NCBI RefSeq assembly: GCF_026247885.1
Contig: NZ_CP110921.1
Coordinates: 1,917,001 to 1,981,000, forward strand
Direction: 5' to 3'
Length of the DNA: 64,000 nucleotides
From: Methylococcus mesophilus
GTDB lineage: Bacteria; Pseudomonadota; Gammaproteobacteria; Methylococcales; Methylococcaceae
The position numbers were made by a program, and so were the translations under genes. Positions 1-64,000 of this stretch are shown here, one piece after another; the stretch's first letter is position 1; every line of letters starts with the position of its first letter. A model generated the notes under the pieces. That model had not been told where the DNA came from and ran no database searches. It was given only the letters and a program-made list of their open reading frames with translations.

Positions 1-2
1 TG

Positions 3-893
3 ACCGCCGGCCTCGGCGTGGCCGCGTTGATGTGGTGGAATCCGGTCGGCTGGGTTGCGCTCGGGACGGCATTGGCGATCGCCGGCGGCGTGGCAGCAAC
101 GACCGCCAGTGCGGTCGAGCTTACCGCATCCTACAGCGGCGCCACATCCCTGGAGCAGGATGCTGAGATGAACCGGGCGATCTCGGCAACCCTCGGGTAC
201 AGCTCGCCCGGCGGAGTCATCGGGAGTGTGTTGGGCACCGTTGTCGCCGATGACCCTCAGGAGGGGTTTGCACAGGGCGCCCTGTGGGGGGGGCTGACCG
301 AAGGCGTGACCAGTCTCCCCGGCGCACTGCGCGCCGTGCCTGGACTGTGGCGCGCAGCCCTGCCCTGGACGAAATCCCTCCTGCTAACGCCATTCTGGTT
401 TTTCATGTCAGCGGGCGGCGGTGGAGGCCGTGCCCGCTCGTTGGCCCGGGTGTTCGCCGCGCAGGGCCGGATCGCATCCCGGGTTCGCAGTGTTGAGTAC
501 CTGGGTACGACGCCGCTGCTGGAGCGCGACGCCGACTGGGCTCGATTCCAGGTCTTTGCAACCCGAACCCGCAACGAGTCCGTCTTCCGAATTACCTATG
601 CGAACGGCCAGCAGCGGATCGTGCTCGCCGACCGCGCCCAGCCGACCGGCCGGGCAATCTTGGAAGCCAAATACGGCGACATGGGCCAGATGTGGAACCC
701 GACCCGTGAGGCCCACATCATCGGCCAAGCCAACAACTACCTCGACATAGCCACGGTGACCGGCGGCAGGGTCGGCTACCTCGTCAGCACCGAACGCGGC
801 GCGTATCGACTCACGCAGCGATTCGGGCTGGAGTTCCCGGCGGAGATGGCGTCGGGGCAGCTGTGGATCGACTGGGTGCCGTGGCGGCGGTAG
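3..893 (+). CDS. polymorphic toxin C-terminal part with REase-fold toxin domain (5' end outside window)
   Basis: The frame is open to the first base, so this is the C-terminal 296 residues of a longer protein. A glycine/alanine-rich hydrophobic stretch (WWNPVGWVALGTALAIAGG onward) resembles the region that precedes the toxin tip in Rhs or other polymorphic toxins. The last ~130 residues contain LADRAQ, then EAKYG and a Q-containing helix (HIIGQANNYLD), the D...ExK...Q arrangement of restriction-endonuclease-fold toxins (Tox-REase group). The inferred role is a nuclease delivered to rival cells. No immunity gene is visible in the 755 bases that follow. The fold is inferred from motifs; the delivery route cannot be seen. 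Confidence 0.6.
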   Translation, partial: TAGLGVAALMWWNPVGWVALGTALAIAGGVAATTASAVELTASYSGATSLEQDAEMNRAISATLGYSSPGGVIGSVLGTVVADDPQEGFAQGALWGGLTEGVTSLPGALRAVPGLWRAALPWTKSLLLTPFWFFMSAGGGGGRARSLARVFAAQGRIASRVRSVEYLGTTPLLERDADWARFQVFATRTRNESVFRITYANGQQRIVLADRAQPTGRAILEAKYGDMGQMWNPTREAHIIGQANNYLDIATVTGGRVGYLVSTERGAYRLTQRFGLEFPAEMASGQLWIDWVPWRR

Positions 894-1344
894 ACGCCCA
901 CGGTCTGCATCCGAAATAGGTTCTGCAACCACGCCCGTCAGCAATGTTTGCGTAGGTTCCACGTAATTCAAACCGCCTCCGTCAGCCAGTCTTTAATTTG
1001 TATCATTTGCGCCCGCTACCGCGCTCTCTAATGCTATACCGTACCTGAGCTGTAAGCGGACTGCGTCCTTGCAACGCGCGCAATCCTACCTTTGGGCTTC
1101 CCTGCAATCCATCCCGACAAGGTGCCGGCGGCGTCCGTGCCGTCTGAGCTTGTGCTAATCGCCCACCGGCGAGCGGAGGCGGCGGGTGCTTGTGCCCCGC
1201 CGGTCCGGTCTACGCAAGGGGCGCGGGCTGTCGTGCCCGCCTAGTCTGACCGGCCGGCCCGGCTGCGCCCAGCGGGCCAGAAGGGCGCTATCCTTGCCTA
1301 AACCCGACCGGCTTCCCTGCCCGCCGCGCAATCTTTCATTTTTG

Positions 1345-1370
1345 ATCCCCCCAAGCCCCCACGGGGGGAT
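1345..1370. repeat. inverted repeat, 8-bp stem
   Basis: Perfect stem ATCCCCCC...GGGGGGAT with a 10-base loop. It could form a strong hairpin in RNA. There is no T tract on either side, so a plain intrinsic terminator is not supported. Confidence 0.5.
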
Positions 1371-1606
1371 GTCGGCATATCCATGTGCCACTAACGGTGC
1401 ATGGGTCCCCAAAACAAAAAAACCGAAAAGAGAGAAAAAGCCTCGGTTGTTGCCAGGGCTGCGCGCGCAAGGGGTACGCTTCGCCAGTCGGGGGCGGCGG
1501 TTCTGTGCCGCGCATGACGATCCTGCGTGCCTGGATTCAATCGGTGGCTCTTCGGGGTGAGTTGACGGCGATCGACCCGCGAAGCTTGCCAAACAATGGG
1601 CATATT

Positions 1607-1624
1607 GATTACCGTACGGAAATC
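1607..1624. promoter_or_regulatory. palindromic operator candidate upstream of umuD
   Basis: GATTACCGTACGGAAATC is an 18-base palindrome with one mismatched pair. It ends 24 bases before the umuD ATG. umuDC operons are normally controlled by LexA, and this site is not the enterobacterial CTG-N10-CAG box, so it may be a different LexA class or another repressor site. Confidence 0.45.
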
Positions 1625-1648
1625 ATAAGCAGCGACTCGGTCTTCCCC

Positions 1649-2239
1649 ATGACTTCGATTCCTCGCGGCGGACTCCGCCCCGGCGCCGGCCGCCCGCGTG
1701 GCACCGGCGCCTTCGGCGAACCGACCACCCCTGTACGCATCCCCGAAAGCCGCTTGGCCGAGGTGCGGACGCTCATTGCTCGCCCTCGCCGGCCTGCCGC
1801 ACCGGAACTTGAATGGACAGGTGAACCGGACGCCAGCGCGCCGGGCTTGAGTCTTCCGCTGTTCGCCTCCCGCATCCAGGCCGGGTTTCCGTCTCCGGCG
1901 GATGATTACGTCGAAGGCAAGCTGGACCTCAACCAGCACCTGATCCGCAATCCGCCCGCCACCTTCTTCCTGCGGGTGCAGGGTGAATCCATGCTGGGGG
2001 CTGGGATTCATCCCGGCGATCTGCTAGTGGTGGATCGCTCGATCGAGCCCAAGCACGGGGCGGTGGTCATCGCGGTGGTGGATGGCGAGCTGACGGTCAA
2101 GCGCTTGTGGCTGGCGACACCGGAGCGGGTCGAGCTGCGCGCCGAGAACCCGGCCTATGCGCCGATCGTGATCGGCGAATTCCAGCAGTTCGAGCTGTGG
2201 GGCGTGGTCACCAGCGTGATTCATCCGCTGCTGCCATGA
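1649..2239 (+). CDS. umuD: UmuD-like self-cleaving SOS protein (S24 peptidase)
   Basis: This 196-residue protein belongs to the LexA/UmuD S24 family. After RecA-stimulated self-cleavage UmuD binds UmuC to form the translesion polymerase. The N-terminal arm [12 protein letters not shown] is typical of UmuD relatives. An Ala78-Gly79 bond ([10 protein letters not shown]) fits the cleavage site, Ser114 (GESMLG) the nucleophile and Lys151 (GELTVKRL) the general base. The ATG at 1649 is chosen because the family starts just before the GRP motif; the frame runs further upstream without homology. The arm before the cleavage site is longer than in E. coli UmuD (about 78 versus 24 residues). Its stop overlaps umuC by ATGA, so translation is coupled. 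Confidence 0.88.
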
Positions 2240-3519
2240 GCGTTTTCGCCCTGGTCGACTGCAACAACTTCTACGTCTCCTGCGAGCGGGTGTTCGATCC
2301 GAAGCTGGAAGGCCGGCCAGTGGTGGTGCTGTCCAACAATGACGGATGCGTGGTCGCTCGATCGCCCGAGGTGAAGGCGCTCGGCGTGCCGATGGGTGCG
2401 CCGTGGTTCCAATATCAGACCCTGGCCCGCAAGCAGCGCATCGTGGCGCTGTCCAGCAATTACGCCCTGTACGCCGACCTGTCCGACCGGGTCATGCGCA
2501 TCCTGGCCGATCTCAGCCCGGCCCATGAGGTGTATTCCATCGACGAATGTTTCTGCGACTGGCGCGGCCTGGCCGGCGTGGATCTGATCGAGTACGGCCA
2601 ACGGACCCGGCAGCGCATCCGCCAGTGGGTGGGCCTACCCGTATGTGTCGGACTCGGTCCGACCAAGACCCTCGCCAAGCTAGCTAACCATGTGGCGAAG
2701 AAGCAGCCGCAGCATGACAGCGTGTTCGACATCGCCCGGCTGACCGAAACCGAGCGCACGGAGCTGCTCGACCGCATTGCCGTCGGCGAAGTCTGGGGAG
2801 TCGGTCGCCGGATCGAAGAACGCTTGCGGGAACAAGGCATCACCACAGTACGGGCGCTGCGCGATGCCGATACTCGCATGATCCGCGCCCGTTACGGCGT
2901 GGTGTTGGAACGCACCGTGCGCGAACTGCGCGGCAGCTCCTGTCTGCCGCTGGAAGCCGTCACGCCCCCGCGAAAACAAATCCTCTGCTCGCGTTCCTTC
3001 GGCCAACGGGTGGAAGACCTCGACTCACTGCGCCAGGCCGTCACCGCCTACACTGCGCGGGCCGCCGAGAAATTGCGCCGGCAGGGCTCGAGTGCCGGGG
3101 CCATCCAGGTATTCATCGAAACCAACCGCTTCAACGATGAGCCCCGCTACGCCGCCCAGCGCACCATCCCGCTCGCCACGCCCACGGCAGACACGCACCG
3201 CCTCCTGCATGCCGCCCACCACGCCCTGGTGGACATCTACCGCCCCGGTTACCGCTACCAAAAGGCCGGGGTCATCCTGCTCGACCTCGACCCCGCAGAA
3301 AACGCCCAGCGCGATTGCTTCGCCAGCCTCGCCGCCGACGCAATCGACCCTGCCCGCGCCAAACTCATGTCCGCCATCGACGCCATCAACCGCAACCACG
3401 GCCGCGGCGCCCTGCGCTGGGCCGCCGAAGGCTACACCCGCCCGTGGGCGATGCGCACCGACCGGCGGACGCAGGGCTACACTACGCGTTGGAACGAGTT
3501 GGCGACGGCGAGGGCTTGA
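2236..3519 (+). CDS. umuC: Y-family DNA polymerase V catalytic subunit
   Basis: UmuC is the error-prone Y-family polymerase that copies across lesions during the SOS response. The 427 residues match the usual UmuC length (about 420). The N-terminal metal site appears as [17 protein letters not shown], with the palm motif VYSIDE at 99-104 supplying the other acidic residues. A helix-hairpin-helix stretch ([21 protein letters not shown]) and the little-finger domain follow. The ATG overlaps the umuD stop. No interruption is seen. Confidence 0.93.
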
Positions 3520-3564
3520 GGCCAATGGATCAGCTCACAAAAATCATCATTCAGTGGAGCAAAA

Positions 3565-3879
3565 GTGGCAAAAAAAGGCTTATCGATGGATTCGTTCTGT
3601 ACCTGGGATGGCGAAACCTTAGTGCTGAATATTCTCGGACAACCGAGCGCAAAGCAGGATGCGATTGGCAAAGCCAAAGGCAATCAGCTCAAAGTAAGCG
3701 TGACTGCCGCGCCGGTAGGAGGCAAAGCGACCGACCATATGGTTCGCTTCTTGGCAAAGGAGTTCGGAGTAGCAACTCAGGATATCGAAGTTGTTTTTGG
3801 CCGGTACAACGTCAATAAGCAGCTACGCATCAAGTCTCCCAAGAAACTACCGTCTGTAATCGACAAGCAACTGCCCTGA
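3565..3879 (+). CDS. YggU-family protein (DUF167)
   Basis: This 104-residue protein of the DUF167/YggU family is of unknown function. The diagnostic region is VSVTAAPVGGKATDHMVRFLAKEFGV followed by an RxxNKQLRI strand. Start choice is uncertain: GTG at 3565 has GGAG five bases upstream, while ATG at 3586 (MDSFCTWDG) gives a length closer to other YggU proteins. It lies between umuC and the recombinase cassette, so it is probably the last host gene before the prophage. That boundary is inferred from gene content only. Confidence 0.8.
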   Translation: MAKKGLSMDSFCTWDGETLVLNILGQPSAKQDAIGKAKGNQLKVSVTAAPVGGKATDHMVRFLAKEFGVATQDIEVVFGRYNVNKQLRIKSPKKLPSVIDKQLP

Positions 3880-4000
3880 TAGACGGCACCTAGGCCGCAT
3901 AAGGTTCAGCCGAGCCCGGATTACGATGAGCGCCTTGTTTCAACCACTGAGCAAGACCGAAAACAGGTCGGTTCGGCTAGCCGGTTTGGGCCAAATACCG

Positions 4001-4483
4001 TTAATCTGGGCGCGCTAAAATCTCTACCCTCTGCGCTTGCCAGTCCAGCGAGAAAGGACTCCGGCACCGACTCTCCGACACCCGCCCGCCTCCCTTCCCC
4101 GCCAAGCAAGCCTCTACGATCTCCGGCGCCAACTGCACCAGCCGCCCCACCCTGCTTGCCTGGCTCAGGTCGAGGCCTTCGGCATTGGCGATTTCACTGA
4201 GCGATTCGAACTTTCCCTCGTCCAACAACCGCTGCCAGAAGTGGGCCAATCCAAGGGCGCGGATGAGCGGCGTGTCCTGCTCGGCTCTGCGCTTTTCGAC
4301 TTCCTGCCTGGCTTCTTCTCGGAATGCGGCCGGCGTGCCCAGTGGCGTGATAACCTCCCGCTTCACCCCACGCTTGACCAATGTCCAGGGGAGGAAGGTT
4401 TCGAGCCTCACTCCGTCCGCGGGGCTTGGGATCGTCGTTGTAACTGGACGGCCGGTGATCCGGCCTTGGCTTTTTCGGGGCAT
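4001..4483 (-). CDS. recombinase-cassette small protein with ParB-like HTH (copy 2)
   Basis: This 160-residue protein is the last of five leftward genes. It starts with MPRKSQGRITGRPV. An in-frame ATG 36 bases upstream (4519) would overlap the previous gene. The middle reads ALGLAHFWQRLLDEGKFES, then SEIANAEGLDLSQASRVGRL and a LAPEIVEACLAG segment. This resembles the helix-turn-helix of ParB/KorB proteins and matches the neighbouring 118-residue protein segment by segment, so the two look like diverged copies. Such proteins accompany serine recombinases of this type, but their role is not established. A DNA-binding accessory role (directionality or site choice) is my inference. Confidence 0.7.
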   Translation of the reverse strand: MPRKSQGRITGRPVTTTIPSPADGVRLETFLPWTLVKRGVKREVITPLGTPAAFREEARQEVEKRRAEQDTPLIRALGLAHFWQRLLDEGKFESLSEIANAEGLDLSQASRVGRLVQLAPEIVEACLAGKGGGRVSESRCRSPFSLDWQAQRVEILARPD

Positions 4484-4493
4484 GGGATGCGTC

Positions 4494-4850
4494 TCACTCG
4501 AACCTGTCGATGGTCTCACGCTGGGCTTCCCAGTCCAGCGGCAGTCGATGGCGTTTCAGCCATCGTTGGGTCAGCGTCCGTGGCTGGTGCCCTGCCAGAC
4601 AGCGCTCCACTTGCTCCGGCGCCAACAGGGCCAGCCGGAGCACGTGCGATACGCTCGGCGGCGTCAGTCCTTCCCGTTCCGCCAACTCGGCGCAACTGTG
4701 CACGACACCGGTGTCCAGCAGGTGCTGCCAGTACATGGCTCGGCCGATCGAGATGAGCAGGCCGGGGTCGTGAGCCGTTCGCTGAGTGTTCACCAGGTGC
4801 CACTGCCGCCGCCGCAAGCAAAACGGTACCAGGGTTTCGGGGTTGTCCAT
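4494..4850 (-). CDS. recombinase-cassette small protein with ParB-like HTH (copy 1)
   Basis: This 118-residue protein has an ATG that overlaps the stop of the serine recombinase (ATGA), so it is translationally coupled. It contains AMYWQHLLDTGVVHS, SCAELAEREGLTPPSVSHVL and LAPEQVERCLAG. The AELAEREGLTPPSVS stretch looks like the helix-turn-helix of ParB/KorB. It is a shorter paralogue of the next gene. The function is unknown; DNA binding alongside the recombinase is inferred. Confidence 0.72.
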   Translation of the reverse strand: MDNPETLVPFCLRRRQWHLVNTQRTAHDPGLLISIGRAMYWQHLLDTGVVHSCAELAEREGLTPPSVSHVLRLALLAPEQVERCLAGHQPRTLTQRWLKRHRLPLDWEAQRETIDRFE

Positions 4851-6247
4851 CAGGCCACCGCCTCCATTTCTATCAGTTCTGCCCCGATCGTTTTAGGCGT
4901 GAACTCACCCAGCAGCGCCTTCCAACCCAGCGCCCGCCAGCGGATCCTGAGACCACCCTCGGCGAGCTCGACCCGCTCGATCATGAGCTGGACGATGCGG
5001 TGCCGTTCGGCTGGGAACAGCTGTTCCCAGACGCTGCCGAGCTGGCCCACGGCAACCACAACCTGGGCTTCGTCGAGGTCGGCCGTTTGCGCCTGCACCG
5101 CCAGCCATATAGCCGCAATGGCTTCGGGACTGGCCAGGACGGTCCGGATCTGGGCGAGGGTGGCCGCTTCGATTTCTTCCGCAGGCAGCCGGACGCTGGT
5201 CTTGTGGCCGGCGCCGAAACGCGCTTCGGCCTTGGAGAAGTAATAGCGGTATTGGCGGCCGTTTTTCCGCACGTAGGTCGGGTACATCTTTTCGCCCTCG
5301 GTGTCGTAGAGCAGGCCGCGCAGCAGCGCGTCGGTTCGCTCCCGCTGCCGGGTTTCGGTGGCACGGCTGCGGGCATCCCGGGCCAGGACTGCGTGAACAG
5401 CGTCCCACAAAGTGGCTTCGATAATTGCCGGGTGGGCGCCGGGATGCCAACTGCCCTTGTGGGAGATTTCGCCGAGATAGATCCGGTTGCGCAGCAGGTG
5501 GTGCAGGTGTTTCTTGTCGATCCGGGCGCCGGGGCGGTGCCTGCCGTCCTGGGTGGTCCAGGCCTTGGTGGTGATGCCTTCGGCATTCAGCGCCGCGGCG
5601 ATCCGGGTGGTCGAACCGACGCTGAGCATGTCCTTGAAGATCCGGCGGACGATGGCGGCCTCGTTTTCGTTGACCACCAGTTGCCGATCCCTGACGTCAT
5701 AGCCCAAGGGCGGTACCCCGCCCATCCACAGCCCCTTGCGCTTGGCCGCGGCGATCTTGTCGCGGATGCGCTCGCCGGTGACTTCGCGTTCGAACTGGGC
5801 GAAGGACAACAACACGTTCAGCATCAGCCGTCCCATCGAGGTGGTGGTGTTGAACTGCTGGGTGACCGAGACAAAGGACACGCCCTGGCGCTCGAACACT
5901 TCGACCATGCGGGAGAAATCCGCCAGGCTCCGGGTCAGCCGGTCGATCTTGTACACCACCACGATGTCGATCCGGCCGGCCTCGATGTCGGACAGCAGAC
6001 GCTTGAGCCCCGGCCGCTCGGTGTTGCCGCCGGAGTAGCCGGGATCGTCGTAGTCGTCAGCGACCGGGATCCAGCCTTCGATCCGCTGGCTGGCGATGTA
6101 GGCGTGGCCGGCTTCCTTCTGGGCGTCGATGGAGTTGAACTCCTGGTCCAACCGTTCATCGGAGGACACCCGGCAGTAGACGGCACAGCGTTGGCGGGGC
6201 TTGGACGGGGCGCCGGTTTGCACTTCCATACGGTTCGATGCCCTCAT
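4850..6247 (-). CDS. large serine recombinase, probable prophage integrase
   Basis: This 465-residue site-specific recombinase of the resolvase/invertase superfamily would cut and rejoin DNA through a 5'-phosphoserine. The catalytic domain starts with AVYCRVSSDE (nucleophile Ser28 in the YxRVS motif), followed by DDYDDPGYSGG and the DxLxR region VVYKIDRLTRSLADFS. The central recombinase domain follows (GGVPPLGYDV, IVRRIFKDML), then a zinc-ribbon-like region that lacks clear cysteine pairs. The first ATG overlaps the DUF2924 stop by ATGA. As the only integrase-type enzyme in the window it is the likely prophage integrase. An attachment site could not be identified. Confidence 0.88.
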   Translation of the reverse strand: MRASNRMEVQTGAPSKPRQRCAVYCRVSSDERLDQEFNSIDAQKEAGHAYIASQRIEGWIPVADDYDDPGYSGGNTERPGLKRLLSDIEAGRIDIVVVYKIDRLTRSLADFSRMVEVFERQGVSFVSVTQQFNTTTSMGRLMLNVLLSFAQFEREVTGERIRDKIAAAKRKGLWMGGVPPLGYDVRDRQLVVNENEAAIVRRIFKDMLSVGSTTRIAAALNAEGITTKAWTTQDGRHRPGARIDKKHLHHLLRNRIYLGEISHKGSWHPGAHPAIIEATLWDAVHAVLARDARSRATETRQRERTDALLRGLLYDTEGEKMYPTYVRKNGRQYRYYFSKAEARFGAGHKTSVRLPAEEIEAATLAQIRTVLASPEAIAAIWLAVQAQTADLDEAQVVVAVGQLGSVWEQLFPAERHRIVQLMIERVELAEGGLRIRWRALGWKALLGEFTPKTIGAELIEMEAVA

Positions 6248-6696
6248 GTCCCCTCCCCGGCTTGGCGCAGGCCGAAGAAGAGCGGGCCGGACCAGGCGGT
6301 GCCGGTGATGTGGCGCGCTACCGCGGTCAGGCTCTTGAACGATTGCCCGGCATAGTCGAACTGCCCTTCGGCAGTGACAGTGACCTTGTGGTCCTGCTCG
6401 CCCCATTCCCGCACCAGCACCGTGCCGGGCGGCAGGTGAATCGCTGGCGACACCCGCCGGGACTTGATCTTCGAGTGGCGCTGGCCGATCAGCTCGAGGC
6501 GCCGGCGGGTCTCGGGCGCGAGGCCGCCGTAGGCGGCTTCCTGAATCTTGTAGGCGATGCGGGATTCCAGGTAGTTCCGGTTGGGATGGGTGGGGCGGCG
6601 CGGGAAATACTTGTCCCACAGCGCCCAGAGGTCTTTGATCGGCAGGTTCGAGAGCGAGGCCACTTGGGCCGCCACCGAGAGTTTCAAGTCGTTCAT
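6244..6696 (-). CDS. DUF2924 family protein
   Basis: This 150-residue protein carries the DUF2924 pattern: ASLSNLPIKDLWALWDKYF, then RNYLESRIAYKIQEAAYGGL, and later LPPGTVLVREWGEQDHKVTV with a Y-x-G-x-x-FKSLTAVARHITG segment. The function is unknown. DUF2924 genes are regularly found directly upstream of this class of serine recombinase, as here, where stop and start overlap by ATGA. The ATG also overlaps the stop of the upstream 69-codon gene (TAATG). A role as DNA-binding helper of recombination is inferred from context only. Confidence 0.85.
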   Translation of the reverse strand: MNDLKLSVAAQVASLSNLPIKDLWALWDKYFPRRPTHPNRNYLESRIAYKIQEAAYGGLAPETRRRLELIGQRHSKIKSRRVSPAIHLPPGTVLVREWGEQDHKVTVTAEGQFDYAGQSFKSLTAVARHITGTAWSGPLFFGLRQAGEGT

Positions 6697-6905
6697 TACA
6701 CACGCTCCGGTTGAGAGGGAGTGGTATGGACGCGCTTCCCGGCCAGTAAGCCAAGGTCCAACCCGGTCTTTTTCTCGGATTCTTTCTGGAGCGTGCGGAC
6801 AATCGCAGCGGCCAGGATCGTAGTGATCTCGTGGGCGCGTTGGGCGGGGGAGAGACGTTCGGGCGACGGGAAGGATGGCATCGTCATCGGCAACTCAACA
6901 ATCAT
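6696..6905 (-). CDS. small hypothetical protein, first gene of recombinase cassette
   Basis: This 69-residue protein contains one long predicted helix (RAHEITTILAAAIVRTLQKESEKKTGLDLG). Its stop codon overlaps the DUF2924 start, which supports it as a real member of the five-gene unit. I do not recognise a family. It could be a small regulator. Confidence 0.55.
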   Translation of the reverse strand: MIVELPMTMPSFPSPERLSPAQRAHEITTILAAAIVRTLQKESEKKTGLDLGLLAGKRVHTTPSQPERV

Positions 6906-7104
6906 TTGGCACGAAAGGGATGCCTACCAGTCTCCGTCACAACCCGATCGCCGCACCATCCCGAGATTTCGAAGGTCTACGGGTCGTTGCAGGCCATTGC
7001 AAAAACTAGTCGAATTTTTCGGCTCGGAAACCGCTGTGGAGGGTGCTTTCGACGACCTGGCAGCCCAGGTTTCGACACCAGAACTTGATGTGATAAAAAA
7101 CCTG

Positions 7105-8016
7105 CTATCGCCTGAAGCGTCCCTGGCGGATGGCTGAATCCATCCGCTCGGCCGGATCGTCGTCCTCCTCCTCTTCACGCTGCCAGCGCGGCTCGGCCTT
7201 CGGCATCAGCAGGAGAGCGAGCGTGTAGTCGTAGTGCTCGTTGACGAAGGTCAATTCTGTCAATGGCATGTCCCTGGGCTCCTTGGGAAACCAGGTCTTG
7301 GCCGAGAGGCTCCCTTCCTGAATCGGAATGCCGCCATTGTGGCCATGGGCCAGCGACTCGAGGGGAACGGCATAGGTGCGCTTGCGAGTGGCGAATACCG
7401 CACCCGACTTGAAGGCTGCCTGATTTGAGCGCGCCCACAACAAATGATCATCACGGACGGCGACGAGCACCGCCCGGTTTTCGGCGATCTCGATCCATTT
7501 CAAGGCAGCCGCCGTCAGCGAAACGCCGTAGCGCTCGGCGCAGTGGGCCAGCAACTCGAAGGAAATACGCTCCTTGCCGATCTGCTGCCGGAAGTCGTCC
7601 AAAGGCATCAGGAGGTAAGACGCGAACGTGTCCGCTTCGGTTTCGAGCTGTCGCTCTTCGGCATCCCATTCCTCCATGTCCTGTTGGCTGCAGCTGAAGA
7701 GCTCCTGCCGGTCGCGGTGCAGCAGGTAATGGCCGAATTCATGAGCCAGCGTAAAACGGATCCGCCCCCTGGACCGGACTGCCGAGTTGTAGACGATTTT
7801 CCATTGGGTCTTGCTGGGATGGGCCGCTAGCATGCCTTCGAACCCAGGTAGATCGGCGCCCTTGATCTGGGTGATCGGTGCGTGCGGGAAGCACTGTTTC
7901 GAATACTCCAGCGCCAGTGCCTCCACATCGACCGGAAACCGTTCGCGCCCCAGTACCTGCCCGAGCATCACGTTGAGCCGATTGGCCTCGGCCGTTGGCC
8001 ACTTGCGCTCGGTCAT
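7105..8016 (-). CDS. ImmA/IrrE-family metallopeptidase
   Basis: This 303-residue protein has the zinc-protease motif HEFGH at residues 92-96 inside TLAHEFGHYLLHRD, and a downstream E-x-x-A-D-x-F-A-x-x-L-L-M-P segment (ETEADTFASYLLMP) that supplies the third ligand. This is the ImmA/IrrE pattern. In ICEBs1 and several prophages ImmA cleaves the partner XRE repressor when DNA is damaged. Here the gene overlaps the stop of the XRE gene upstream by ATGA, the expected pairing. The C-terminal ~120 residues are an extension ending in an acidic run (EEEEDDD). The inferred role is induction switch of the element. Confidence 0.85.
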   Translation of the reverse strand: MTERKWPTAEANRLNVMLGQVLGRERFPVDVEALALEYSKQCFPHAPITQIKGADLPGFEGMLAAHPSKTQWKIVYNSAVRSRGRIRFTLAHEFGHYLLHRDRQELFSCSQQDMEEWDAEERQLETEADTFASYLLMPLDDFRQQIGKERISFELLAHCAERYGVSLTAAALKWIEIAENRAVLVAVRDDHLLWARSNQAAFKSGAVFATRKRTYAVPLESLAHGHNGGIPIQEGSLSAKTWFPKEPRDMPLTELTFVNEHYDYTLALLLMPKAEPRWQREEEEDDDPAERMDSAIRQGRFRR

Positions 8017-8336
8017 GGATCGTCGTCCCAGACATCGATGAGTTGCCGCAGCTTCTTCTTGGTTTCCTCCGGCATCTTCTTGTACTTCCGGAAAAAGGCC
8101 TCGTCCGCGACGGCCGCGTCGGGCGTCATTTCCTGGTCATTCATCAAGAACTCCGTCGTGACCTCCAACACGGCGGCGATTCTGGCGATCTTTTCTGCAG
8201 ACGGGTTGGGAGCCTCCTTGTTTTCGAGCTCCCAAAGATAGCTCTTGCTGGATTCGGTTAGGTCGGCAAGCTGATCCAGGCTCAGTTTCTTCTGCTTGCG
8301 CAACCCCCGGATTTTCTCACCCAAGGGCGATGGCAC
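8013..8336 (-). CDS. XRE-family repressor
   Basis: This 107-residue protein has an N-terminal Cro/CI helix-turn-helix (IRGLRKQKKLSLDQLADLTE, then SSKSYLWELENKEAPNPSAEKIARIA). The remainder is a short helical tail (FFRKYKKMPEETKKKLRQLIDVWDD). It is transcribed away from the 8553-10746 operon, and the space between holds two palindromes. Together with the overlapping ImmA-type protease gene it forms a repressor/anti-repressor pair, by analogy with ImmR/ImmA. The likely target is its own promoter and the divergent operon. Confidence 0.88.
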   Translation of the reverse strand: MPSPLGEKIRGLRKQKKLSLDQLADLTESSKSYLWELENKEAPNPSAEKIARIAAVLEVTTEFLMNDQEMTPDAAVADEAFFRKYKKMPEETKKKLRQLIDVWDDDP

Positions 8337-8387
8337 GGTGTTTCTCCTCTCGTCAGGTCAATTCATGTCACCGCAGGCGACCTTAGG

Positions 8388-8415
8388 AATATAGCACCGT
8401 GCCGAACGAATTCGT
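8388..8415 (-). promoter_or_regulatory. leftward promoter with palindrome, XRE gene
   Basis: On the minus strand TATATT (8393-8388) is a good -10. The palindrome ACGAATTCGT (8406-8415) covers the place of a poor -35. This arrangement fits an autoregulated repressor promoter. It is predicted by eye only. Confidence 0.4.
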
Positions 8416-8421
8416 ACCGGC

Positions 8422-8451
8422 TTGACAGAACATTCAGCAGCCCGCAATAAT
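8422..8451 (+). promoter_or_regulatory. rightward promoter for the 8553-10746 operon
   Basis: TTGACA at 8422-8427 and AATAAT at 8446-8451, separated by 18 bases, make the best sigma-70-like promoter in the window. Transcription would start near 8458, directly at the palindromic operator. Confidence 0.6.
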
Positions 8452-8458
8452 TCGCATC

Positions 8459-8474
8459 GTTCGGTGTACCGAAC
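8459..8474. promoter_or_regulatory. operator palindrome GTTCGG-N4-CCGAAC
   Basis: Perfect inverted repeat (6-base arms, 4-base centre TGTA) placed at the predicted start of rightward transcription. It is the most likely binding site of the divergent XRE repressor. Confidence 0.6.
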
Positions 8475-8552
8475 CTATCCGTCCTATTGGGTCAGTGTTC
8501 GTTGCTCAGGCCGCTCATTCCTCGTTTTTTCTTCAGTACAGGAGAAATCATC

Positions 8553-9779
8553 TTGGCTGCATTCAATCTTCGTCACCTCATCCGGGAGATCCCCGGGAAA
8601 ACCTGGCGCGACTATTTGGCAAAGCGGTCTATCGAGGTCGGTGACGATTTCGATTGGGAGGCGGAAGAATCCGCGCTGGCAAATGCCCTGATCGCCCGCT
8701 TCGAGAGTCTCGAGGACAGCGAACAACGCGCGGCGGTCCACGCGGAAATGCGCAGGGTTCACCGGCTGGCCCAGCGCAAAGGCATCTACGCGCTGCTCAA
8801 CGCAGGGCATGGACAGTCCGAGATTCAGGAAGGTTTCGAACAATTGCACAACCACGCCGAGCGCGCCCTTTGGACCTGGGTGCATTGGCCGGCGGTGTTT
8901 CAGATCGGCGAGCGTTTGTTGCAATTCGATCTGAGTGCCGGCACCCGGGCCTGGAAACGGCAGGCCATCAAGGTCAGCGAACCCGTATCTAAAGAGGAAG
9001 AGAATATCCGGGCTTTGGAAACGGCTTTGTCGGCATTGATGTCGCGCCGGAAAGGCCCCCGACGGGCGTGCCGGATCGATGTCTGCGAGCGGTGCCTCGA
9101 TGGCGGCGTTCAGGTCAATATCTACATCGAGGACGACCCGAACGATCTGGTGGAATTCGTCGAGGAAAACATGAAACGCCGAACCACCCGGCCGGCGGGC
9201 AATCTGGCGCTGGTGTATTACCCGATCTCCGGGATCGTCGACAGTGTCGGTCGAGGCGGCGCGCGGATCCATGTCACCCTCGTCACCCTTTTCGCAAAAC
9301 ACCTCCTCAACCGAGACGTCAAGCCGGAGGCTGTCAAGCAACCGATGTTCCATCTCAACCGTCTGCGTTATGGACTCGCATTTGTCGAAGGCGATGCCAT
9401 CGATCTGGCGACCCATGGCGTGGATCGTATCCGGCTGCGGCAAGTCCGAGTACGTGCCACGATCCCCCCATGCTGCGATTTCTGGGTCGAGACACCAGCG
9501 GATCCGAACGAAGCTTGCGCATTCACGGCATCCAGTACGCACTTGCAGGAGAGAGACTTTTTCCGAGGCCCCTTCAATCTGGTCGAAGTGGTGATCAGCG
9601 TCTACTTCGTCCCGAGTGAACCGGGAAAAATCGGCCATGTCCTGAACATCGTTCTGAAACAGTCCGGCGTGTCCAACCTGCGCGACCTGAGCGAGAGCGA
9701 CGCACAACTCGCCGACGCCCTGCTACGCGCGTGGCAGGTCACCGAACCGAGCGAATTCGAAGCCAAGCTGGCCGCCTAG
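8553..9779 (+). CDS. unrecognised 408-residue protein, first gene of repressed operon
   Basis: I do not recognise this protein. The TTG start at 8553 has AGGAG eight bases upstream; an earlier in-frame TTG (8487) has none and lies too close to the promoter. The N-terminal ~150 residues are charged and helical (WRDYLAKRSIEVGDDFDWEA, HAEMRRVHRLAQRKGIYALL). A central segment carries CRIDVCERC and a following acidic strand (VNIYIEDDPNDLVEFVEE). The C-terminal half is strand-rich with HLNRLRYGLAFVEGD. No transmembrane segment or signal peptide is seen. It lies 7 bases before the zinc-ribbon gene and behind an operator-controlled promoter, so the pair probably acts together when the XRE repressor is lifted. 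Confidence 0.6.
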   Translation: MAAFNLRHLIREIPGKTWRDYLAKRSIEVGDDFDWEAEESALANALIARFESLEDSEQRAAVHAEMRRVHRLAQRKGIYALLNAGHGQSEIQEGFEQLHNHAERALWTWVHWPAVFQIGERLLQFDLSAGTRAWKRQAIKVSEPVSKEEENIRALETALSALMSRRKGPRRACRIDVCERCLDGGVQVNIYIEDDPNDLVEFVEENMKRRTTRPAGNLALVYYPISGIVDSVGRGGARIHVTLVTLFAKHLLNRDVKPEAVKQPMFHLNRLRYGLAFVEGDAIDLATHGVDRIRLRQVRVRATIPPCCDFWVETPADPNEACAFTASSTHLQERDFFRGPFNLVEVVISVYFVPSEPGKIGHVLNIVLKQSGVSNLRDLSESDAQLADALLRAWQVTEPSEFEAKLAA

Positions 9780-9786
9780 GTGACCG

Positions 9787-10746
9787 ATGCCGGCCTGCAA
9801 CGACATCGCCTTCGGCCTGCTTTGCGAGCTGATCGAGGCGCCCCATGCGGATATCCACCCCGATACCGTCCGATGTTCCGGTAGGCGCGAAGCCTACGAG
9901 CACCTGCACGAACTCCAAGCCCTGCAAGTGGGTACGGGCCTTGCGGGTTCCGTTCTCTGCCCTTGGTGTGGAGACGACGAACTGTGTTCGCTCAGTTTCT
10001 CCGAAGAAGGCTATCGCGGCTATTGCAGCGATTGTGGCTGGCTGAATCTTGCCACCCACCAGGTGAAACCCCTGCGGGTCGAGTATCAACGCATCGTCCG
10101 CTGGATCGCCTCCGCGCTCGGCCTGCAGGGACGCTTTCGACTCGAGGAACGCGTACCGGCCCGGCTTTGGCGTTTGGGTGACATCGAACATCGGCGGAAA
10201 CGCCGCACGGTGTTTTTCGGCAGGCGGCTGAACGAGTCGAGCGATGCGCAAACGATCGACGCCGGCATCCGTGCCGTCGCCGCGCCGGGGACCGAGATCC
10301 TGATTACGACCACCCCGCAGGATTCGATTGCGCCACCGCTCGCGAACGGTCGGCTCGTACCCCTTCGCGCCGTGTCACATCTGCGCAAAGCCGGCTTCGT
10401 CGTCGAAAACTTGGAGTCCTATCTTGACGCGCCCCTGATTGCTGATGAGGACGTTGCCGAGACTTCGTTGCGGCTGCTGCATTCCGGCCGGCTCGCCTTG
10501 ATCGACGGCAAACAGATCAAAGTCTCACCCCAGATCTACCGATTTCTCAGCATTTTGATCGACGCAGACGGCAAGCCCGTGCACAAAAGAGTGCTCGCCG
10601 ATGCGCTAGAAATGGATGTCGACGCCTGCAAAGGTTCCGAGATCTTCAAGCGGCACAAAGCGGTCTACCGAACCTTCATCGAACATGACACTGAGGGCCG
10701 CTACTGGATCAAACCCGAGTTCCTGAGCCGACGAGGAGGTGAATGA
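9787..10746 (+). CDS. zinc-ribbon / winged-helix protein of unknown function
   Basis: This 319-residue protein is the partner of the preceding gene (7-base gap). Residues ~58-84 hold CPWC and CSDC, a four-cysteine zinc ribbon. The C-terminal ~80 residues (SPQIYRFLSILIDADGKPV, then KRVLADALEMD and a KAVYRTFIEH strand) resemble an OmpR-type winged helix. The middle part contains a basic segment HRRKRRTVFFGRRL. The arrangement suggests a nucleic-acid-binding regulator or recognition protein, but no family assignment is possible from sequence alone. Confidence 0.6.
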   Translation: MPACNDIAFGLLCELIEAPHADIHPDTVRCSGRREAYEHLHELQALQVGTGLAGSVLCPWCGDDELCSLSFSEEGYRGYCSDCGWLNLATHQVKPLRVEYQRIVRWIASALGLQGRFRLEERVPARLWRLGDIEHRRKRRTVFFGRRLNESSDAQTIDAGIRAVAAPGTEILITTTPQDSIAPPLANGRLVPLRAVSHLRKAGFVVENLESYLDAPLIADEDVAETSLRLLHSGRLALIDGKQIKVSPQIYRFLSILIDADGKPVHKRVLADALEMDVDACKGSEIFKRHKAVYRTFIEHDTEGRYWIKPEFLSRRGGE

Positions 10747-10811
10747 CCGTAATCATCCTTATTCCTATTTTCCCGACATATTCCACAACGTACTCAACAT
10801 GAGGTAAACCG

Positions 10812-11033
10812 ATGAGCAAGAACCAATGGGTCGTCAAGAACGGCGACGGCTGGGGCGTCCGGGGCGAAGGCAATAGCCGATTGACCTCCAAGCACGACAC
10901 CCAACACGAAGCCATCGAGCGCGCACGAGACATCGCGCGCAATCAGAGCAGTGAAGTCATCATCCAAGGCGAGGATGGGAAGATCCGCGAGCGCAACAGC
11001 TTCGGCAACGATCCTTTTCCCCCACCCGGATGA
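10812..11033 (+). CDS. DUF2188 family protein
   Basis: This 73-residue protein has the DUF2188 pattern: WVVKNGDGWGVRGEGN, then HDTQHEAIERARDIARNQSSEVIIQGEDGKI. The function is unknown; these proteins are common in mobile elements and bacterial genomes. It is followed after about 30 bases by a strong terminator, so it ends the operon that starts near 8458 or forms a small unit of its own. Confidence 0.82.
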   Translation: MSKNQWVVKNGDGWGVRGEGNSRLTSKHDTQHEAIERARDIARNQSSEVIIQGEDGKIRERNSFGNDPFPPPG

Positions 11034-11064
11034 TTTCGCCGTAATCGCATTATCGATCGAACCG

Positions 11065-11090
11065 GCCCGGAGCATCCCTCCGGGCTTTTT
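11065..11090 (+). terminator. intrinsic terminator after DUF2188 gene
   Basis: Stem GCCCGGAG / CTCCGGGC with a 5-base loop followed by TTTTT. It separates the repressor-controlled operon from the replication operon. Confidence 0.85.
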
Positions 11091-11120
11091 CGTTTCTGTC
11101 GCCTGAAATTCGAATTGCAG

Positions 11121-11177
11121 GTTTTGCCCACCCCTGCCGCCCGTTTTGCCCCCCGCTTTGTCCACCCCCTGACGCCC
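11121..11177 (+). repeat. imperfect pyrimidine-rich repeats before the replication operon
   Basis: Three related units begin at 11121 (GTTTTGCCCACCCC), 11143 (GTTTTGCCCCCC) and 11155 (GCTTTGTCCACCCCC), upstream of the first gene of the DNA-metabolism operon. They could be a regulator site for the early promoter. No clear -35/-10 pair is seen here. Confidence 0.35.
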
Positions 11178-11219
11178 AGAATTTGTTCACGTTTCCGCAA
11201 CAACCCACAGGAGCGACTC

Positions 11220-11432
11220 GTGAACGTAAAACATCTGAATCAACGCCAACTGGCGGATCGTTGGGGCGTCAGCGAAGCCACGCTGGAACGCTGGCGGTCC
11301 GAAGGCATCGGCCCGGTCTATCTGAAGCTGCACGGCCGGGTGCTCTATCGTCAGGAAGACATCGAGGCCTACGAGACCCGCCACCTCCGCAGAAGTCCCG
11401 GTCAATGCGTTCAGGCCGGAGGTGCGGCATGA
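11220..11432 (+). CDS. small excisionase-type HTH protein
   Basis: This 70-residue protein has a MerR/excisionase-like helix-turn-helix: LNQRQLADRWGVSEATLERW, then GPVYLKLHGRVLYRQEDIEAYE. The GTG start at 11220 is chosen because CAGGAG precedes it. It is the first gene of the rightward operon and its stop overlaps the next ATG. It may act as excisionase partner of the serine recombinase or as an early regulator; the sequence does not decide between these. Confidence 0.75.
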   Translation: MNVKHLNQRQLADRWGVSEATLERWRSEGIGPVYLKLHGRVLYRQEDIEAYETRHLRRSPGQCVQAGGAA

Positions 11433-11908
11433 CCTCGATGAACCCCGACATCCTCCTCGCCACTCCGGCCGGCCAGCTCGCCGAGTTGCCGGCGGAATCG
11501 CTGTGCCGGTTCAAGCTCGACGCCGACGCGCAACTGGCCGCCGCCAAGACCCTCAACGAACACTTGGACCGCGCCCTCGAGATCAGATACGCCGAGCGCG
11601 CCCGCCAACTGCGGCTGGCTACGGGCAAAGACACCGGCATCGTCCACTTCGACGACGGCCCGGTGCGGGTCACCGCCGACCTCCCCAAGAAGGTCGAGTG
11701 GGATGCCCGACAGCTCGCCGCCCTGGTGCGACGGATCGCCGACAGCGGCGAGGACCCTGCCCAATACGTCGAGATCGGCTACCGGGTATCCGAGACCAAG
11801 TTCAACGCTTGGCCGGCCGGCCTCCAGCAGAGCTTCGCACCGGCCCGTACGCTCAGGACCGGCAAGCCCGGCTTCCGTTTGGCGCTGCTCGGGGAGGACG
11901 CGGTATGA
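11429..11908 (+). CDS. phage protein of unknown function
   Basis: This 159-residue protein has start and stop overlapping both neighbours (ATGA). It has an N-terminal helical half (LDADAQLAAAKTLNEHLDRA, ALEIRYAERARQL) and a strand-rich end with YVEIGYRVSETKFNAWP. I do not recognise a named family. Position directly before the ATPase and putative ssDNA-binding genes suggests a part in replication or recombination. Confidence 0.6.
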   Translation: MTSMNPDILLATPAGQLAELPAESLCRFKLDADAQLAAAKTLNEHLDRALEIRYAERARQLRLATGKDTGIVHFDDGPVRVTADLPKKVEWDARQLAALVRRIADSGEDPAQYVEIGYRVSETKFNAWPAGLQQSFAPARTLRTGKPGFRLALLGEDAV

Positions 11909-12768
11909 CTCTCCCCATCATCAGCGCCGACCAGCGCTTGGCGGAACGGCGCGGCGTCAAGGGCGTCCTGGTCGGCAAAGCGGGCCTCGGCAAGACCTCG
12001 CAACTGTGGACGCTGGAAGCCGCCTCGACCCTGTTCTTCGACCTGGAAGCCGGCGACCTCGCGGTCGAAGGCTGGGCCGGCGATACGATCCGGCCGCGCA
12101 CCTGGCCCGAATGCCGCGACTTCGCGGTCTTCATCGGCGGCCCCAATCCGGCCTTGCGGGATGACCAGCCCTTCAGCCCAGCCCACTTCGACGCGGTGTG
12201 CGCGCGCTTCGGCGACCCCGGTGCGCTGGAACGATACCAGACCGTGTTCGTCGACTCGATCACCGTCGCCGGGCGCTTGTGCCTGCAGTGGTGCAAGGGG
12301 CAGCCGCAGGCCTACTCCGAGAAGACCGGCAAGCCGGACAGCCGCGGGGCATACGGCCTGATGGGCCAGGAGATGATCGGCTGGCTGACGCATTTGCAGC
12401 ACACCCGCAATAAGAACGTCTGGTTCGTCGGGATCCTGGACGAGAAGCTCGACGACTTCAATCGCCGGGTGTTCGCGCTGCAGATCGACGGCGCCAAGAC
12501 CGGGCTCGAACTGCCGGGGATCGTCGATGAAGTGGTCACCCTGGCCGAACTGCCCGCGGACGATGGCAGCCGCCACCGGGCGTTCGTCTGCCAGACACTG
12601 AACCCTTGGGGCTATCCCGCCAAGGACCGCTCCGGCCGGCTCGATCCGATCGAACCGCCGCACCTCGGCCAGTTGATGCAGAAGATCGCCGGCCCCGCCC
12701 GCCCGCTAGCGGAACGGCTCGATTTCAGCCGTCCTGCCCCCGCAACGATCCCCACCCAGGAGACCTGA
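11905..12768 (+). CDS. phage AAA ATPase (AAA_24 type)
   Basis: This 287-residue nucleotide-binding protein has Walker A GKAGLGKTS at residues 24-32, followed by a strand with FFDLEAGD, and Walker B YQTVFVDSI. This is the RecA/Sak4-like pattern of phage ATPases (AAA_24). The middle reads SRGAYGLMGQEMIGWL and VWFVGILDEKLDDFNRR. In many phages such an ATPase sits next to a ssDNA-binding protein and promotes recombination or replication, and here the next gene fits that role. The ATG overlaps the upstream stop. Confidence 0.78.
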   Translation: MTLPIISADQRLAERRGVKGVLVGKAGLGKTSQLWTLEAASTLFFDLEAGDLAVEGWAGDTIRPRTWPECRDFAVFIGGPNPALRDDQPFSPAHFDAVCARFGDPGALERYQTVFVDSITVAGRLCLQWCKGQPQAYSEKTGKPDSRGAYGLMGQEMIGWLTHLQHTRNKNVWFVGILDEKLDDFNRRVFALQIDGAKTGLELPGIVDEVVTLAELPADDGSRHRAFVCQTLNPWGYPAKDRSGRLDPIEPPHLGQLMQKIAGPARPLAERLDFSRPAPATIPTQET

Positions 12769-12770
12769 CC

Positions 12771-13391
12771 ATGAGCTATTTCGATTTCAATTCCGCCGAG
12801 CAGGCGAGCTTCGAGCTGATCCCGAAGGATACCCTGGTGCGGCTCCGCCTCACCCTCAAGCCGGGCGGGTTCGACGATGCCAGCCAGGGCTGGACCGGCG
12901 GTTGGGCCACCCGCAGTCCTGAGACCGGCGCCGTCTATCTCGCATGCGAAGGCGTGGTGTTGGATGGCCCTTACGCCCGCCGCAAGCTGTGGTGGAACAT
13001 CGGCCTGCACTCACCCAAGGGGCCGACCTGGCAGGCGATGGGCCGCAGTTTCATTCGGTCGCTGCTGAACAGCGCCCGCCGCATCCATCCCGCCGACATC
13101 GGCCCCCAGGCCCAGAACGCCCGCCGCATCGCCGGCTTCGCCGAGTTGGACGGGCTGGAATTTGCCGGCCGCATCGACATCGAGAAGGACGGCCGCGGCA
13201 ATGACCGCAACACCATCCGGGCGGTCATCGAGCCTGATCACAAGGACTATGCCCAGCTCATGGGCCAGCACTTCGCCCCGCCGGTCCCAACTTCGCCTTC
13301 GGGTGCGATACCGGCAGCGGCAGCCTATGCGGCTTCGACGCCGGCTACATCCCCAGGCGTCCCCGGCGGCAAGCCGGCCTGGGCCCAGTAA
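12771..13391 (+). CDS. putative phage ssDNA-binding protein
   Basis: This 206-residue protein follows the ATPase with a 2-base gap. The N-terminal part is strand-rich (TLVRLRLTLKPGGFDD, VYLACEGVVLDGPYARRKL). Residues ~105-145 read RRIAGFAELDGLEFAGRIDI and DRNTIRAVIEPDHKDY. The C-terminal tail is low-complexity Pro/Ala/Ser (about 40 residues), as in many ssDNA-binding proteins. Function is inferred from the pairing with the ATPase and the tail; no single diagnostic motif is present. Confidence 0.5.
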   Translation: MSYFDFNSAEQASFELIPKDTLVRLRLTLKPGGFDDASQGWTGGWATRSPETGAVYLACEGVVLDGPYARRKLWWNIGLHSPKGPTWQAMGRSFIRSLLNSARRIHPADIGPQAQNARRIAGFAELDGLEFAGRIDIEKDGRGNDRNTIRAVIEPDHKDYAQLMGQHFAPPVPTSPSGAIPAAAAYAASTPATSPGVPGGKPAWAQ

Positions 13392-13405
13392 GGGAGGACA
13401 TCGCC

Positions 13406-15091
13406 ATGATGCTTCGTCCCCGTCAGACCCTGCTGGTGGAGCGCTCGCTCGCGGCGCTGCATCAGCACGGCAACACCTTGGCCATCGGTCCCACCGGCTC
13501 GGGCAAGACCATCATGCTGTCGGCGGTGGCCGGCAGCGTGCTGGAGGAGCCGGACGCCAAGGCCTGCATCCTCGCCCACCGCGACGAACTCACCGCCCAG
13601 AACCGGGAGAAGTTCGGCCGCGTCAATCCGGGACTGACTACCTCGGTGTTCGACGCCCAGGAGAAATCCTGGGCCGGCGCGGCCACTTTCGCCATGGTGC
13701 AAACCTTGGCGCGAGGCCGACATCTTGAGCAGATGCCGACGCTCGACCTTCTGGTGATCGATGAAGCGCACCACGCCGCCTCGCCCAGCTATCGAGCGGT
13801 GATCGACCGGGTACGGTCCCGCAATCCGAAGGCCCTGCTCTGCGGCCTGACCGCGACCCCGAACCGGGGCGACGGCAAAGGCCTGCGCGAGGTGTTCTCC
13901 AACGTAGCCGACCAGATCACCCTGGGCGAGATGATCGCCTCCGGCCACTTGGTGCCGCCCCGCACCTTCGTCATCGACATCGGTGTACAGGCAGCCTTGC
14001 AGCAGGTCCGCCGCACCGCGATCGACTTCGACATGGACGAGGTGGCATCGATCTTCGACAAGCAGCTGGTCACCGACGCGGTCATCCAACACTGGCGGGA
14101 CAAGGCCTCCGGGCGGAAATCCATCGTGTTCTGCTCGACGGTGGCACATGCCCGCCATGTCTGCGAGGCCTTCATCGCCGCTGGGATCCACGCGGTGCTG
14201 ATCCATGGCGACTTGTCCGACGCCGAGCGCAAGGCGCGCTTGGCCAACTATGAGTCCGGGCCGGCCCAAGTCGTGGTCAACGTGGCAGTGCTGACGGAAG
14301 GCTACGACTACCCACCGACCGGCTGTGTGGTGCTGTTGCGGCCAAGCTCCCACCAGTCCACCTTCATCCAGATGGTGGGCCGGGGCCTGCGCACGGTGGA
14401 CCCGGAAGTTTTTCCCGGTGCCATCAAGACCGACTGCATCGTGCTGGATTTCGGCACCGCCAGCCTGATGCACGGCACCCTCGAACAGACGGTCGATCTC
14501 GACGGCCATCTGGGCCAGGGCGAGGCGCCGACCAAAGACTGCCCCGAATGCGGCGCGATCGTTCCGGCAGCCTGTCTGGAGTGTCCGCTGTGCGGCCACC
14601 TTTGGGAGCGGCAGCCTAAAGACCGCGGAGTGCTCAGCGATTTCGTCATGAGCGAGATCGATCTGCTGAAACGCTCGCACTTCCGCTGGTGCGACCTGTT
14701 CGGTAGTGACGACGCCCTGATGGCCGCCGGCTTCAGTGCCTGGGGCGGGGTGTTCTTCCTGACCGGCCGTTGGTACGCGGTGGGCGGCGGCAAGGGTCTG
14801 CCCACCCATCTCCTCGGCGTAGGCGAACGCACCGTCTGCATGGCCAAGGCCGACGATTGGCTGAACGAGCACGAGTCCGTCGACACCGCCCACAAGACCC
14901 GTCGCTGGCTCAACGAACCGCCCACCGAGAAACAACTCCGCTACCTGCCACCCCAGTGGCAAAGCGACTTCGGATTGTCGCGCTACCAAGCCTCCGCGCT
15001 GCTTTCGTTCCAGTTCAACAAGCGGGCCATTCAATCCTTAGTGCTGGGCGCAGATGCCGCGACCCACGATACCCAACGGAGGGCGGCTTGA
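13406..15091 (+). CDS. DEAH-box superfamily 2 helicase
   Basis: This 561-residue helicase has Walker A GPTGSGKT (28-35), motif II DEAH (119-122), GLTATPNRGDG as motif III, and motif VI FIQMVGRGLRT. A zinc-knuckle stretch follows the helicase core (CPECGAIVPAACLECPLCG). The protein resembles the UvrB/SSL2-type helicases common in phage replication operons. The C-terminal ~150 residues carry a further domain (WGGVFFLTGRWYAVGGGKGL). It most likely unwinds DNA during replication of the element. It is preceded by the putative ssDNA-binding gene with a 14-base gap. Confidence 0.88.
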   Translation: MMLRPRQTLLVERSLAALHQHGNTLAIGPTGSGKTIMLSAVAGSVLEEPDAKACILAHRDELTAQNREKFGRVNPGLTTSVFDAQEKSWAGAATFAMVQTLARGRHLEQMPTLDLLVIDEAHHAASPSYRAVIDRVRSRNPKALLCGLTATPNRGDGKGLREVFSNVADQITLGEMIASGHLVPPRTFVIDIGVQAALQQVRRTAIDFDMDEVASIFDKQLVTDAVIQHWRDKASGRKSIVFCSTVAHARHVCEAFIAAGIHAVLIHGDLSDAERKARLANYESGPAQVVVNVAVLTEGYDYPPTGCVVLLRPSSHQSTFIQMVGRGLRTVDPEVFPGAIKTDCIVLDFGTASLMHGTLEQTVDLDGHLGQGEAPTKDCPECGAIVPAACLECPLCGHLWERQPKDRGVLSDFVMSEIDLLKRSHFRWCDLFGSDDALMAAGFSAWGGVFFLTGRWYAVGGGKGLPTHLLGVGERTVCMAKADDWLNEHESVDTAHKTRRWLNEPPTEKQLRYLPPQWQSDFGLSRYQASALLSFQFNKRAIQSLVLGADAATHDTQRRAA

Positions 15092-15117
15092 CAAATGATC
15101 AGGACAGAATATTTGCA

Positions 15118-15134
15118 CAGCCGCGCAGCGGCTG
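15118..15134. repeat. perfect 7-bp hairpin between helicase and DUF6511 genes
   Basis: CAGCCGC-GCA-GCGGCTG forms a tight stem. It sits in the short gap between two genes of the same operon and has no T run, so RNA stability or processing is more likely than termination. Confidence 0.5.
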
Positions 15135-15164
15135 CCCGAAGGGTGGCGTACAGGGATGCACGCC

Positions 15165-15521
15165 ATGATTTGCGCTATCTGCGGAAGAGAAGGCCGGGGC
15201 TTTTGCTGGGCATCGTCCCACGACGCTCCCCACGACTCAGGCGACAAGCGACTGTTCAAGCGCTTCTGCTCGAGGCGCTGCCAGGACATCCATCTGCAAC
15301 GACTGAAACGGAGCGACGGCGTCGTGATCGATCCCACCCATAACGAGAAGGCGGCGATGGCGGCCGTGCTGCCCCGCCTCGGCGACTACGTCGCGGCGGT
15401 CGGCATGGACCGGCCGCTGTCGGCCTACAGCCGGGCGGAAATCCTGCAACTGGTCGACGTGGTGCTGACCGCCTATTTCGACCACCTGCGGGAACACGCT
15501 CCCGATGACGTGCCGTTCTGA
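15165..15521 (+). CDS. DUF6511 zinc-finger protein
   Basis: This 118-residue phage protein has a zinc-finger start: CAICG, then FCSRRCQDIH about 30 residues later (C-x2-C...C-x3-C). The C-terminal half is helical (LGDYVAAVGMDRPLSAYSRA). This is the DUF6511 pattern found in phage and prophage replication operons. ATG 15165 (MICAICG) is preferred over ATG 15156 because family members begin just before the first cysteine pair and AGGG lies at a fitting distance. Function is unknown; DNA binding is inferred. Confidence 0.75.
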   Translation: MICAICGREGRGFCWASSHDAPHDSGDKRLFKRFCSRRCQDIHLQRLKRSDGVVIDPTHNEKAAMAAVLPRLGDYVAAVGMDRPLSAYSRAEILQLVDVVLTAYFDHLREHAPDDVPF

Positions 15522-15531
15522 GGGGGCGACC

Positions 15532-16269
15532 ATGCTGGATTACAACCCTGGCGCCTTGTTCAACGAACGTCTCACGGCGCTGATCGATGCCGGTCTGCAG
15601 CATCGCCAGGCCGGTGAGCCACGCCGCACTTATCTCGGCGCGTCTCGCCTCGGCGTGGCCTGCGAGCGCGCGCTTCAGTACGAATACGCCCAGGCGCCGG
15701 TCGATCCCGGCCGTGAGTTTTCAGGCCGGATGCTGCGCATCTTCGAACGTGGCCACCGCATGGAGGAGGCGGTGGTGGGCTGGCTGCGCGCAGCGGGCTT
15801 CGGCCTCCGCACTCATCAGGCCGACGGCGAGCAGTTCGGGTTCTCGGCGCTGGACGGCCGCCTCCAGGGCCATGTCGACGGCGTCATCGTCGGCGGGCCC
15901 GAAGGCTTCGACACCCCGGCTTTGTGGGAGAACAAATGCCTGGGCGCGAAATCCTGGCGCGAGCTGGTGAAGCACCGCCTGGCCAAAGCCAAGCCGGTCT
16001 ACGCAGCCCAGATCGCGGTATACCAGGCCTACCTCGCACTGCACGAACAGCCGGCGCTGTTCACCGCCGTCAACGCGGATTCGATGGAGATCTACGCCGA
16101 GCGCGTCCCCTTCGACGGCGGGCTGGCGCAGCGGATGTCGGATCGGGCCGTGCGTGTCATTACTGCGACCGAAGCCGGCGAGCTGTTGCCGCGGGGTTTT
16201 GCCGATCCGGCCCACATCGAGTGCCGGCAATGTGCTTGGGGCCTGCGCTGCCGGGGAGGCGGGGCATGA
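15532..16269 (+). CDS. Cas4/RecB-like PD-(D/E)XK nuclease with probable 4Fe-4S cluster
   Basis: This 245-residue nuclease has H114-D116 (LQGHVDGVIV), the E-x-K pair E133/K135 (LWENKCLG) and a QxxxY element (AAQIAVYQAY, Q160). This is the RecB-family active site. One cysteine near the N terminus (Cys44 in GVACERALQYE) and three at the C terminus (C231, C234, C240) have the spacing that binds a 4Fe-4S cluster in Cas4 and AddB nucleases. The probable role is single-strand exonuclease work in recombination. No CRISPR array or cas genes are present, so it is a phage nuclease. Its stop overlaps the next ATG. Confidence 0.8.
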   Translation: MLDYNPGALFNERLTALIDAGLQHRQAGEPRRTYLGASRLGVACERALQYEYAQAPVDPGREFSGRMLRIFERGHRMEEAVVGWLRAAGFGLRTHQADGEQFGFSALDGRLQGHVDGVIVGGPEGFDTPALWENKCLGAKSWRELVKHRLAKAKPVYAAQIAVYQAYLALHEQPALFTAVNADSMEIYAERVPFDGGLAQRMSDRAVRVITATEAGELLPRGFADPAHIECRQCAWGLRCRGGGA

Positions 16270-16625
16270 AGACCCGGCAGCCTTCCGATGACAAACGGGC
16301 GCAGCGGCAGCCGCCCAGGCCTCTGGTGCGTCTGACGGTCATCGACAAACTGCTGCGCCGGCATATCGTGTTCGCCTGCCCCGAAGCCCACCTGGCAGTG
16401 GCGGTGATCACCCTGGCCATCGGCGACTGCATCGATCCGGACGACGCCCTCCGCGCCGAGGCGCGGTACTTCCTCGCCGGCCCGGCCCTGGAGTTCTGGT
16501 GCGATGCGGTCGGCCTGGAACCGGCGTTCGTGCGTGCGATTGCGCACAAGGGCGGGTATCTGCCGAGCGAGACGGCGCACGGAGTCGGAGTGAAGCTCAC
16601 GCCGAAGGAGCTAGGACTTGCTTGA
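16266..16625 (+). CDS. phage protein of unknown function
   Basis: This 119-residue protein is coupled to the nuclease gene (ATGA) and overlaps the next start by 8 bases. The N terminus is basic and proline-rich. The body is helical with ADGUMENT-free features: RRHIVFACPEAHLAVAVITL, RAEARYFLAGPALEFWCDAV and a C-terminal GVGVKLTPKELGLA. The family is unknown to me. Its place between nuclease and replication protein suggests a small accessory or DNA-binding protein. Confidence 0.6.
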   Translation: MKTRQPSDDKRAQRQPPRPLVRLTVIDKLLRRHIVFACPEAHLAVAVITLAIGDCIDPDDALRAEARYFLAGPALEFWCDAVGLEPAFVRAIAHKGGYLPSETAHGVGVKLTPKELGLA

Positions 16626-18771
16626 CTTCAACGACGCGCTGCCCAGGCCGGCCAACCCCGCCGATCTGACGCTCCAGCGCGAAGCCGTGCGCGCCGATCT
16701 GCTGGCCCGGTTGCCGTCGGTGCTGAAGACCTTGTTCCCGGCCGGCAAGGTGCGCGGGGGTGCCTTCGCGATCGGCAACGTCCAGGGCGATCCGGGCGAC
16801 AGCCTGGAAGTGGCGCTTTCGGGCGAAAAGGCCGGGTTGTGGTATGACCATGCGACCGGCGAGGGCGGGGATCTCTTCGCCTTGATCGCCGCTGTCCACG
16901 GCCTGGAGACGCACGGCCAATTCGCCGAGGTGATGGCTCTGGCCGGTCAGCTGTTGGGTACGGCGCGGGTCGAACCGACACCGCTGCGGGAGAAAGCCCC
17001 GGTGGATCGGCTCGGCCCCGCCACGGCGAAGTGGGACTACGTCGCGGCGGACGGCACGCTGATCGCCTGCGTCTACCGCTACGACCCGCCCACCGGCAAG
17101 GAATTCCGGCCGTGGGACGTGCGCGCCCGCCTGTGGCGCGCCCCCGACCCGCGTCCGCTCTACAACTTGCCGGCGATCGCCCAGGCGAAGGAGGTGGTGC
17201 TGGTCGAGGGCGAACGGTGCGCCGACGCGCTGGTCCATCAGGGTGTAGCCGCCACCACGGCGATGAACGGGGCCAAGGCGCCGATCGACAAGACCGACTG
17301 GTCGCCGCTCCGGGGCAAGGCCGTGCTGATCTGGCCGGATCGGGATGCGCCGGGCTGGGACTATGCGGAGAACGCCGCCCGCGCTTGTGTGACGGCTGGC
17401 GCGGCCTCGGTCGCGATCCTCGTGCCGCCGACGGACAGGCCCGACAAGTGGGACGCAGCCGATGCCGTGTCCGAGGGCTTCGATTGCGTCGCGTTCATCA
17501 CCCACGGCGAGCGCCGCGTCATCGGGGTCGCACCCCCGGTACTGCCGACGCATACCTTGGGCGCCTTGCTCGATGATGACTCTCCCGTCCCGCCGGACCT
17601 GATCGCGCCGCGCGTACTCACGCCCGGCGGCCTCTTGGTGTTCGGCGGGGCGCCCAAGGTCGGCAAGAGCGACTTCCTGCTGGCCTGGCTGATGCACATG
17701 GCGGCGGGGGCCAGCTTCCTCGGCATGACACCGCCGCGTCCCTTGCGGGTGTTCTATCTGCAGGCGGAGGTGCAGTACCACTACCTGCGGGAACGGGTGA
17801 AGGGAATCCCCTTACCGTCGCACCGGATAGCCGAGGCGCGGGTGAACTTCGTCGCCACCCCGCAACTGCGTCTGGTCCTGGACGAGGCCGGCCTGGCCCA
17901 GGTGATCCCGGCCATTGTTCAGGCGTTCGGCAACACTCCGCCCGATCTGATCGCCATCGATCCGATCCGCAATGTGTTCGACGGCGGCGAGGCCGGGGGC
18001 GAGAACGATAACGGCGCGATGCTGTTCTTCCTGTCGCAGCGGGTGGAACAGCTGCGCACGGCAGTCAACCCGGACGCCGGCCTCGTGCTGGTGCACCACA
18101 CCAAGAAGCTCGGCAAGAAACCCTTCGAGGAGGATCCGTTCCAGGCCCTGGCCGGCGCCGGCAGCCTCAGGGGCTACTACAGCACCGGGATGCTGCTGTT
18201 CCGGCCGGACGAGACCCAAACCACCCGCCAACTCATCTTTGAGCTGCGCAATGGCGCGGCGCTCCCGGTGAAGTCCGTCGACAAGTTCAACGGTACTTGG
18301 CGCGAGGTGGTGAACACCGGGCGACGGGTCCTGCAGGACTACGCCGAACGCCTTGATGCCGAGCGCCGGCGCAAGCATGACGTGATCCTGCAGATACTGT
18401 TCGACGAGGCGGCGGATGGGCGCTGCTACAGCGCCACCCAGTTCGCCGAAGCCTTCGAGGGTCGCGCCGGATTGGGCGCGGAACGCACGATCCGCGAGCG
18501 GCTCTCGGTGCTCGCCACTCAAGGTTACATCAAGTTCTTCCGTAACGCCGAGGACTACGGACTTCCCCCGTTACACCGCAGCAAGTTCGGCTACCAATGC
18601 GTCGAGGGCATGGTGCTACGGCGGGAAGATCCCCCGGATCCTGACACCGGAGAAATCCCGATGTGGCCGGTTTCGGTCTACCCCTCCCACTACAAATGCC
18701 CCCAGACCGGCGCCTTGCTGCCGGTCGAAGACGCCACGATCTGGCTCTACCACGACGAGGACCATCCATGA
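16618..18771 (+). CDS. replication protein: primase-like/TOPRIM domain fused to RepA-type AAA ATPase
   Basis: This 717-residue protein has three parts. Residues ~70-115 (LWYDHATGEGGDLFALIAAV) resemble the start of DnaG-like primases. A TOPRIM domain spans ~190-290, with VLVEGERCADAL giving the catalytic Glu and WPDRDAPG the acidic pair. A RepA/AAA_25 ATPase follows from ~335, Walker A GGAPKVGKSD near 343-352, with a later VLVHHTKK strand. The last ~120 residues look like winged helix. Known relatives open and prime origins in phages and plasmids. It starts at TTG 16618 with AGGAG seven bases upstream. The repeat array directly downstream is a natural candidate for its binding site. Confidence 0.82.
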   Translation: MLDFNDALPRPANPADLTLQREAVRADLLARLPSVLKTLFPAGKVRGGAFAIGNVQGDPGDSLEVALSGEKAGLWYDHATGEGGDLFALIAAVHGLETHGQFAEVMALAGQLLGTARVEPTPLREKAPVDRLGPATAKWDYVAADGTLIACVYRYDPPTGKEFRPWDVRARLWRAPDPRPLYNLPAIAQAKEVVLVEGERCADALVHQGVAATTAMNGAKAPIDKTDWSPLRGKAVLIWPDRDAPGWDYAENAARACVTAGAASVAILVPPTDRPDKWDAADAVSEGFDCVAFITHGERRVIGVAPPVLPTHTLGALLDDDSPVPPDLIAPRVLTPGGLLVFGGAPKVGKSDFLLAWLMHMAAGASFLGMTPPRPLRVFYLQAEVQYHYLRERVKGIPLPSHRIAEARVNFVATPQLRLVLDEAGLAQVIPAIVQAFGNTPPDLIAIDPIRNVFDGGEAGGENDNGAMLFFLSQRVEQLRTAVNPDAGLVLVHHTKKLGKKPFEEDPFQALAGAGSLRGYYSTGMLLFRPDETQTTRQLIFELRNGAALPVKSVDKFNGTWREVVNTGRRVLQDYAERLDAERRRKHDVILQILFDEAADGRCYSATQFAEAFEGRAGLGAERTIRERLSVLATQGYIKFFRNAEDYGLPPLHRSKFGYQCVEGMVLRREDPPDPDTGEIPMWPVSVYPSHYKCPQTGALLPVEDATIWLYHDEDHP

Positions 18772-19547
18772 CAACGACCTTGATTCCAGATGGCGGACGC
18801 TCTGCCATCTGCCCCTTGAAATCTGCCATCTGGATCCAGACGGCAAACGTCCGCCATCTGGGAATCCATATACTTCAATCGCTTACGGTCCAGATGGCGG
18901 AATTTCCAGATGGCAGCGCCGCCAACTCGCCATCTGGCGCAACCGATTGTTTATACGAAACAATTTATGGAATTCCAGATGGCGGAGACTCCCTCCCCCT
19001 ACGGGGGAGAGGCGCGCTACGCGCCCTCTACCCGTCCCGTAGGGGCCTCTCTGGGCTAGGAGATAACGACGAAGGTGACCGGACCACGCTGCTGGCCCTC
19101 GATCTGGGTACTCACACCGGCTGGGCTCTGCATCAGCGGGACGGTACGGTCATCAGCGGCTCCGAAACCTTCAAGCCCCAACGCTTCGAAGGCGGCGGGA
19201 TGCGCTTCCTGCGTTTCAAGCGCTGGCTGACCGAAATCAAGCAAGCCGCCGGCGATCTGGATGCGGTCTATTTCGAGGAGGTCCGCCGCCATGCCGGCGT
19301 CGATGCCGCCCACGCCTATGGCGGGTTCCTGGCCCACCTCACCGCTTGGTGCGAGCACCACCAAATTCCCTACCAGGGGGTACCGGTGGGAATGATCAAG
19401 AAACACGCGACCGGCCAGGGCAACGCCAACAAGGCCGCCATGATCGCTGCGATGCGGTCACTGGGCTTCGATCCGGTGGACGACAACGAAGCCGACGCCC
19501 TGGCTTTGCTGCACTGGGCACGGGTGACCCAAGGGGGGGGCGTATGA
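18768..19547 (+). CDS. RuvC-like Holliday-junction resolvase
   Basis: The resolvase domain starts with LLALDLGTHTGWA (first Asp), continues with VYFEEVRRHAG (Glu) and ends with DDNEADALALLHWA (C-terminal acidic residues). This is the RNase H-fold RuvC pattern, and such enzymes process branched replicating DNA before packaging. Normally the protein begins a few residues before the first Asp, but no ATG, GTG or TTG lies in frame there. The nearest in-frame starts are ATG 18894 and ATG 18768, the latter overlapping the stop of the replication gene. Either would add a 60-105 residue leader translated across the repeat array. The start is therefore uncertain, and a non-standard start near 19065-19090 or a sequence error is possible. 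Confidence 0.7.
   Translation: MTTTLIPDGGRSAICPLKSAIWIQTANVRHLGIHILQSLTVQMAEFPDGSAANSPSGATDCLYETIYGIPDGGDSLPLRGRGALRALYPSRRGLSGLGDNDEGDRTTLLALDLGTHTGWALHQRDGTVISGSETFKPQRFEGGGMRFLRFKRWLTEIKQAAGDLDAVYFEEVRRHAGVDAAHAYGGFLAHLTAWCEHHQIPYQGVPVGMIKKHATGQGNANKAAMIAAMRSLGFDPVDDNEADALALLHWARVTQGGGV
18786..18983. repeat. iteron-like array of CCAGATGGC (9 copies, both orientations)
   Basis: CCAGATGGC occurs forward at 18786, 18890, 18906 and 18975. Its complement GCCATCTGG occurs at 18825, 18853 and 18929. An 8-of-9 copy sits at 18804 (GCCATCTG) and a one-mismatch copy at 18836 (CCAGACGGC). Three forward copies extend to CCAGATGGCGGA. The copies at 18825 and 18836 face each other as a 20-base palindrome with one mismatched pair. 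Nine copies in under 200 bases cannot be chance. The position right after the replication protein gene suggests an origin (iterons), a partition site or a multi-site operator. Confidence 0.85.
18994..19025. repeat. two adjacent GC hairpins after the iteron array
   Basis: TCCCCC-TAC-GGGGGA (18994-19008) is followed at once by GGCGCG-CTA-CGCGCC (19011-19025). Both are perfect stems with 3-base loops. They follow the last CCAGATGGC copy and may belong to the same origin-like structure. Confidence 0.6.
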
Positions 19548-19753
19548 GCGGACCGAACCCTAATCCCCGTTGCCCGCTGGGAAAGCTGCAGCCGCAGGTC
19601 ACCGACCTCGAAGCGGTCAAGCGCGAGGGCTGGCGCGAGCAGCACATCCTGGTGGTCCATCTGACCGACGAGCGGCTGGATTTCGTCGAGCGGGAGTTGA
19701 TCCGGCAGATCGGCGAGCGGCTGTACGGCCGCCAGGAGTCACGCCGTGGCTGA
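19544..19753 (+). CDS. small phage protein of unknown function
   Basis: This 69-residue protein has an ATG that overlaps the resolvase stop, and its end overlaps the next GTG start by 8 bases. It reads CPLGKLQPQVTDLEAVKREG, then HILVVHLTDERLDFVERELI. It may be a helix-turn-helix-like or accessory protein; I recognise no family. Confidence 0.55.
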   Translation: MSGPNPNPRCPLGKLQPQVTDLEAVKREGWREQHILVVHLTDERLDFVERELIRQIGERLYGRQESRRG

Positions 19754-20117
19754 GTGGACGATCGAGCGCGTGGCCGCCCGCTTCGAGGAGGCGGCCTGGA
19801 CCGCCCAGGACTTGCCGCCGGTCAAGGTGCAAGGCTATTTCAACTGCTGGCCGGCCATCGCCCGCCAAGCCTGGGAGGGCTATGCCGACGAGACCCGCGA
19901 GTGCCGGGTCCAGCCGAGCCCCGACGCGGTGGACCGCATGCTGGAAACGATGCGCTGGGTGCTGTGGCTGGAGGAGGAACAACGTCATCTGGTCTGGATG
20001 CGGGCCGAGCGACGGGGCTGGAAGATCATCGCCCGGCGCTTCGGATGCTGCACCCGGACCGCCCAGCGGCGCTGGCAGCAGGCCTTGAGGCAAGTCGTGG
20101 ACCGGCTCAATCACTAG
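19746..20117 (+). CDS. DUF6362 family HTH protein
   Basis: This 123-residue protein has the DUF6362 pattern: WTIERVAARFEEAAWTAQDL, LPPVKVQGYFNCWPAI, and a C-terminal helix-turn-helix WKIIARRFGCCTRTAQRRW followed by QALRQVVDRLNH. Family members are found at the end of phage early operons, near terminase genes, and have a DNA-binding tail. It could act as a late-gene regulator. The GTG start is at 19746. Confidence 0.78.
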   Translation: MAEWTIERVAARFEEAAWTAQDLPPVKVQGYFNCWPAIARQAWEGYADETRECRVQPSPDAVDRMLETMRWVLWLEEEQRHLVWMRAERRGWKIIARRFGCCTRTAQRRWQQALRQVVDRLNH

Positions 20118-20139
20118 AGATTTTTAGGCGTGGATACTT

Positions 20140-20158
20140 TATCAGCCGCTGATATAAT
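20140..20158 (+). promoter_or_regulatory. TA promoter -10 with overlapping operator palindrome
   Basis: TATCAG-CCG-CTGATA (20140-20154) runs into a perfect TATAAT (20153-20158), 7 bases before the toxin ATG. The -35 region is weak. This is a typical layout for self-repression by the TA complex, but it leaves very little leader RNA. Confidence 0.55.
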
Positions 20159-20164
20159 ATATGC

Positions 20165-20530
20165 ATGGAAAGGGACCCTGGCATTGAAACCCTCCTGGAT
20201 TTACAGGACCAGATCATTGATCAGGGCAGCGGATATTGGGTCAAGATCGAGGCGTATCAGGTTGAGCCAACGCCCGATGTGCCCCATGGCATCCGCTACT
20301 CACTGACACTGCATGAGCCCTACGGCAAAAGGATACTCGGTTATGACAATGCCCACGCAGTTAAACCGCCGAAGAAGTTCAAGTATGCGGGGCGACGTTT
20401 AACCTTCGACCACATGCATCGGCATGCCAGAGATCCAGGCGTTCCGTATGAGTTCAAGAATGCGCATCAATTGCTGGCTGACTTCTTTTCTGAAGTGGAC
20501 CAAGTTCTGCTGGAGGTAAAAAAGCGATGA
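20165..20530 (+). CDS. tumE: TumE-family toxin (DUF6516)
   Basis: This 121-residue toxin is the first gene of a two-gene TA unit. The family pattern is visible in GYWVKIEAYQVEPTPDVPHG, RYSLTLHEPYGKRILGYDNAH and FDHMHRHARDP, with the histidine-rich HMHRH centre. TumE proteins pair with a winged-helix antitoxin encoded downstream, as here. The biochemical activity is not obvious from sequence. Its stop overlaps the antitoxin ATG (ATGA). It is directly preceded by the palindromic promoter. Confidence 0.8.
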   Translation: MERDPGIETLLDLQDQIIDQGSGYWVKIEAYQVEPTPDVPHGIRYSLTLHEPYGKRILGYDNAHAVKPPKKFKYAGRRLTFDHMHRHARDPGVPYEFKNAHQLLADFFSEVDQVLLEVKKR

Positions 20531-20877
20531 AAACCATTGTGATAGGCATCATGCCGCAAGAGGACATTCGCGAGCGTCTGCTGGCCATCGCGCGGGGCGA
20601 GCTCAAGCCCAAAACAGGGGATCCCAAGATATGGTTCACTTCGATGAGATCGCTTGCAGAGGTCCTGAGCGATGAAAACAGGGCGCTGCTCAAGGTGATC
20701 AGAGAAACCAAACCTGAATCGATCACGTCTCTCGCGGCAACGACGGGCAGGAAGCCCGGCAACCTTTCTCGCACGCTGAAGACGATGTCCCATTACGGCC
20801 TCGTAGAGATGAAGCGTGAAAAGAATCATGTCCGCCCCATCGTCAAGGGAACGGAGTACAGGATCGTCGCTGCCTAA
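20527..20877 (+). CDS. tumA: TumA-family winged-helix antitoxin
   Basis: This 116-residue antitoxin has a MarR-like winged helix: SLAEVLSDENRALLKVIRE, then SITSLAATTGRKPGNLSRTL and MSHYGLVEMKREKNHVRPI. It is coupled to the toxin gene. It likely neutralises TumE and represses the shared promoter through the palindrome at 20140-20154. The gene order (toxin first) is that of TumE/TumA-type modules. Confidence 0.78.
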   Translation: MKTIVIGIMPQEDIRERLLAIARGELKPKTGDPKIWFTSMRSLAEVLSDENRALLKVIRETKPESITSLAATTGRKPGNLSRTLKTMSHYGLVEMKREKNHVRPIVKGTEYRIVAA

Positions 20878-21250
20878 TTCGAAAACGACAGAAGCACTGT
20901 TTCGAATTTCCTTGAAGTGGCTCAACCTGATCGATCGCAAGGACTTGGAACTTCTTCTGTGAACCGGGCTGCCCGAGCGGCCATCAGCGCCGGCGATCGC
21001 CTCCACTGCATGCGGGAACTTAACCGAAGTCGATAGCGTTTGAAGGTCATCGGGGAACGCTGCGGGCGGCTGCGAAAACAGCCGGCTTTTGGGCTGTCGC
21101 ATCCGAGGGCCGACGGGCGTAGAGTAGCGCTCAAAGTACAGCAGGTGTGACCGAAGGGGCGAGACGCCCCGCCGCCGTGAGCGGTTGCGGGTCCTTCCCG
21201 GCTCCTGAGGGCTACGGGGGGAACGCGCGCGGGATTTCGCTAGCGTCAGA

Positions 21251-21416
21251 CTGCAAACCAAGGTTTGCAGGGTTTGCGGTTTGCACCCCCAGCCGGAGCG
21301 CACCACCCTGGAGGCCGCGCCGGTGCTGGCGCTCACACGGGAGCGCCCAACGCCCCCAGTGCAAACCTGGGTGCAAACCCCACCCTGCAAACCGGGTGCT
21401 GCCATCGAGGTTTGCA
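21251..21416. repeat. iteron-like array of TGCAAACC (8 copies, both orientations)
   Basis: TGCAAACC occurs at 21252, 21360, 21372 and 21386. Its complement GGTTTGCA occurs at 21262, 21278 and 21409, and a 7-of-8 copy lies at 21271. The copies at 21252 and 21262 make a 20-base palindrome (CTGCAAACC-AA-GGTTTGCAG). The array consists of two groups separated by about 75 bases. Eight copies in 165 bases are far above chance. It lies 150 bases upstream of the ParB-methyltransferase gene, with a terminator in between. Confidence 0.85.
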
Positions 21417-21442
21417 CCCTTGGGCTTACCTCATTTCCCAAG

Positions 21443-21474
21443 ACCCGCCCCGGTTCGCCGTCGGCGGGTTTTTT
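21443..21474 (+). terminator. intrinsic terminator upstream of ParB-methyltransferase gene
   Basis: Stem ACCCGCC / GGCGGGT with a 13-base loop followed by six T. It would stop any transcript coming from the repeat region, or act as an attenuator in the leader of the methyltransferase gene. Confidence 0.75.
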
Positions 21475-21566
21475 GTTGCTGCGTTACCTCGTGTCTACGG
21501 CTCGTTGCAGGTTCCGATCGGACCCTGCGCCGGGCCGTACTTTTTTGGGATTGCTACGAACCCTTC

Positions 21567-22961
21567 ATGTTGCAGGTCGAATACCGTCCGCTGGAAAAGT
21601 TGATCCCTTATGCCCGCAATCCGCGCACCCACAGCGTGGATCAGGTGGCGAAGATCGCGGCCAGCATCGTGGAATTCGGCTGGACCAACCCGATCCTGGT
21701 GGACGGGGCACAGGGGATCATCGCCGGGCACGGCCGCCTGGCGGCCGCCCGCAGCCTGGGGCTGGCGGAGGTGCCGGTGATCGAACTGGGTCACCTCTCG
21801 CCGGCCCAGAAGCGGGCCTATGTGCTGGCCGACAACCGCCTGGCTCTCGATGCCGGCTGGGACGAGGAGTTGCTGGCGCTGGAACTGGCCGAGTTGTCCG
21901 GTGCCGGGTTCGACTTGGCGCTGACGGGGTTTAACGATGATGAGCTGGAAGCTCTGCTGTCGATCGATACCGAAGATTCGGATGACGCCGAAGACCGCGA
22001 ACCCGAGACGGCCGATGATGTCCCCGAGCCGCCGGCGGCCCCTCTGTCGCGTCCCGGCGATGTCTGGCAGTTGGGCCGACATCGGTTGATCTGCGGCGAT
22101 GCCTCGGACCCGGACGTCGTCGCGGCGTTGATGGGCGGCGAGTTGGCCCGTCTCTGCTTTACCTCGCCTCCGTATGACAATCAGCGCGACTACACCTCCG
22201 GCGGCATCGGCGACTGGGACGGCCTGATGCGCGGCGTGTTCGCCCAGTTACCGCTGACCGACGATGCCCAGGTGTTGGTGAATCTGGGGCTGATCCATCG
22301 CGACAACGAGGTGATCCCCTACTGGGATCCCTGGCTGGGGTGGATGCGGACCCAGGGCTGGCGCCGTTTCGGCTGGTACGTCTGGGACCAGGGGCCGGGG
22401 ATGCCGGGCGACTGGGCGGGACGCTTGGCGCCGAGCTTCGAGTTCGTGTTCCACTTCAACCGTCAGAGCCGCAAGCCCAACAAAACCGTGGCCTGCAAGT
22501 TCGCAGGTCAGGAGACGCACCTCCGCCAGGACGGCAGTTCCACCGCCCTGCGTGGCAAGGACGGTGAGGTCGGCGGTTGGACCCATGCGGGTCAACCGAC
22601 CCAGGACCGCCGGATCCCCGATTCCGTCATCCGCATCATGCGCCACAAGGGCAAGATCGGACGGGACATCGACCACCCGGCGGTGTTTCCCGTGGCGCTG
22701 CCGGAGTTTGTCCTGACCGCCTACTCGGATCCGGACGATCCGGTGTATGAACCTTTTGGCGGTTCGGGGACCAGCCTGCTGGCAGCGGAGCGCACCGGGC
22801 GCCGGGGGTATGCGGTGGAGATCGCGCCGGGGTATGTGGATGTCGCGATCCTGCGTTTCCGTCAGAGTTTTCCGGCCATCCCGGTGACACTGCTAGACAC
22901 CGGCGAAACTTGGGAAGTGGTTGCCTCCCAGCGGCAAGCGATACAGACGACGGCTGGATGA
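21567..22961 (+). CDS. ParB-like domain fused to DNA methyltransferase (TSPPY type)
   Basis: This 464-residue fusion has a ParB/Srx-fold domain at residues 1-110 (IPYARNPRTHS, IIAGHGRLAAA with the GHGR motif). The beta-class methyltransferase part has motif IV TSPPY at 199-203 and motif I EPFGGSGTS near the C terminus. TSPPY is the usual sequence of N4-cytosine enzymes, though some adenine enzymes share it. Such fusions are common in prophages and protect phage DNA from host restriction. No cognate nuclease is present. It is an ancestral paralogue of the gene at 23959, with which it shares layout but not the target motif. Confidence 0.85.
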   Translation: MLQVEYRPLEKLIPYARNPRTHSVDQVAKIAASIVEFGWTNPILVDGAQGIIAGHGRLAAARSLGLAEVPVIELGHLSPAQKRAYVLADNRLALDAGWDEELLALELAELSGAGFDLALTGFNDDELEALLSIDTEDSDDAEDREPETADDVPEPPAAPLSRPGDVWQLGRHRLICGDASDPDVVAALMGGELARLCFTSPPYDNQRDYTSGGIGDWDGLMRGVFAQLPLTDDAQVLVNLGLIHRDNEVIPYWDPWLGWMRTQGWRRFGWYVWDQGPGMPGDWAGRLAPSFEFVFHFNRQSRKPNKTVACKFAGQETHLRQDGSSTALRGKDGEVGGWTHAGQPTQDRRIPDSVIRIMRHKGKIGRDIDHPAVFPVALPEFVLTAYSDPDDPVYEPFGGSGTSLLAAERTGRRGYAVEIAPGYVDVAILRFRQSFPAIPVTLLDTGETWEVVASQRQAIQTTAG

Positions 22962-22992
22962 TCATCGCCTGCCGATCGTCTTTTGGAAGCCG

Positions 22993-23337
22993 CTACTCGG
23001 CCAACTGCTCCACGCTCAGACCCATGGCCTTGGCGAGCTTGGTCAGCGTGGCCTTACGGGGCGTACTGTCGCCGCGCTCCAGACGGGCCAACGCCGGTTG
23101 CTGCATGCAGGCCCGTTGCGCGACGTCTTCCTGCGTCAGCCCCAAGTACTCACGCCAAGCACGGATCAGCGGCATATCGTGCAGGACATGGGCTTCCACC
23201 ACCGCTTGGGGAATGGCGTCACGGACACTGCGGCGTTCGAGTAGGGGGCGGACCCGTTCGAAATCGGCGACCGGCACCAACACGAAAGCAGGCTGTCCGT
23301 CATGGTAGATGGTCTGGTATTCAGTAGGTGCTTTCAT
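22993..23337 (-). CDS. HigA-type antitoxin (XRE HTH)
   Basis: This 114-residue antitoxin has an XRE helix-turn-helix in its C-terminal half: LGLTQEDVAQRACMQQPALARLE followed by TLTKLAKAMGLSVEQL. The N-terminal ~45 residues (YQTIYHDGQPAFVLVPVADF) resemble a Phd-type strand segment. ATG 23337 is chosen because it lies inside the end of the toxin gene (17-base overlap), which couples the two. It likely blocks the RelE-type toxin and represses the promoter upstream. Confidence 0.8.
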   Translation of the reverse strand: MKAPTEYQTIYHDGQPAFVLVPVADFERVRPLLERRSVRDAIPQAVVEAHVLHDMPLIRAWREYLGLTQEDVAQRACMQQPALARLERGDSTPRKATLTKLAKAMGLSVEQLAE

Positions 23338-23578
23338 CGCGTTTCTTGACCTCCTCGATGCTGACCACCTCGATGGCGTCCAGGACATTGAACAGAATCC
23401 GGTAATCGCCCACGCGCAGCCGGTAACCACAGGCATGATTGACCAGCGCCTTGACGCCACCCACTGCCGGGAACCGCTCCAGCGCTGTCGTTGCAGTCAA
23501 TATCCGCTGTTGAGCCGCCTTGTCGCCCAACTTCTTAAGTTGCTTCAGAGCTCTCGGCTGCCAAACGATCGTTTTCAT
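23321..23578 (-). CDS. RelE/ParE-superfamily toxin
   Basis: This 85-residue toxin starts with KTIVWQPRALKQLKKLG and has the conserved YRLRVGDYRILFNVLD block of RelE/HigB mRNA interferases. It is encoded first, before its antitoxin, as in HigBA-type modules. Start ATG 23578 gives the normal family length; an upstream codon at 23590 would add MLCA. The target is presumably mRNA at the ribosome, by family knowledge. Confidence 0.85.
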   Translation of the reverse strand: MKTIVWQPRALKQLKKLGDKAAQQRILTATTALERFPAVGGVKALVNHACGYRLRVGDYRILFNVLDAIEVVSIEEVKKRDESTY

Positions 23579-23590
23579 GGCGCATAACAA

Positions 23591-23621
23591 ATTATAACCA
23601 ATATCCGAAAGCTATTGTTAT
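23591..23621 (-). promoter_or_regulatory. TA promoter with flanking inverted repeat
   Basis: On the minus strand TATAAT (23596-23591) lies 13 bases before the toxin ATG. ATAACAA (23584-23590) and TTGTTAT (23615-23621) form inverted arms on both sides of it. This fits self-repression by the TA complex. No strong -35 is seen. Confidence 0.45.
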
Positions 23622-23634
23622 ATTCGCCAGCCGC

Positions 23635-23916
23635 TCATTTTTCAAATCCGAGCGCCTGCTTCAACGCCGGGAGCGGGGTCGGTTCGACTTCACCGGCCCG
23701 GGCGCGCGCCAGCGCCGCCAGCAGCCGCTCGGCGTTCCGGGGCGAACGCAGCAGATGCGCGGTTTCCATCAGGCTTTCCAGCTCATCGGCCGCAATCATG
23801 GCGACGGCCCCACCGGAACGGCGGCGGATGATGATCACCTCACAATCATCGACGGTGCGATCCATCAGCGATTCGAGTTGCTCGCGGGCCCGGCTGTAGG
23901 TGATTTCGAGCGTCAT
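23635..23916 (-). CDS. Phd/YefM-type antitoxin without its usual toxin
   Basis: This 93-residue protein shows the YefM pattern: ITYSRAREQLESLMDRTVDD, then VIIIRRRSGGAVAMIAADELESLMETAHLL. YefM antitoxins are normally followed by a YoeB toxin. Here the next leftward gene is the RelE-type toxin, which already has its own antitoxin, so this is an orphan or a third member of a three-gene unit. The gap to the toxin start is about 56 bases and contains a promoter. Confidence 0.8.
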   Translation of the reverse strand: MTLEITYSRAREQLESLMDRTVDDCEVIIIRRRSGGAVAMIAADELESLMETAHLLRSPRNAERLLAALARARAGEVEPTPLPALKQALGFEK

Positions 23917-23958
23917 GGCGGTAAGCACTTCCGGCAAAATGCATTCAATGTACAACGC

Positions 23959-25221
23959 ATGCGTCATTCCTGGGTAGCCGACCGGGTCGAGTCCTGGCCG
24001 GTCGACAAGTTGCTGCCTTACGCCTGCAATGCCCGCACCCACTCGGACGCGCAGATCGCTCAGATCGCCGCCTCCATCGCCGAGTTCGGCTTCACCGCGC
24101 CGATCCTGGCGGGCGCGGACGGGGTGATCGTGGCCGGGCACGGGCGCTGGGCGGCGGCCCGCCAGCTGGGCCTGTCCCAGGTGCCGGTGATCGTGCTGGA
24201 TCACTTGAGCCCCACCCAGCGCCGTGCCCTGGTGATCGCCGACAACCGCATCGCCGAGAACGCAGGCTGGGATGAGTCCTTGCTCAAGCTCGAGCTGACG
24301 GCCCTGCAGGACGAAGACTTCAATCTGGGCTTGACCGGCTTCGATGCCGACGCCTTGCTGGACCTTTTGGCCGACGAGGCATCAGTCACCGAGGGCCAGA
24401 CCGAGGACGACGTGGCGCCCGACGTGCCGGTGCAACCGGTCTCTCGGCCGGGCGATGTCTGGATCCTGGGCTCCCATCGGCTGCTGTGCGGAGACGCCAC
24501 CCTGGCGGAGCACTACGACCGCCTCCTTGCCGGCGAATCTGTGGACATGGTGTTCACCGACCCGCCGTACAATGTGAACTACGCCAACTCGGCCAAGGAC
24601 AAGCTGCGCGGCAAGCATCGCGCGATCCTGAACGACAACCTGGGCGAGGGCTTCTCGGACTTTCTGCTGGCGGCGCTGACTCCGATGCTCGCCCACTGCA
24701 AGGGCGCCGTCTACATCGCTATGTCCTCCAGCGAACTCGATACGCTGCAGTCTGCCTTCCGTACCGCCGGCGGCCACTGGTCGACGTTCATCATCTGGGC
24801 CAAGAACACGTTTACCCTGGGCCGTGCAGATTACCAGCGCCAGTACGAACCGATCCTGTACGGTTGGGCCGCAGGCGCCCAGCGCCATTGGTGCGGCGAT
24901 CGTGACCAAGGCGATGTGTGGCAGATCAACAAGCCGGTGAAGAACGATCTGCACCCGACCATGAAGCCGGTGGAACTTGTGGAGCGGGCCCTCCGCAATT
25001 CCAGCCGGCCCGGCGACGTGATCCTGGATCCGTTCGGCGGTTCGGGCACCACCTTGATCGCCGCCGAAAAGTCGGGACGGGTGGCGCGGCTGATCGAACT
25101 GGACCCGAAGTACGTCGATGTCATCGTTCGCCGCTGGCAGGATTGGACGGGGAAACAAGCCACCCGCGAAGCAGATGGGCTCGCGTTCGATGCCCTCGTG
25201 TCCGAGACGGCGGGGGGTTAA
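23959..25221 (+). CDS. ParB-like domain fused to N6-adenine-type DNA methyltransferase (DPPY)
   Basis: This 420-residue fusion has a ParB/Srx-type domain at residues 1-110 (LPYACNARTHSD, IVAGHGRWAAAR). Methyltransferase motif IV is DPPY at 201-204 (FTDPPYNVNYANS), and motif I is LDPFGGSGTTL near the end. The order IV before I marks beta class; DPPY is typical of adenine-N6 enzymes. It is the second of two such fusions separated by a TA cluster. The ATG lies in the leader of the divergent Phd-type gene. The likely role is protection of the phage genome from restriction. Confidence 0.88.
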   Translation: MRHSWVADRVESWPVDKLLPYACNARTHSDAQIAQIAASIAEFGFTAPILAGADGVIVAGHGRWAAARQLGLSQVPVIVLDHLSPTQRRALVIADNRIAENAGWDESLLKLELTALQDEDFNLGLTGFDADALLDLLADEASVTEGQTEDDVAPDVPVQPVSRPGDVWILGSHRLLCGDATLAEHYDRLLAGESVDMVFTDPPYNVNYANSAKDKLRGKHRAILNDNLGEGFSDFLLAALTPMLAHCKGAVYIAMSSSELDTLQSAFRTAGGHWSTFIIWAKNTFTLGRADYQRQYEPILYGWAAGAQRHWCGDRDQGDVWQINKPVKNDLHPTMKPVELVERALRNSSRPGDVILDPFGGSGTTLIAAEKSGRVARLIELDPKYVDVIVRRWQDWTGKQATREADGLAFDALVSETAGG

Positions 25222-25227
25222 TCGGAC

Positions 25228-25506
25228 TCAGACGTCTTGCCGTTTGATGTCGCGGTAGAAATTCTCATGCGGACCGAAGGTGAGCAGCTTGAGGGTGTCC
25301 GGTGCGAGGATCCGATAGGCCAACAGACACAGCGCATTCGACAAGCGGAATTTGTAAACCCGAACGCCGGCCAAATCGCCGACCTTGGCGACACCGATTT
25401 CCGGATCGGCGGCGATGGCGCGCACCACCTCGTCGAGGTCCAGCTTCTGGGGCCGATTGAGTTTCTTCGCCGCCCGATCGAAGGTGGGCGTAACTTGTAG
25501 GCGCAT
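25228..25506 (-). CDS. RelE/ParE-superfamily toxin (copy 1 of a ParD-linked pair)
   Basis: This 92-residue toxin has the RelE/ParE fold pattern FDRAAKKLNRPQKLDLDEVV, VRVYKFRLSNALCLLAYRIL, ending with TFGPHENFYRDIKR. The last segment is nearly the same in the toxin at 30917, so the two are paralogues. The gene follows its antitoxin with an ATGA overlap. The target is not predictable beyond the family (mRNA or gyrase). Confidence 0.82.
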   Translation of the reverse strand: MRLQVTPTFDRAAKKLNRPQKLDLDEVVRAIAADPEIGVAKVGDLAGVRVYKFRLSNALCLLAYRILAPDTLKLLTFGPHENFYRDIKRQDV

Positions 25507-25715
25507 CAGCCGAAGCGGTATTCGCCGATGGCCTCTTCCTCATCTGCGACCAGGATGTCGCGGATCAGGGTAAACGGCAGATCCGGGTTCTCCTCGGCGA
25601 TCTTGCCGATCATCGACCAGTGCTCGATCTGCTTGGGCACCGAACGGTGCTCGATGTGAGCATAGCGCCGGGCCTGCTCCACCAGGTGCTCGGACAGTTT
25701 GACAGTGACGGACAT
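25506..25715 (-). CDS. ParD-like antitoxin (copy 1)
   Basis: This 69-residue antitoxin is of the ParD-like family: MSVTVKLSEHLVEQARRYAH, then RSVPKQIEHWSMIGKIAEEN. The first ~20 residues form a ribbon-helix-helix-type start. The ATG at 25715 is chosen because the family begins there. It overlaps the toxin start (ATGA). A minus-strand TACACT (25744-25739) could be its -10. Confidence 0.8.
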   Translation of the reverse strand: MSVTVKLSEHLVEQARRYAHIEHRSVPKQIEHWSMIGKIAEENPDLPFTLIRDILVADEEEAIGEYRFG

Positions 25716-25825
25716 GGCGGACTCCGGCGCAAAATCGCAGTGTAGCCCCAAAGGTGCCCTGACGGAACCTTCCGCATCGCGCCGGTGGGGGTGCGGGGCA
25801 CAGGTGGTCCCGCGCCCCAGCTCGA

Positions 25826-26335
25826 TCATCCGATCTTGTAGATGCGATCGCCCCCTTCCGGCTTATCCGACACCAGGGTGAGCCTGAGTTTCTTCTTGAA
25901 GGCGCCGGCAAACAAGCCCCGCACGGAGTGGGCCTGCCAACCGGTCTCGGCGCAGATCTGCGGAATCGTGGCGCCTTCGGGTCGGTGCAGCATCCGGATG
26001 ACTTCGGCTTGCTTGCTGTCCTCGCGGCTCTTTCGGACTCGCTTCCCGGTGGCGTTGGCCTCGGCGGCCTCGGCGTTGCTGGCGGGCATTTCGGTTTCTG
26101 CGCTGGGAGATATCGGCACCGGAGGCGTTCGGCCCACGGCGGCAAAACCTTCGGCGGTGACGCAATGATCCCCGCCGTTCAATGCGATCAATCCTCGCTT
26201 GAGCAGTCCGTCGAGGACTTTCCGGCGGGCGCCGCCCTTGATGTTGTCCGGAAACCAGTCGATGCGCCCCGCCGTGTGCTCGATCGCATGGTCGAGGATC
26301 CGGCGCTGGGTGTCGGTCAGGGAGAGTGTGTTCAT
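25826..26335 (-). CDS. DUF3489 protein
   Basis: This 169-residue protein has a C-terminal DUF3489 domain: SKQAEVIRMLHRPEGATIPQ, then TGWQAHSVRGLFAGAFKKKL. The family resembles a winged helix and its function is unknown. The N-terminal half (DTQRRILDHAIEHTAGRIDW, RKVLDGLLKRGLIAL) also looks like a winged helix. DUF3489 genes are common in prophages near methyltransferase genes. Confidence 0.82.
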   Translation of the reverse strand: MNTLSLTDTQRRILDHAIEHTAGRIDWFPDNIKGGARRKVLDGLLKRGLIALNGGDHCVTAEGFAAVGRTPPVPISPSAETEMPASNAEAAEANATGKRVRKSREDSKQAEVIRMLHRPEGATIPQICAETGWQAHSVRGLFAGAFKKKLRLTLVSDKPEGGDRIYKIG

Positions 26336-26432
26336 GTCGATGCTCCTCAGTGCTTGGGTTTGGGGCAGCGTCGCCGCCGTCCCTCTGTCAGTGGACGCCC
26401 GACGGGATCCGCCAGGCGTGCAATTGATGTGT

Positions 26433-26627
26433 TCAAGTGTTGGCGGCGGCGGACTTGGTGCGCCGTCCAGCCTCGATCCCTGCCTGGTACGCCGCCTCCA
26501 GCGCGGCTTTGAGGCACCAGACCGCCATGTCGTGGAAATCGAGGTGATCCGAGTTTTGGGTTTCTAGGGTATCGATCCCGAGATGCTGCTGGGCGTTCCG
26601 GGTCAGTAAGGCGTCGCGTGGCGTCAT
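26433..26627 (-). CDS. DUF6900 protein
   Basis: This 64-residue protein carries the DUF6900 pattern RDALLTRNAQQHLGIDTLET, then DHLDFHDMAVWCLKAALEAA. The function is unknown. Family members are small proteins found near DUF3489 and restriction-evasion genes in mobile elements. It is transcribed leftward toward the DUF3489 gene and is probably co-transcribed with it (97-base gap). Confidence 0.78.
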   Translation of the reverse strand: MTPRDALLTRNAQQHLGIDTLETQNSDHLDFHDMAVWCLKAALEAAYQAGIEAGRRTKSAAANT

Positions 26628-26720
26628 GGCGTAGTTCTCGTGGTGGCGTGGATGACGACGCCATGAACGCGCTGTTCCGAACACAAGCCAAGCAAAATCC
26701 ACAGCCATTCGAAGCGGCCG

Positions 26721-27248
26721 ATGGGACTCTCGATCCGCGCCTACGCCCGCCACCGCGGCGTCACCGACACCGCCGTGCACAAGGCCATCCGGACCGGCCG
26801 CATCACGCCCGAAGCCGATGGGAGCATCGATCCGGACAAGGCCGATCGGGAATGGGCCAGGAATTCGGATGCGCCGAAGGCCGGGACGCGTCAACCCGCG
26901 GTACGGGTTGCGGTGCCCGACGCCTCCCACGACAGCGGGCCGTCCATGCCCGCCGGCGGCACCTCGCTGCTGCAGGCCCGAACGGTCAACGAGGTGGTCA
27001 AGGCCCAGACCAACAAGGTCCGCCTGGCCAAGCTCAAGGGCGATCTGGTCGACCGCGCTGCGGCCATCGCCCAGGTGTTCACCCTGGCCCGGGCCGAGCG
27101 CGACGCCTGGCTGAACTGGCCTGCGCGGATCTCGGCGCCGCTTGCGGCGGAACTGGGTATCGATCCGCACACCCTGCACGTCGCCCTGGAGACGGCCGTG
27201 CGAGAACACCTGCAGGAACTGGGCGAACTGCGGCCCCGAATCGACTGA
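26721..27248 (+). CDS. phage terminase small subunit (Nu1-like)
   Basis: This 175-residue protein starts with a winged-helix/HTH region SIRAYARHRGVTDTAVHKAI followed by TGRITPEADGSIDPDKADRE. This is typical of Nu1-type small subunits that recognise the packaging site. The C-terminal helical part (VDRAAAIAQVFTLARAERDA, W-x-x-W-P) assembles the terminase. It is directly followed by the large subunit without a gap. Confidence 0.82.
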   Translation: MGLSIRAYARHRGVTDTAVHKAIRTGRITPEADGSIDPDKADREWARNSDAPKAGTRQPAVRVAVPDASHDSGPSMPAGGTSLLQARTVNEVVKAQTNKVRLAKLKGDLVDRAAAIAQVFTLARAERDAWLNWPARISAPLAAELGIDPHTLHVALETAVREHLQELGELRPRID

Positions 27249-29300
27249 ATGCCGAACGACGATGACGGCGCGGACGCGATTGCCCGCGCCTGGCGCGACG
27301 GGCTGACGCCGGATCCGCTGCTGACCGTGTCCGAGTGGGCCGACCGCCACCGGGTGCTGTCCAGCAAGGCATCAAGCGAACCGGGCCGCTGGCGCACCGC
27401 CCGGACGCCTTACCTGCGCGAGATCATGGACTGCCTATCGCCGGCCTCGCCGGTGGAGCGGGTGGTGTTCATGAAAGGGGCCCAACTCGGCGCGACCGAG
27501 ATGGGCTCGAACTGGATCGGTTTTTGTGTCCATCACGCGCCGGGCCCGATGATGGCGGTGTGGCCGACGGTGGAGATGGCCAAGCGCAACTCCCGCCAGC
27601 GCATCGACCCGCTGATCGAGGAATCGCCGGCTTTGGCCGCGCTGATAGCGCCGGCCCGCAGCCGCGATTCCGGCAACACCATGCTGGCCAAGGAGTTCCG
27701 TGGCGGGGTCCTGGTGATGACCGGCGCCAACAGCGCGGTGGGGCTGCGATCGATGCCGGTGCGCTACCTGTTCCTGGACGAGGTCGACGGCTATCCGCCG
27801 GACGTCGAGGGCGAAGGCGATGCGATCGCCCTGGCCGAGGCCCGCACCCGCACCTTCGCCCGCCGCAAGATCTTCGTCGTCTCGACCCCGACGATCTCAG
27901 GAGCCAGCGCCATCGAGCGCGAGTACGAGGCGTCGGACCAGCGCCGCTATTTCGTGCCGTGTCCACACTGTGGCCAGTTCCAATGGCTGCGCTTCGAGCA
28001 GCTGCGCTGGGAGCGCGGGCGGCCGGAGACGGTCGGCTACGTCTGCGAAGGCTGCGAACGGCCGATTCCGGAACATCACAAGGGCGACATGCTGGCACAG
28101 GGTGAATGGCGGGCCTTGGCGCCCGAGCACGGCGCCAAGACTGCCGGTTTTCATCTGTCCTCGCTGTACAGCCCGCTAGGCTGGCGCAGCTGGCGTGACA
28201 TCGCCGCGGCCTGGGACAGTGCGGTGCACCCGGTCTCGGGTGGCCCGTCCGCGATCAAGACCTTCAAGAACACCGAGCTGGGCGAGACCTGGGTCGAGGA
28301 CGGCGAGACGCCGGACTGGCAACGCCTGCTGGAACGCCGCGAAGACTATACGATCGGCACGGTACCGCTCGGCGGTTTGTTGTTGGCGGGCGGCGCCGAC
28401 GTGCAAAAGGATCGCATCGAGGTCTCGATCTGGGCCTTCGGCCGCGGCAAGTCCGCCTGGCTGGTGGAACACCGGGTTTTGATGGGCGATACGGGCCGGG
28501 AACCGGTATGGGCGGAGCTCGCGTCGATGCTCGAGGAACGCTGGAGCCATGCCGTCGGGGCGTTGCTGCCCTTGGCGCGTCTTGCCCTGGACACCGGCTA
28601 CGCCACCCAGGAGGCCTATGCCTTCGTCCGCCGACTCAAGGATCCTCGGGTGATGGCGGTCAAGGGCGTCCCCCGCGGCGCGGCCCTGATCGGCACCCCC
28701 ACCGCGGTGGACCTCACCCAGGGCGGCCGGAAACTGCGCCGCGGCATCAAGGTGTTCGCAGTGGCGGTCGGCATCGCCAAGCTGGAGTTCTACAACGCGT
28801 TGCGTAAGACCGCCGAGGTGGGCGAGGACGGCACCACCCTGGTCTATCCGCCGGGCTACATCCATCTGCCGAGGATGGACGCCGAGTACCTGCAGCAGCT
28901 CTGCGCCGAGCAGCTGGTGACCCGCCGCGACCGCCACGGCTTCGCCCGGCGCGAGTGGCAGAAGCTCAGGGAGCGCAACGAGGCGCTGGACTGCTACGTC
29001 TACGCCCGGGCCGCTGCCGCGGCCGCCGGGCTGGACCGCTACGAGGAACGACATTGGCGCGCCCTGGAGGAACAGCTCGGTGTCGGTCCGCCGCCGGATT
29101 CCGAACCGCCGTTACAACCGATCGATCCCCAGCGCCCACCGACTCCGGTGGGCGTTCCGTTTCCAGCCCGGTCGATCTTCGCGCCGGGTGATCCGCAGCC
29201 GCTGGCTGGCTTGAGACCGAAGAAAGCTTATCGATGGCCTATTCCGCAGAACACCTGCAAGCCCTGGAAACCGCCCTGGCCCGGGGCGAGCGTCGGGTGA
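27249..29300 (+). CDS. phage terminase large subunit (GpA family)
   Basis: This 683-residue packaging motor has a Walker A-like KGAQLGATEMGSN, Walker B YLFLDEVDGYP, a zinc pair CPHCG / CEGCE in the middle and a C-terminal nuclease region (LDCYVYARAAAA nearby). It belongs to the lambda GpA family. Its last ~22 codons overlap the gpW gene in another frame. It works with the small subunit to cut concatemers and fill heads, consistent with a cos-type phage. Confidence 0.93.
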   Translation: MPNDDDGADAIARAWRDGLTPDPLLTVSEWADRHRVLSSKASSEPGRWRTARTPYLREIMDCLSPASPVERVVFMKGAQLGATEMGSNWIGFCVHHAPGPMMAVWPTVEMAKRNSRQRIDPLIEESPALAALIAPARSRDSGNTMLAKEFRGGVLVMTGANSAVGLRSMPVRYLFLDEVDGYPPDVEGEGDAIALAEARTRTFARRKIFVVSTPTISGASAIEREYEASDQRRYFVPCPHCGQFQWLRFEQLRWERGRPETVGYVCEGCERPIPEHHKGDMLAQGEWRALAPEHGAKTAGFHLSSLYSPLGWRSWRDIAAAWDSAVHPVSGGPSAIKTFKNTELGETWVEDGETPDWQRLLERREDYTIGTVPLGGLLLAGGADVQKDRIEVSIWAFGRGKSAWLVEHRVLMGDTGREPVWAELASMLEERWSHAVGALLPLARLALDTGYATQEAYAFVRRLKDPRVMAVKGVPRGAALIGTPTAVDLTQGGRKLRRGIKVFAVAVGIAKLEFYNALRKTAEVGEDGTTLVYPPGYIHLPRMDAEYLQQLCAEQLVTRRDRHGFARREWQKLRERNEALDCYVYARAAAAAAGLDRYEERHWRALEEQLGVGPPPDSEPPLQPIDPQRPPTPVGVPFPARSIFAPGDPQPLAGLRPKKAYRWPIPQNTCKPWKPPWPGASVG

Positions 29301-29437
29301 CGTTCCAGGACCGCAGTGTCGAGTACCGCTCGGTGGAGGAGCTGAAGGCAGCGATCCGCGAGGTGAAACGCGGCTTGGCGGCCCAGGTCGGACCGGTGGC
29401 CCGGCAGCTCCGCATCACCACGCGCAAGGCCACCTGA
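29234..29437 (+). CDS. gpW-like head-tail connector protein
   Basis: This 67-residue protein has the gpW pattern: EHLQALETALARGERRVTFQ, then VEYRSVEELKAAIREVKRGL. In lambda gpW stabilises filled heads before gpFII and the tail join. It starts inside the end of the terminase gene and its stop overlaps the portal ATG (TGATG). Confidence 0.85.
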   Translation: MAYSAEHLQALETALARGERRVTFQDRSVEYRSVEELKAAIREVKRGLAAQVGPVARQLRITTRKAT

Positions 29438-30927
29438 TGGGCTGGTGGCAGCGGTTGCGCTTGGGGCTGTTCGGCGGACCGGCGCCGACCTACGACGGCA
29501 CCGGCGGCGGCCGCCGGGCGCTGGCCTGGCAGGTCGGCAATCCGGGCGCGGTGGCGGCGCTGGCCTACAGCCAGGACGAGCTGCGGGCCAAGAGCCGCGA
29601 CCAAGTGCGGCGCAACGTCTGGGCCGCCGCCGGGGTGGAGGCTTATGTGGCCAATGCCATCGGCACCGGCATCAAGCCGCAGTCGATGGCGGCCGACGTC
29701 ACGGTCCGCTCCGCCATCCAGGCGCTCTGGGCCCACTGGGGCGATGACGCCGATGCGGCCGGACTGACCGATGTCTACGGGCTGCAGGCCCTGGCCTGCC
29801 GCGCCCTGGTGGAAGGCGGCGAGGCGCTGGTGCGGCTGCGCTACCGGCGGCCGGAGGATGGCTTGAGCGTAGGACTCCAGCTGCAGGTGCTGGAGCCGGA
29901 ACATCTGCCCGTCGCCCTGAACCGGGAGCTGCCTTCAGGGAACGTGATCCGAGCCGGCATCGAATTCGATCGGTTGGGACGGCGGGTGGCCTATCACCTG
30001 TACCGCTCGCATCCGGAGGACGGCGCCTTGGCGCCGATGTCCGGGGCGGGCGGCTTGGACACGGTGCGGGTCGACGCCAGCGAGGTAATCCATCTGTTCC
30101 GTCCCCTGCGCCCCGGCCAGATCCGGGGCGAACCCTGGCTGGCGCGGGCGTTGGTGAAGCTGCATGAGCTGGACCAGTACGACGACGCCGAGCTGGTGCG
30201 GAAGAAGACCGCGGCGATGTTCGCCGGCTTCATCACCCGGCTGGCGCCGGAGGATCCGCTCATGGGCGAAGGACCGGCCGACGCCCAGGGGGTGGCCCTG
30301 GCGGGGCTGGAACCGGGGACCCTGCAGCTGCTGGAGCCGGGCGAGGACGTGCGCTTCAGCCAGCCGGCCGACGTCGGGGCGAGCTACGCCGAGTTCCTGC
30401 GTATGCAGTTCCGGGCGGTGGCGGCGGCCATGGGCATCACCTACGAGATGCTGACCGGCGACCTGACCCAGGTCAACTATTCCTCGATCCGCGCGGGGCT
30501 CCTGGAGTTCCGCCGCCGCTGCGAGGCGATCCAACACGGCGTCATCGTGTTCCAGCTGTGCCGGCCGGTGTGGCGGGCCTGGATGACCCAGGCGGTGCTG
30601 GAAGGGGCTCTGGAACTTCCCGGCTTCAGCCGCAGGACACGCGAGTACTTGGCGGTGAAATGGGTTCCGCAGGGCTGGCAGTGGGTCGATCCCAAGAAAG
30701 AGTTCGATGCCTTGCAGACGGCGATCCGGGCCGGCCTCCTATCGCGTTCGGAGGCGATCTCGGCCTTTGGTTACGACGCCGAAGACGTCGACCGGGAGAT
30801 CGCCGCCGACAACGCCCGGGCGGATGCATTGGGGCTGGTGTTCGATTCGGACCCCCGGCATGACCGCGCTGCCGCGCCGGCCAGGGGATCGGCGCCGGCA
30901 GCCGGTGGAAACCGGGTCAGCGTTTGA
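29437..30927 (+). CDS. phage portal protein (lambda family)
   Basis: This 496-residue portal protein of the lambda GpB family forms the dodecameric ring through which DNA enters the head. Landmarks are RDQVRRNVWAAAGVEAYVAN, VIHLFRPLRPGQIRGEPWL and LTGDLTQVNYSSIRAGLLEF. The C-terminal tail is short and low-complexity. Its last 11 bases overlap the end of a TA toxin gene on the other strand. Confidence 0.93.
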   Translation: MGWWQRLRLGLFGGPAPTYDGTGGGRRALAWQVGNPGAVAALAYSQDELRAKSRDQVRRNVWAAAGVEAYVANAIGTGIKPQSMAADVTVRSAIQALWAHWGDDADAAGLTDVYGLQALACRALVEGGEALVRLRYRRPEDGLSVGLQLQVLEPEHLPVALNRELPSGNVIRAGIEFDRLGRRVAYHLYRSHPEDGALAPMSGAGGLDTVRVDASEVIHLFRPLRPGQIRGEPWLARALVKLHELDQYDDAELVRKKTAAMFAGFITRLAPEDPLMGEGPADAQGVALAGLEPGTLQLLEPGEDVRFSQPADVGASYAEFLRMQFRAVAAAMGITYEMLTGDLTQVNYSSIRAGLLEFRRRCEAIQHGVIVFQLCRPVWRAWMTQAVLEGALELPGFSRRTREYLAVKWVPQGWQWVDPKKEFDALQTAIRAGLLSRSEAISAFGYDAEDVDREIAADNARADALGLVFDSDPRHDRAAAPARGSAPAAGGNRVSV

Positions 30928-31195
30928 GGTCGCGATAGAAATTCTCGTGCGGCCCCACGGCCTCGAGATAGACCAGGCTCAAGCCGTCATCGCGGGTGTA
31001 GCCGAGCAGGTAGAGCTGCACCTGGCTGCGGATTTTATAGACCCACAGCCGGGCCAGATCGCCTTTCTTTTTCTCACCGACGCCCGGATCGCTGGCGATC
31101 ACCGCGACCGCCGCATCGACGTCGGCCGCCACTGGATCGTGCAGTTTCTTGTAGGCGCGCGCGAAACGGCGCGTCTGCAGCACCTGCCAGTTCAC
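30917..31195 (-). CDS. RelE/ParE-superfamily toxin inside the capsid operon (copy 2)
   Basis: This 92-residue toxin is paralogous to the one at 25228: FARAYKKLHDPVAADVDAAV, LWVYKIRSQVQLYLLGYTRD and the shared ending GPHENFYRDLKR. It is transcribed against the late operon and its 3' end overlaps the portal gene by 11 bases. It starts within the end of the antitoxin gene (4-base overlap). Confidence 0.82.
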   Translation of the reverse strand: MNWQVLQTRRFARAYKKLHDPVAADVDAAVAVIASDPGVGEKKKGDLARLWVYKIRSQVQLYLLGYTRDDGLSLVYLEAVGPHENFYRDLKR

Positions 31196-31416
31196 CGGCG
31201 GGTACGCGGTACGAACGGTGTGGCTTGCTCAGGCGACTCATTCAGCGCCATCAGGCTTTCGGCGATGAAGGAAGCCGGCAGATCCGGGTTGTCCAGCGCG
31301 GCACGCCCAACTTTGGCCCAGAACTCGATCTGCCCCTGCACGGTGCGGAACTCGGCCTTGGCCGCCGCGCGGGCTTCCTCGATCAAGGTTTCATCGATAC
31401 GGACGGAGACGCTCAT
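31192..31416 (-). CDS. ParD-like antitoxin (copy 2)
   Basis: This 74-residue antitoxin is of the ParD-like family, starting MSVSVRIDETLIEEARAAA and continuing TVQGQIEFWAKVGRAALDN. It is a paralogue of the 25506 antitoxin (both begin MSVxVxxxExLxEEAR-like). It is encoded before its toxin, with ATGA overlap, and driven from a promoter between it and the protease gene. Confidence 0.8.
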   Translation of the reverse strand: MSVSVRIDETLIEEARAAAKAEFRTVQGQIEFWAKVGRAALDNPDLPASFIAESLMALNESPEQATPFVPRTRR

Positions 31417-31442
31417 GATCGGTTCTCAAGTAGTTCGCCACA

Positions 31443-31471
31443 ATTGTAGTCAGAGCGGCCGGGGTGGGCAA
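31443..31471 (-). promoter_or_regulatory. leftward promoter of the embedded TA pair
   Basis: On the minus strand TTGCCC (31471-31466) and TACAAT (31448-31443) are 17 bases apart, about 27 bases before the antitoxin ATG. It lets the TA pair be expressed while the late operon is silent. Confidence 0.5.
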
Positions 31472-31476
31472 GGCTG

Positions 31477-32766
31477 ATGCTTCCCCACTTGGCCGGCCGC
31501 CTGTACGGAACGCCGCTCCTCATCGCCCGACCGAAGCTCGAGGTGATCCTGGCGGTGTTGGGCGCCCGGATCGGGCTGCCGGCAGCGGATACCCCGGTGC
31601 CGGCGCCGATGCCCAGGGCTGCCGCCCAAGCCCTTCCGGGCATCGCCGTGATCCTGATCCACGGCACCCTGGTGCGACGGACGCTGGGGCTGGACGCAAA
31701 TTCCGGGTTGACCTCGTATGCCGAGATCGGCGCCCAGCTCGATGCCGCGCTGCGGGATCCCGAGGTCGCCGGCATCCTGCTCGACATCGACTCGCCCGGC
31801 GGCGAATCCGGCGGGGTGTTCGAGCTGGCGGCGAAGATCCGCGCGGGCACTTCGCACAAACCGATCTGGGCCCATGCCAACGATACGGCGTTCTCGGCCG
31901 CCTATGCGATCGCCGCCGGCGCCTCGCGCGTGACCCTGGCGCAGACCGGCGGGGTCGGCTCGATCGGGGTGATCGCCCTGCACGTCGACCAGTCGGTCAA
32001 GGATGCCCGCGAGGGACTGACCTACACCGCGCTCTATGCCGGCCATCACAAGAACGACCTCAATCCGCACGCGCCGCTCTCGCCGCAGGCGGCCGCCGCG
32101 CTCCAAACGGAAGTGGACCGGCTCTACGCGATCTTCGTCCGGGATGTGGCGGTATTGCGGCAACTGCCGGAAACGGCGGTACGCGCCACCGAGGCCGGAC
32201 TGTTCTTCGGCGAGGACGCCGTATCCGCAGGACTCGCCGACGGCGTGCTCGGCTTCGAGGCAGTGCTGAGCGAATTCGCCGACGCGCTGCAGGCCCAGCG
32301 CCGACTGAGCGTCATACAGGCCCACCAAACCCCGGTGATTTCAACACGAATCATGGAGAACCCCATGCTCGAAAACCCTGCCGAACCGATCGCCCCTGCC
32401 CAGTTGGGTGAGGAAACATCCAGGGATCCGAACCCCGGGCCGTCGGCCACGACGGACGGATCCGTCCCGCAGGTGGCGAGTTCCTTACCACCGTCCCCGG
32501 AAACCGGCCAAGCCGACGCCCACCATGAGGCCCGTGCCGAAGCCCAGGCCATCGCCGAGCTCTGCCTGATCGCCGGCGCGGCCTCGCGCACCGCGGAGTT
32601 CCTGGCGGCCGGCATGAGCGAGGCCCAGGTGCGGCGCGCCTTGCTGGCGGCGCGGGCCGAGACGCCCGAGATCGCTTCCCGCATCCAGGTCGATGCGGGA
32701 ACCTCGGTTCGGCCCGAGGCGAGCCCGGTGGTCGCCGCCGTCCAGAAACTCATCGCCCGGAGCTGA
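31477..32766 (+). CDS. prohead protease (S49/ClpP fold) with C-terminal scaffold region
   Basis: This 429-residue protein is like lambda GpC. The protease part has LDIDSPGGESGGVFELAAKI, NDTAFSAAYAIAAGAS with the nucleophilic serine, and TGGVGSIGVI. The last ~135 residues are acidic/helical and low-complexity, typical of a scaffold, and can be made from an internal start (separate entry). It lies 60 bases from the start of the embedded TA pair, then is followed closely by the decoration protein gene. Confidence 0.88.
   Translation: MLPHLAGRLYGTPLLIARPKLEVILAVLGARIGLPAADTPVPAPMPRAAAQALPGIAVILIHGTLVRRTLGLDANSGLTSYAEIGAQLDAALRDPEVAGILLDIDSPGGESGGVFELAAKIRAGTSHKPIWAHANDTAFSAAYAIAAGASRVTLAQTGGVGSIGVIALHVDQSVKDAREGLTYTALYAGHHKNDLNPHAPLSPQAAAALQTEVDRLYAIFVRDVAVLRQLPETAVRATEAGLFFGEDAVSAGLADGVLGFEAVLSEFADALQAQRRLSVIQAHQTPVISTRIMENPMLENPAEPIAPAQLGEETSRDPNPGPSATTDGSVPQVASSLPPSPETGQADAHHEARAEAQAIAELCLIAGAASRTAEFLAAGMSEAQVRRALLAARAETPEIASRIQVDAGTSVRPEASPVVAAVQKLIARS
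32365..32766 (+). CDS. nested scaffold protein candidate (internal start in protease gene)
   Basis: In-frame ATG codons lie at 32353 and 32365. The first is part of ATGGAG, so GGAGA sits five bases before the second, a good ribosome site. Translation from 32365 gives 133 residues identical to the protease C terminus. Lambda makes its scaffold Nu3 in the same way from inside gene C. Not proven here. Confidence 0.5.
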   Translation: MLENPAEPIAPAQLGEETSRDPNPGPSATTDGSVPQVASSLPPSPETGQADAHHEARAEAQAIAELCLIAGAASRTAEFLAAGMSEAQVRRALLAARAETPEIASRIQVDAGTSVRPEASPVVAAVQKLIARS

Positions 32767-32769
32767 GCC

Positions 32770-33147
32770 ATGCCCAAGCTGCGCGAACCCAAGAACCTCG
32801 GCGATCTCTTGAAGTACGAGGCGCCCAACCGCTATTCCCGCGACCTCGCCCCGGTGGCCCTGGGCCAGAAGCTGGCACTGGGGGCAGTGGTGGCGCGTGA
32901 GCCGGCCGGCGCTCGGCTGCAGGCGCTCGATCCCGCCGCGACGGATAGCTTGGCCCAGGCGGTGGGGGTGCTGATCGAAGCGGTCGATGCCACCGCGGCC
33001 GAAGTCCCGCAGGCCCTGCTGCTTGCCCGCCATGCCATCGTGTCCGACCCGTCCCTGGCGTGGCCGGCCGGCATCACCCCGGCCCAGAAGACCACCGCGA
33101 TCGCCCAGTTGCAAGCGCTGGGCATCCTCGTCCGCACCGGAGCCTGA
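32770..33147 (+). CDS. head decoration protein (gpD-like)
   Basis: This 125-residue protein of the lambda gpD family stabilises the expanded capsid. Landmarks are NRYSRDLAPVALGQKLALGA, GVLIEAVDATAAEVPQALLL and a C-terminal LQALGILVRTG. It lies between the protease/scaffold and major capsid genes, the lambda order. Confidence 0.88.
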   Translation: MPKLREPKNLGDLLKYEAPNRYSRDLAPVALGQKLALGAVVAREPAGARLQALDPAATDSLAQAVGVLIEAVDATAAEVPQALLLARHAIVSDPSLAWPAGITPAQKTTAIAQLQALGILVRTGA

Positions 33148-33149
33148 TC

Positions 33150-34151
33150 ATGCAGAACCCGTTTCACAATCCCGCCTTTTCGATGGCGGCGCTGACGGCC
33201 GCCATCAACATCATTCCCAATCGCTACGGCCGGCTGGAGGATCTGAACCTGATGCCGGTGAAACCGGTGCGGCAGCGCCAGATCCTGGTCGAGGAGCGCA
33301 ACGGCGTGCTGAACCTGTTGCCGACCCTGCCACCGGGGGCGCCGGGCACGGTGGGCGTCCGCGGCAAGCGCACCCTGCGCTCGTTCGTGATTCCGCACAT
33401 CCCCCACGACGACGTGGTGCTGCCGGAGGAGGTCCAGGGCATCCGTGCCTTCGGCTCGGAGACCGAGCTGGAGGCGGTGGCCGGGGTGATGGCGCGCCAT
33501 CTGGAGACCATGCGCAACAAGCATGCGATCACCCTGGAGCATCTGCGTATGGGCGCGCTCAAGGGAGTGATCCTGGATGCCGACGGCTCGGTGCTGTACG
33601 ACCTCTACGACGAGTTCGACATCCCGCCGAAGACGGTCGGGTTTCAGCTGGGCACGGCCACCACCGACGTCAAGGCGCGATGCATGGAGGTGCTGGCCCA
33701 CATCGAGGACAGCCTGCTGGGCGAGTTCATGACCGAGGTGCATTGCCTGTGCTCGCCGGAGTTCCTCGCTGCGCTGACCGGGCACAAGGACGTCAAGACG
33801 GCCTTCACCCACTGGCAACAAGGCGCGATCCTCATCAACGACGTGCGCCGCGGCTTCACCTTCGGCGGCATCACCTTCGAGGAGTACCGCGGCCGCGCCA
33901 CCGACGTGCACGGGGTGACCCGGCGCTTCATCGCCGCCGGCGAGGCCCATGCCTTCCCGCTGGGCACCGTCGATACCTTCGCCACCTATGTCGCCCCGGC
34001 CGATTTCAACGAAACGGTGAACACCTTGGGCCAGCCGCTCTATGCCAAGCAGGCCCCGCGCCAGTTCGACCGCGGCACCGATCTCCACACCCAGTCCAAC
34101 CCGCTGCCGATGTGCCACCGGCCGGGGCTGCTGGTCAAGCTGACGGTCTAG
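33150..34151 (+). CDS. major capsid protein (gpE family, HK97 fold)
   Basis: This 333-residue capsid protein of the lambda E family has landmarks INIIPNRYGRLEDLNLMPVK, RSFVIPHIPHDDVVLPEEVQ, FGSETELEAVAGVMARHLET and the C-terminal PLPMCHRPGLLVKLTV. The length fits gpE (341). It starts 2 bases after the decoration gene stop. It assembles the icosahedral shell. Confidence 0.93.
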   Translation: MQNPFHNPAFSMAALTAAINIIPNRYGRLEDLNLMPVKPVRQRQILVEERNGVLNLLPTLPPGAPGTVGVRGKRTLRSFVIPHIPHDDVVLPEEVQGIRAFGSETELEAVAGVMARHLETMRNKHAITLEHLRMGALKGVILDADGSVLYDLYDEFDIPPKTVGFQLGTATTDVKARCMEVLAHIEDSLLGEFMTEVHCLCSPEFLAALTGHKDVKTAFTHWQQGAILINDVRRGFTFGGITFEEYRGRATDVHGVTRRFIAAGEAHAFPLGTVDTFATYVAPADFNETVNTLGQPLYAKQAPRQFDRGTDLHTQSNPLPMCHRPGLLVKLTV

Positions 34152-34153
34152 GG

Positions 34154-34462
34154 ATGGACCTCGATGCGGTCAATGCGGTGTGCCTGTCGACCTTCGGCGA
34201 GACGGTGATCCTGTGGCCGGACCGGACCGATCCGCCGCCGGTACACCTGACGGGGATCGTCTCGGTCCCGGCCGGACTGGAACGCCCGGGGCCGATGGGC
34301 GCGCCCCGTCCCGAGGCGGACCCGCGACTGACCGTGCGGAGTGCGGACCTGCCTGCGGTTCGCATGGGCGATCCCCTGAAGCTGCGTGGCCTCCCCTACG
34401 GCATCGCCTCCCGCCTCGATCGCCTGGACGGCCTGACCACCTTGATCCTGCGGCCCCGATGA
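34154..34462 (+). CDS. head-tail joining protein (gpFII-like)
   Basis: This 102-residue protein starts two bases after the capsid gene stop. It is strand-rich: FGETVILWPDRTDPPPVHLT, DPLKLRGLPYGIASRLDRLD. Position and length fit the FII-type joining protein family, though motifs are weak. Its stop overlaps the next ATG. Confidence 0.65.
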   Translation: MDLDAVNAVCLSTFGETVILWPDRTDPPPVHLTGIVSVPAGLERPGPMGAPRPEADPRLTVRSADLPAVRMGDPLKLRGLPYGIASRLDRLDGLTTLILRPR

Positions 34463-34785
34463 ACGCCCCGCCGAAGAAGCTCCTGCTGGTGTCGCCCCAC
34501 GGCAATGGCGATGAGGTCCGGCTGGCCCTGCAGATCATCCTGGTGACGATCTGGTCGGGGCTGGTGGCCCAGCTCAATCGATGGCGGCGCCATCCCCGGC
34601 CGTGGCGGCCGTGCCTGTGGTGCCTGCTGGTCGACGTCGTGTCCTGCAGCCTGGTCGGCTTCTCGGTGTGGCTGCTGGCCGAGCGGGAGGGCCTGGGCTA
34701 CTACGAGAGCCTGTGGGCGGCGATCGTCGCCGGGCATCTCGGGGCGCGCTGGTTCGGTTTGCTGATCCATTCGAGTCGGGGCTAG
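34459..34785 (+). CDS. small multi-span membrane protein, holin-like
   Basis: This 108-residue protein has three hydrophobic stretches (LALQIILVTIWSGLVAQL, CLWCLLVDVVSCSLVGFSVW, SLWAAIVAGHLGARWFGLLI) that read as membrane helices. This resembles HP1/P2-type phage holins. It sits among head-tail genes and far from the lysozyme gene, so holin is a tentative call. It is coupled to the preceding gene by ATGA. Confidence 0.6.
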   Translation: MNAPPKKLLLVSPHGNGDEVRLALQIILVTIWSGLVAQLNRWRRHPRPWRPCLWCLLVDVVSCSLVGFSVWLLAEREGLGYYESLWAAIVAGHLGARWFGLLIHSSRG

Positions 34786-34794
34786 GCAACAGGC

Positions 34795-35307
34795 ATGAGT
34801 CTCGGCTTGCGCGTGCAGCTGCACGGCGATACCGCTCAGGATTTGCGCCGCTTGCCGGCGGTGCTGCGCAAAGCGTCCCGCCGGGCGGTGGGCCAGACCG
34901 CGCGGGAGACCCGCGAGGCGATGGTCCGAGCGATCGGAGCGACCTACGGCATTCCGCTGAGGGCGCTGCGCTCGCGCCGGGTGCAGGCGTATCTGCGGCT
35001 GGCAGGAGTCCGCGCCCGGGTCTGGACCGGCCACGCCCCGATCAAGGCCGCCTATGTCGGCCGCCTGCGCCAGGAGGAGTGGGGCAGCAGCGCCGGGGCC
35101 TATCTCTTTCCCGGCAGCTTCGTCGCCCGGATGCCCAGCGGCCATCGCGGTGTGTTCCACCGGGCAGGCCACGCATCGTTACCGATTATCGAGGACGTGG
35201 TGGCCTTGCCCAAGGTGCCGGCCCTGGCCGAGGCGCTGGCGACCCGGGCCACGCTGCGGCTGGCCGCGCTGATCCGCGAAATGACGCAGGACGCGCTGCC
35301 GCGATGA
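34795..35307 (+). CDS. minor tail protein (gpZ-like)
   Basis: This 170-residue protein has the gpZ-type beginning LPAVLRKASRRAVGQTARET, then RALRSRRVQAYLRLAGVRAR and VFHRAGHASLPIIEDVVAL. In lambda gpZ is needed for head-tail joining or tail completion. It lies between the joining protein and the tail terminator, in the lambda order. Its stop overlaps the next ATG. Confidence 0.75.
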   Translation: MSLGLRVQLHGDTAQDLRRLPAVLRKASRRAVGQTARETREAMVRAIGATYGIPLRALRSRRVQAYLRLAGVRARVWTGHAPIKAAYVGRLRQEEWGSSAGAYLFPGSFVARMPSGHRGVFHRAGHASLPIIEDVVALPKVPALAEALATRATLRLAALIREMTQDALPR

Positions 35308-35741
35308 TCACCAGCATGTTCGAGATCGAGCCGGCGCTGATCCTACGCCTGCGCGACACCCTGCCGGAGTTCGTCACGGTGGACAGCGTCGGCGTCCTGG
35401 CCGGGGTGCAGAACCTGGAGCCGCTCTGTCCGGCCGCCCTGGTGCTGCCCTTGGGCTTCGCCGGGCCGGTCGGGACGCCGCCGCCCAACGTTTTCCTGGC
35501 CGAGCGCCAGCGCTGGCAGATTACGGTGTGTGTCGCCCACGCTCCGCCGGCCAGCACCGTGGTGACGGGCGGCGAATACGTGCTGCGGATTCTGCGTGCG
35601 CTGGAGCACTGGTCCCCGCAACCGGGCTGGGGCCGGCTGAAGCACGTCGGCCTGGACGACCCCTGGTTCGATCTCGGCCATGTCGAGTTCTCCCTGGTGT
35701 TCGAGGTGCGTCCGCTGCCGCTGGACACCGGGACCCCGTGA
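35304..35741 (+). CDS. tail terminator protein
   Basis: This 145-residue protein has landmarks PALILRLRDTLPEFVTVDSV and QRWQITVCVAHAPPASTVVT, ending with VEFSLVFEVRPLPLD. It resembles the gpU/Gp37-type tail terminators that cap the tube and join the head. It directly precedes the tail tube gene, which supports the assignment. Confidence 0.7.
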   Translation: MITSMFEIEPALILRLRDTLPEFVTVDSVGVLAGVQNLEPLCPAALVLPLGFAGPVGTPPPNVFLAERQRWQITVCVAHAPPASTVVTGGEYVLRILRALEHWSPQPGWGRLKHVGLDDPWFDLGHVEFSLVFEVRPLPLDTGTP

Positions 35742-35802
35742 CGCCCGGTCGGCGTCAATCTTCCTTTCCTTTAATCCATCCATTTTTCTAAGGAGTTGAC
35801 AC

Positions 35803-36306
35803 ATGACTACGACCGCCATGCTTTTGACCGGCACCATCAAGGGCGCCGTTGGCGCCGGTGCCCCGGTGGACCTGGGCAATGCCGCCCTGGACCTCAGCAT
35901 CGAGGAGGACACCAAGGAACTGGCCGATTACCAGAACCCGGGCGGCGGCTCGATCGCGTCCTTGAGCCGCATCAAGTCGGTCACGCTGAAACTGAAGTTG
36001 TGGTCGATCAGCAAGGAGAACCTGGCGCTGGCCACCCGCGGCACGGTGAGCGGCAACAGCATCGAGGCGCTGACCCAGACCGCGGAGGACTGGCACATCA
36101 CTTTCGACGGCGTCAACGAGGTCAACGGCGATGCCGTGGCCTACGACTTCTACAAGGTGAAGTTCTCGCCGGCCAGCAGCCTGCCCGGCCCCGGTACGGA
36201 GGATTTCGCCGTGCTGGAGCTGACCGGCAAGGTCCTGAAGGACACCAGCAAGACCGGTGCGGGCGTCAGCCAGTACTTCAAGGCCACCATCACCCCGGCG
36301 GTGTAG
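35803..36306 (+). CDS. major tail tube protein
   Basis: This 167-residue tail tube protein contains MLLTGTIKGAVGAGAPVDLG, LSIEEDTKELADYQNPGGG and YDFYKVKFSPASSLPGPGTE, a pattern of siphophage tube proteins with a beta-barrel. AGGAG lies six bases before the ATG at 35803, consistent with high expression. It is followed by the chaperone gene. Confidence 0.82.
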   Translation: MTTTAMLLTGTIKGAVGAGAPVDLGNAALDLSIEEDTKELADYQNPGGGSIASLSRIKSVTLKLKLWSISKENLALATRGTVSGNSIEALTQTAEDWHITFDGVNEVNGDAVAYDFYKVKFSPASSLPGPGTEDFAVLELTGKVLKDTSKTGAGVSQYFKATITPAV

Positions 36307-36312
36307 TCCCCC

Positions 36313-36672
36313 ATGGCAGAGCTCGACACCACGAACCCGAAAGGACTCCGGCAGGAGCGCACCATCGAGGCCGGCGGCCGCAAGGTCGTGGTGCGCGAGC
36401 TGACCGTGGGCGAGGTCCGGGCCTGGCTGAAGGACGCCAACGCCGAATTGGATCGCAACGACCTGGTGGCGCTGGCGCTGTTCGCGGACATCACCCTGGA
36501 CGATCTGACCCGATTCTCGGACCTCTCCCGGGCCGAGCTCGATGCCATGCTGCCGTCGGAGCTGGACAAGGTGCGGGAGGCGGCCAAGAGCCTGAACCCG
36601 CATTTTTTCGGGCTCCGCGAACGCCTGGCCAACGCGGCCCAGGCGGCCGCTACGGCGCCGCCGGCAACCTAG
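36313..36672 (+). CDS. tail assembly chaperone, short form (gpG-like)
   Basis: This 119-residue chaperone lies between the tube and tape measure genes. It begins TNPKGLRQERTIEAGGRKVV and ends with SLNPHFFGLRERLANAAQAA. The position and the frameshift site near its end match gpG, which escorts the tape measure protein. A minority of ribosomes would make the extended form (separate entry). Confidence 0.82.
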   Translation: MAELDTTNPKGLRQERTIEAGGRKVVVRELTVGEVRAWLKDANAELDRNDLVALALFADITLDDLTRFSDLSRAELDAMLPSELDKVREAAKSLNPHFFGLRERLANAAQAAATAPPAT

Positions 36673-36779
36673 AGAATTTGGAGATGACGGCGCTGGCGCT
36701 GATCGAGCGCGGCCACGCCGGCGTCTGGCATTACCCCTGGCGGCTGTTCCTGCAGGCGCGTTTGATGCGGCGACGCTAG
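36313..36779 (+). CDS. tail assembly chaperone, -1 frameshift extended form (gpGT-like)
   Basis: If ribosomes slip -1 at TTTTTTC (36603-36609), the product leaves the short form after NPHFF and continues in the other frame with RAPRTPGQRG... to the stop at 36779, adding about 56 residues that include MTALALIERGHAGVWHYPWR. This matches the lambda G/GT and P2 E/E' design. The extension has a codon pattern like real protein and ends 4 bases before the tape measure ATG. Confidence 0.75.
36603..36609 (+). other. slippery heptamer T-TTT-TTC
   Basis: In the chaperone frame the codons are CAT TTT TTC, so both tRNAs can re-pair after slipping back one base. P2 gene E' uses the related TTTTTTG. A GC-rich stretch follows that could fold as stimulator. 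Confidence 0.75.
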
Positions 36780-36783
36780 GCCC

Positions 36784-39700
36784 ATGACGACTTTCAAGAC
36801 GGTCATCGAGATCGCGGCGAACACGGCCGCGGCCGAGAAGGGGCTCGGCAACGTCGCGGCGCAGGTCGACCGGTTGACGGGATCGCTCCGGCGCATCGGG
36901 CAGTATACCGTCGGCGCGTTCGGGGCCGCCGAAGCCCTGCAGGCTGCCCGCGATCTGGGCAAACTCTCCGACCAGTACCGCAACCTCGAAGGCCGGGTCA
37001 AGCTTGCCGCCGGTTCCCAATCCCAGTTCACCGAGGCGCAGCGGGCGCTGTTCGCCATCGCCCAGAACAACGCGCAAGCCCTGAACGGCGTCTCTCAATT
37101 GTATTCCCGCATCGCCAAGGGCGCCGGGGAAATGGGCGTGTCGCAGCAACAAGTGCTGAGCATCATCGACTCGGTCGCCAAATCCTTCCGGATTTCCGGC
37201 GCCTCGGCGGAAGAGGCCTCGGGCGCCACCCTGCAGTTCTCCCAGGCGCTGGCCTCCGGCGTGCTGCGCGGCGACGAATTCAACTCGATCATGGAGCAAT
37301 CGCCGCGGCTGGCCCAGGCCATCGCCGACGGACTCGACGTGCCGATCGGCAAGCTACGCGCCATGGCCGAAGCCGGCGAACTGACGACTCAGAAGGTTGT
37401 CGGCGCGCTGCAAAAGGCTAAGGCCAGCATCGACGCCGATGCCGCCGGGCTGCCCGATACCATCGAGCAGGCCATGGTGCGCTGGGACAACGCCGCGCTG
37501 AAGTTCGTCGGCACCTCGCCCGAGATCACCCGCGCGGCCGAGACCATCGCCGCCGCGATCAATACCGCGGCGGGCAACATCGACACGATCGCCAACGGGG
37601 TCGAGATAGCGGGATCGTTGTTGGTCGCGGTGCTGGCGGGCAAAGGTACGGCCGCCGTGGCGGCCTTCGCCGGGAGCCAGGCCCGGCTGGTGCAAGCGAA
37701 TCTGGCGGCGGCGACCGCAGCGCGGAACCACGCCCTCAATGAGGAATACAACGCCCGTGCCATGCTGGCTTCCGCCGAAGCTGCAGTAGCGAACGCCTCC
37801 GGCATGGCGCGGTTGGCCGCGGTCGAAACAGCGCTGGTGCCGGCATCGCAGCGCCTGGCCGTCGCCCAGGCGGAAGTGGCGGCCAGCGCCGGACCGCTCA
37901 AGATTGCACTGGGTGGTCTGGCCTCCTTCCTCGGCGGTCCTACCGGTATCGCAGTGTTGCTGCTGACGGCGGTGTCCGCCTGGCATCTATTCGGCAGCGC
38001 CGCAGAATCGGAACTGGAGCGCGTAATCCGGAAGCGCCGAGAACTCGCCAAGGAAACCGGCAAGGACACCCGCGGCAAGTCCGAAACCGATCTGAGCCTG
38101 CTCCAGGACGAAGCCGCGGTGAAGAAGCAGGAAGCCGTGGTCGCCCGGTTGGCGGCTCGTTACAAGGAGGTGGGCCAGGCGGCGGACCAGGCGTTCATGG
38201 GCGGCAAGCTCGGGCGGGAGCTGGTAGGCGAAACCGCGCTGCTCCGAGAAATGCAGGCCGAGCTGGTCAAGCGCAAGCAGGCCGCGACCGACAGTGGCGA
38301 TGCGCTGAAGGCCAAGGAAAAACAGGTCCAGCAGAGCCTCAATGACACCAAGTACGCCCTCAAGGACGCCACTACCCAGGCCGAGACCTACTACAAGCGC
38401 CGGGTCGATGCGATCGATGCCATAGAACAGACCGGCATCACGCGGATCATCCAGACCCCGCCGACGCAGCCCGTCCCCGGCGAGTCCAGCACCTTAGGGA
38501 GCACGGCCCAGCCCAACAACAAGGCCAAGACCGAGCTGGAGCAGGCCCAGGCCGTGTTTAGGCTCCAGCAGCAGGCAGAACAGGCCCGGCTGACTGCGGC
38601 GCGGGACTACGCCAATCAGCGCCTCGCTCTGGTAGATCAGGTCTACGGCAGGGAAATCGCCAAGTACAAGGACGGGGAAGACAAGAAGACCGCGCTGGAG
38701 CGTGAATCGCTGCAAGCCCGCCGGGCGATCTACACCGAGCTGGAAGCGGCCTACACGGCCAGCATCGACAAGCTGGTCGCTCAAGAGCGCAGGCTGCGGG
38801 ATGAGGCGGTCGCCGCAGCGAAGGCGCGCCAGGACATCGAGCTGGAAACCGCGCAAGCGGTCAAAAGCATGGCGCAGGGCGCGGCCTCGACCGAGGAGGC
38901 GGCACGTGCGCAGTACCTGGAACTGCAAAGGCTGATTGCCGAACAGCAAAGCGCGCTCGCCGCCGGCAACCTGGACCTTTCCAAACAGGCCGGCAATCAG
39001 GCGAAGGGGATCGCCGAGGCGCTGGGCCAGCAGATTGCCTCCGCGCTGCGGGACGTGAAGCAGAAGATCGCCGAACAGGGCAAAACGGCGGATGCCGCCA
39101 ACCCGCCCATCGACCACCAGGGAAACTGGTGGGACCAGGAATTCGGCGCGGCCGCCAAGGATCAGAGCGGCCAGTTTATCCGCAATGCTCCGGCCCAGCC
39201 CGAACCGCTCAAGCCCGACCTCGGCACGCAGCAGGATTTGCAGAAGCTGATCCAACTGCGCCAGGAGATCGGCCAGCTGCTGGCCGATGCCGAGACCAAG
39301 ACCGGGCAGACCGCAACGCATCAGGCCGAGCAGACCGCCCAGCAAATCCAGACCGCCATGCAGTCCGCGCAAAGCGTGGGGGCCGAGATCGACAAGATCG
39401 ACCAGCAGCTCCGACACGGCTTCAACCTGGACATCAAGGCCGATCCTGCCGCGCTGCAAGCCCTGCAAACCCAACTCGCCGAGCTGCTACGGCCCGAGAC
39501 CAAGATCATCAACATCAAGGTGGTCAAGGACGGCAACTCGATCACCGCAACGCCCGACGGCTCCGCCCTCCCCGATACCGGCCTGACCGTGCCCGGCTAC
39601 CGCCGCGGCGGCTGGATCAAGGGCTACGGCGGAGGCGACCGCATCCCCGCCCTGTTGGAGGAAGGCGAATTCGTGCTGCGCAAGGAGGCGGTGCGCAAGC

Positions 39701-39951
39701 TCGGCCTCGACAAGCTGTACGCCCTCAACAACTTAGCCCTCCCCCGTTTCAGCATCGGCGGCTACGTGGCGCAAGCACTGCCGGCGTTCGATGCGTCGCT
39801 CACGCGCTCCAGTGACGGCGGCCAGCCGGTGCATATCCATCTGCCCGGCATACCGGGTTCGTTCCCCCTCAACGGCGACCCGCAAGTGGTGGCGGCGCTT
39901 AAGCGCGAGGTGGCACGGGCGGCGCTGAAGCACGGGCGGATCGTGCGATGA
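36784..39951 (+). CDS. tail tape measure protein
   Basis: This 1055-residue tape measure protein has an N-terminal helical domain (NTAAAEKGLGNVAAQVDRLT), a conserved segment FRISGASAEEASGATLQFSQ followed by ALASGVLRGDEFNSIMEQSP, hydrophobic helices around 280-410, and long charged coiled coils (KKTALERESLQARRAIYTEL). The end has GGWIKGYGGGDRIPALLEEG, common in these proteins. At 0.15 nm per residue the tail would be about 160 nm long, which fits a siphophage. Confidence 0.93.
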   Translation: MTTFKTVIEIAANTAAAEKGLGNVAAQVDRLTGSLRRIGQYTVGAFGAAEALQAARDLGKLSDQYRNLEGRVKLAAGSQSQFTEAQRALFAIAQNNAQALNGVSQLYSRIAKGAGEMGVSQQQVLSIIDSVAKSFRISGASAEEASGATLQFSQALASGVLRGDEFNSIMEQSPRLAQAIADGLDVPIGKLRAMAEAGELTTQKVVGALQKAKASIDADAAGLPDTIEQAMVRWDNAALKFVGTSPEITRAAETIAAAINTAAGNIDTIANGVEIAGSLLVAVLAGKGTAAVAAFAGSQARLVQANLAAATAARNHALNEEYNARAMLASAEAAVANASGMARLAAVETALVPASQRLAVAQAEVAASAGPLKIALGGLASFLGGPTGIAVLLLTAVSAWHLFGSAAESELERVIRKRRELAKETGKDTRGKSETDLSLLQDEAAVKKQEAVVARLAARYKEVGQAADQAFMGGKLGRELVGETALLREMQAELVKRKQAATDSGDALKAKEKQVQQSLNDTKYALKDATTQAETYYKRRVDAIDAIEQTGITRIIQTPPTQPVPGESSTLGSTAQPNNKAKTELEQAQAVFRLQQQAEQARLTAARDYANQRLALVDQVYGREIAKYKDGEDKKTALERESLQARRAIYTELEAAYTASIDKLVAQERRLRDEAVAAAKARQDIELETAQAVKSMAQGAASTEEAARAQYLELQRLIAEQQSALAAGNLDLSKQAGNQAKGIAEALGQQIASALRDVKQKIAEQGKTADAANPPIDHQGNWWDQEFGAAAKDQSGQFIRNAPAQPEPLKPDLGTQQDLQKLIQLRQEIGQLLADAETKTGQTATHQAEQTAQQIQTAMQSAQSVGAEIDKIDQQLRHGFNLDIKADPAALQALQTQLAELLRPETKIINIKVVKDGNSITATPDGSALPDTGLTVPGYRRGGWIKGYGGGDRIPALLEEGEFVLRKEAVRKLGLDKLYALNNLALPRFSIGGYVAQALPAFDASLTRSSDGGQPVHIHLPGIPGSFPLNGDPQVVAALKREVARAALKHGRIVR

Positions 39952-39979
39952 GTTTCCCAACCGACAGGAGCAATACCCG

Positions 39980-40255
39980 ATGAATCCGATCTTACGCTGG
40001 GCGCTCTGGCTTGTAGTGCAGGCCGTCTCCGGCATCACCAAGGAGCAATGGGGCCTGATCCAGGACAAGGTGGCGGCTCTGGAAACCCGGACGATCAAAG
40101 GGATCGTCGACAAGACCACGCTGAACGACATCAAGAAGAAGGAGGCGGCAGCCTACATCGGCACCTTCGTCAGCGGTGTCCGAACCAACGTCGTCCATTT
40201 CCTCATCGAGGCCGCGCTGTGGTTCGTGCGGTCGTTCGGCGTGAAAGCGCCCTGA
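39980..40255 (+). CDS. phage protein of unknown function, small, near lysis genes
   Basis: This 91-residue protein has a hydrophobic start (ILRWALWLVVQAVSG) and a hydrophobic helix near the end (VHFLIEAALWFVRSFG), with a charged middle (TRTIKGIVDKTTLNDIKKKE). GGAG lies before the ATG. It may be a membrane-associated lysis or tail protein. Family unknown to me. Confidence 0.6.
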   Translation: MNPILRWALWLVVQAVSGITKEQWGLIQDKVAALETRTIKGIVDKTTLNDIKKKEAAAYIGTFVSGVRTNVVHFLIEAALWFVRSFGVKAP

Positions 40256-40297
40256 CGTGCATAAAAACACGGTGAATTTCGACAGGAGGGCGGCGAT

Positions 40298-40564
40298 ATG
40301 TTCGAAAAAGTGAAATATCTGTACGAGTGCATGCAGGCCGGCAAGAGCCTGCAGAACCCACGGCTATGGAGCCAGCGCGCGAGCCTGATCGCGGTCCTGA
40401 CTGCGCTGCTGACCGCCGGCGTGGGGCTGGCTCGCGCGTTCGGCTACGACGTGGACGCCACAGGCACGGACATCGCGGCAGTGGCCCAGGGCCTCGGTGT
40501 GCTGGGCGTCATCGTGGTCGATGTGATCCACCGGGCCAGCAACAAGGAGGCGGGAAAGCGATGA
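40298..40564 (+). CDS. holin
   Basis: This 88-residue protein has two hydrophobic helices (SLIAVLTALLTAGVGLARAF and IAAVAQGLGVLGVIVVDVIH) and a short charged C terminus (NKEAGKR). This two-span form directly before a lysozyme gene is the usual class II holin arrangement. AGGAGG precedes the ATG. The stop overlaps the lysozyme ATG (ATGA). Confidence 0.75.
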   Translation: MFEKVKYLYECMQAGKSLQNPRLWSQRASLIAVLTALLTAGVGLARAFGYDVDATGTDIAAVAQGLGVLGVIVVDVIHRASNKEAGKR

Positions 40565-41034
40565 GGCGCACGAAGGCGGCGACCATGTCGGTTTCTGCGT
40601 TGATCGTCGGCATGATTGCCCTGCATGAAGGCTACCGGGGCGAAGCCTACGACGACGGAGTCGGGGTCCAGACGATCGGCTTCGGTTCGACGGCGGGCGT
40701 GAAGCGCGGCGACCGGACCGATCCGGTGCGGGCGGTGCAGCGGCTGGCCGCCGACGCAACCCGGGTGTCCCAGGCGGTAGCGCGCTGCGTGGGCGAAGTG
40801 CCGCTGTATCAGCACGAGTTCGACGCCTACGTCTCGCTGACCTACAACATCGGCGTGAATGCGTTCTGCGGATCGACCCTGGTCAAACGGCTGCGCTCCA
40901 CACCGCCCGGCTATGCTGAGGCCTGCCGCGAAATCCTGCGCTGGAACAAGGCCGGCGGACGCATTCAAAAAGGGCTGGTGCGGCGCCGGGAGGCGGAATA
41001 TGCGCTGTGCGTCGGCACCGCCCAGGGCGGCTAG
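40561..41034 (+). CDS. phage lysozyme (GH24), probable SAR endolysin
   Basis: This 157-residue muramidase has catalytic residues with T4-lysozyme spacing: Glu23 (LHEGYRG), Asp32 (AYDDGVGV) and Thr38 (QTIGFGST). Residues ~6-21 (AATMSVSALIVGMIA) form a weakly hydrophobic N-terminal segment, as in signal-anchor-release endolysins such as P21 R. It cuts peptidoglycan at the end of the lytic cycle. It is coupled to the holin gene. Confidence 0.9.
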   Translation: MRRTKAATMSVSALIVGMIALHEGYRGEAYDDGVGVQTIGFGSTAGVKRGDRTDPVRAVQRLAADATRVSQAVARCVGEVPLYQHEFDAYVSLTYNIGVNAFCGSTLVKRLRSTPPGYAEACREILRWNKAGGRIQKGLVRRREAEYALCVGTAQGG

Positions 41035-41036
41035 GC

Positions 41037-41147
41037 ATGATCGTACTGACGCTGCGGGAAATCACCTTGTCGACGGTCGCCGTGCTGGTTTTCCCTTCGG
41101 CTCCGCTCAGGACAGGCGGCGGATTGGCCGGGGTGCTGCTGGGGTGA
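41037..41147 (+). CDS. very short frame between lysozyme and spanin-like gene
   Basis: A 36-codon frame starts three bases after the lysozyme stop and its stop overlaps the next GTG (GTGA). It is hydrophobic (LREITLSTVAVLVFP). The middle (near 41090-41120) is a short stretch resembling interspersed repeat units, so this may be the ruined remnant of an Rz-like inner-membrane spanin. Low certainty. Confidence 0.35.
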   Translation: MIVLTLREITLSTVAVLVFPSAPLRTGGGLAGVLLG

Positions 41148-41308
41148 GTCTCGTGCTGACACTGTCAGGCTGCTGCTCGCTGGAGCCGTGGGTGACGCTG
41201 GCGCCGCGGGCGTGCGCGTGGCCGGTGCGCCTTTCTGGTCTTGTCGCCGGCGTCGATGAAGTCGGCCTGGCCTTGCGCTGCGACGAGCTGGAGCCCGATG
41301 AACAGTGA
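41144..41308 (+). CDS. small lipoprotein, Rz1/spanin-like
   Basis: This 54-residue protein with a GTG start has the lipobox LSGC (cysteine at residue 11 after SLVLTLSGC), so the mature part is a short outer-membrane lipoprotein with two prolines. Position after the lysozyme fits the outer spanin Rz1. The stop overlaps the next gene's GTG. Confidence 0.6.
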   Translation: MSLVLTLSGCCSLEPWVTLAPRACAWPVRLSGLVAGVDEVGLALRCDELEPDEQ

Positions 41309-41766
41309 GCGATCTCCGCGACACGGCATTCAAGCTCGGCGGCGTGGTGGTGCCGCTGTACGCCCGGCTGGAATGGTCGCAGACCTACCGTTGGCTTCAA
41401 GGGGCCACCACCCACCGGATGTGGTCCGGCCGCTCGGTGAAGCAGCAGACCTGGCGCAAGCTCACGACCGAAATCAGCGGAGGCGGCTGGGTTCCTCCGG
41501 GGCTGTCGGCGCTGGACTACTCGCAGCCGCTGGTGCTGGCCTGTGCCGCGCCCCTGTCCGTCGTCGGCGGCGGATCGCCCCCGGTTCCGGTGCGGACGGA
41601 GCCCGATTTCGCCACGGTGACGATCGACGTCGACGGCGTGGCCATCACCTACTACTACCCGAAGATCACTGTCTACTGCGAGCCCCCCGAGCAGCAGTTG
41701 GACGGGGTGAGCGGGAATTATTCGTGGCGCCTGAACGCCGAAATGGTCGATCCCCTAGGAGCATGA
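41305..41766 (+). CDS. phage tail-tip region protein, unknown
   Basis: This 153-residue protein has a GTG start overlapping the previous stop. It contains VVPLYARLEWSQTYRWLQGA, RMWSGRSVKQQTWRKLTTEI and a C-terminal VAITYYYPKITVYCEPPEQQ. I recognise no family. It is strand-rich and the first of six rightward genes that replace the usual lambda-type M-L-K-I-J set. Confidence 0.6.
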   Translation: MSDLRDTAFKLGGVVVPLYARLEWSQTYRWLQGATTHRMWSGRSVKQQTWRKLTTEISGGGWVPPGLSALDYSQPLVLACAAPLSVVGGGSPPVPVRTEPDFATVTIDVDGVAITYYYPKITVYCEPPEQQLDGVSGNYSWRLNAEMVDPLGA

Positions 41767-41767
41767 C

Positions 41768-42517
41768 ATGCTGAATCTCGCCGGGCTCAATGGCGTCAAG
41801 GCCATGGTGACGGACGCCTTGGTAGCGCCGTCGGATTTCACGATGAACGTCAGCGCACTGGGTGCGCCCTGGGTTTTGCCGCCGGTGCTGGCCAGCGGCG
41901 AATACTACTACCTGACGATCATCGATCAGGATTACCCGACGAAGTGGGAGCGGGTGAAAGTCACCGCCTGCCAGGGGATGGGGGCCAATTGCCTGCTGGC
42001 GATCACCCGCAACGTCGCCAGTTCCACCGGGGTGGCTCAGACCTTCACCCAAGGGGCCTTCGTCCAATGGTCGCCGGGGGTGGAGGAGATGGAGTCGCGC
42101 TGGCGGATGATCCTGTCGGCGTCGATGACCGGGACCAACACGATGACCAGCACCCGGTTCGTGGCGCCGTTTTCGGGCAGCACCACAGGGTCCATGGGCA
42201 CGGCGTACTGGATCAATCGTACCGGCAAGACCCTCCGGCTCTCCAATCTCGTCGCCGCGCTCTCGACCGGTTCGAGTTTCAGCGGTGACAGCATCGTGGT
42301 CTCGGTGGAAGCGGGCTCGACGGCGCCGACGTCCCCGTCCGCTTTGCAAGTGGTGGTATCGCCCGGCGACTATGGCTTCAAGTCGAATAACGTCAACACG
42401 GTGACCGTGGGGCCTGACAGCCTGGTCTGCTTCATGCTCAGCCGATCCAACACAGGCGCTGCGGTATCCGGCGGCTTTCAACTCGCCAACGTCAGCGTGC
42501 TGGCCGAGGAGTTGTAA
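41768..42517 (+). CDS. phage tail-tip region protein, unknown
   Basis: This 249-residue protein starts two bases after the previous stop. It includes LASGEYYYLTIIDQDYPTKW, AFVQWSPGVEEMESRWRMI and a beta-rich Ser/Thr-containing second half. The appearance is that of a surface structural protein. Its stop overlaps the next ATG (TAATG). Confidence 0.6.
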   Translation: MLNLAGLNGVKAMVTDALVAPSDFTMNVSALGAPWVLPPVLASGEYYYLTIIDQDYPTKWERVKVTACQGMGANCLLAITRNVASSTGVAQTFTQGAFVQWSPGVEEMESRWRMILSASMTGTNTMTSTRFVAPFSGSTTGSMGTAYWINRTGKTLRLSNLVAALSTGSSFSGDSIVVSVEAGSTAPTSPSALQVVVSPGDYGFKSNNVNTVTVGPDSLVCFMLSRSNTGAAVSGGFQLANVSVLAEEL

Positions 42518-44832
42518 TGACGCTCCCCGTCGGCGGCGTTACCGGCATCGGCGGTGTTGCGGCGGGGCCGGATGTCGGCGAGCGGTATGCGCTTACCGCG
42601 GTACTGGAACAAGCGGTTTTCTCCGTTTACGGCCTCGGGACCGGTATCACCCAGGCTGTCGTCGACATCGACGCCTACGACGTCTTTTGTGTCATCGATC
42701 AGCCGGTCTTCGAACGCTTCGGTCTGAGCGCCGCCGTCGAGCAGACGCTGCTCGACGTCTATGGCATGACGGCGCCGCTCCGGTTCGAGGTCTTGGCGGT
42801 GGCCGGCAACTCGGCTTCGATCCAGCAAGTCCAGTTCTCGATCTCATCGCTTGCGGCCCCCCTACAGCAGAGCATCTTCTTCAAACCCTACCGCCGCGCT
42901 GCATGGATCACGCAGTGGATTGGCGAGGTCTACGGTGTCGTCGCACCGATCACTTGTACGGTGGACCACCTGCCGTTCGACCTGGCGGCGCAGGTCGAGC
43001 TGGCCGTATACGAAGTTGTTGCGGCCCTGAACGTCCCGTTCCGTCACACCGTGTTCGATGCCCAAGCCGTCGCCGGCGGGGCCTTCGTGGCCCAAGCGAT
43101 GGCCGCCAGCGCCGACATTACCTCCTGGGCGGTACTGGTCAACATCGGCAACGCGGCCGGCGACGGAGAGCCGCTGAATGCCGGGACCGGGGCGGTGATG
43201 GGCGCGCTGCTGGGTAGGCTGACCGGGCAGATGACGGTGGATGCGGAAGAGGGCGCGGCCCGGATCGCCGAATTCAGCGTGCTGCCGGAGCCAGGTCCGA
43301 TCAGCATCAACGCGCTGACCGGCTTGCCGATCACGATCTACCTGGTGGCGGGGACGACGCACCTGCCGATCTTCCAGGGCATCCTGGATATTCCCGGCTG
43401 GGACCCGGTGCAGGGCGTGCTGCAACTGTCCTGCACCGACAATCTGCAGAACCGCTTCGACGGCATCAAGCGCAAGGACATCGCCGCCATCATCGGCGGC
43501 TATTGGTCCGAGTACGTGTTCGACAAGAAGGCCGACGAGTGGCAATACCTGCAAGACCGGCTGTCGACGCTGCCGGCCAGCTACGACCTCGACCTGAATC
43601 TACAGGGTGTCGTCACCCCCTGGCGGGCCAAGACGGCCCCCGACTTCACCTTCACCCGCGATGCGGTGATCGAGCACAGCATCCGCATCGACATGGCCTC
43701 GGCGCGGCAGCTGGTGAACACCATCGAGGTGAAGATGCAGTACCGCTACGAGCGGCTGATGCAGCGCAACGTCGGCATTTTCTGGGAAATGGACATGCAC
43801 GAGCTGGTGGCCGGCGGTGCCGCGCCCTCGGTGGAAACGGTGTTCCAGGCCGTCGACGGCACCGGCTGGGCCTGCTACGGCCTGACGATGAAGGCGGTGC
43901 CCACCGGATCGTTCGAAGGCGTGGGGCTGCTCGGCGATATACCGCGCTACAGCCTGACGGCGGGTATGCAATGTGCGCTGGCGCAGCGCTGGACCCAGAC
44001 CGTCACCGAGGACTGGAGCGTGACGGTGGACGCGCCAGATTCGATCAAGATCATCGGCAAACGCAAGGGCAGCACCACGGCGAATTTCGATTCGAATGCC
44101 GACAAAGACCCGCGCTACACCCATTGGGACCGGATCACGGAAAAGGAAATCAAGCTCACCCTGATCGGCCAGGACATGGTATCGCCGATTGCGGGCGACT
44201 CCTCGTTCATCCCTTACCACCCGCTGAACATCAAGCAGTACACCGTCGCAGTGCCGGACAGCGCAAAGCGGCTGCCGTCCCAAGACCCGGCGGCGAATCC
44301 CCAGGGCGATCTGTACTACGACCTGGACGACGGTGCCCAGGACAACCGCACCGGGCTCTCCAACGGCTATATGACGGGCATCGCCCGTGCCCAGCGCGAC
44401 ATCCTGTCCTCGCACCGCCAAACCACGCTGAGCTTCACCGGCCTGATCGCGCCGCTGCTCGACCGGATGCATACGGTGCGCATGCTGTCTGCGCGGCTGA
44501 CCGCCAAGGGCAAGGTAAGGCGGGTCACGCACCATCTCGACTTCGATGCCGGTTCGGCGCTGACCGAAGTCGCCATCGCCGTGTCGAAATCCTACGGGAT
44601 AGGCATGGTCGACACGCCCTACGACCTGCAAGCCCCGGCCAAGCCGGCGGTCGTGCAGCCGCCATTGAAATATCCGATGGAGCGCCCCTCGGCGACCTAC
44701 GACAGCGGCACCGGCGAATTCATCGTGACGGTGCCAGGCGTGGCCCAGGAGCACATCGACGCCACCCACTCGGCTCCGGCCGACCATGTGAGCATTTTCA
44801 TCCCCGACGACGAACTACTTTTGGAGGCCTAA
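42517..44832 (+). CDS. large tail protein, baseplate/hub candidate with internal repeats
   Basis: This 771-residue protein has a first ~160 residues made of degenerate units of about 20 residues with the theme EQxVFxVYGL (ALTAVLEQAVFSVYG, LSAAVEQTLLDVYG, APLRFEV, DLAAQVELAVYEV). From ~195 onward a long strand-rich region (TGQMTVDAEEGAARIAEFSV, PISINALTGLPITIYLVAGT, GILDIPGWDP) looks like the hub domains of phage baseplate proteins that bind the tail. The hub role is an inference. A domain with DRMHTVRMLSARLTAKGKVR lies near the end. Confidence 0.55.
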   Translation: MTLPVGGVTGIGGVAAGPDVGERYALTAVLEQAVFSVYGLGTGITQAVVDIDAYDVFCVIDQPVFERFGLSAAVEQTLLDVYGMTAPLRFEVLAVAGNSASIQQVQFSISSLAAPLQQSIFFKPYRRAAWITQWIGEVYGVVAPITCTVDHLPFDLAAQVELAVYEVVAALNVPFRHTVFDAQAVAGGAFVAQAMAASADITSWAVLVNIGNAAGDGEPLNAGTGAVMGALLGRLTGQMTVDAEEGAARIAEFSVLPEPGPISINALTGLPITIYLVAGTTHLPIFQGILDIPGWDPVQGVLQLSCTDNLQNRFDGIKRKDIAAIIGGYWSEYVFDKKADEWQYLQDRLSTLPASYDLDLNLQGVVTPWRAKTAPDFTFTRDAVIEHSIRIDMASARQLVNTIEVKMQYRYERLMQRNVGIFWEMDMHELVAGGAAPSVETVFQAVDGTGWACYGLTMKAVPTGSFEGVGLLGDIPRYSLTAGMQCALAQRWTQTVTEDWSVTVDAPDSIKIIGKRKGSTTANFDSNADKDPRYTHWDRITEKEIKLTLIGQDMVSPIAGDSSFIPYHPLNIKQYTVAVPDSAKRLPSQDPAANPQGDLYYDLDDGAQDNRTGLSNGYMTGIARAQRDILSSHRQTTLSFTGLIAPLLDRMHTVRMLSARLTAKGKVRRVTHHLDFDAGSALTEVAIAVSKSYGIGMVDTPYDLQAPAKPAVVQPPLKYPMERPSATYDSGTGEFIVTVPGVAQEHIDATHSAPADHVSIFIPDDELLLEA

Positions 44833-44836
44833 AACC

Positions 44837-45262
44837 ATGTCCTCGTTCAAACTGTACACCGATGCCGCCCTGACCACCCCGCTGACGGGCAGCCTGGTGG
44901 CCGCCCAGAATGCCGACGGCTCCACTCCGGCCATTCAGTTCTCCCTATACCTCGGTTCGACCACCGCCAGCCGGATGATCCAGGCCAACGCCAATCCCGG
45001 TGTGGATCAGATTCAGGCCACCGTGGTGGACGCTGGCGCCGGTAGCGGGCACGACGTGAGCGAAGTGAAATTGGCGGCGACTCAAGCCGGCCTGGCGTCG
45101 GCAGTCGGCGGCGCCGCGCTGGACCTGGGCACTTCCATCCTGTCGGGCGCGGCCAACGCCAAGCCGATCTGGATCGAGGTGAACGACGCCACCCACGTGG
45201 TCGGCACCGCCACGGAACTGTCGGTGGTGATCGCCGACGTGCGGGAAACGGCGATCGTGTAA
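44837..45262 (+). CDS. phage structural protein, unknown
   Basis: This 141-residue protein starts 4 bases after the hub-like gene stop. It is an Ala/Thr/Ser-rich, strand-like sequence (FKLYTDAALTTPLTGSLVAA, QFSLYLGSTTASRMIQANAN) with VSEVKLAATQAGLASAVGGA. It is probably a small decoration or tail surface protein. Its stop overlaps the next ATG. Confidence 0.6.
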   Translation: MSSFKLYTDAALTTPLTGSLVAAQNADGSTPAIQFSLYLGSTTASRMIQANANPGVDQIQATVVDAGAGSGHDVSEVKLAATQAGLASAVGGAALDLGTSILSGAANAKPIWIEVNDATHVVGTATELSVVIADVRETAIV

Positions 45263-45627
45263 TGACAGTTCAAAAGTTCTTCGTCAACGACATCAACGCC
45301 ATCGTCGATGCGGTGCGGAGCAGCGGCGAAGATTTGCCCGAACCGGCGGCCAAACCGGGCATCGGCGCCCGCACCGGGGTGGGCGCGCCCAAGCGCGGAG
45401 GCGGCATCGCCTCCCCCCTCACCGAGACGACGGCGCCGAACGCAAAGGGCGAGTTTTGGGCGGATCGGGAGTATTACCCGGCTCGGGATATGGAAACCAC
45501 CGACGGCGAGTTCGTCATCAAGTACGCCGCCATCAAGACGTTGAAATTCACAGATGCCAACGGCGAGGCAGTCGAGTTCCATTTCGCCGAACCGGATCCG
45601 GATAAAGCGCTGGGGACGACGGCATGA
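45262..45627 (+). CDS. phage structural protein, unknown
   Basis: This 121-residue protein has a helical start (KFFVNDINAIVDAVRSSGED), a Pro/Gly-rich linker (GARTGVGAPKRGGGIAS) and a C-terminal strand region (VIKYAAIKTLKFTDANGEAV). The form suggests an adaptor between tail parts. Its stop overlaps the next ATG by ATGA. Confidence 0.6.
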   Translation: MTVQKFFVNDINAIVDAVRSSGEDLPEPAAKPGIGARTGVGAPKRGGGIASPLTETTAPNAKGEFWADREYYPARDMETTDGEFVIKYAAIKTLKFTDANGEAVEFHFAEPDPDKALGTTA

Positions 45628-47996
45628 AAACGATCGCGCGGCAGAGTGACCCGTTCGACCTGGTGCGGATCGTCGATATCCAGGCCTGCGGGCTGCTGTG
45701 CACGCCGACCGCCGGCAACTATCCGGACGGCTGGGGCGAGCCGTTCAAGGATGCTCAGGACCAACCGATCCACCCGCCGCTGGGCACTTACGCCCCAGCG
45801 TCGGGAGCCATCGGCGTTGAGCTGTCGGCCGAGACCGACCCCAAAAAGCCCAAGGCCCTGCAGGTCAAGCGGCGCGCTTCCGGCCGCAAGGTCGGCAATT
45901 GCCTGGTTGAGCGCAAGATCGGTAAGCGCTGGATTCGGGTGTCGTTCGACGGGCCGTTCAACCGGGTGTTCGTCGATAACGACCTGCAGCCCTACGGCTG
46001 GGATGTGGGCACGGACCGCTACTCCGAGGAACCCTGGAGCAATTACATCTATCTCCGCGGAAAACGGTTGTATATCGACGCCAAGAAAAACGTTTACGAC
46101 TCGGATTTCTTCGGCAGGATCGTGGGAGTCGGCATCCGCGACGAGAACACCCTGGTACTGGCGGCCATCCATCGCAACGAAATCGCCTTCGCCCCCCTCG
46201 ATATCTCGAAACCTTATGCCGACGGTCAAACCGTGTCGGTGACGTATTACAAGCTGACGCCTCAGGTCCAGGATCTGCCGGGTTATACCTTCTACCCCGG
46301 TTTCACGGTCAAGCCCACGCCGCCGGGCTTCGTTTTTCACGGCCCCATTTATCCGCAGATCGATACGCCGTTTGAATTCAATTCGGATTGCACGCAGGCC
46401 TCCTGCATTGCCAAAAGCTATCGCTTCCCTGACACCAGCATGTATGTGGCGCGGCGGCACTGGCGCATTGCGAACGGCTATAAATCCGAGGAGGAAGGCG
46501 ACGTCGATTCCGAGTTCAGCGACGGCGTGCCCTACAACTGGGCGAATAGCGACCTGGCCGACGACGTGGAAGCGGTCATCACGTTCCTGAACGAATCCCC
46601 CATGGAGTCGGTCATCAACAAGTTGGGCGCGGCGCGGTTGAATCCCAATTTCAAACGGGTGCCGTTTTTCCAGCGCTATCTCCATGACGTGGAATTGATC
46701 TGGAGCCAGGATGACAAGAACAAGACAAATAAAAAGAAGGTGCTATCCGCCGTGCAGGGCCGGGCGACACGGGTGGATGCGCATCAAGGGGGTGAGTCGT
46801 TCTGGACGCCCAACAGCGCCCGGGTCGAAACGCTCAACCCGCACACGGCGACCGTGTCCTGGTCGACCTACAAGATATACAACACCAACCCCGATCCGGC
46901 GCAGTTGATCGCGACCGGGTCGCCCGGCGATTACGATCCGGGCCGCAATAATAATCAGCGCCACGCCGGAGAATCCTTCGTGGATTACACCATCGAGCGG
47001 GGCTACGAAAGCCATTTCGACCTGCCCGTCTACGTTTATTACGACGACGAGGACATGAAGTCCTTTATCCGATTCTTCGGGGAAGATACTTATCAATACA
47101 CCGAGAAAATAAGATTTCACGCCTCTGGTGTGGTACCGGTCGGCGAGTCCGGGATGGGATCGACCGGCTACGGGGAGGAAATCTCGGGAAGCAGTATCGT
47201 CGGAATACAGTCGCACGACGGCGCCAATCAGAAGGTGTACTACTTCGGCAGCGTGGATACGGTGTATGGCGAGGACTACACCGACAATACCTGCCGCAAG
47301 GCGCGTTCGCTCAAGGTGTATGCCTCGCATCCTTATGCGGGCTACCCGGTCATGGAGCGGGTAACGATCAGGGACGGCACGGGAGAGCCGCCCCCCGGTC
47401 CGCCCTACGACACCGCGTACGGCATGAACGGCGTGCCGGGCGAGTTCTTTTTCATTTCGGAAGGGCTGATTTACGTCGAATCCGACCTGTTGGCGCGCAT
47501 CATTTGGATGGACCCCCGGCAAAACAATTACCTCTTCGCCAAGTCGACGCACCAGGGCGCGTGGTATGGGACAACCGTCCAGAACAGCACGGACCCGTTT
47601 TTCGACGCGCGACTCTCGAGCATTCTGTATGGCGTGGCTCCGGGCTTGGCCTCGGGCGAGATCGTCAATATCGATACGCTGGAGAAGTTCCTGGGCGGCA
47701 AACTCATGACCGAGGTATTGCACACCGGGTGGCCGGAGACTAAGGGTGCGCTGGTGAAGTGCAAGTCGTTCAAGTCGATCGACTATGGCGGCTGTGTCAC
47801 GCTGCCGGAGTCGGGGATCGCCGTGGCCTCGTACAAGGTTCCCGTCTGGCATGAAAGCGCAGACCCGCCGCAGCGGCTGCGATACCGCACGTTCAGCGCG
47901 ATCTCCACCGGGCAGCAGCTGCGCGAGATGACCGGATTGAGCGCGGGCGCCCCGAACAGCTATGCCGATTTCTACGCGCCGTTGAACCTGTTTTGA
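45624..47996 (+). CDS. large structural protein at late operon end, receptor-binding candidate
   Basis: This 790-residue protein is the last and among the longest of the late genes. It lacks repeats and signal. It holds many aromatic and Gly/Asp-rich loops (DYTIERGYESHFDLPVYVYY, GYGEEISGSSIVGIQSHDG, VYYFGSVDTVYGEDYTDNT). A tail-tip or receptor-binding role is inferred from its place and size; I recognise no family. It ends just before the defence island. Confidence 0.55.
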   Translation: MKTIARQSDPFDLVRIVDIQACGLLCTPTAGNYPDGWGEPFKDAQDQPIHPPLGTYAPASGAIGVELSAETDPKKPKALQVKRRASGRKVGNCLVERKIGKRWIRVSFDGPFNRVFVDNDLQPYGWDVGTDRYSEEPWSNYIYLRGKRLYIDAKKNVYDSDFFGRIVGVGIRDENTLVLAAIHRNEIAFAPLDISKPYADGQTVSVTYYKLTPQVQDLPGYTFYPGFTVKPTPPGFVFHGPIYPQIDTPFEFNSDCTQASCIAKSYRFPDTSMYVARRHWRIANGYKSEEEGDVDSEFSDGVPYNWANSDLADDVEAVITFLNESPMESVINKLGAARLNPNFKRVPFFQRYLHDVELIWSQDDKNKTNKKKVLSAVQGRATRVDAHQGGESFWTPNSARVETLNPHTATVSWSTYKIYNTNPDPAQLIATGSPGDYDPGRNNNQRHAGESFVDYTIERGYESHFDLPVYVYYDDEDMKSFIRFFGEDTYQYTEKIRFHASGVVPVGESGMGSTGYGEEISGSSIVGIQSHDGANQKVYYFGSVDTVYGEDYTDNTCRKARSLKVYASHPYAGYPVMERVTIRDGTGEPPPGPPYDTAYGMNGVPGEFFFISEGLIYVESDLLARIIWMDPRQNNYLFAKSTHQGAWYGTTVQNSTDPFFDARLSSILYGVAPGLASGEIVNIDTLEKFLGGKLMTEVLHTGWPETKGALVKCKSFKSIDYGGCVTLPESGIAVASYKVPVWHESADPPQRLRYRTFSAISTGQQLREMTGLSAGAPNSYADFYAPLNLF

Positions 47997-48117
47997 GGGA
48001 GAACGGCGCTGAGAATCCCGCCCGCCTGATGCGCAAATTTGTTCGCTGGGGATGAGATCAATCCTCGCCATAGCATGGGAACCTCCGGTAATATCCCTAC
48101 CTCAAGAGGCTCAATCA

Positions 48118-48603
48118 ATGACAATTTTTACCATCGGCTACGAAGGACTCGACATCGACGCGTTCCTGTCCCTGCTCACTCAGCACGGCATCGAAACCGT
48201 CGTCGACATCCGTGAGCTGCCCCTGTCGCGCAAACCCGGCTTCTCGAAGCGATCGCTGACAAACGCACTCAACCTTTCCGGTTTTGAATACGTGCACATG
48301 GCCGATCTCGGCTGCCCGCGACCGGTGCGGGATCGCTACAGGAACGACGGCAATTGGAAACGTTACACGGAAGGTTTCATGAAGCACCTGACGGCGCAGG
48401 AAGCCGCGATTGCCGAACTTGCGGAACGGACGGCGTCTTCGAACTGTGCACTGCTGTGCTACGAGGCGAACTATAACTTCTGTCACCGCTCGATGGTGGC
48501 GAACGCGGTGCGCGACCACTGCGGTGCCGGAGTCCGTCACATCAAGACGGGCCCCCGCACTAAAACAGCGAGTACTGCCTCACTTCCACTGGCTTTTGCT
48601 TAG
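48118..48603 (+). CDS. DUF488 family protein
   Basis: This 161-residue protein has the DUF488 pattern: IFTIGYEGLDIDAFLSLL, VVDIRELPLSRKPGFSKRSL and later CALLCYEANYNFCHRSMVAN (the CxE...CHR motif). The biochemical role is unknown. Some DUF488 genes occur in defence islands. It converges with the gene at 48560 and their ends overlap by 44 bases. The start ATG 48118 is chosen because the family begins there. Confidence 0.88.
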   Translation: MTIFTIGYEGLDIDAFLSLLTQHGIETVVDIRELPLSRKPGFSKRSLTNALNLSGFEYVHMADLGCPRPVRDRYRNDGNWKRYTEGFMKHLTAQEAAIAELAERTASSNCALLCYEANYNFCHRSMVANAVRDHCGAGVRHIKTGPRTKTASTASLPLAFA

Positions 48604-49282
48604 GCGGGTAGACCAGACTGATGATCAGCCACTGGTCTTGGAACCGGTGCTGATTTCCCATCAGGAACATCAAGTCCTTGCTGATCAGGTCATCCTCAAG
48701 CTTGGCACGGAACTTGTCCTTCCAACCTAATGGGCCGTGGTCTTGGTACATCCTCCAGAACAGTGCGCCCGCTTCCCAATCGACGATCTTGTGCTTGCGC
48801 TCCTTCTCGCCGTCCGGCGTGTCGTACACGTAGGAGTAGTAGAAGTCGAACGGTACCTTGCGCAAGTCCCTGACCTGCTGCTTGGCCTGCGCTTCCGAGA
48901 AGAGGTCGCCCTGCATCTGGGCGCGCATCAGCTTTTCCTTCTCCTCGTCCGTCCAAACCTTGTTGCGTGCATCCTTGATCTCGAGGCCGAGCACCTTTTT
49001 GGGTCGCAGCAGTGCAATCGATAGCCCCTCATCCCGGCAGGCCTGTTCGATCTCGTCGAAGCTGCTGAATGTGGGCATCTTTTCGATCCACTCCCGTCGT
49101 TCAGCCCACTCCTTCTTGGGCGTCACATCCTCCTCAACTTTCAATGACCCGATGTCGACCTTGTGACTTTCGGGTCGATGATCTGCTGGGGCCTTCTCGA
49201 CACCGACCTCGATCCATTGCCATTTCTTGAACTGTTGATCCTGTTCGATCATCCGGAACGGCACGGGATACAAACGACGCAT
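48560..49282 (-). pseudogene. C-terminal part of a DUF488-linked gene split by IS630
   Basis: 241 codons remain of a gene that was 277 codons long. The stretch starts MRRLYPVPFRMIEQDQQFKK and ends VYPPKQKPVEVRQYSLF. The Met at the start is only the codon after the TA target. The N-terminal 37 codons lie at 50390-50500 behind the IS element, and deletion of the IS plus one TA joins both in frame. Proteins of this sort often sit next to DUF488 genes; activity is unknown. Loss of function is likely, unless the IS provides a start. Confidence 0.8.
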
Positions 49283-49284
49283 TA

Positions 49285-49303
49285 TTAACCAGGCAATTAA
49301 ATA
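49285..49303 (+). repeat. IS630 left inverted repeat
   Basis: TTAACCAGGCAATTAAATA; matches the complement of the right end at 17 of 19 positions. Confidence 0.9.
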
Positions 49304-49327
49304 GCGGTTAGTGATACAATATTGGGC

Positions 49328-50377
49328 ATGGAAAAAGTTGATGCCCGGAAATTACCCCGTGAAGCCCAAGACGAAATGCGTCGGCAGGCGATGCGGATGC
49401 GTACGGAATTGAAATTACCTTGGAGGGAAATTGCGCGGGTGGTTGGCGTCAATATCAATACGGTCATTGGTTGGTCCAAGCGTTATTCAATGGAGGGCGA
49501 GTCTGGCCTGAAATCGAAGACGCGAGGTCGTCGGTATTTGTCGGGACGGACGCTGACCCTGGCCCAGGAATGGCAATTGCGATCGGTCATCGTGGGCGAG
49601 AACCCCAAGCAATTGAGTCTGCCGTTTGCCTTGTGGAACCGGCGGGCGGTGATGCAACTGGTCAAGGTGCTGTTCGGCATCGACATGCCAATTCGCACCG
49701 TCGGCGAATACCTGCTGCGCTGGGGCTACACGCCGCAGCGCCCGATGAAGCGGGCACTGGAGCAAAATCCGGCCAAGGTTGAGCAATGGCTCAACGACAC
49801 TTATCCGGCGATCGCGGCCCGCGCCAAGGCAGAGGGTGCCGTCATTTACTGGGGTGACGAAACGGCGGTCGCGGAAGATGGACACTGGCTGCGCGGCTAT
49901 GCGCCGGTGGGACAGACGCCAGTTCTTGCGGCGCCGAGCAAACGGCATGGCCTGTCGATGGTTTCGGCGATCAGCAACCAAGGGCTGGTGCGCTTCGAGT
50001 TCACCGAGGAAGCCATGAACACCGATTTGTTCATTGGCTTCATGGAGCGCCTGATCGCCGACAACAGTCAGAAAGTCTTCCTGATCCTCGACAACCTGAA
50101 AGTGCATCATGCGAAACGCGTGACCGCTTGGTTGGCCGAGCGTAAAGAGCAGATCGAAGTCTTCTATCTCCCGCCGTACTCGCCCGAGATCAATCCCGAC
50201 GAATACCTGAACCGGGATTTCAAAACCGAACTGCGATCCTCTGACCGAGCCACCAGCAAAAAAATGTTGCTTCAAAAGGCGAACCGATTCATGGAATTCC
50301 TCAGAAAAACACCAGAACGGGTTATGGCTTACTTCAATCATTCGGCTGTCCAATATGCAGCATTTCAGGATATTTGA
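49328..50377 (+). CDS. IS630-family transposase
   Basis: This 349-residue transposase has an N-terminal helix-turn-helix (LPWREIARVVGVNINTVIGW) and a DDE catalytic core: YWGDETAV (first Asp), LILDNLKVHHAK (second Asp) and PEINPDEYLNRDFK (Glu). The arrangement is that of IS630/Tc1-mariner enzymes, which insert at TA. The gene is intact, so the element may still be active. Confidence 0.93.
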   Translation: MEKVDARKLPREAQDEMRRQAMRMRTELKLPWREIARVVGVNINTVIGWSKRYSMEGESGLKSKTRGRRYLSGRTLTLAQEWQLRSVIVGENPKQLSLPFALWNRRAVMQLVKVLFGIDMPIRTVGEYLLRWGYTPQRPMKRALEQNPAKVEQWLNDTYPAIAARAKAEGAVIYWGDETAVAEDGHWLRGYAPVGQTPVLAAPSKRHGLSMVSAISNQGLVRFEFTEEAMNTDLFIGFMERLIADNSQKVFLILDNLKVHHAKRVTAWLAERKEQIEVFYLPPYSPEINPDEYLNRDFKTELRSSDRATSKKMLLQKANRFMEFLRKTPERVMAYFNHSAVQYAAFQDI

Positions 50378-50389
50378 TTGCCGGGTTAA
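50371..50389 (-). repeat. IS630 right inverted repeat
   Basis: The complement reads TTAACCCGGCAATCAAATA; two mismatches to the left end. Confidence 0.9.
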
Positions 50390-50500
50390 TAATCCATCCT
50401 GACTGATGCCCGCGACGCAAGAGGTTTCGACATGCTTGGCACTGGGCGAAGGGTATGACTTCGCAAGAATCAGAATGCGCTCACGTCGAACCAGTGCCAT
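50390..50500 (-). pseudogene. N-terminal part of the IS630-split gene
   Basis: The minus strand reads MALVRRERILILAKSYPSPS, then AKHVETSCVAGISQDGL, up to the TA target. Read on into the IS the frame becomes shadow sequence. It is the missing start of the gene at 48560 (the VRLYP-type second part follows after excision). It lies downstream of the DUF262 gene on the same strand. Confidence 0.8.
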
Positions 50501-50544
50501 TTTGATTACCTCCCATTATTCATTCTTGCGCTGAGCCGAGTCTT

Positions 50545-52380
50545 TCAGACATCGATTGGCGACGTCTTCCAAACATCCTTCACCAGGGTTATCAAGAGTC
50601 CGTGACGGTTTTCGATGGACTTCGCATTCCAAGCGAGGAACGACGCCAACTTCTCGTTGACTCTGGAAATCGATGTGTTTTGCCCAACGTCGGTCAGTTC
50701 AACCAGACTGCGGGTTAGGTAGTTCCCGCACTTCCGGTACTCAGCCTGCTTCGAGGCATAAAAGTCGTTCCCCGCGACGATGTTGATTGGCTTTTCCAGC
50801 AAGGTGAGATTGCCCAGCCGGTTCTTGTAGTCGTCGTAGGCGGCGCTCTGGTTTTCAGTCGCCCACTTGGCGCGCAATTCGGCCGTAGGGTTGTCAGGCA
50901 GGATGTGCTCGATCTCCAGCTTCGTAAACGGCTCCAGGCTGCCCGGTGTTTTCAAACCACTGAACGCCATATCAACGTGCTGGGTCAGGCGGGCAAGCAG
51001 GTAACGCGTGCGGTACTGCTGCATCGAGTACAGCGTGAAACGCTTGAGCGCATCGACGAGTTCCTGGGACTTTCCTGTCATGTTCCTCTCGAAGCGGTCG
51101 GCGACGAATGCATTGAGTTGAACCTTTTGTTTCACCGGATCGGAACTCTCGGCAATCGAGCGCAGTTCGTCAGCCCATTGGGAAAAGCTGCGCTCAAGAT
51201 CTTTGGTCGGTGTCTTGGTGAAGATGTAGTAGAAAAGGAAACTCTCCAGCTGTGCCACGAAGTGGTCAAACAGCGGTTTCGGGAAATTCGCCGCCGGCAG
51301 CAGTAGGACGAAGTGCAGGCTGAACGCGCCGCCCGCCAACCGCTTGAGGCTGTCCATTGCAAGGCTGGGCTTGCCGTCATTGCCCAGCCCATTGGCGAAA
51401 GCCAAGTAGTGCTCGACGTTGCGAATGACCTTGCGAACAAACTCAAACGGCTTATTGGCGTAGTCGCACAGCGCGGCGTTGTCCTTGGCAATGAACCAGT
51501 CATAGATTTCGTCCTCACGCACCACCGCATCTCCGCGCTCGTTCTTGATGACATAATTGGCCATCAGGAAGTAGCGTAAGAAACGCAGCGGCTTTTCCTT
51601 TTCCTTCTCTAGCGGCTTGGTAATCTTCTTCCACTCGTCCTTAAGCTGGGTGAACTGCGTTTGCTTGACCTGTGTGAACAACAGGTTCTTCAGCAGGTCC
51701 ATCGGGTTGAGGCCGACGCCACGTTCGTTGATGGTCTCAAATATCTTCAGCGCACTGCTGACGTCGGTGGAAATCTGGATGAACACCACGTTGTTGGCCA
51801 GATAGCCCCAATATTTCTTCAGCTTGGCCGTGTCGTCGTAGTTGTCCTTCAGATAGCGATACAGCGTGCTGTAGGCGTTGACCAGATTTTCCAGCGACCC
51901 AAAGCTCGTGATGCCAGCGGCCTGGATGCCAGCTCGCACGGCCTGTGGGTCGGCGTCCAGCTCTACCAGCTTTGCCATCACTTCGCCCGCGCTCTCGTAG
52001 CGAGGCTCCAACTTCAGGGTGGTGCACACCTCGCCGTCGCTGTCCACGTAGCTGGTCGAGATCAGCCCGGAAAGCATCTGCCGCTGTGGTTCGCCCTGGA
52101 ACAGATGCTTGAGGGCGCACAGCAGCAGGAAGAAGGTGGTCAGGCGCTGCTGGCCGTCTATCACCTCGTAGTGGTTCTTCTGATCGGTTGGCGACACCAG
52201 CACGGTGCCAATGAAGTATTCCCGCGTCGTGCCTGCATCGATCTGCTCGCCGATGTCCTCCAGCAGCTGATGCACTTCCTTGTCCGTCCAGACGTACTCG
52301 CGCTGGTAGTCCGGGACGATGTAGAAGCACTCCCTGAAGGCTTCCTCGATGCTGTATTTGTGGTTTTCGATGCGGGCCAT
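50545..52380 (-). CDS. DUF262/DUF1524 protein (GmrSD/BrxU-like restriction enzyme)
   Basis: This 611-residue protein has a DUF262 part with the two diagnostic motifs VPDYQREYVW (22-31) and DGQQRLTTF (75-83), which bind and cut NTP. The C-terminal DUF1524 nuclease part shows EIEHILPDNPTAE and NRLGNLTLLEK, an HNH-type motif. GmrSD-type (type IV) enzymes cut DNA with modified bases; the BREX-linked member BrxU is a known case. It follows the brxA-position gene by 15 bases and belongs to the same leftward unit. Confidence 0.85.
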   Translation of the reverse strand: MARIENHKYSIEEAFRECFYIVPDYQREYVWTDKEVHQLLEDIGEQIDAGTTREYFIGTVLVSPTDQKNHYEVIDGQQRLTTFFLLLCALKHLFQGEPQRQMLSGLISTSYVDSDGEVCTTLKLEPRYESAGEVMAKLVELDADPQAVRAGIQAAGITSFGSLENLVNAYSTLYRYLKDNYDDTAKLKKYWGYLANNVVFIQISTDVSSALKIFETINERGVGLNPMDLLKNLLFTQVKQTQFTQLKDEWKKITKPLEKEKEKPLRFLRYFLMANYVIKNERGDAVVREDEIYDWFIAKDNAALCDYANKPFEFVRKVIRNVEHYLAFANGLGNDGKPSLAMDSLKRLAGGAFSLHFVLLLPAANFPKPLFDHFVAQLESFLFYYIFTKTPTKDLERSFSQWADELRSIAESSDPVKQKVQLNAFVADRFERNMTGKSQELVDALKRFTLYSMQQYRTRYLLARLTQHVDMAFSGLKTPGSLEPFTKLEIEHILPDNPTAELRAKWATENQSAAYDDYKNRLGNLTLLEKPINIVAGNDFYASKQAEYRKCGNYLTRSLVELTDVGQNTSISRVNEKLASFLAWNAKSIENRHGLLITLVKDVWKTSPIDV

Positions 52381-52395
52381 ATTCTTCCTTCTTCT

Positions 52396-53118
52396 TCAAA
52401 TCGCGGAGCGCAAAGCGACGAACTGGTTACTCGGGCCTTCCGACCGAACGATCAGATCCGCACTGTTCGACACCACGTAGGCCAGGGGCCGCTTCAGGGT
52501 GAACGGGAACAGCACGGGCAGCGACTGCAGGCTGGGCACTGAAACGGGCTTGCCGGCGTAGCGCACGGCGGCCTCGATCAACCAGGCCGTGAGTTCGTCG
52601 TTGTCGATCGGTGTTGGTGCCAGCCGGATGACGCGCTTGCCTTTCTCAACCCGCTCCACTGCGCCCCAGCTCGCCTGGCTCTGGATGACCATGTTGGTCA
52701 TGCGCCGGGTGCCTTCTCGCTCTCCGTAGGTTTCGCTCATGCGGCGGTGTACTTCGGCAGACGCGCAGTCGCCCTGGATGGCGGAGAGGCGGCCCACCAG
52801 CTCGGCCACCTTGCCAAAAAATGGATAGGTCGCCACAGACATGCCCCAGCACAGCGCTGCGACCGGAATGTCCGGCTGCGTCTTGTGGATGGCCACGCCA
52901 CGATCCGCGTAGTCGACCAGTTCGGCGCGTGGCTCCAGCCACAGCCGATTCAGTACGGTGCGTGTTTTCTTCTTGGCTTCCACGCCAAGCTCGGCTGCAT
53001 CAAGCAGTGCATTCAGATCATTTAGCCCAGCCACGTCCGCACGAACATTCAGCGCCGCAGCCGCCCAATCAAGCTGAATGAACCGATCAAAGCCTATTTT
53101 TGGGGCTGATGAATTCAT
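52396..53118 (-). CDS. BREX type 3 protein in the brxA position
   Basis: This 240-residue protein overlaps the pglZ stop by ATGA. It reads PKIGFDRFIQLDWAAAALNV, LWLEPRAELVDYADRGVAIH and WGMSVATYPFFGKVAELVGR, with a winged-helix-like middle (GTRRMTNMVIQSQASWGAV). In type 3 BREX the gene next to pglZ on this side is brxA, a DNA-binding protein. I base the name on position; sequence similarity to BrxA is not certain by eye. Confidence 0.6.
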   Translation of the reverse strand: MNSSAPKIGFDRFIQLDWAAAALNVRADVAGLNDLNALLDAAELGVEAKKKTRTVLNRLWLEPRAELVDYADRGVAIHKTQPDIPVAALCWGMSVATYPFFGKVAELVGRLSAIQGDCASAEVHRRMSETYGEREGTRRMTNMVIQSQASWGAVERVEKGKRVIRLAPTPIDNDELTAWLIEAAVRYAGKPVSVPSLQSLPVLFPFTLKRPLAYVVSNSADLIVRSEGPSNQFVALRSAI

Positions 53119-55126
53119 TCGGTACCAATCACATAACTGACTTTCACAAAGGGCACGATCAACTCTTCGACCGACACCCCGCCGTGGACCACCACCTGCT
53201 CGCCCTCCGGCACAAAGGCGGTTCGTCCGCCTGCAAATAGGGGCATGAAGTTCGCGGGTAGTCCAGCGATGTCCAACCTCACTGTGGTGGGATAGGCCGC
53301 AGCGGAATCGGCCAGCAACGGCTCACTCCGGTAGACCCGCACGCGCTCACCGCGCGTCTCGGCAATGACGCCCTGGTTGGGTCTGCCGACGCCGGTGGAC
53401 TCCACATTGCCGTGGTCCGCCGTGAGATAGATGTGGTATCCCTTGTTCAGCAGCAGCGAGAACAGCCGGTCGACGAATCCGGTTGTCAGCCAGTTGCCGA
53501 TCCACATCGCCACGTCCTTCTTGGACCGCTCCTTGTGGAGCCGGTCATCCACCTCATCGATGACTAGGCCCACCACCTTCGGGCGCCGGTCGTTCAAGTC
53601 CGCCTCAAGCACATCCAGTTGATCGACTTGGCGCAGCGCGCGTCGGTACATCACCTCATTCGAGTTGACGCCTTCGTTCTGCCAGAACATCTTCCACAAG
53701 GATTCCTCCTTGTCCGTCCGGTCGATGGAGTCGTCGAACTCTCGCGGTTTCAGGCCCGAGAACAACGCCTGGCGCGATACCGATGTCACGGTCGGTAGCC
53801 ATGCGAACGCGGTTCCCTCGTCGAACGCGAATCGCTTTGTGGTGGCAATCAGGCGCTCGCGGATCTGCACCCACTGGTCGAAGGCCAGACCGTCGAATAC
53901 CAGCAGAGCCACCTTGGTTTCCCCTGCGGACCGCCGATGGCGCAAGAAGCGCGGCACGTGGTGCACCATCACCGGGCCTTTGGTCACAGGCTGCAGGATC
54001 AGGTCGGCGTAATGCTTGGCCGCTACCCAGGCTTGCAGGCGCTCGTCTGACTGCGCCTGCAAGGTCTTGATCCGCTCCCGAATCACCGGCAGATGTTCGC
54101 TGCCTTCCGTGCCTGGCAGACCATGTGTGCGGGCAAGGATCTCGCCGTAGCGTTTGGCGAACTCGCTCCAGTCCTTGTGCGAAGAGGCCGCTGTTGGGGT
54201 CATCTCGATCAGGCCATCGATGCCTTTGAGCACCAAAGCCTGCAACGCCGTCGGGTCCTGAACGATCCCGGCCTTGATCCAACTCGGCATACCCGCAGGG
54301 ACGCTGTGCACCGCCAGCGGATGCAAGCTGCCATCGAGGAACATGGAATCGACCAGCACCTGCACATCGGAGTGCTCGAACGGAATCTCGATCTTGGCGA
54401 CGTAGTCTGGTGGTGGCGGCTCCCCTGTACGCGTGCCATCAAGCCCCAGGGTCGTCAGGTAGCGATACCACGAATCCTGTACCACCCGCAGCAGCGCACT
54501 CTTGGATGCCAGCCATGTGGCGACGGGGAGGTCCGGGAACAGTCCCTTGCCTTGAATGATGCCCGCCGCATGCTGGGCGAATAGAGGTGGCAACGAGCGA
54601 TTGGCAAAATGCATCCGCAGCAGCTCACGCCAGAAGTCCACCTGGGTGCGAATGGATCTCGGCGTCAGTTGGTAGACGTGCTCGAGAATGAAGTCCTTGG
54701 ACTCGTTCTCGCCGCGCGCTGACTGCAGTTCGGTCTGGTGGGCATGAAACAGCCCGGCCAAATGCTCCGGCTCGACTTGCTGTACGGCGCTGTAAGCCAG
54801 CTTCGGGAACAGATCGGCAAGGCTGAGGCGCACCACACGACCGTGATGCACGATGTCCCATGGCAACGCATTCGCATCGGCGCTGCGCAGATGCAGAACT
54901 AGCGAAGGCGCTGGCCCCGGCTCACCGCGATCCCATGCCGCACGGTAGCGCTCCTCGTACTCAGCGCGGAAGGTGAACGGGTCTTCGTACAGCATCAGCT
55001 CGAAGCCGCGACCGCGCAGCTCGGTCAACAGCTTCTCGTCGAGCAAAACATCGTCAGGGTCGCATGCCACCCACAGCCGGGTGAGGTCGGCCGTAAAGTG
55101 GCTCAGGATGCGTTCCGTCCAAAGGC

Positions 55127-55130
<4 letters not shown>
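53115..55130 (-). CDS. pglZ: PglZ-domain protein
   Basis: This 671-residue BREX core protein with alkaline-phosphatase fold has metal-site segments LLVFDGLAFDQW and IYLTADHGNVES, and the PglZ signature VVHGGVSVEELIVPFV near the C terminus. The N-terminal third is helical. PglZ is required in all BREX types, although its reaction is not settled. The ATG overlaps the helicase stop (ATGA), so pglZ is translated with brxHII. Confidence 0.92.
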
Positions 55131-57934
<2,804 letters not shown>

Positions 57935-57936
57935 GC

Positions 57937-60720
57937 TCAGATCCCGTCTTCGGTACGGGTCAGCGCGAGGTCATAGAGGGTGAGCAGCTTCTCGTCCTCT
58001 TGCAGCGTTTCCTCTGGCAGCTTGTTGGCGATGCCGATGATGGTCTGGTAGTCCTTGGCTGCCCATGCCGCGCGGAACCCGGCGCGCAGAACTTCCAGAC
58101 GCGACTCCTTGATCTTGCGGCCGGAGAAGGCTTTGTAGGTCTCGAACTCCTTGAGCAGCGCCTTTTCTCGCTTTTTCTCCAGGTCCTGCGCTTTGTTTGG
58201 ATCAGGCACGTACCAACGGTCCTTGGCCTTGGCGATTAGCGCTGGGTCACTCTTGTCGAGACCACGCTGGTCTTTATGGTTCGAGGAGAGATAGCTGTGG
58301 ATCTGGCTAGGCACTTCACCTGTGCCGTCGTATTTCAGGAAGTTATCCTCAAGCAGCTGGTCCAACTCCGGAATGATTTCGCCCTTGCGCTTGGCAGAAC
58401 CGATCTGCGGGATGTACTCGGGGTGAATCTCTGACCGAGTTGATGGGCGCTTGAGCAGGAAGTTGGTCAGCCAGTCGATGGCGCTGCGTTCGTCGGATAC
58501 GAACAACTCCGCCTGCTTCACCTGCGGTATGCGCGATCGCGCCTTCTCGTACTCGACCAGTTGGTCGGGCAAAAACACCATGCCATCCATCTCGCGGAAA
58601 CGAACAGGCAACTCAGCCAAAAACTCCGGCGTTGAAATCGGCACCATTGCGCCGTGGCGGATGAACCAAGAGGCCATTCGGTCGTATATACGACGCGGGT
58701 CTCGCTCAACTATGTTCAGTAGCTCCTGAGGATAGCCGTTTGTTACTTTGACGACCGGCAACTGTTTCAAATGAGTCTGCACGAAGTCCCACACAGACTC
58801 GATTGTTGCTCCACTTCGATTAAAGCGATCTTCTAGTCCTCCGTTCGGCTTGTAAGCGGAGATAACCAGATCCTGCTTGATTGCGTTTGGCGAAACTACT
58901 TGCTGAAAGCTGAGATGAACCTTGTCCAGCGTTGTAACCTCCGCTACGACAAACCCAACTTGCTGCAAAGCGACTTGAATTGCATTCCAGACTGCAGCAC
59001 GACTATTTGAAAAAACAACAGTCATCCAGCGCCCTGGCTTCAGCACACGATAGTACTCAGCGAAGCAGCGATGCATGAGACGCTGGTACTCAGACACATC
59101 TTTGTTCTTTACTCGATCAACAATCGCCTCAGGCGCAGAGTCGCTAATAACGCCATACCAAGACTCGACCAGATAATTCAGATCCGAGTAATAGATGTTT
59201 TCGCCAAATGGAGGATCTGTGAAGATGTAGTCAATGCTGGAGTTCGGCAAACCAGAAATATTTGCTGCGTCGCCCGCCGAAATTATTACGTTGTCACCCG
59301 CACCATGAAGCCTGCCCCAAGCACTCTTCTCCATTCGTTTAATTCGATTAATGCTCCCCTGTAGCAGATCGAAAACATTGGCTTCTGCGACCAACGACGA
59401 AACATAGAAAACACCTGTCAGAGGAGAGTTGCCGAACGACGACGCAGGGCGGTATCGGTTCATAACCGAAGCATTTACGAACTGATGCTGTGCGATGATT
59501 TTCAGGGCTTTCCTAATTGACACATCTTTAACCGCGCTTACCTTTTCGAAGAATCGGGATAAGACCTGAATCGTTCGAGGAAGAAATAGGTCGTGAACAT
59601 GAACAACGTTCGTAGTCTTCATGCGCCCAACACGCATCATCTGCATATCAGGGAAAGCTATGCTAGGAGCGTTTTTTGGATGTGGAAGTGCCGCTATTTT
59701 TTCGAGAATCTCAAGATCTTCGGGATCAACAGGCTTAGTGAATTTCTTCGATCCGCAAGTCATCTTGATCAGAACGGGTCTTCTTCTGGGGCGCTTTTTG
59801 GATTCCATCGTCGCGCCATCCAAAATTGTATCGAAGGCTAAATCCAGATCTTTCTTACCAAGATCCGCCCCACAATGAGGGCATGCGAATGAGTCTTTGA
59901 CCCTCTGCGATTCATCATCGAGCGCATGATCCAAAAAGACGATCTCGCCGGCGCACTCCGGACAGGTAAACACCTCCGACCAAACGGTGAAATCAATGTC
60001 GCCAAACTTTCCATCCAGACTCGACGCGTACATCCAGCCGACTTCATTACGCAACTCATCCAGAATTCTTTCCGCCTCCGCGAGGAAACTGTGAATTTCG
60101 AAAGGAAGGTTGTAATTGGCAGCGATAAAAGTCGCGGCGGGAGACAAATCGTTCAAAACGGTCCGCCGAACGCCCCATTTTGGCGAAGGCCTCCCCTGAG
60201 TCTTCCATTCCGTTTCCAACTCATGCCTGTAAGCATTCGGGGCGGCACCACACCACTGAGCCGCAACGCCTGTCATTCCTGAGCCACAGAAGCCATCGAG
60301 CACGATGTCACCTGGCTCTGTGTAATGCAGGATTGACGGAACGATCGCCAAATGAGGAACTTTCGTGTGATAGGAGTGCGCTTTGTAGATGGGATCGCTT
60401 TTCCCCACCGAAGCATCAATAGCGAGGGGCTCACGACTGTACTTAACGCTCGGGTCGTAAGGCTTGCCGTAATGACGGACAAAGTCTGCAATGAATGGAT
60501 TTGGGCACGCGGTGTAATAGGGCGGATCGGACAGCGCCAATATGGCTTCGTCAGTACCCTTAGGAAAGCCCTTTTGCTTGCGAAACTCAGGCTCCCTTAG
60601 CTTCTCAGCGAGAAGTTTGGTGAAATGCTCACGACGGGCATTGTCATTTGGAAATGTCTGGCCAAGGCATTCGACCGGGCCAGTTGCGCCAGTTTTCTGG
60701 CCGTGCAGTAAGTCATTCAT
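57937..60720 (-). CDS. pglXI: BREX type 3 adenine methyltransferase, PglXI
   Basis: This 927-residue methyltransferase has an early LSDPPYYTACPNPF (DPPY at 65-68), motif I VLDGFCGSGMTG (~140-151), two cysteine pairs CPECAGE / CPHCGAD as a zinc ribbon, and a second FTDPPFGENIYY near 510. The last ~200 residues are helical and basic. It marks host DNA for BREX self/non-self recognition. ATG 60720 (MNDLLHGQ) is preceded by GAGGA; a TTG at 60735 is also in frame. The central part is clearly lower in GC than its neighbours. Confidence 0.85.
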   Translation of the reverse strand: MNDLLHGQKTGATGPVECLGQTFPNDNARREHFTKLLAEKLREPEFRKQKGFPKGTDEAILALSDPPYYTACPNPFIADFVRHYGKPYDPSVKYSREPLAIDASVGKSDPIYKAHSYHTKVPHLAIVPSILHYTEPGDIVLDGFCGSGMTGVAAQWCGAAPNAYRHELETEWKTQGRPSPKWGVRRTVLNDLSPAATFIAANYNLPFEIHSFLAEAERILDELRNEVGWMYASSLDGKFGDIDFTVWSEVFTCPECAGEIVFLDHALDDESQRVKDSFACPHCGADLGKKDLDLAFDTILDGATMESKKRPRRRPVLIKMTCGSKKFTKPVDPEDLEILEKIAALPHPKNAPSIAFPDMQMMRVGRMKTTNVVHVHDLFLPRTIQVLSRFFEKVSAVKDVSIRKALKIIAQHQFVNASVMNRYRPASSFGNSPLTGVFYVSSLVAEANVFDLLQGSINRIKRMEKSAWGRLHGAGDNVIISAGDAANISGLPNSSIDYIFTDPPFGENIYYSDLNYLVESWYGVISDSAPEAIVDRVKNKDVSEYQRLMHRCFAEYYRVLKPGRWMTVVFSNSRAAVWNAIQVALQQVGFVVAEVTTLDKVHLSFQQVVSPNAIKQDLVISAYKPNGGLEDRFNRSGATIESVWDFVQTHLKQLPVVKVTNGYPQELLNIVERDPRRIYDRMASWFIRHGAMVPISTPEFLAELPVRFREMDGMVFLPDQLVEYEKARSRIPQVKQAELFVSDERSAIDWLTNFLLKRPSTRSEIHPEYIPQIGSAKRKGEIIPELDQLLEDNFLKYDGTGEVPSQIHSYLSSNHKDQRGLDKSDPALIAKAKDRWYVPDPNKAQDLEKKREKALLKEFETYKAFSGRKIKESRLEVLRAGFRAAWAAKDYQTIIGIANKLPEETLQEDEKLLTLYDLALTRTEDGI

Positions 60721-60790
60721 CCGTTCGTTCCTCAAATTCTTCTTGTCATCGCTGTATCGCCAGCGCCGAGTTTTGGCTCATGTCTGTTCG

Positions 60791-63700
60791 TCACTCGATC
60801 ACGAAGCGCAGCTTGGTGGCGTCCTTGCCCTTGCAGCGCTCGTTCATGAACGTGTCGAAGCGCTTGCGCAGGTCGTCCGGCGTGGCCGGCGAGCCGCCTT
60901 GCAGCAGTGCCTGCTTGATCTCGTCGCCCTTGACCGCGATCTTCTCCAGCCCCGACAGCGCCTCTTGCACGGCATTGGCGAACTCGGTGGTCATCGGGTC
61001 CGGCAGCTTGCGTGAGGCCAGGAAGGCGTCGATCAGCTTTTTGGACGCCGGCGGCAACAGGCCCAGGCTGTCCTGCGTGAACGGGTCTTCCAGGTTCTCC
61101 AGCAGGGTCTGCTGCCAATTGGCCAGCAGTTCGTCCAGATCGTCATCCAGCTTGTGCAGGCGGTTGGCCGCCGGGATTAACTCCAACTGCTCGGCAGACG
61201 GGCGGAACTGGCAGTGCGGGCAGACGGCGGCCGTGACCAGGGTCGGCTCGTCCAAGGATGAGCAGCTCTTCAGGCCGTTGAGGGATTCCTCGAAGGCGGT
61301 GAGCTGGCTGGTGGGCATCAGCGACACGCCGGCCAACACACGCAGCGCCAGCAGGCGATCGTCCTTGCGCAGGGCGTTGCGGGTCTTGTCCTCGGCCACG
61401 CCCAGCCGCGCCTTGCTGTGGCTGGCGATGTAGGCGGTGATGTAATCCTTCTTGAGCTGGTTGAGCGTCTGCCGGTATTCGGCGGCGTGCTCGGCGGTGC
61501 GGTCCTGGCTCAGCTTGTCCTGCAGCGCCTTGCGGGCCGCTTCAGCCTGCTTCACCCAGGGGTGCTCGGCGGGCAACACCATCTCGGCCTGCGAGAGGTA
61601 GGACGCCGTGCTGCCCAGTTCCACCACCAGTTCAAGCAGACGCTCGACGGCGGCCAGGATCTCCAGATTCTTCTTCTGGCCGTCCAGGTCTTCCTGCGTG
61701 ACGCGCAGGTTCTTGAGCTTGCCGACGGTGTTGTACGGCGCCAGCGACTCGGTGAACTTCTTCAGCGAATCCAGCCGGGCGTGCCAGTCTTTGGCTTCTT
61801 CTTCACGCAGCAGGTTCTGTCCCCAGAAGCCGAGCTTGCCTTGCTGCAGGTCGGAACCGGCCTTGAGCACGCGCGGCACCAGGGCGCTGACTTTCTCCTG
61901 CAGTTTGATGACCGGCTCGGTGTCGCCCTGGCTGGCCTTCTGGGCAAGGCCGGACGGCAGGTCGAACAACTCGAACAAGGCACGCAGCACCGCGAGGTTG
62001 ATCTCCTTGGGCGCCTCGACGTGCTTGAACTGCTTGAGTTCTTCCAGCGAGCGCTCTGCAAGCTGCACCAGCTTGCCGGAGTCGATCTTGTCGCCGGTGA
62101 TCGACAGCACGATATCGCCGGAGTAGACGAGACCACCCAGCACGGTGACCAGCAGATCCGGTTCCAGCCGGTATTTGATCGGCGCGAAATACTCGACGTC
62201 CGATGTGCCAGACAGCAGTTCGCTGCGGTTGAGCACCTGGCCGTGACCTTTGGCCTTGAGGCGGCTGAGCACTTCCTGCGCGTAGCGGGAATTGGCGGGG
62301 TCGACGCGGTCACCATCGAGCAGTTCCAGCGCATCGAGGATGGCTGCGGCATCCTTGGTGCGCGTGCCGCCTGCTAGGGCGCGCAGTGCATTGCCCACCA
62401 GTTGCTTGCGGTTGGCCTCGGTGACCAATACGGAGAAGGTAGGGTACTCGGGCGAGATGTCGGCAAAGCGCTGGCCCAGTGCCAGGCCGGAGACGATGTT
62501 CACCACGTCGCGGAAGTTGATGCGCTCGTCCGGGCCCAGTCGCGCGCGGTCGCGCAGGGACACGCCCTTGGACCAGTCCTGCAGCGTCTTGGTCTTGCCC
62601 TGGTAAGTGACCTCGAACGCGGTCATCTGCTTTTCCTGCAGCCACTTGCTCATGGACCGCAGCGAATCCTGGGCCTTGGACAGGTAGATGGCCTTCGCGC
62701 CGCCGCTGGCAGTGGACGCCAGGTCCAGTGCCGCCGCGTATTGCGACAGGTAGCGCTTGTAGTCCTCGTCTGGCGACTTCAGGCGGAAGAACACCTCGTC
62801 GGCCAGGTTGTTGTCGCTGAACTTCGGCTTGTCGAAGGGCTGGATGAAGTAGATGTAGAAGTCGCGTTCGGGCTGAGCGGTGGGGCGATCGTTCGGGGCG
62901 CCAAAGAACAGGTAGCCCATGCGCTCGGCACGGCGCTCCTGCCACTCGATCTGGTACTGCCAGATCTGGAAGCCGGGGTAACGCAGATCATCGCTGCATT
63001 CCATCAGCGCCTTGATGGCGCTGTAATAGGCGCGGTCCAGCGCATCGTCGGACAGTGCCTCGGCGCGTTTTTCGATTTGCGCGTCGTAGTCGATGTCCTT
63101 CTTGAGGTCGAGGTAGTACTGCTCGGTGTCCGGCGCCTTGGAGATGAACTGGCCGTTGACGGTCTTCAGCACTTCCCGCAGGACGGTCTGGACCATCGAC
63201 AGCAGATTCTCGGCCGGATCGCCCGGCATGTCCTCCACGCCCGGCTGGAACAGACACAAGGCGTCGCGCAGCTCGGCAGCCGTGGGGCCGATGGGCACAT
63301 GGATGTCGCCGCCGGTGGTCAGGCGGTGCACCGCCAGCGCGTTGATCACGCGCAGCGCCATGGCCTTGTAGGCCGGGCGCGTGAAGGCCTGCTGTACGCG
63401 CGACTCCAGCACTTCGGAGACGCGCATCACTTCCTTGATGTTCGGGTCGGCGCGCAGGACCGAGTTGGCCTTGACGGTGTTCCAGAAGCTCTCGTAGCTG
63501 ATGAACAGCGGCTTGTCGGCGGGTACTTCCTGGTCGAGGATGGCCAGCATCGCGGCCTCGATGGTCTTGAGTGCGCCGCGCTTCTCGGTGAAGTGGATCT
63601 GCTCGAAGGTCTTCAGGTAGTCCGGGTGAACCGGGAACAGCCGGACGTATTCGTCCATGCGCTCGTTCATGGAGCCGTAGAACTTGGCGAACGGCGTGAG

Positions 63701-64000
63701 GTATTCGCGGATCTTGTTCTGCTGGTCGGCCGTCTTCTTGAGCAGGCGCGCGGAGACGACGAAGCTGACGTCCTGACGGTCGATCAAGATCTGGGTGAAG
63801 CGTTCGTTGACCCGGCGCATGCTGTCGGCGACGTGCTGGAAGCGCACGCTGTCGAAGATGGCCTCCTGCACGCCGGCCACGAAGCGGAATTTCAGGTGCT
63901 TGGTCACTTCGCCGATCTGGCGCAGGATGGCCAGGTCGCGCACCAGCTCGTGGTCGCGGCGCGACTGCAGGTACTCCAGGAACTCGTCGACGACCAGCAG
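60791..64000 (-). CDS. brxC: BrxC-family P-loop ATPase (N-terminal end outside window)
   Basis: 1069 C-terminal residues are visible. At the window edge the frame reads LLVVDEFLEYLQ, a Walker B strand, so the Walker A part lies beyond the window. The body has FVVSARLLKKTADQQNKIRE, long helices and a cysteine pair (CPHCQF) near the C terminus. The length and neighbours fit BrxC/PglY, the large ATPase of BREX. The following pglXI start is 70 bases away. A brxF gene would be expected upstream, outside the window. Confidence 0.85.
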   Translation of the reverse strand: MLVVDEFLEYLQSRRDHELVRDLAILRQIGEVTKHLKFRFVAGVQEAIFDSVRFQHVADSMRRVNERFTQILIDRQDVSFVVSARLLKKTADQQNKIREYLTPFAKFYGSMNERMDEYVRLFPVHPDYLKTFEQIHFTEKRGALKTIEAAMLAILDQEVPADKPLFISYESFWNTVKANSVLRADPNIKEVMRVSEVLESRVQQAFTRPAYKAMALRVINALAVHRLTTGGDIHVPIGPTAAELRDALCLFQPGVEDMPGDPAENLLSMVQTVLREVLKTVNGQFISKAPDTEQYYLDLKKDIDYDAQIEKRAEALSDDALDRAYYSAIKALMECSDDLRYPGFQIWQYQIEWQERRAERMGYLFFGAPNDRPTAQPERDFYIYFIQPFDKPKFSDNNLADEVFFRLKSPDEDYKRYLSQYAAALDLASTASGGAKAIYLSKAQDSLRSMSKWLQEKQMTAFEVTYQGKTKTLQDWSKGVSLRDRARLGPDERINFRDVVNIVSGLALGQRFADISPEYPTFSVLVTEANRKQLVGNALRALAGGTRTKDAAAILDALELLDGDRVDPANSRYAQEVLSRLKAKGHGQVLNRSELLSGTSDVEYFAPIKYRLEPDLLVTVLGGLVYSGDIVLSITGDKIDSGKLVQLAERSLEELKQFKHVEAPKEINLAVLRALFELFDLPSGLAQKASQGDTEPVIKLQEKVSALVPRVLKAGSDLQQGKLGFWGQNLLREEEAKDWHARLDSLKKFTESLAPYNTVGKLKNLRVTQEDLDGQKKNLEILAAVERLLELVVELGSTASYLSQAEMVLPAEHPWVKQAEAARKALQDKLSQDRTAEHAAEYRQTLNQLKKDYITAYIASHSKARLGVAEDKTRNALRKDDRLLALRVLAGVSLMPTSQLTAFEESLNGLKSCSSLDEPTLVTAAVCPHCQFRPSAEQLELIPAANRLHKLDDDLDELLANWQQTLLENLEDPFTQDSLGLLPPASKKLIDAFLASRKLPDPMTTEFANAVQEALSGLEKIAVKGDEIKQALLQGGSPATPDDLRKRFDTFMNERCKGKDATKLRFVIE

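Follow-up and report, generated by a model that had tools for sequence, protein, structure and literature searches.

The alpha protein of phage P4 combines primase, helicase and origin-binding parts in one polypeptide, and the P4 sites ori and crr are composed of short repeats. At oriV of RSF1010, which is served by RepA, RepB and RepC, a separate initiator acts on direct 20-bp iterons that are accompanied by an AT-rich stretch and hairpin priming sites. In phage lambda, the iterons of ori are embedded in the initiator gene O. The available parts of the respective reports describe SaPI Rep and SCCmec Cch2 as initiator helicases that use a C-terminal DNA-binding domain to read repeats downstream of their own gene, SaPI5 Rep being a primase-helicase fusion (PMC7581432), and RepA and ori of PLE from Vibrio cholerae as replicon modules in which the DNA-binding domain and the origin covary (PMC8263062). 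The PLE system, as described there, has an N-terminal RepA_N domain and three iterons, was tested experimentally and is described together with the Odn nuclease (PMC8263062).

Here, an array of short repeats was analysed that is located directly downstream of a primase-helicase gene in the window (the whole 64 kb stretch of DNA under study). It most likely represents the iteron replication origin of a temperate phage, read by the upstream primase-helicase via a C-terminal winged helix. Like P4 alpha, the putative initiator is a single protein with primase, helicase and (predicted) origin-binding parts that is associated with short repeats, but its helicase and primase would belong to different families. 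A RepA-like helicase, putative iterons, moderately AT-rich stretches and hairpins recall RSF1010; in contrast to the separate initiator and direct iterons found there, the units alternate in orientation and covary with the primase-helicase itself. As in lambda, the iterons are located within coding sequence, but in the gene after that of the initiator. Going by the available descriptions, SaPI Rep and Cch2 are similar in their C-terminal domain, which is predicted here and would bind the repeats, and in the position of the repeats directly downstream. The present locus is set apart from them by its AAA_25 ATPase, its alternating units, a site within the reading frame of the next gene, and specificity residues that we infer across a broad family. 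Covariation of domain and origin between relatives is also described for PLE, from which the present system differs, on the same partial basis, in its C-terminal winged helix, its approximately ten units and a residue-to-base rule. The features of the locus are as follows (window coordinates).

16618-18771, plus strand: primase-helicase, proposed initiator (AAA_25, phrog_239, phrog_6088, translation)
18382-18540, plus strand: predicted winged helix-turn-helix, approximately residues 589-641 (AlphaFold2)
18481-18522, plus strand: recognition helix, residues 622-635, with the covarying Arg623 and Arg626
18768-19547, plus strand: RuvC-like resolvase frame; its ATG overlaps the primase stop (ATGA), phrog_159 match from 19068
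18786-18983, no strand: proposed iteron origin, an array with ten unit positions, nine matching CCAGATGGC with one mismatch at most
18786-18794, plus strand: unit 1, CCAGATGGC
18804-18812, minus strand: unit 2, GCAGATGGC, one mismatch
18825-18833, minus strand: unit 3, CCAGATGGC
18836-18844, plus strand: unit 4, CCAGACGGC, one mismatch (none in the second prophage)
18853-18861, minus strand: unit 5, CCAGATGGC
18862-18889, no strand: first long gap, moderately AT-rich
18890-18898, plus strand: unit 6, CCAGATGGC
18906-18914, plus strand: unit 7, CCAGATGGC
18921-18927, minus strand: unit 8, degenerate, GCCAACT core, position common to many relatives
18929-18937, minus strand: unit 9, CCAGATGGC
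18938-18974, no strand: second long gap, possible unwinding region
18975-18983, plus strand: unit 10, CCAGATGGC
18984-19060, plus strand: hairpin block downstream of the array (folding compared with shuffles)

The neighborhood encodes a Sak4-like annealing protein, a helicase, a Cas4-like exonuclease, a terminase, a portal and a head protease, and is therefore assigned to a tailed-phage prophage. A gene for a TumE-like toxin, followed by a small gene for a putative helix-turn-helix antitoxin (judged by reading the sequence), is found at 20165-20877. The same genome contains a second prophage-like copy with the same array, 97-98% identical over three long aligned pieces.

A previous sequence-only reading of this DNA had reported nine copies of the unit, two of them degenerate, within about 200 bases directly after a replication gene. 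This agrees with the nine sites within 18786-18983 that match CCAGATGGC at all positions or all but one: seven are exact and two, GCAGATGGC at 18804 and CCAGACGGC at 18836, deviate at one position. The array starts 14 bases past the 16618 stop codon. A further unit, GCCAACT at 18921-18927, is degenerate, and its position is retained in many relatives. The orientation count of four forward and five reverse copies had the two numbers swapped, the actual order of the nine being + - - + - + + - + (five forward, four reverse). The facing pair described as a palindrome is present at 18824-18845; it is imperfect in the window and perfect in the second prophage. A tandem or CRISPR-like array was rejected, as the orientation of the units alternates.

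In the whole 64 kb, CCAGATGGC is matched 29 times with at most one mismatch versus 24.9 expected, and chance would yield approximately 0.08 matches per 198 bases versus nine in the array; the excess is thus local. The exact CCAGATGGC occurs 130 times in the 4.34 Mb genome. Among the 100 of these 130 matches that were listed, 14 belong to the two arrays, and there is no sign of a third cluster. On the basis of these listed matches, a dispersed genomic repeat was rejected. In the related loci described below, the 500 nt that follow the gene contain 16.2 units per kb, compared to 0.13 per kb in the other 1404 kb. By genome count and by density in relatives, the motif is hence not equally dense elsewhere; equal density was an outcome that the sequence-only reading had named as speaking against it.

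The primase-helicase consists of a primase N-terminal half, an AAA_25 ATPase (Pfam match at residues 319-499) and a predicted C-terminal winged helix. PHROG matches are phrog_239 (DNA primase/helicase) and phrog_6088 (primase). The N-terminal half has no Pfam match to a TOPRIM model and is TOPRIM-like by reading of the sequence. An AlphaFold2 model, calculated with the window protein and 74 of 75 chosen loci as input (L160 omitted), has a mean pLDDT of 85.7 and places helices at residues 589-599, 606-612 and 622-635 and a strand at 639-641. In this predicted structure, the third helix of the helix-turn-helix comprises residues 622-635 and is preceded by that of residues 606-612. A Foldseek search of the winged-helix model against the PDB returned no match at an E-value of 0.001 or better; several of the weak matches are winged-helix regulators. 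The whole protein has no sequence match among solved structures, and a profile of the C-terminal part yielded one match there, with an E-value of 0.85. The family phrog_38526 (102 positions, function unassigned) matches residues 582-642 (window 18361-18543) and also the RepA of phage WO; stand-alone versions of this winged-helix domain may exist.

With the primase-helicase and four relatives as queries, at least 335 loci were identified; the window and the second copy bring the number of loci to 337. The C-terminal end and stop are present in 302 of them; 208 remained after removal of duplicates, 200 encode a protein of more than 500 aa, and in 190 of these the sequence extends 140 nt or more beyond the stop. 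A locus was labelled if an AG-starting 7-mer among its three commonest words had at least four exact copies in the first 400 nt downstream of the gene. By this rule, an equivalent array follows the primase-helicase gene in 163 of the 190 loci, including the window and the second prophage, with both orientations in every one of the 163 and a median of eight exact copies. Some of the remaining 27 have clear arrays in another register, and others show few units or none at all. Multiple copies of a single short unit beside the gene of a putative initiator, as expected of an iteron origin, are thus found across the family. One locus, L058, has a possible further unit type after the primase-helicase stop (AAACCTC/GAGGTTT, four copies, helix GVRSISER). 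Some relatives have four or five copies of TGCAAACC-like words downstream.

The unit sequence differs between loci and changes as a whole set. The most frequent types among the 163 labelled loci are AGTTGGC (86), AGATTGC (24), AGTTTGC (12), AGAATCC (9), AGAATGC (6), AGTGGGC (6) and AGATGGC (5), followed by ten rarer ones. Spacing was counted in all 163 loci, one mismatch per unit being allowed. The spacing 16,21,13,15 is present in 63 loci (61/86 AGTTGGC, 2/5 AGATGGC), the spacing 13,8,48 in 73 (among them 69/86 AGTTGGC, 2/5 AGATGGC and 2/2 AGTTTGG), and the spacing 7,14,18,49 in 25 (15/24 AGATTGC, 8/12 AGTTTGC, 2/5 AGATGGC). Loci of the same unit type, and to some extent those of different types, therefore have a common geometry, though not a universal one.

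With the unit written as AG-b3-b4-b5-b6-b7, its bases were compared to the residues of the primase-helicase in 155 loci with clear register; eight labelled loci (L181, L024, L136, L140, L185, L194, L200 and L210) were dropped for unclear register. A G at b5 occurs with Arg626 in 99 of 99 loci, and another base at b5 with a residue other than Arg in 56 of 56. Since the loci share ancestry, such raw counts overstate independence. After thinning, residue 626 and b5 still agree in 72 of 72 rows, and the next best column (0.889) is the neighboring residue 622. A weighted association over 713 columns puts residue 626 at the top under both weightings, for b5 as well as for the unit as a whole. On a tree of primase-helicase residues 20-540, residue 626 changes 21 times and b5 12 times; the tree yields seven independent pairs with branch support, every one of which agrees (p = 0.0156). 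These two approaches superseded a matched-pair column test that was poorly matched (mean pair identity 0.73 versus 0.81) and ranked residues 622 and 626 second and fourth, amid unrelated columns such as 710 and 56.

For b6, a G is accompanied by Arg623 in 141 of 143 loci. Asp623 is found in the other two and in one locus with C at b6, all three having G at b7. Residue 623 ranks first for b6 at one weighting and second at the stricter one, and the tree provides only three independent pairs (p = 0.25). No column of the recognition helix leads for b3, b4 or b7 in the weighted association over the 713 columns. Variant units with at least two copies occur within arrays at b3 in 27 of the 155 loci, at b4 in 11, at b6 in 3, at b7 in 7 and at b5 in none, as would be expected if b5 were strictly read. 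Taken together, the covariation supports binding of the array by the 16618 protein indirectly but strongly. A site that is read by a primase-helicase would, as a natural consequence, be a replication origin. In the code proposed from these data, Arg626 would specify G at b5 and residue 623 would act on b6 and b7 (Asp623 with G at b7). The loci L040 and L024 encode proteins with 96-98% identity over the part up to residue 540 and have the units AGTTGGC and AGCTTGG, respectively. They have the start of the recognition helix in common and differ in the 5' half of the unit, in residues 605-607 and in some other C-terminal residues. The helix before the recognition helix may thus read the 5' half of the unit, a suggestion based on few pairs, and the two loci form a natural pair for studying the difference in specificity.

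Several loci from other searches fit the rule. The phage WO of wVitA/wVitB (two near-identical records) encodes a RepA with the helix SERSIRER, followed by ten AGNNGGC units. The Eleftheria record combines the helix GERTIRER (R626) with four exact AGTTGGC, and the Shinella locus the helix KDTIRER (R626, Asp623) with five exact AGTTGGG, i.e. G at b7. In sum, the WO RepA and two loci on plasmid records conform to the 626/b5 relation. Five other WO places, in whose retrieved DNA a pattern search detected no such helix, show no such unit cluster; one of these, L350, stops 237 nt beyond the match and is hardly informative. AcaML1, which has a different helicase half, shows no such cluster either. 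Misfits are L181, which combines AGATTTG with R626 contrary to the rule, L024, which breaks it unless the register is shifted, and a detached winged-helix piece of WOVitA2 (ERNIRER) with no array in the 3 kb read.

The array is located in the 5' part of an open frame continuous with the RuvC-like gene, which the sequence-only reading had overlooked. Its position there could indicate that the resolvase or recombination machinery uses it as a recombination or resolution site. Covariation was tested for the primase-helicase and the RuvC-like protein, and on the same 59 of the 72 thinned rows the best RuvC column scores 0.862 for b5, compared to 1.0 for residue 626. Moreover, six loci (L141, L142, L145, L149, L158 and L160) retain the array with no RuvC homolog found after it, and none is annotated close to the array of phage WO, so that a resolution site appears very improbable. 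Conversely, most resolvase-bearing relatives also carry the array, whose absence beside a retained resolvase, with replication unaffected, had been put forward as evidence against an origin; exceptions with few or no units of the AG type are L066/L108/L146, L096 and L162.

The units might also be a mere side effect of a repetitive N-terminus in the RuvC-like protein. The resolvase frame is indeed open through the array in 110 of the 145 labelled loci with a RuvC-like match, compared to 15 and 23 loci for the two alternative frames, and all 110 open frames start overlapping or beside the primase stop, 92 of them as ATGA. However, the units occur in both orientations, and the frame is broken in 35 of the 145 loci that still have the array. 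Diversity among 53 distinct AGTTGGC-class sequences is approximately 0.08 in the units and 0.32-0.37 in the linkers, with no excess at third codon positions of the linkers (0.36, 0.37 and 0.315). A coding by-product is hence extremely unlikely; the low diversity of the units, the lack of a third-position excess and the broken frames show that the array is constrained as DNA. In most relatives, the site falls within the 5' portion of the RuvC-like gene, where the frame is open, yet evolves as DNA, not as protein, and the stretch encoded through it is probably a tolerated linker.

The sequence-only reading had left open whether the array is a phage or ICE origin or a partition site. A parS-like site bound by a ParB-like protein is suggested by a nearby ParB-like/DNA methyltransferase gene (frame 21147-22961, homology from approximately residue 141). 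The residue-base covariation, examined for the primase-helicase and the RuvC-like protein, points instead to the helix of the primase-helicase, and a different array, composed of TGCAAACC, precedes the ParB-like part at 21252-21416. The 16618 protein named as a possible binder is thereby favored, and a partition function of the iteron array is very unlikely. This second array type, TGCAAACC/GGTTTGCA, consists of eight exact 7-base cores, four per orientation, and is also found in the second prophage. Two ParB-like/DNA methyltransferase fusion genes, 23755-25221 and 21147-22961, are located close to each other in one prophage.

As an origin, the array would function as follows. The primase-helicase would bind the units through its C-terminal winged helix, and many copies of it would assemble on the set geometry of the array. 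The DNA would then open within or beside the array, the helicase would be loaded, and its own primase domain could start synthesis, perhaps assisted by the hairpin block. The two long gaps of the window array are 32 nt (53% AT, versus 33% in the 1.5 kb upstream) and 41 nt (61% AT) between 7-base cores. In relatives, the AT content of the last long gap is 0.50 versus 0.39 upstream and exceeds the background in 143 of 158 loci, some of the gaps picked, including that of the window, falling after the array through a chance match; the gap before the last exceeds it in 101 of 103. This enrichment is modest and does not support a strong AT-rich unwinding element. A flip of the GC skew at the array is likewise unsupported, with a sign change in 15 of 59 loci. 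The hairpins noted downstream exist as inverted repeats (arms 18996-19005/19036-19045). Compared to shuffled DNA, folding gave z < -2 in 40 of 49 loci sampled by class, and the window block with z = -1.57 is only weakly beyond chance (second copy -2.15).

The array is located between two co-directional genes with overlapping frames, and its hairpins could act in RNA. It might thus be an operator array by which the primase-helicase or another factor regulates the downstream operon or its own gene, with no role as an origin. Approximately ten units over 200 bp, a shared geometry and a covarying helicase as the putative reader are more than an operator needs, and we consider this explanation unlikely. 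Initiators often autoregulate, so that operator and origin roles can coexist.

The principle of an initiator reading repeats is already known from SaPI, SCCmec and PLE. In the literature searched, which was available in part, the present primase-helicase family and its residue-to-base rule look new. No earlier description of an array in this family was recognised in titles and abstracts among the matches listed, and no description of a phage WO origin was found among the matches listed or in the available part of PMC9203015.

The proposed origin and initiator provide a testable candidate pair for a little-studied, widespread prophage group and, should the rule hold, a candidate origin for the RepA-bearing Wolbachia phage WO as well. 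The family forms a natural set of putative initiator/origin pairs with differing specificities and raises the question how approximately ten separate units change their sequence together while their spacing is kept. The chances are roughly balanced that it has a readable origin-recognition code of the kind proposed above and has repeatedly switched specificity, with the units changing together and the spacing being kept. Such switching may be driven by incompatibility with other phages or by origin-directed nucleases such as Odn in PLE/ICP1. If this is true, origins could be located from sequence alone.
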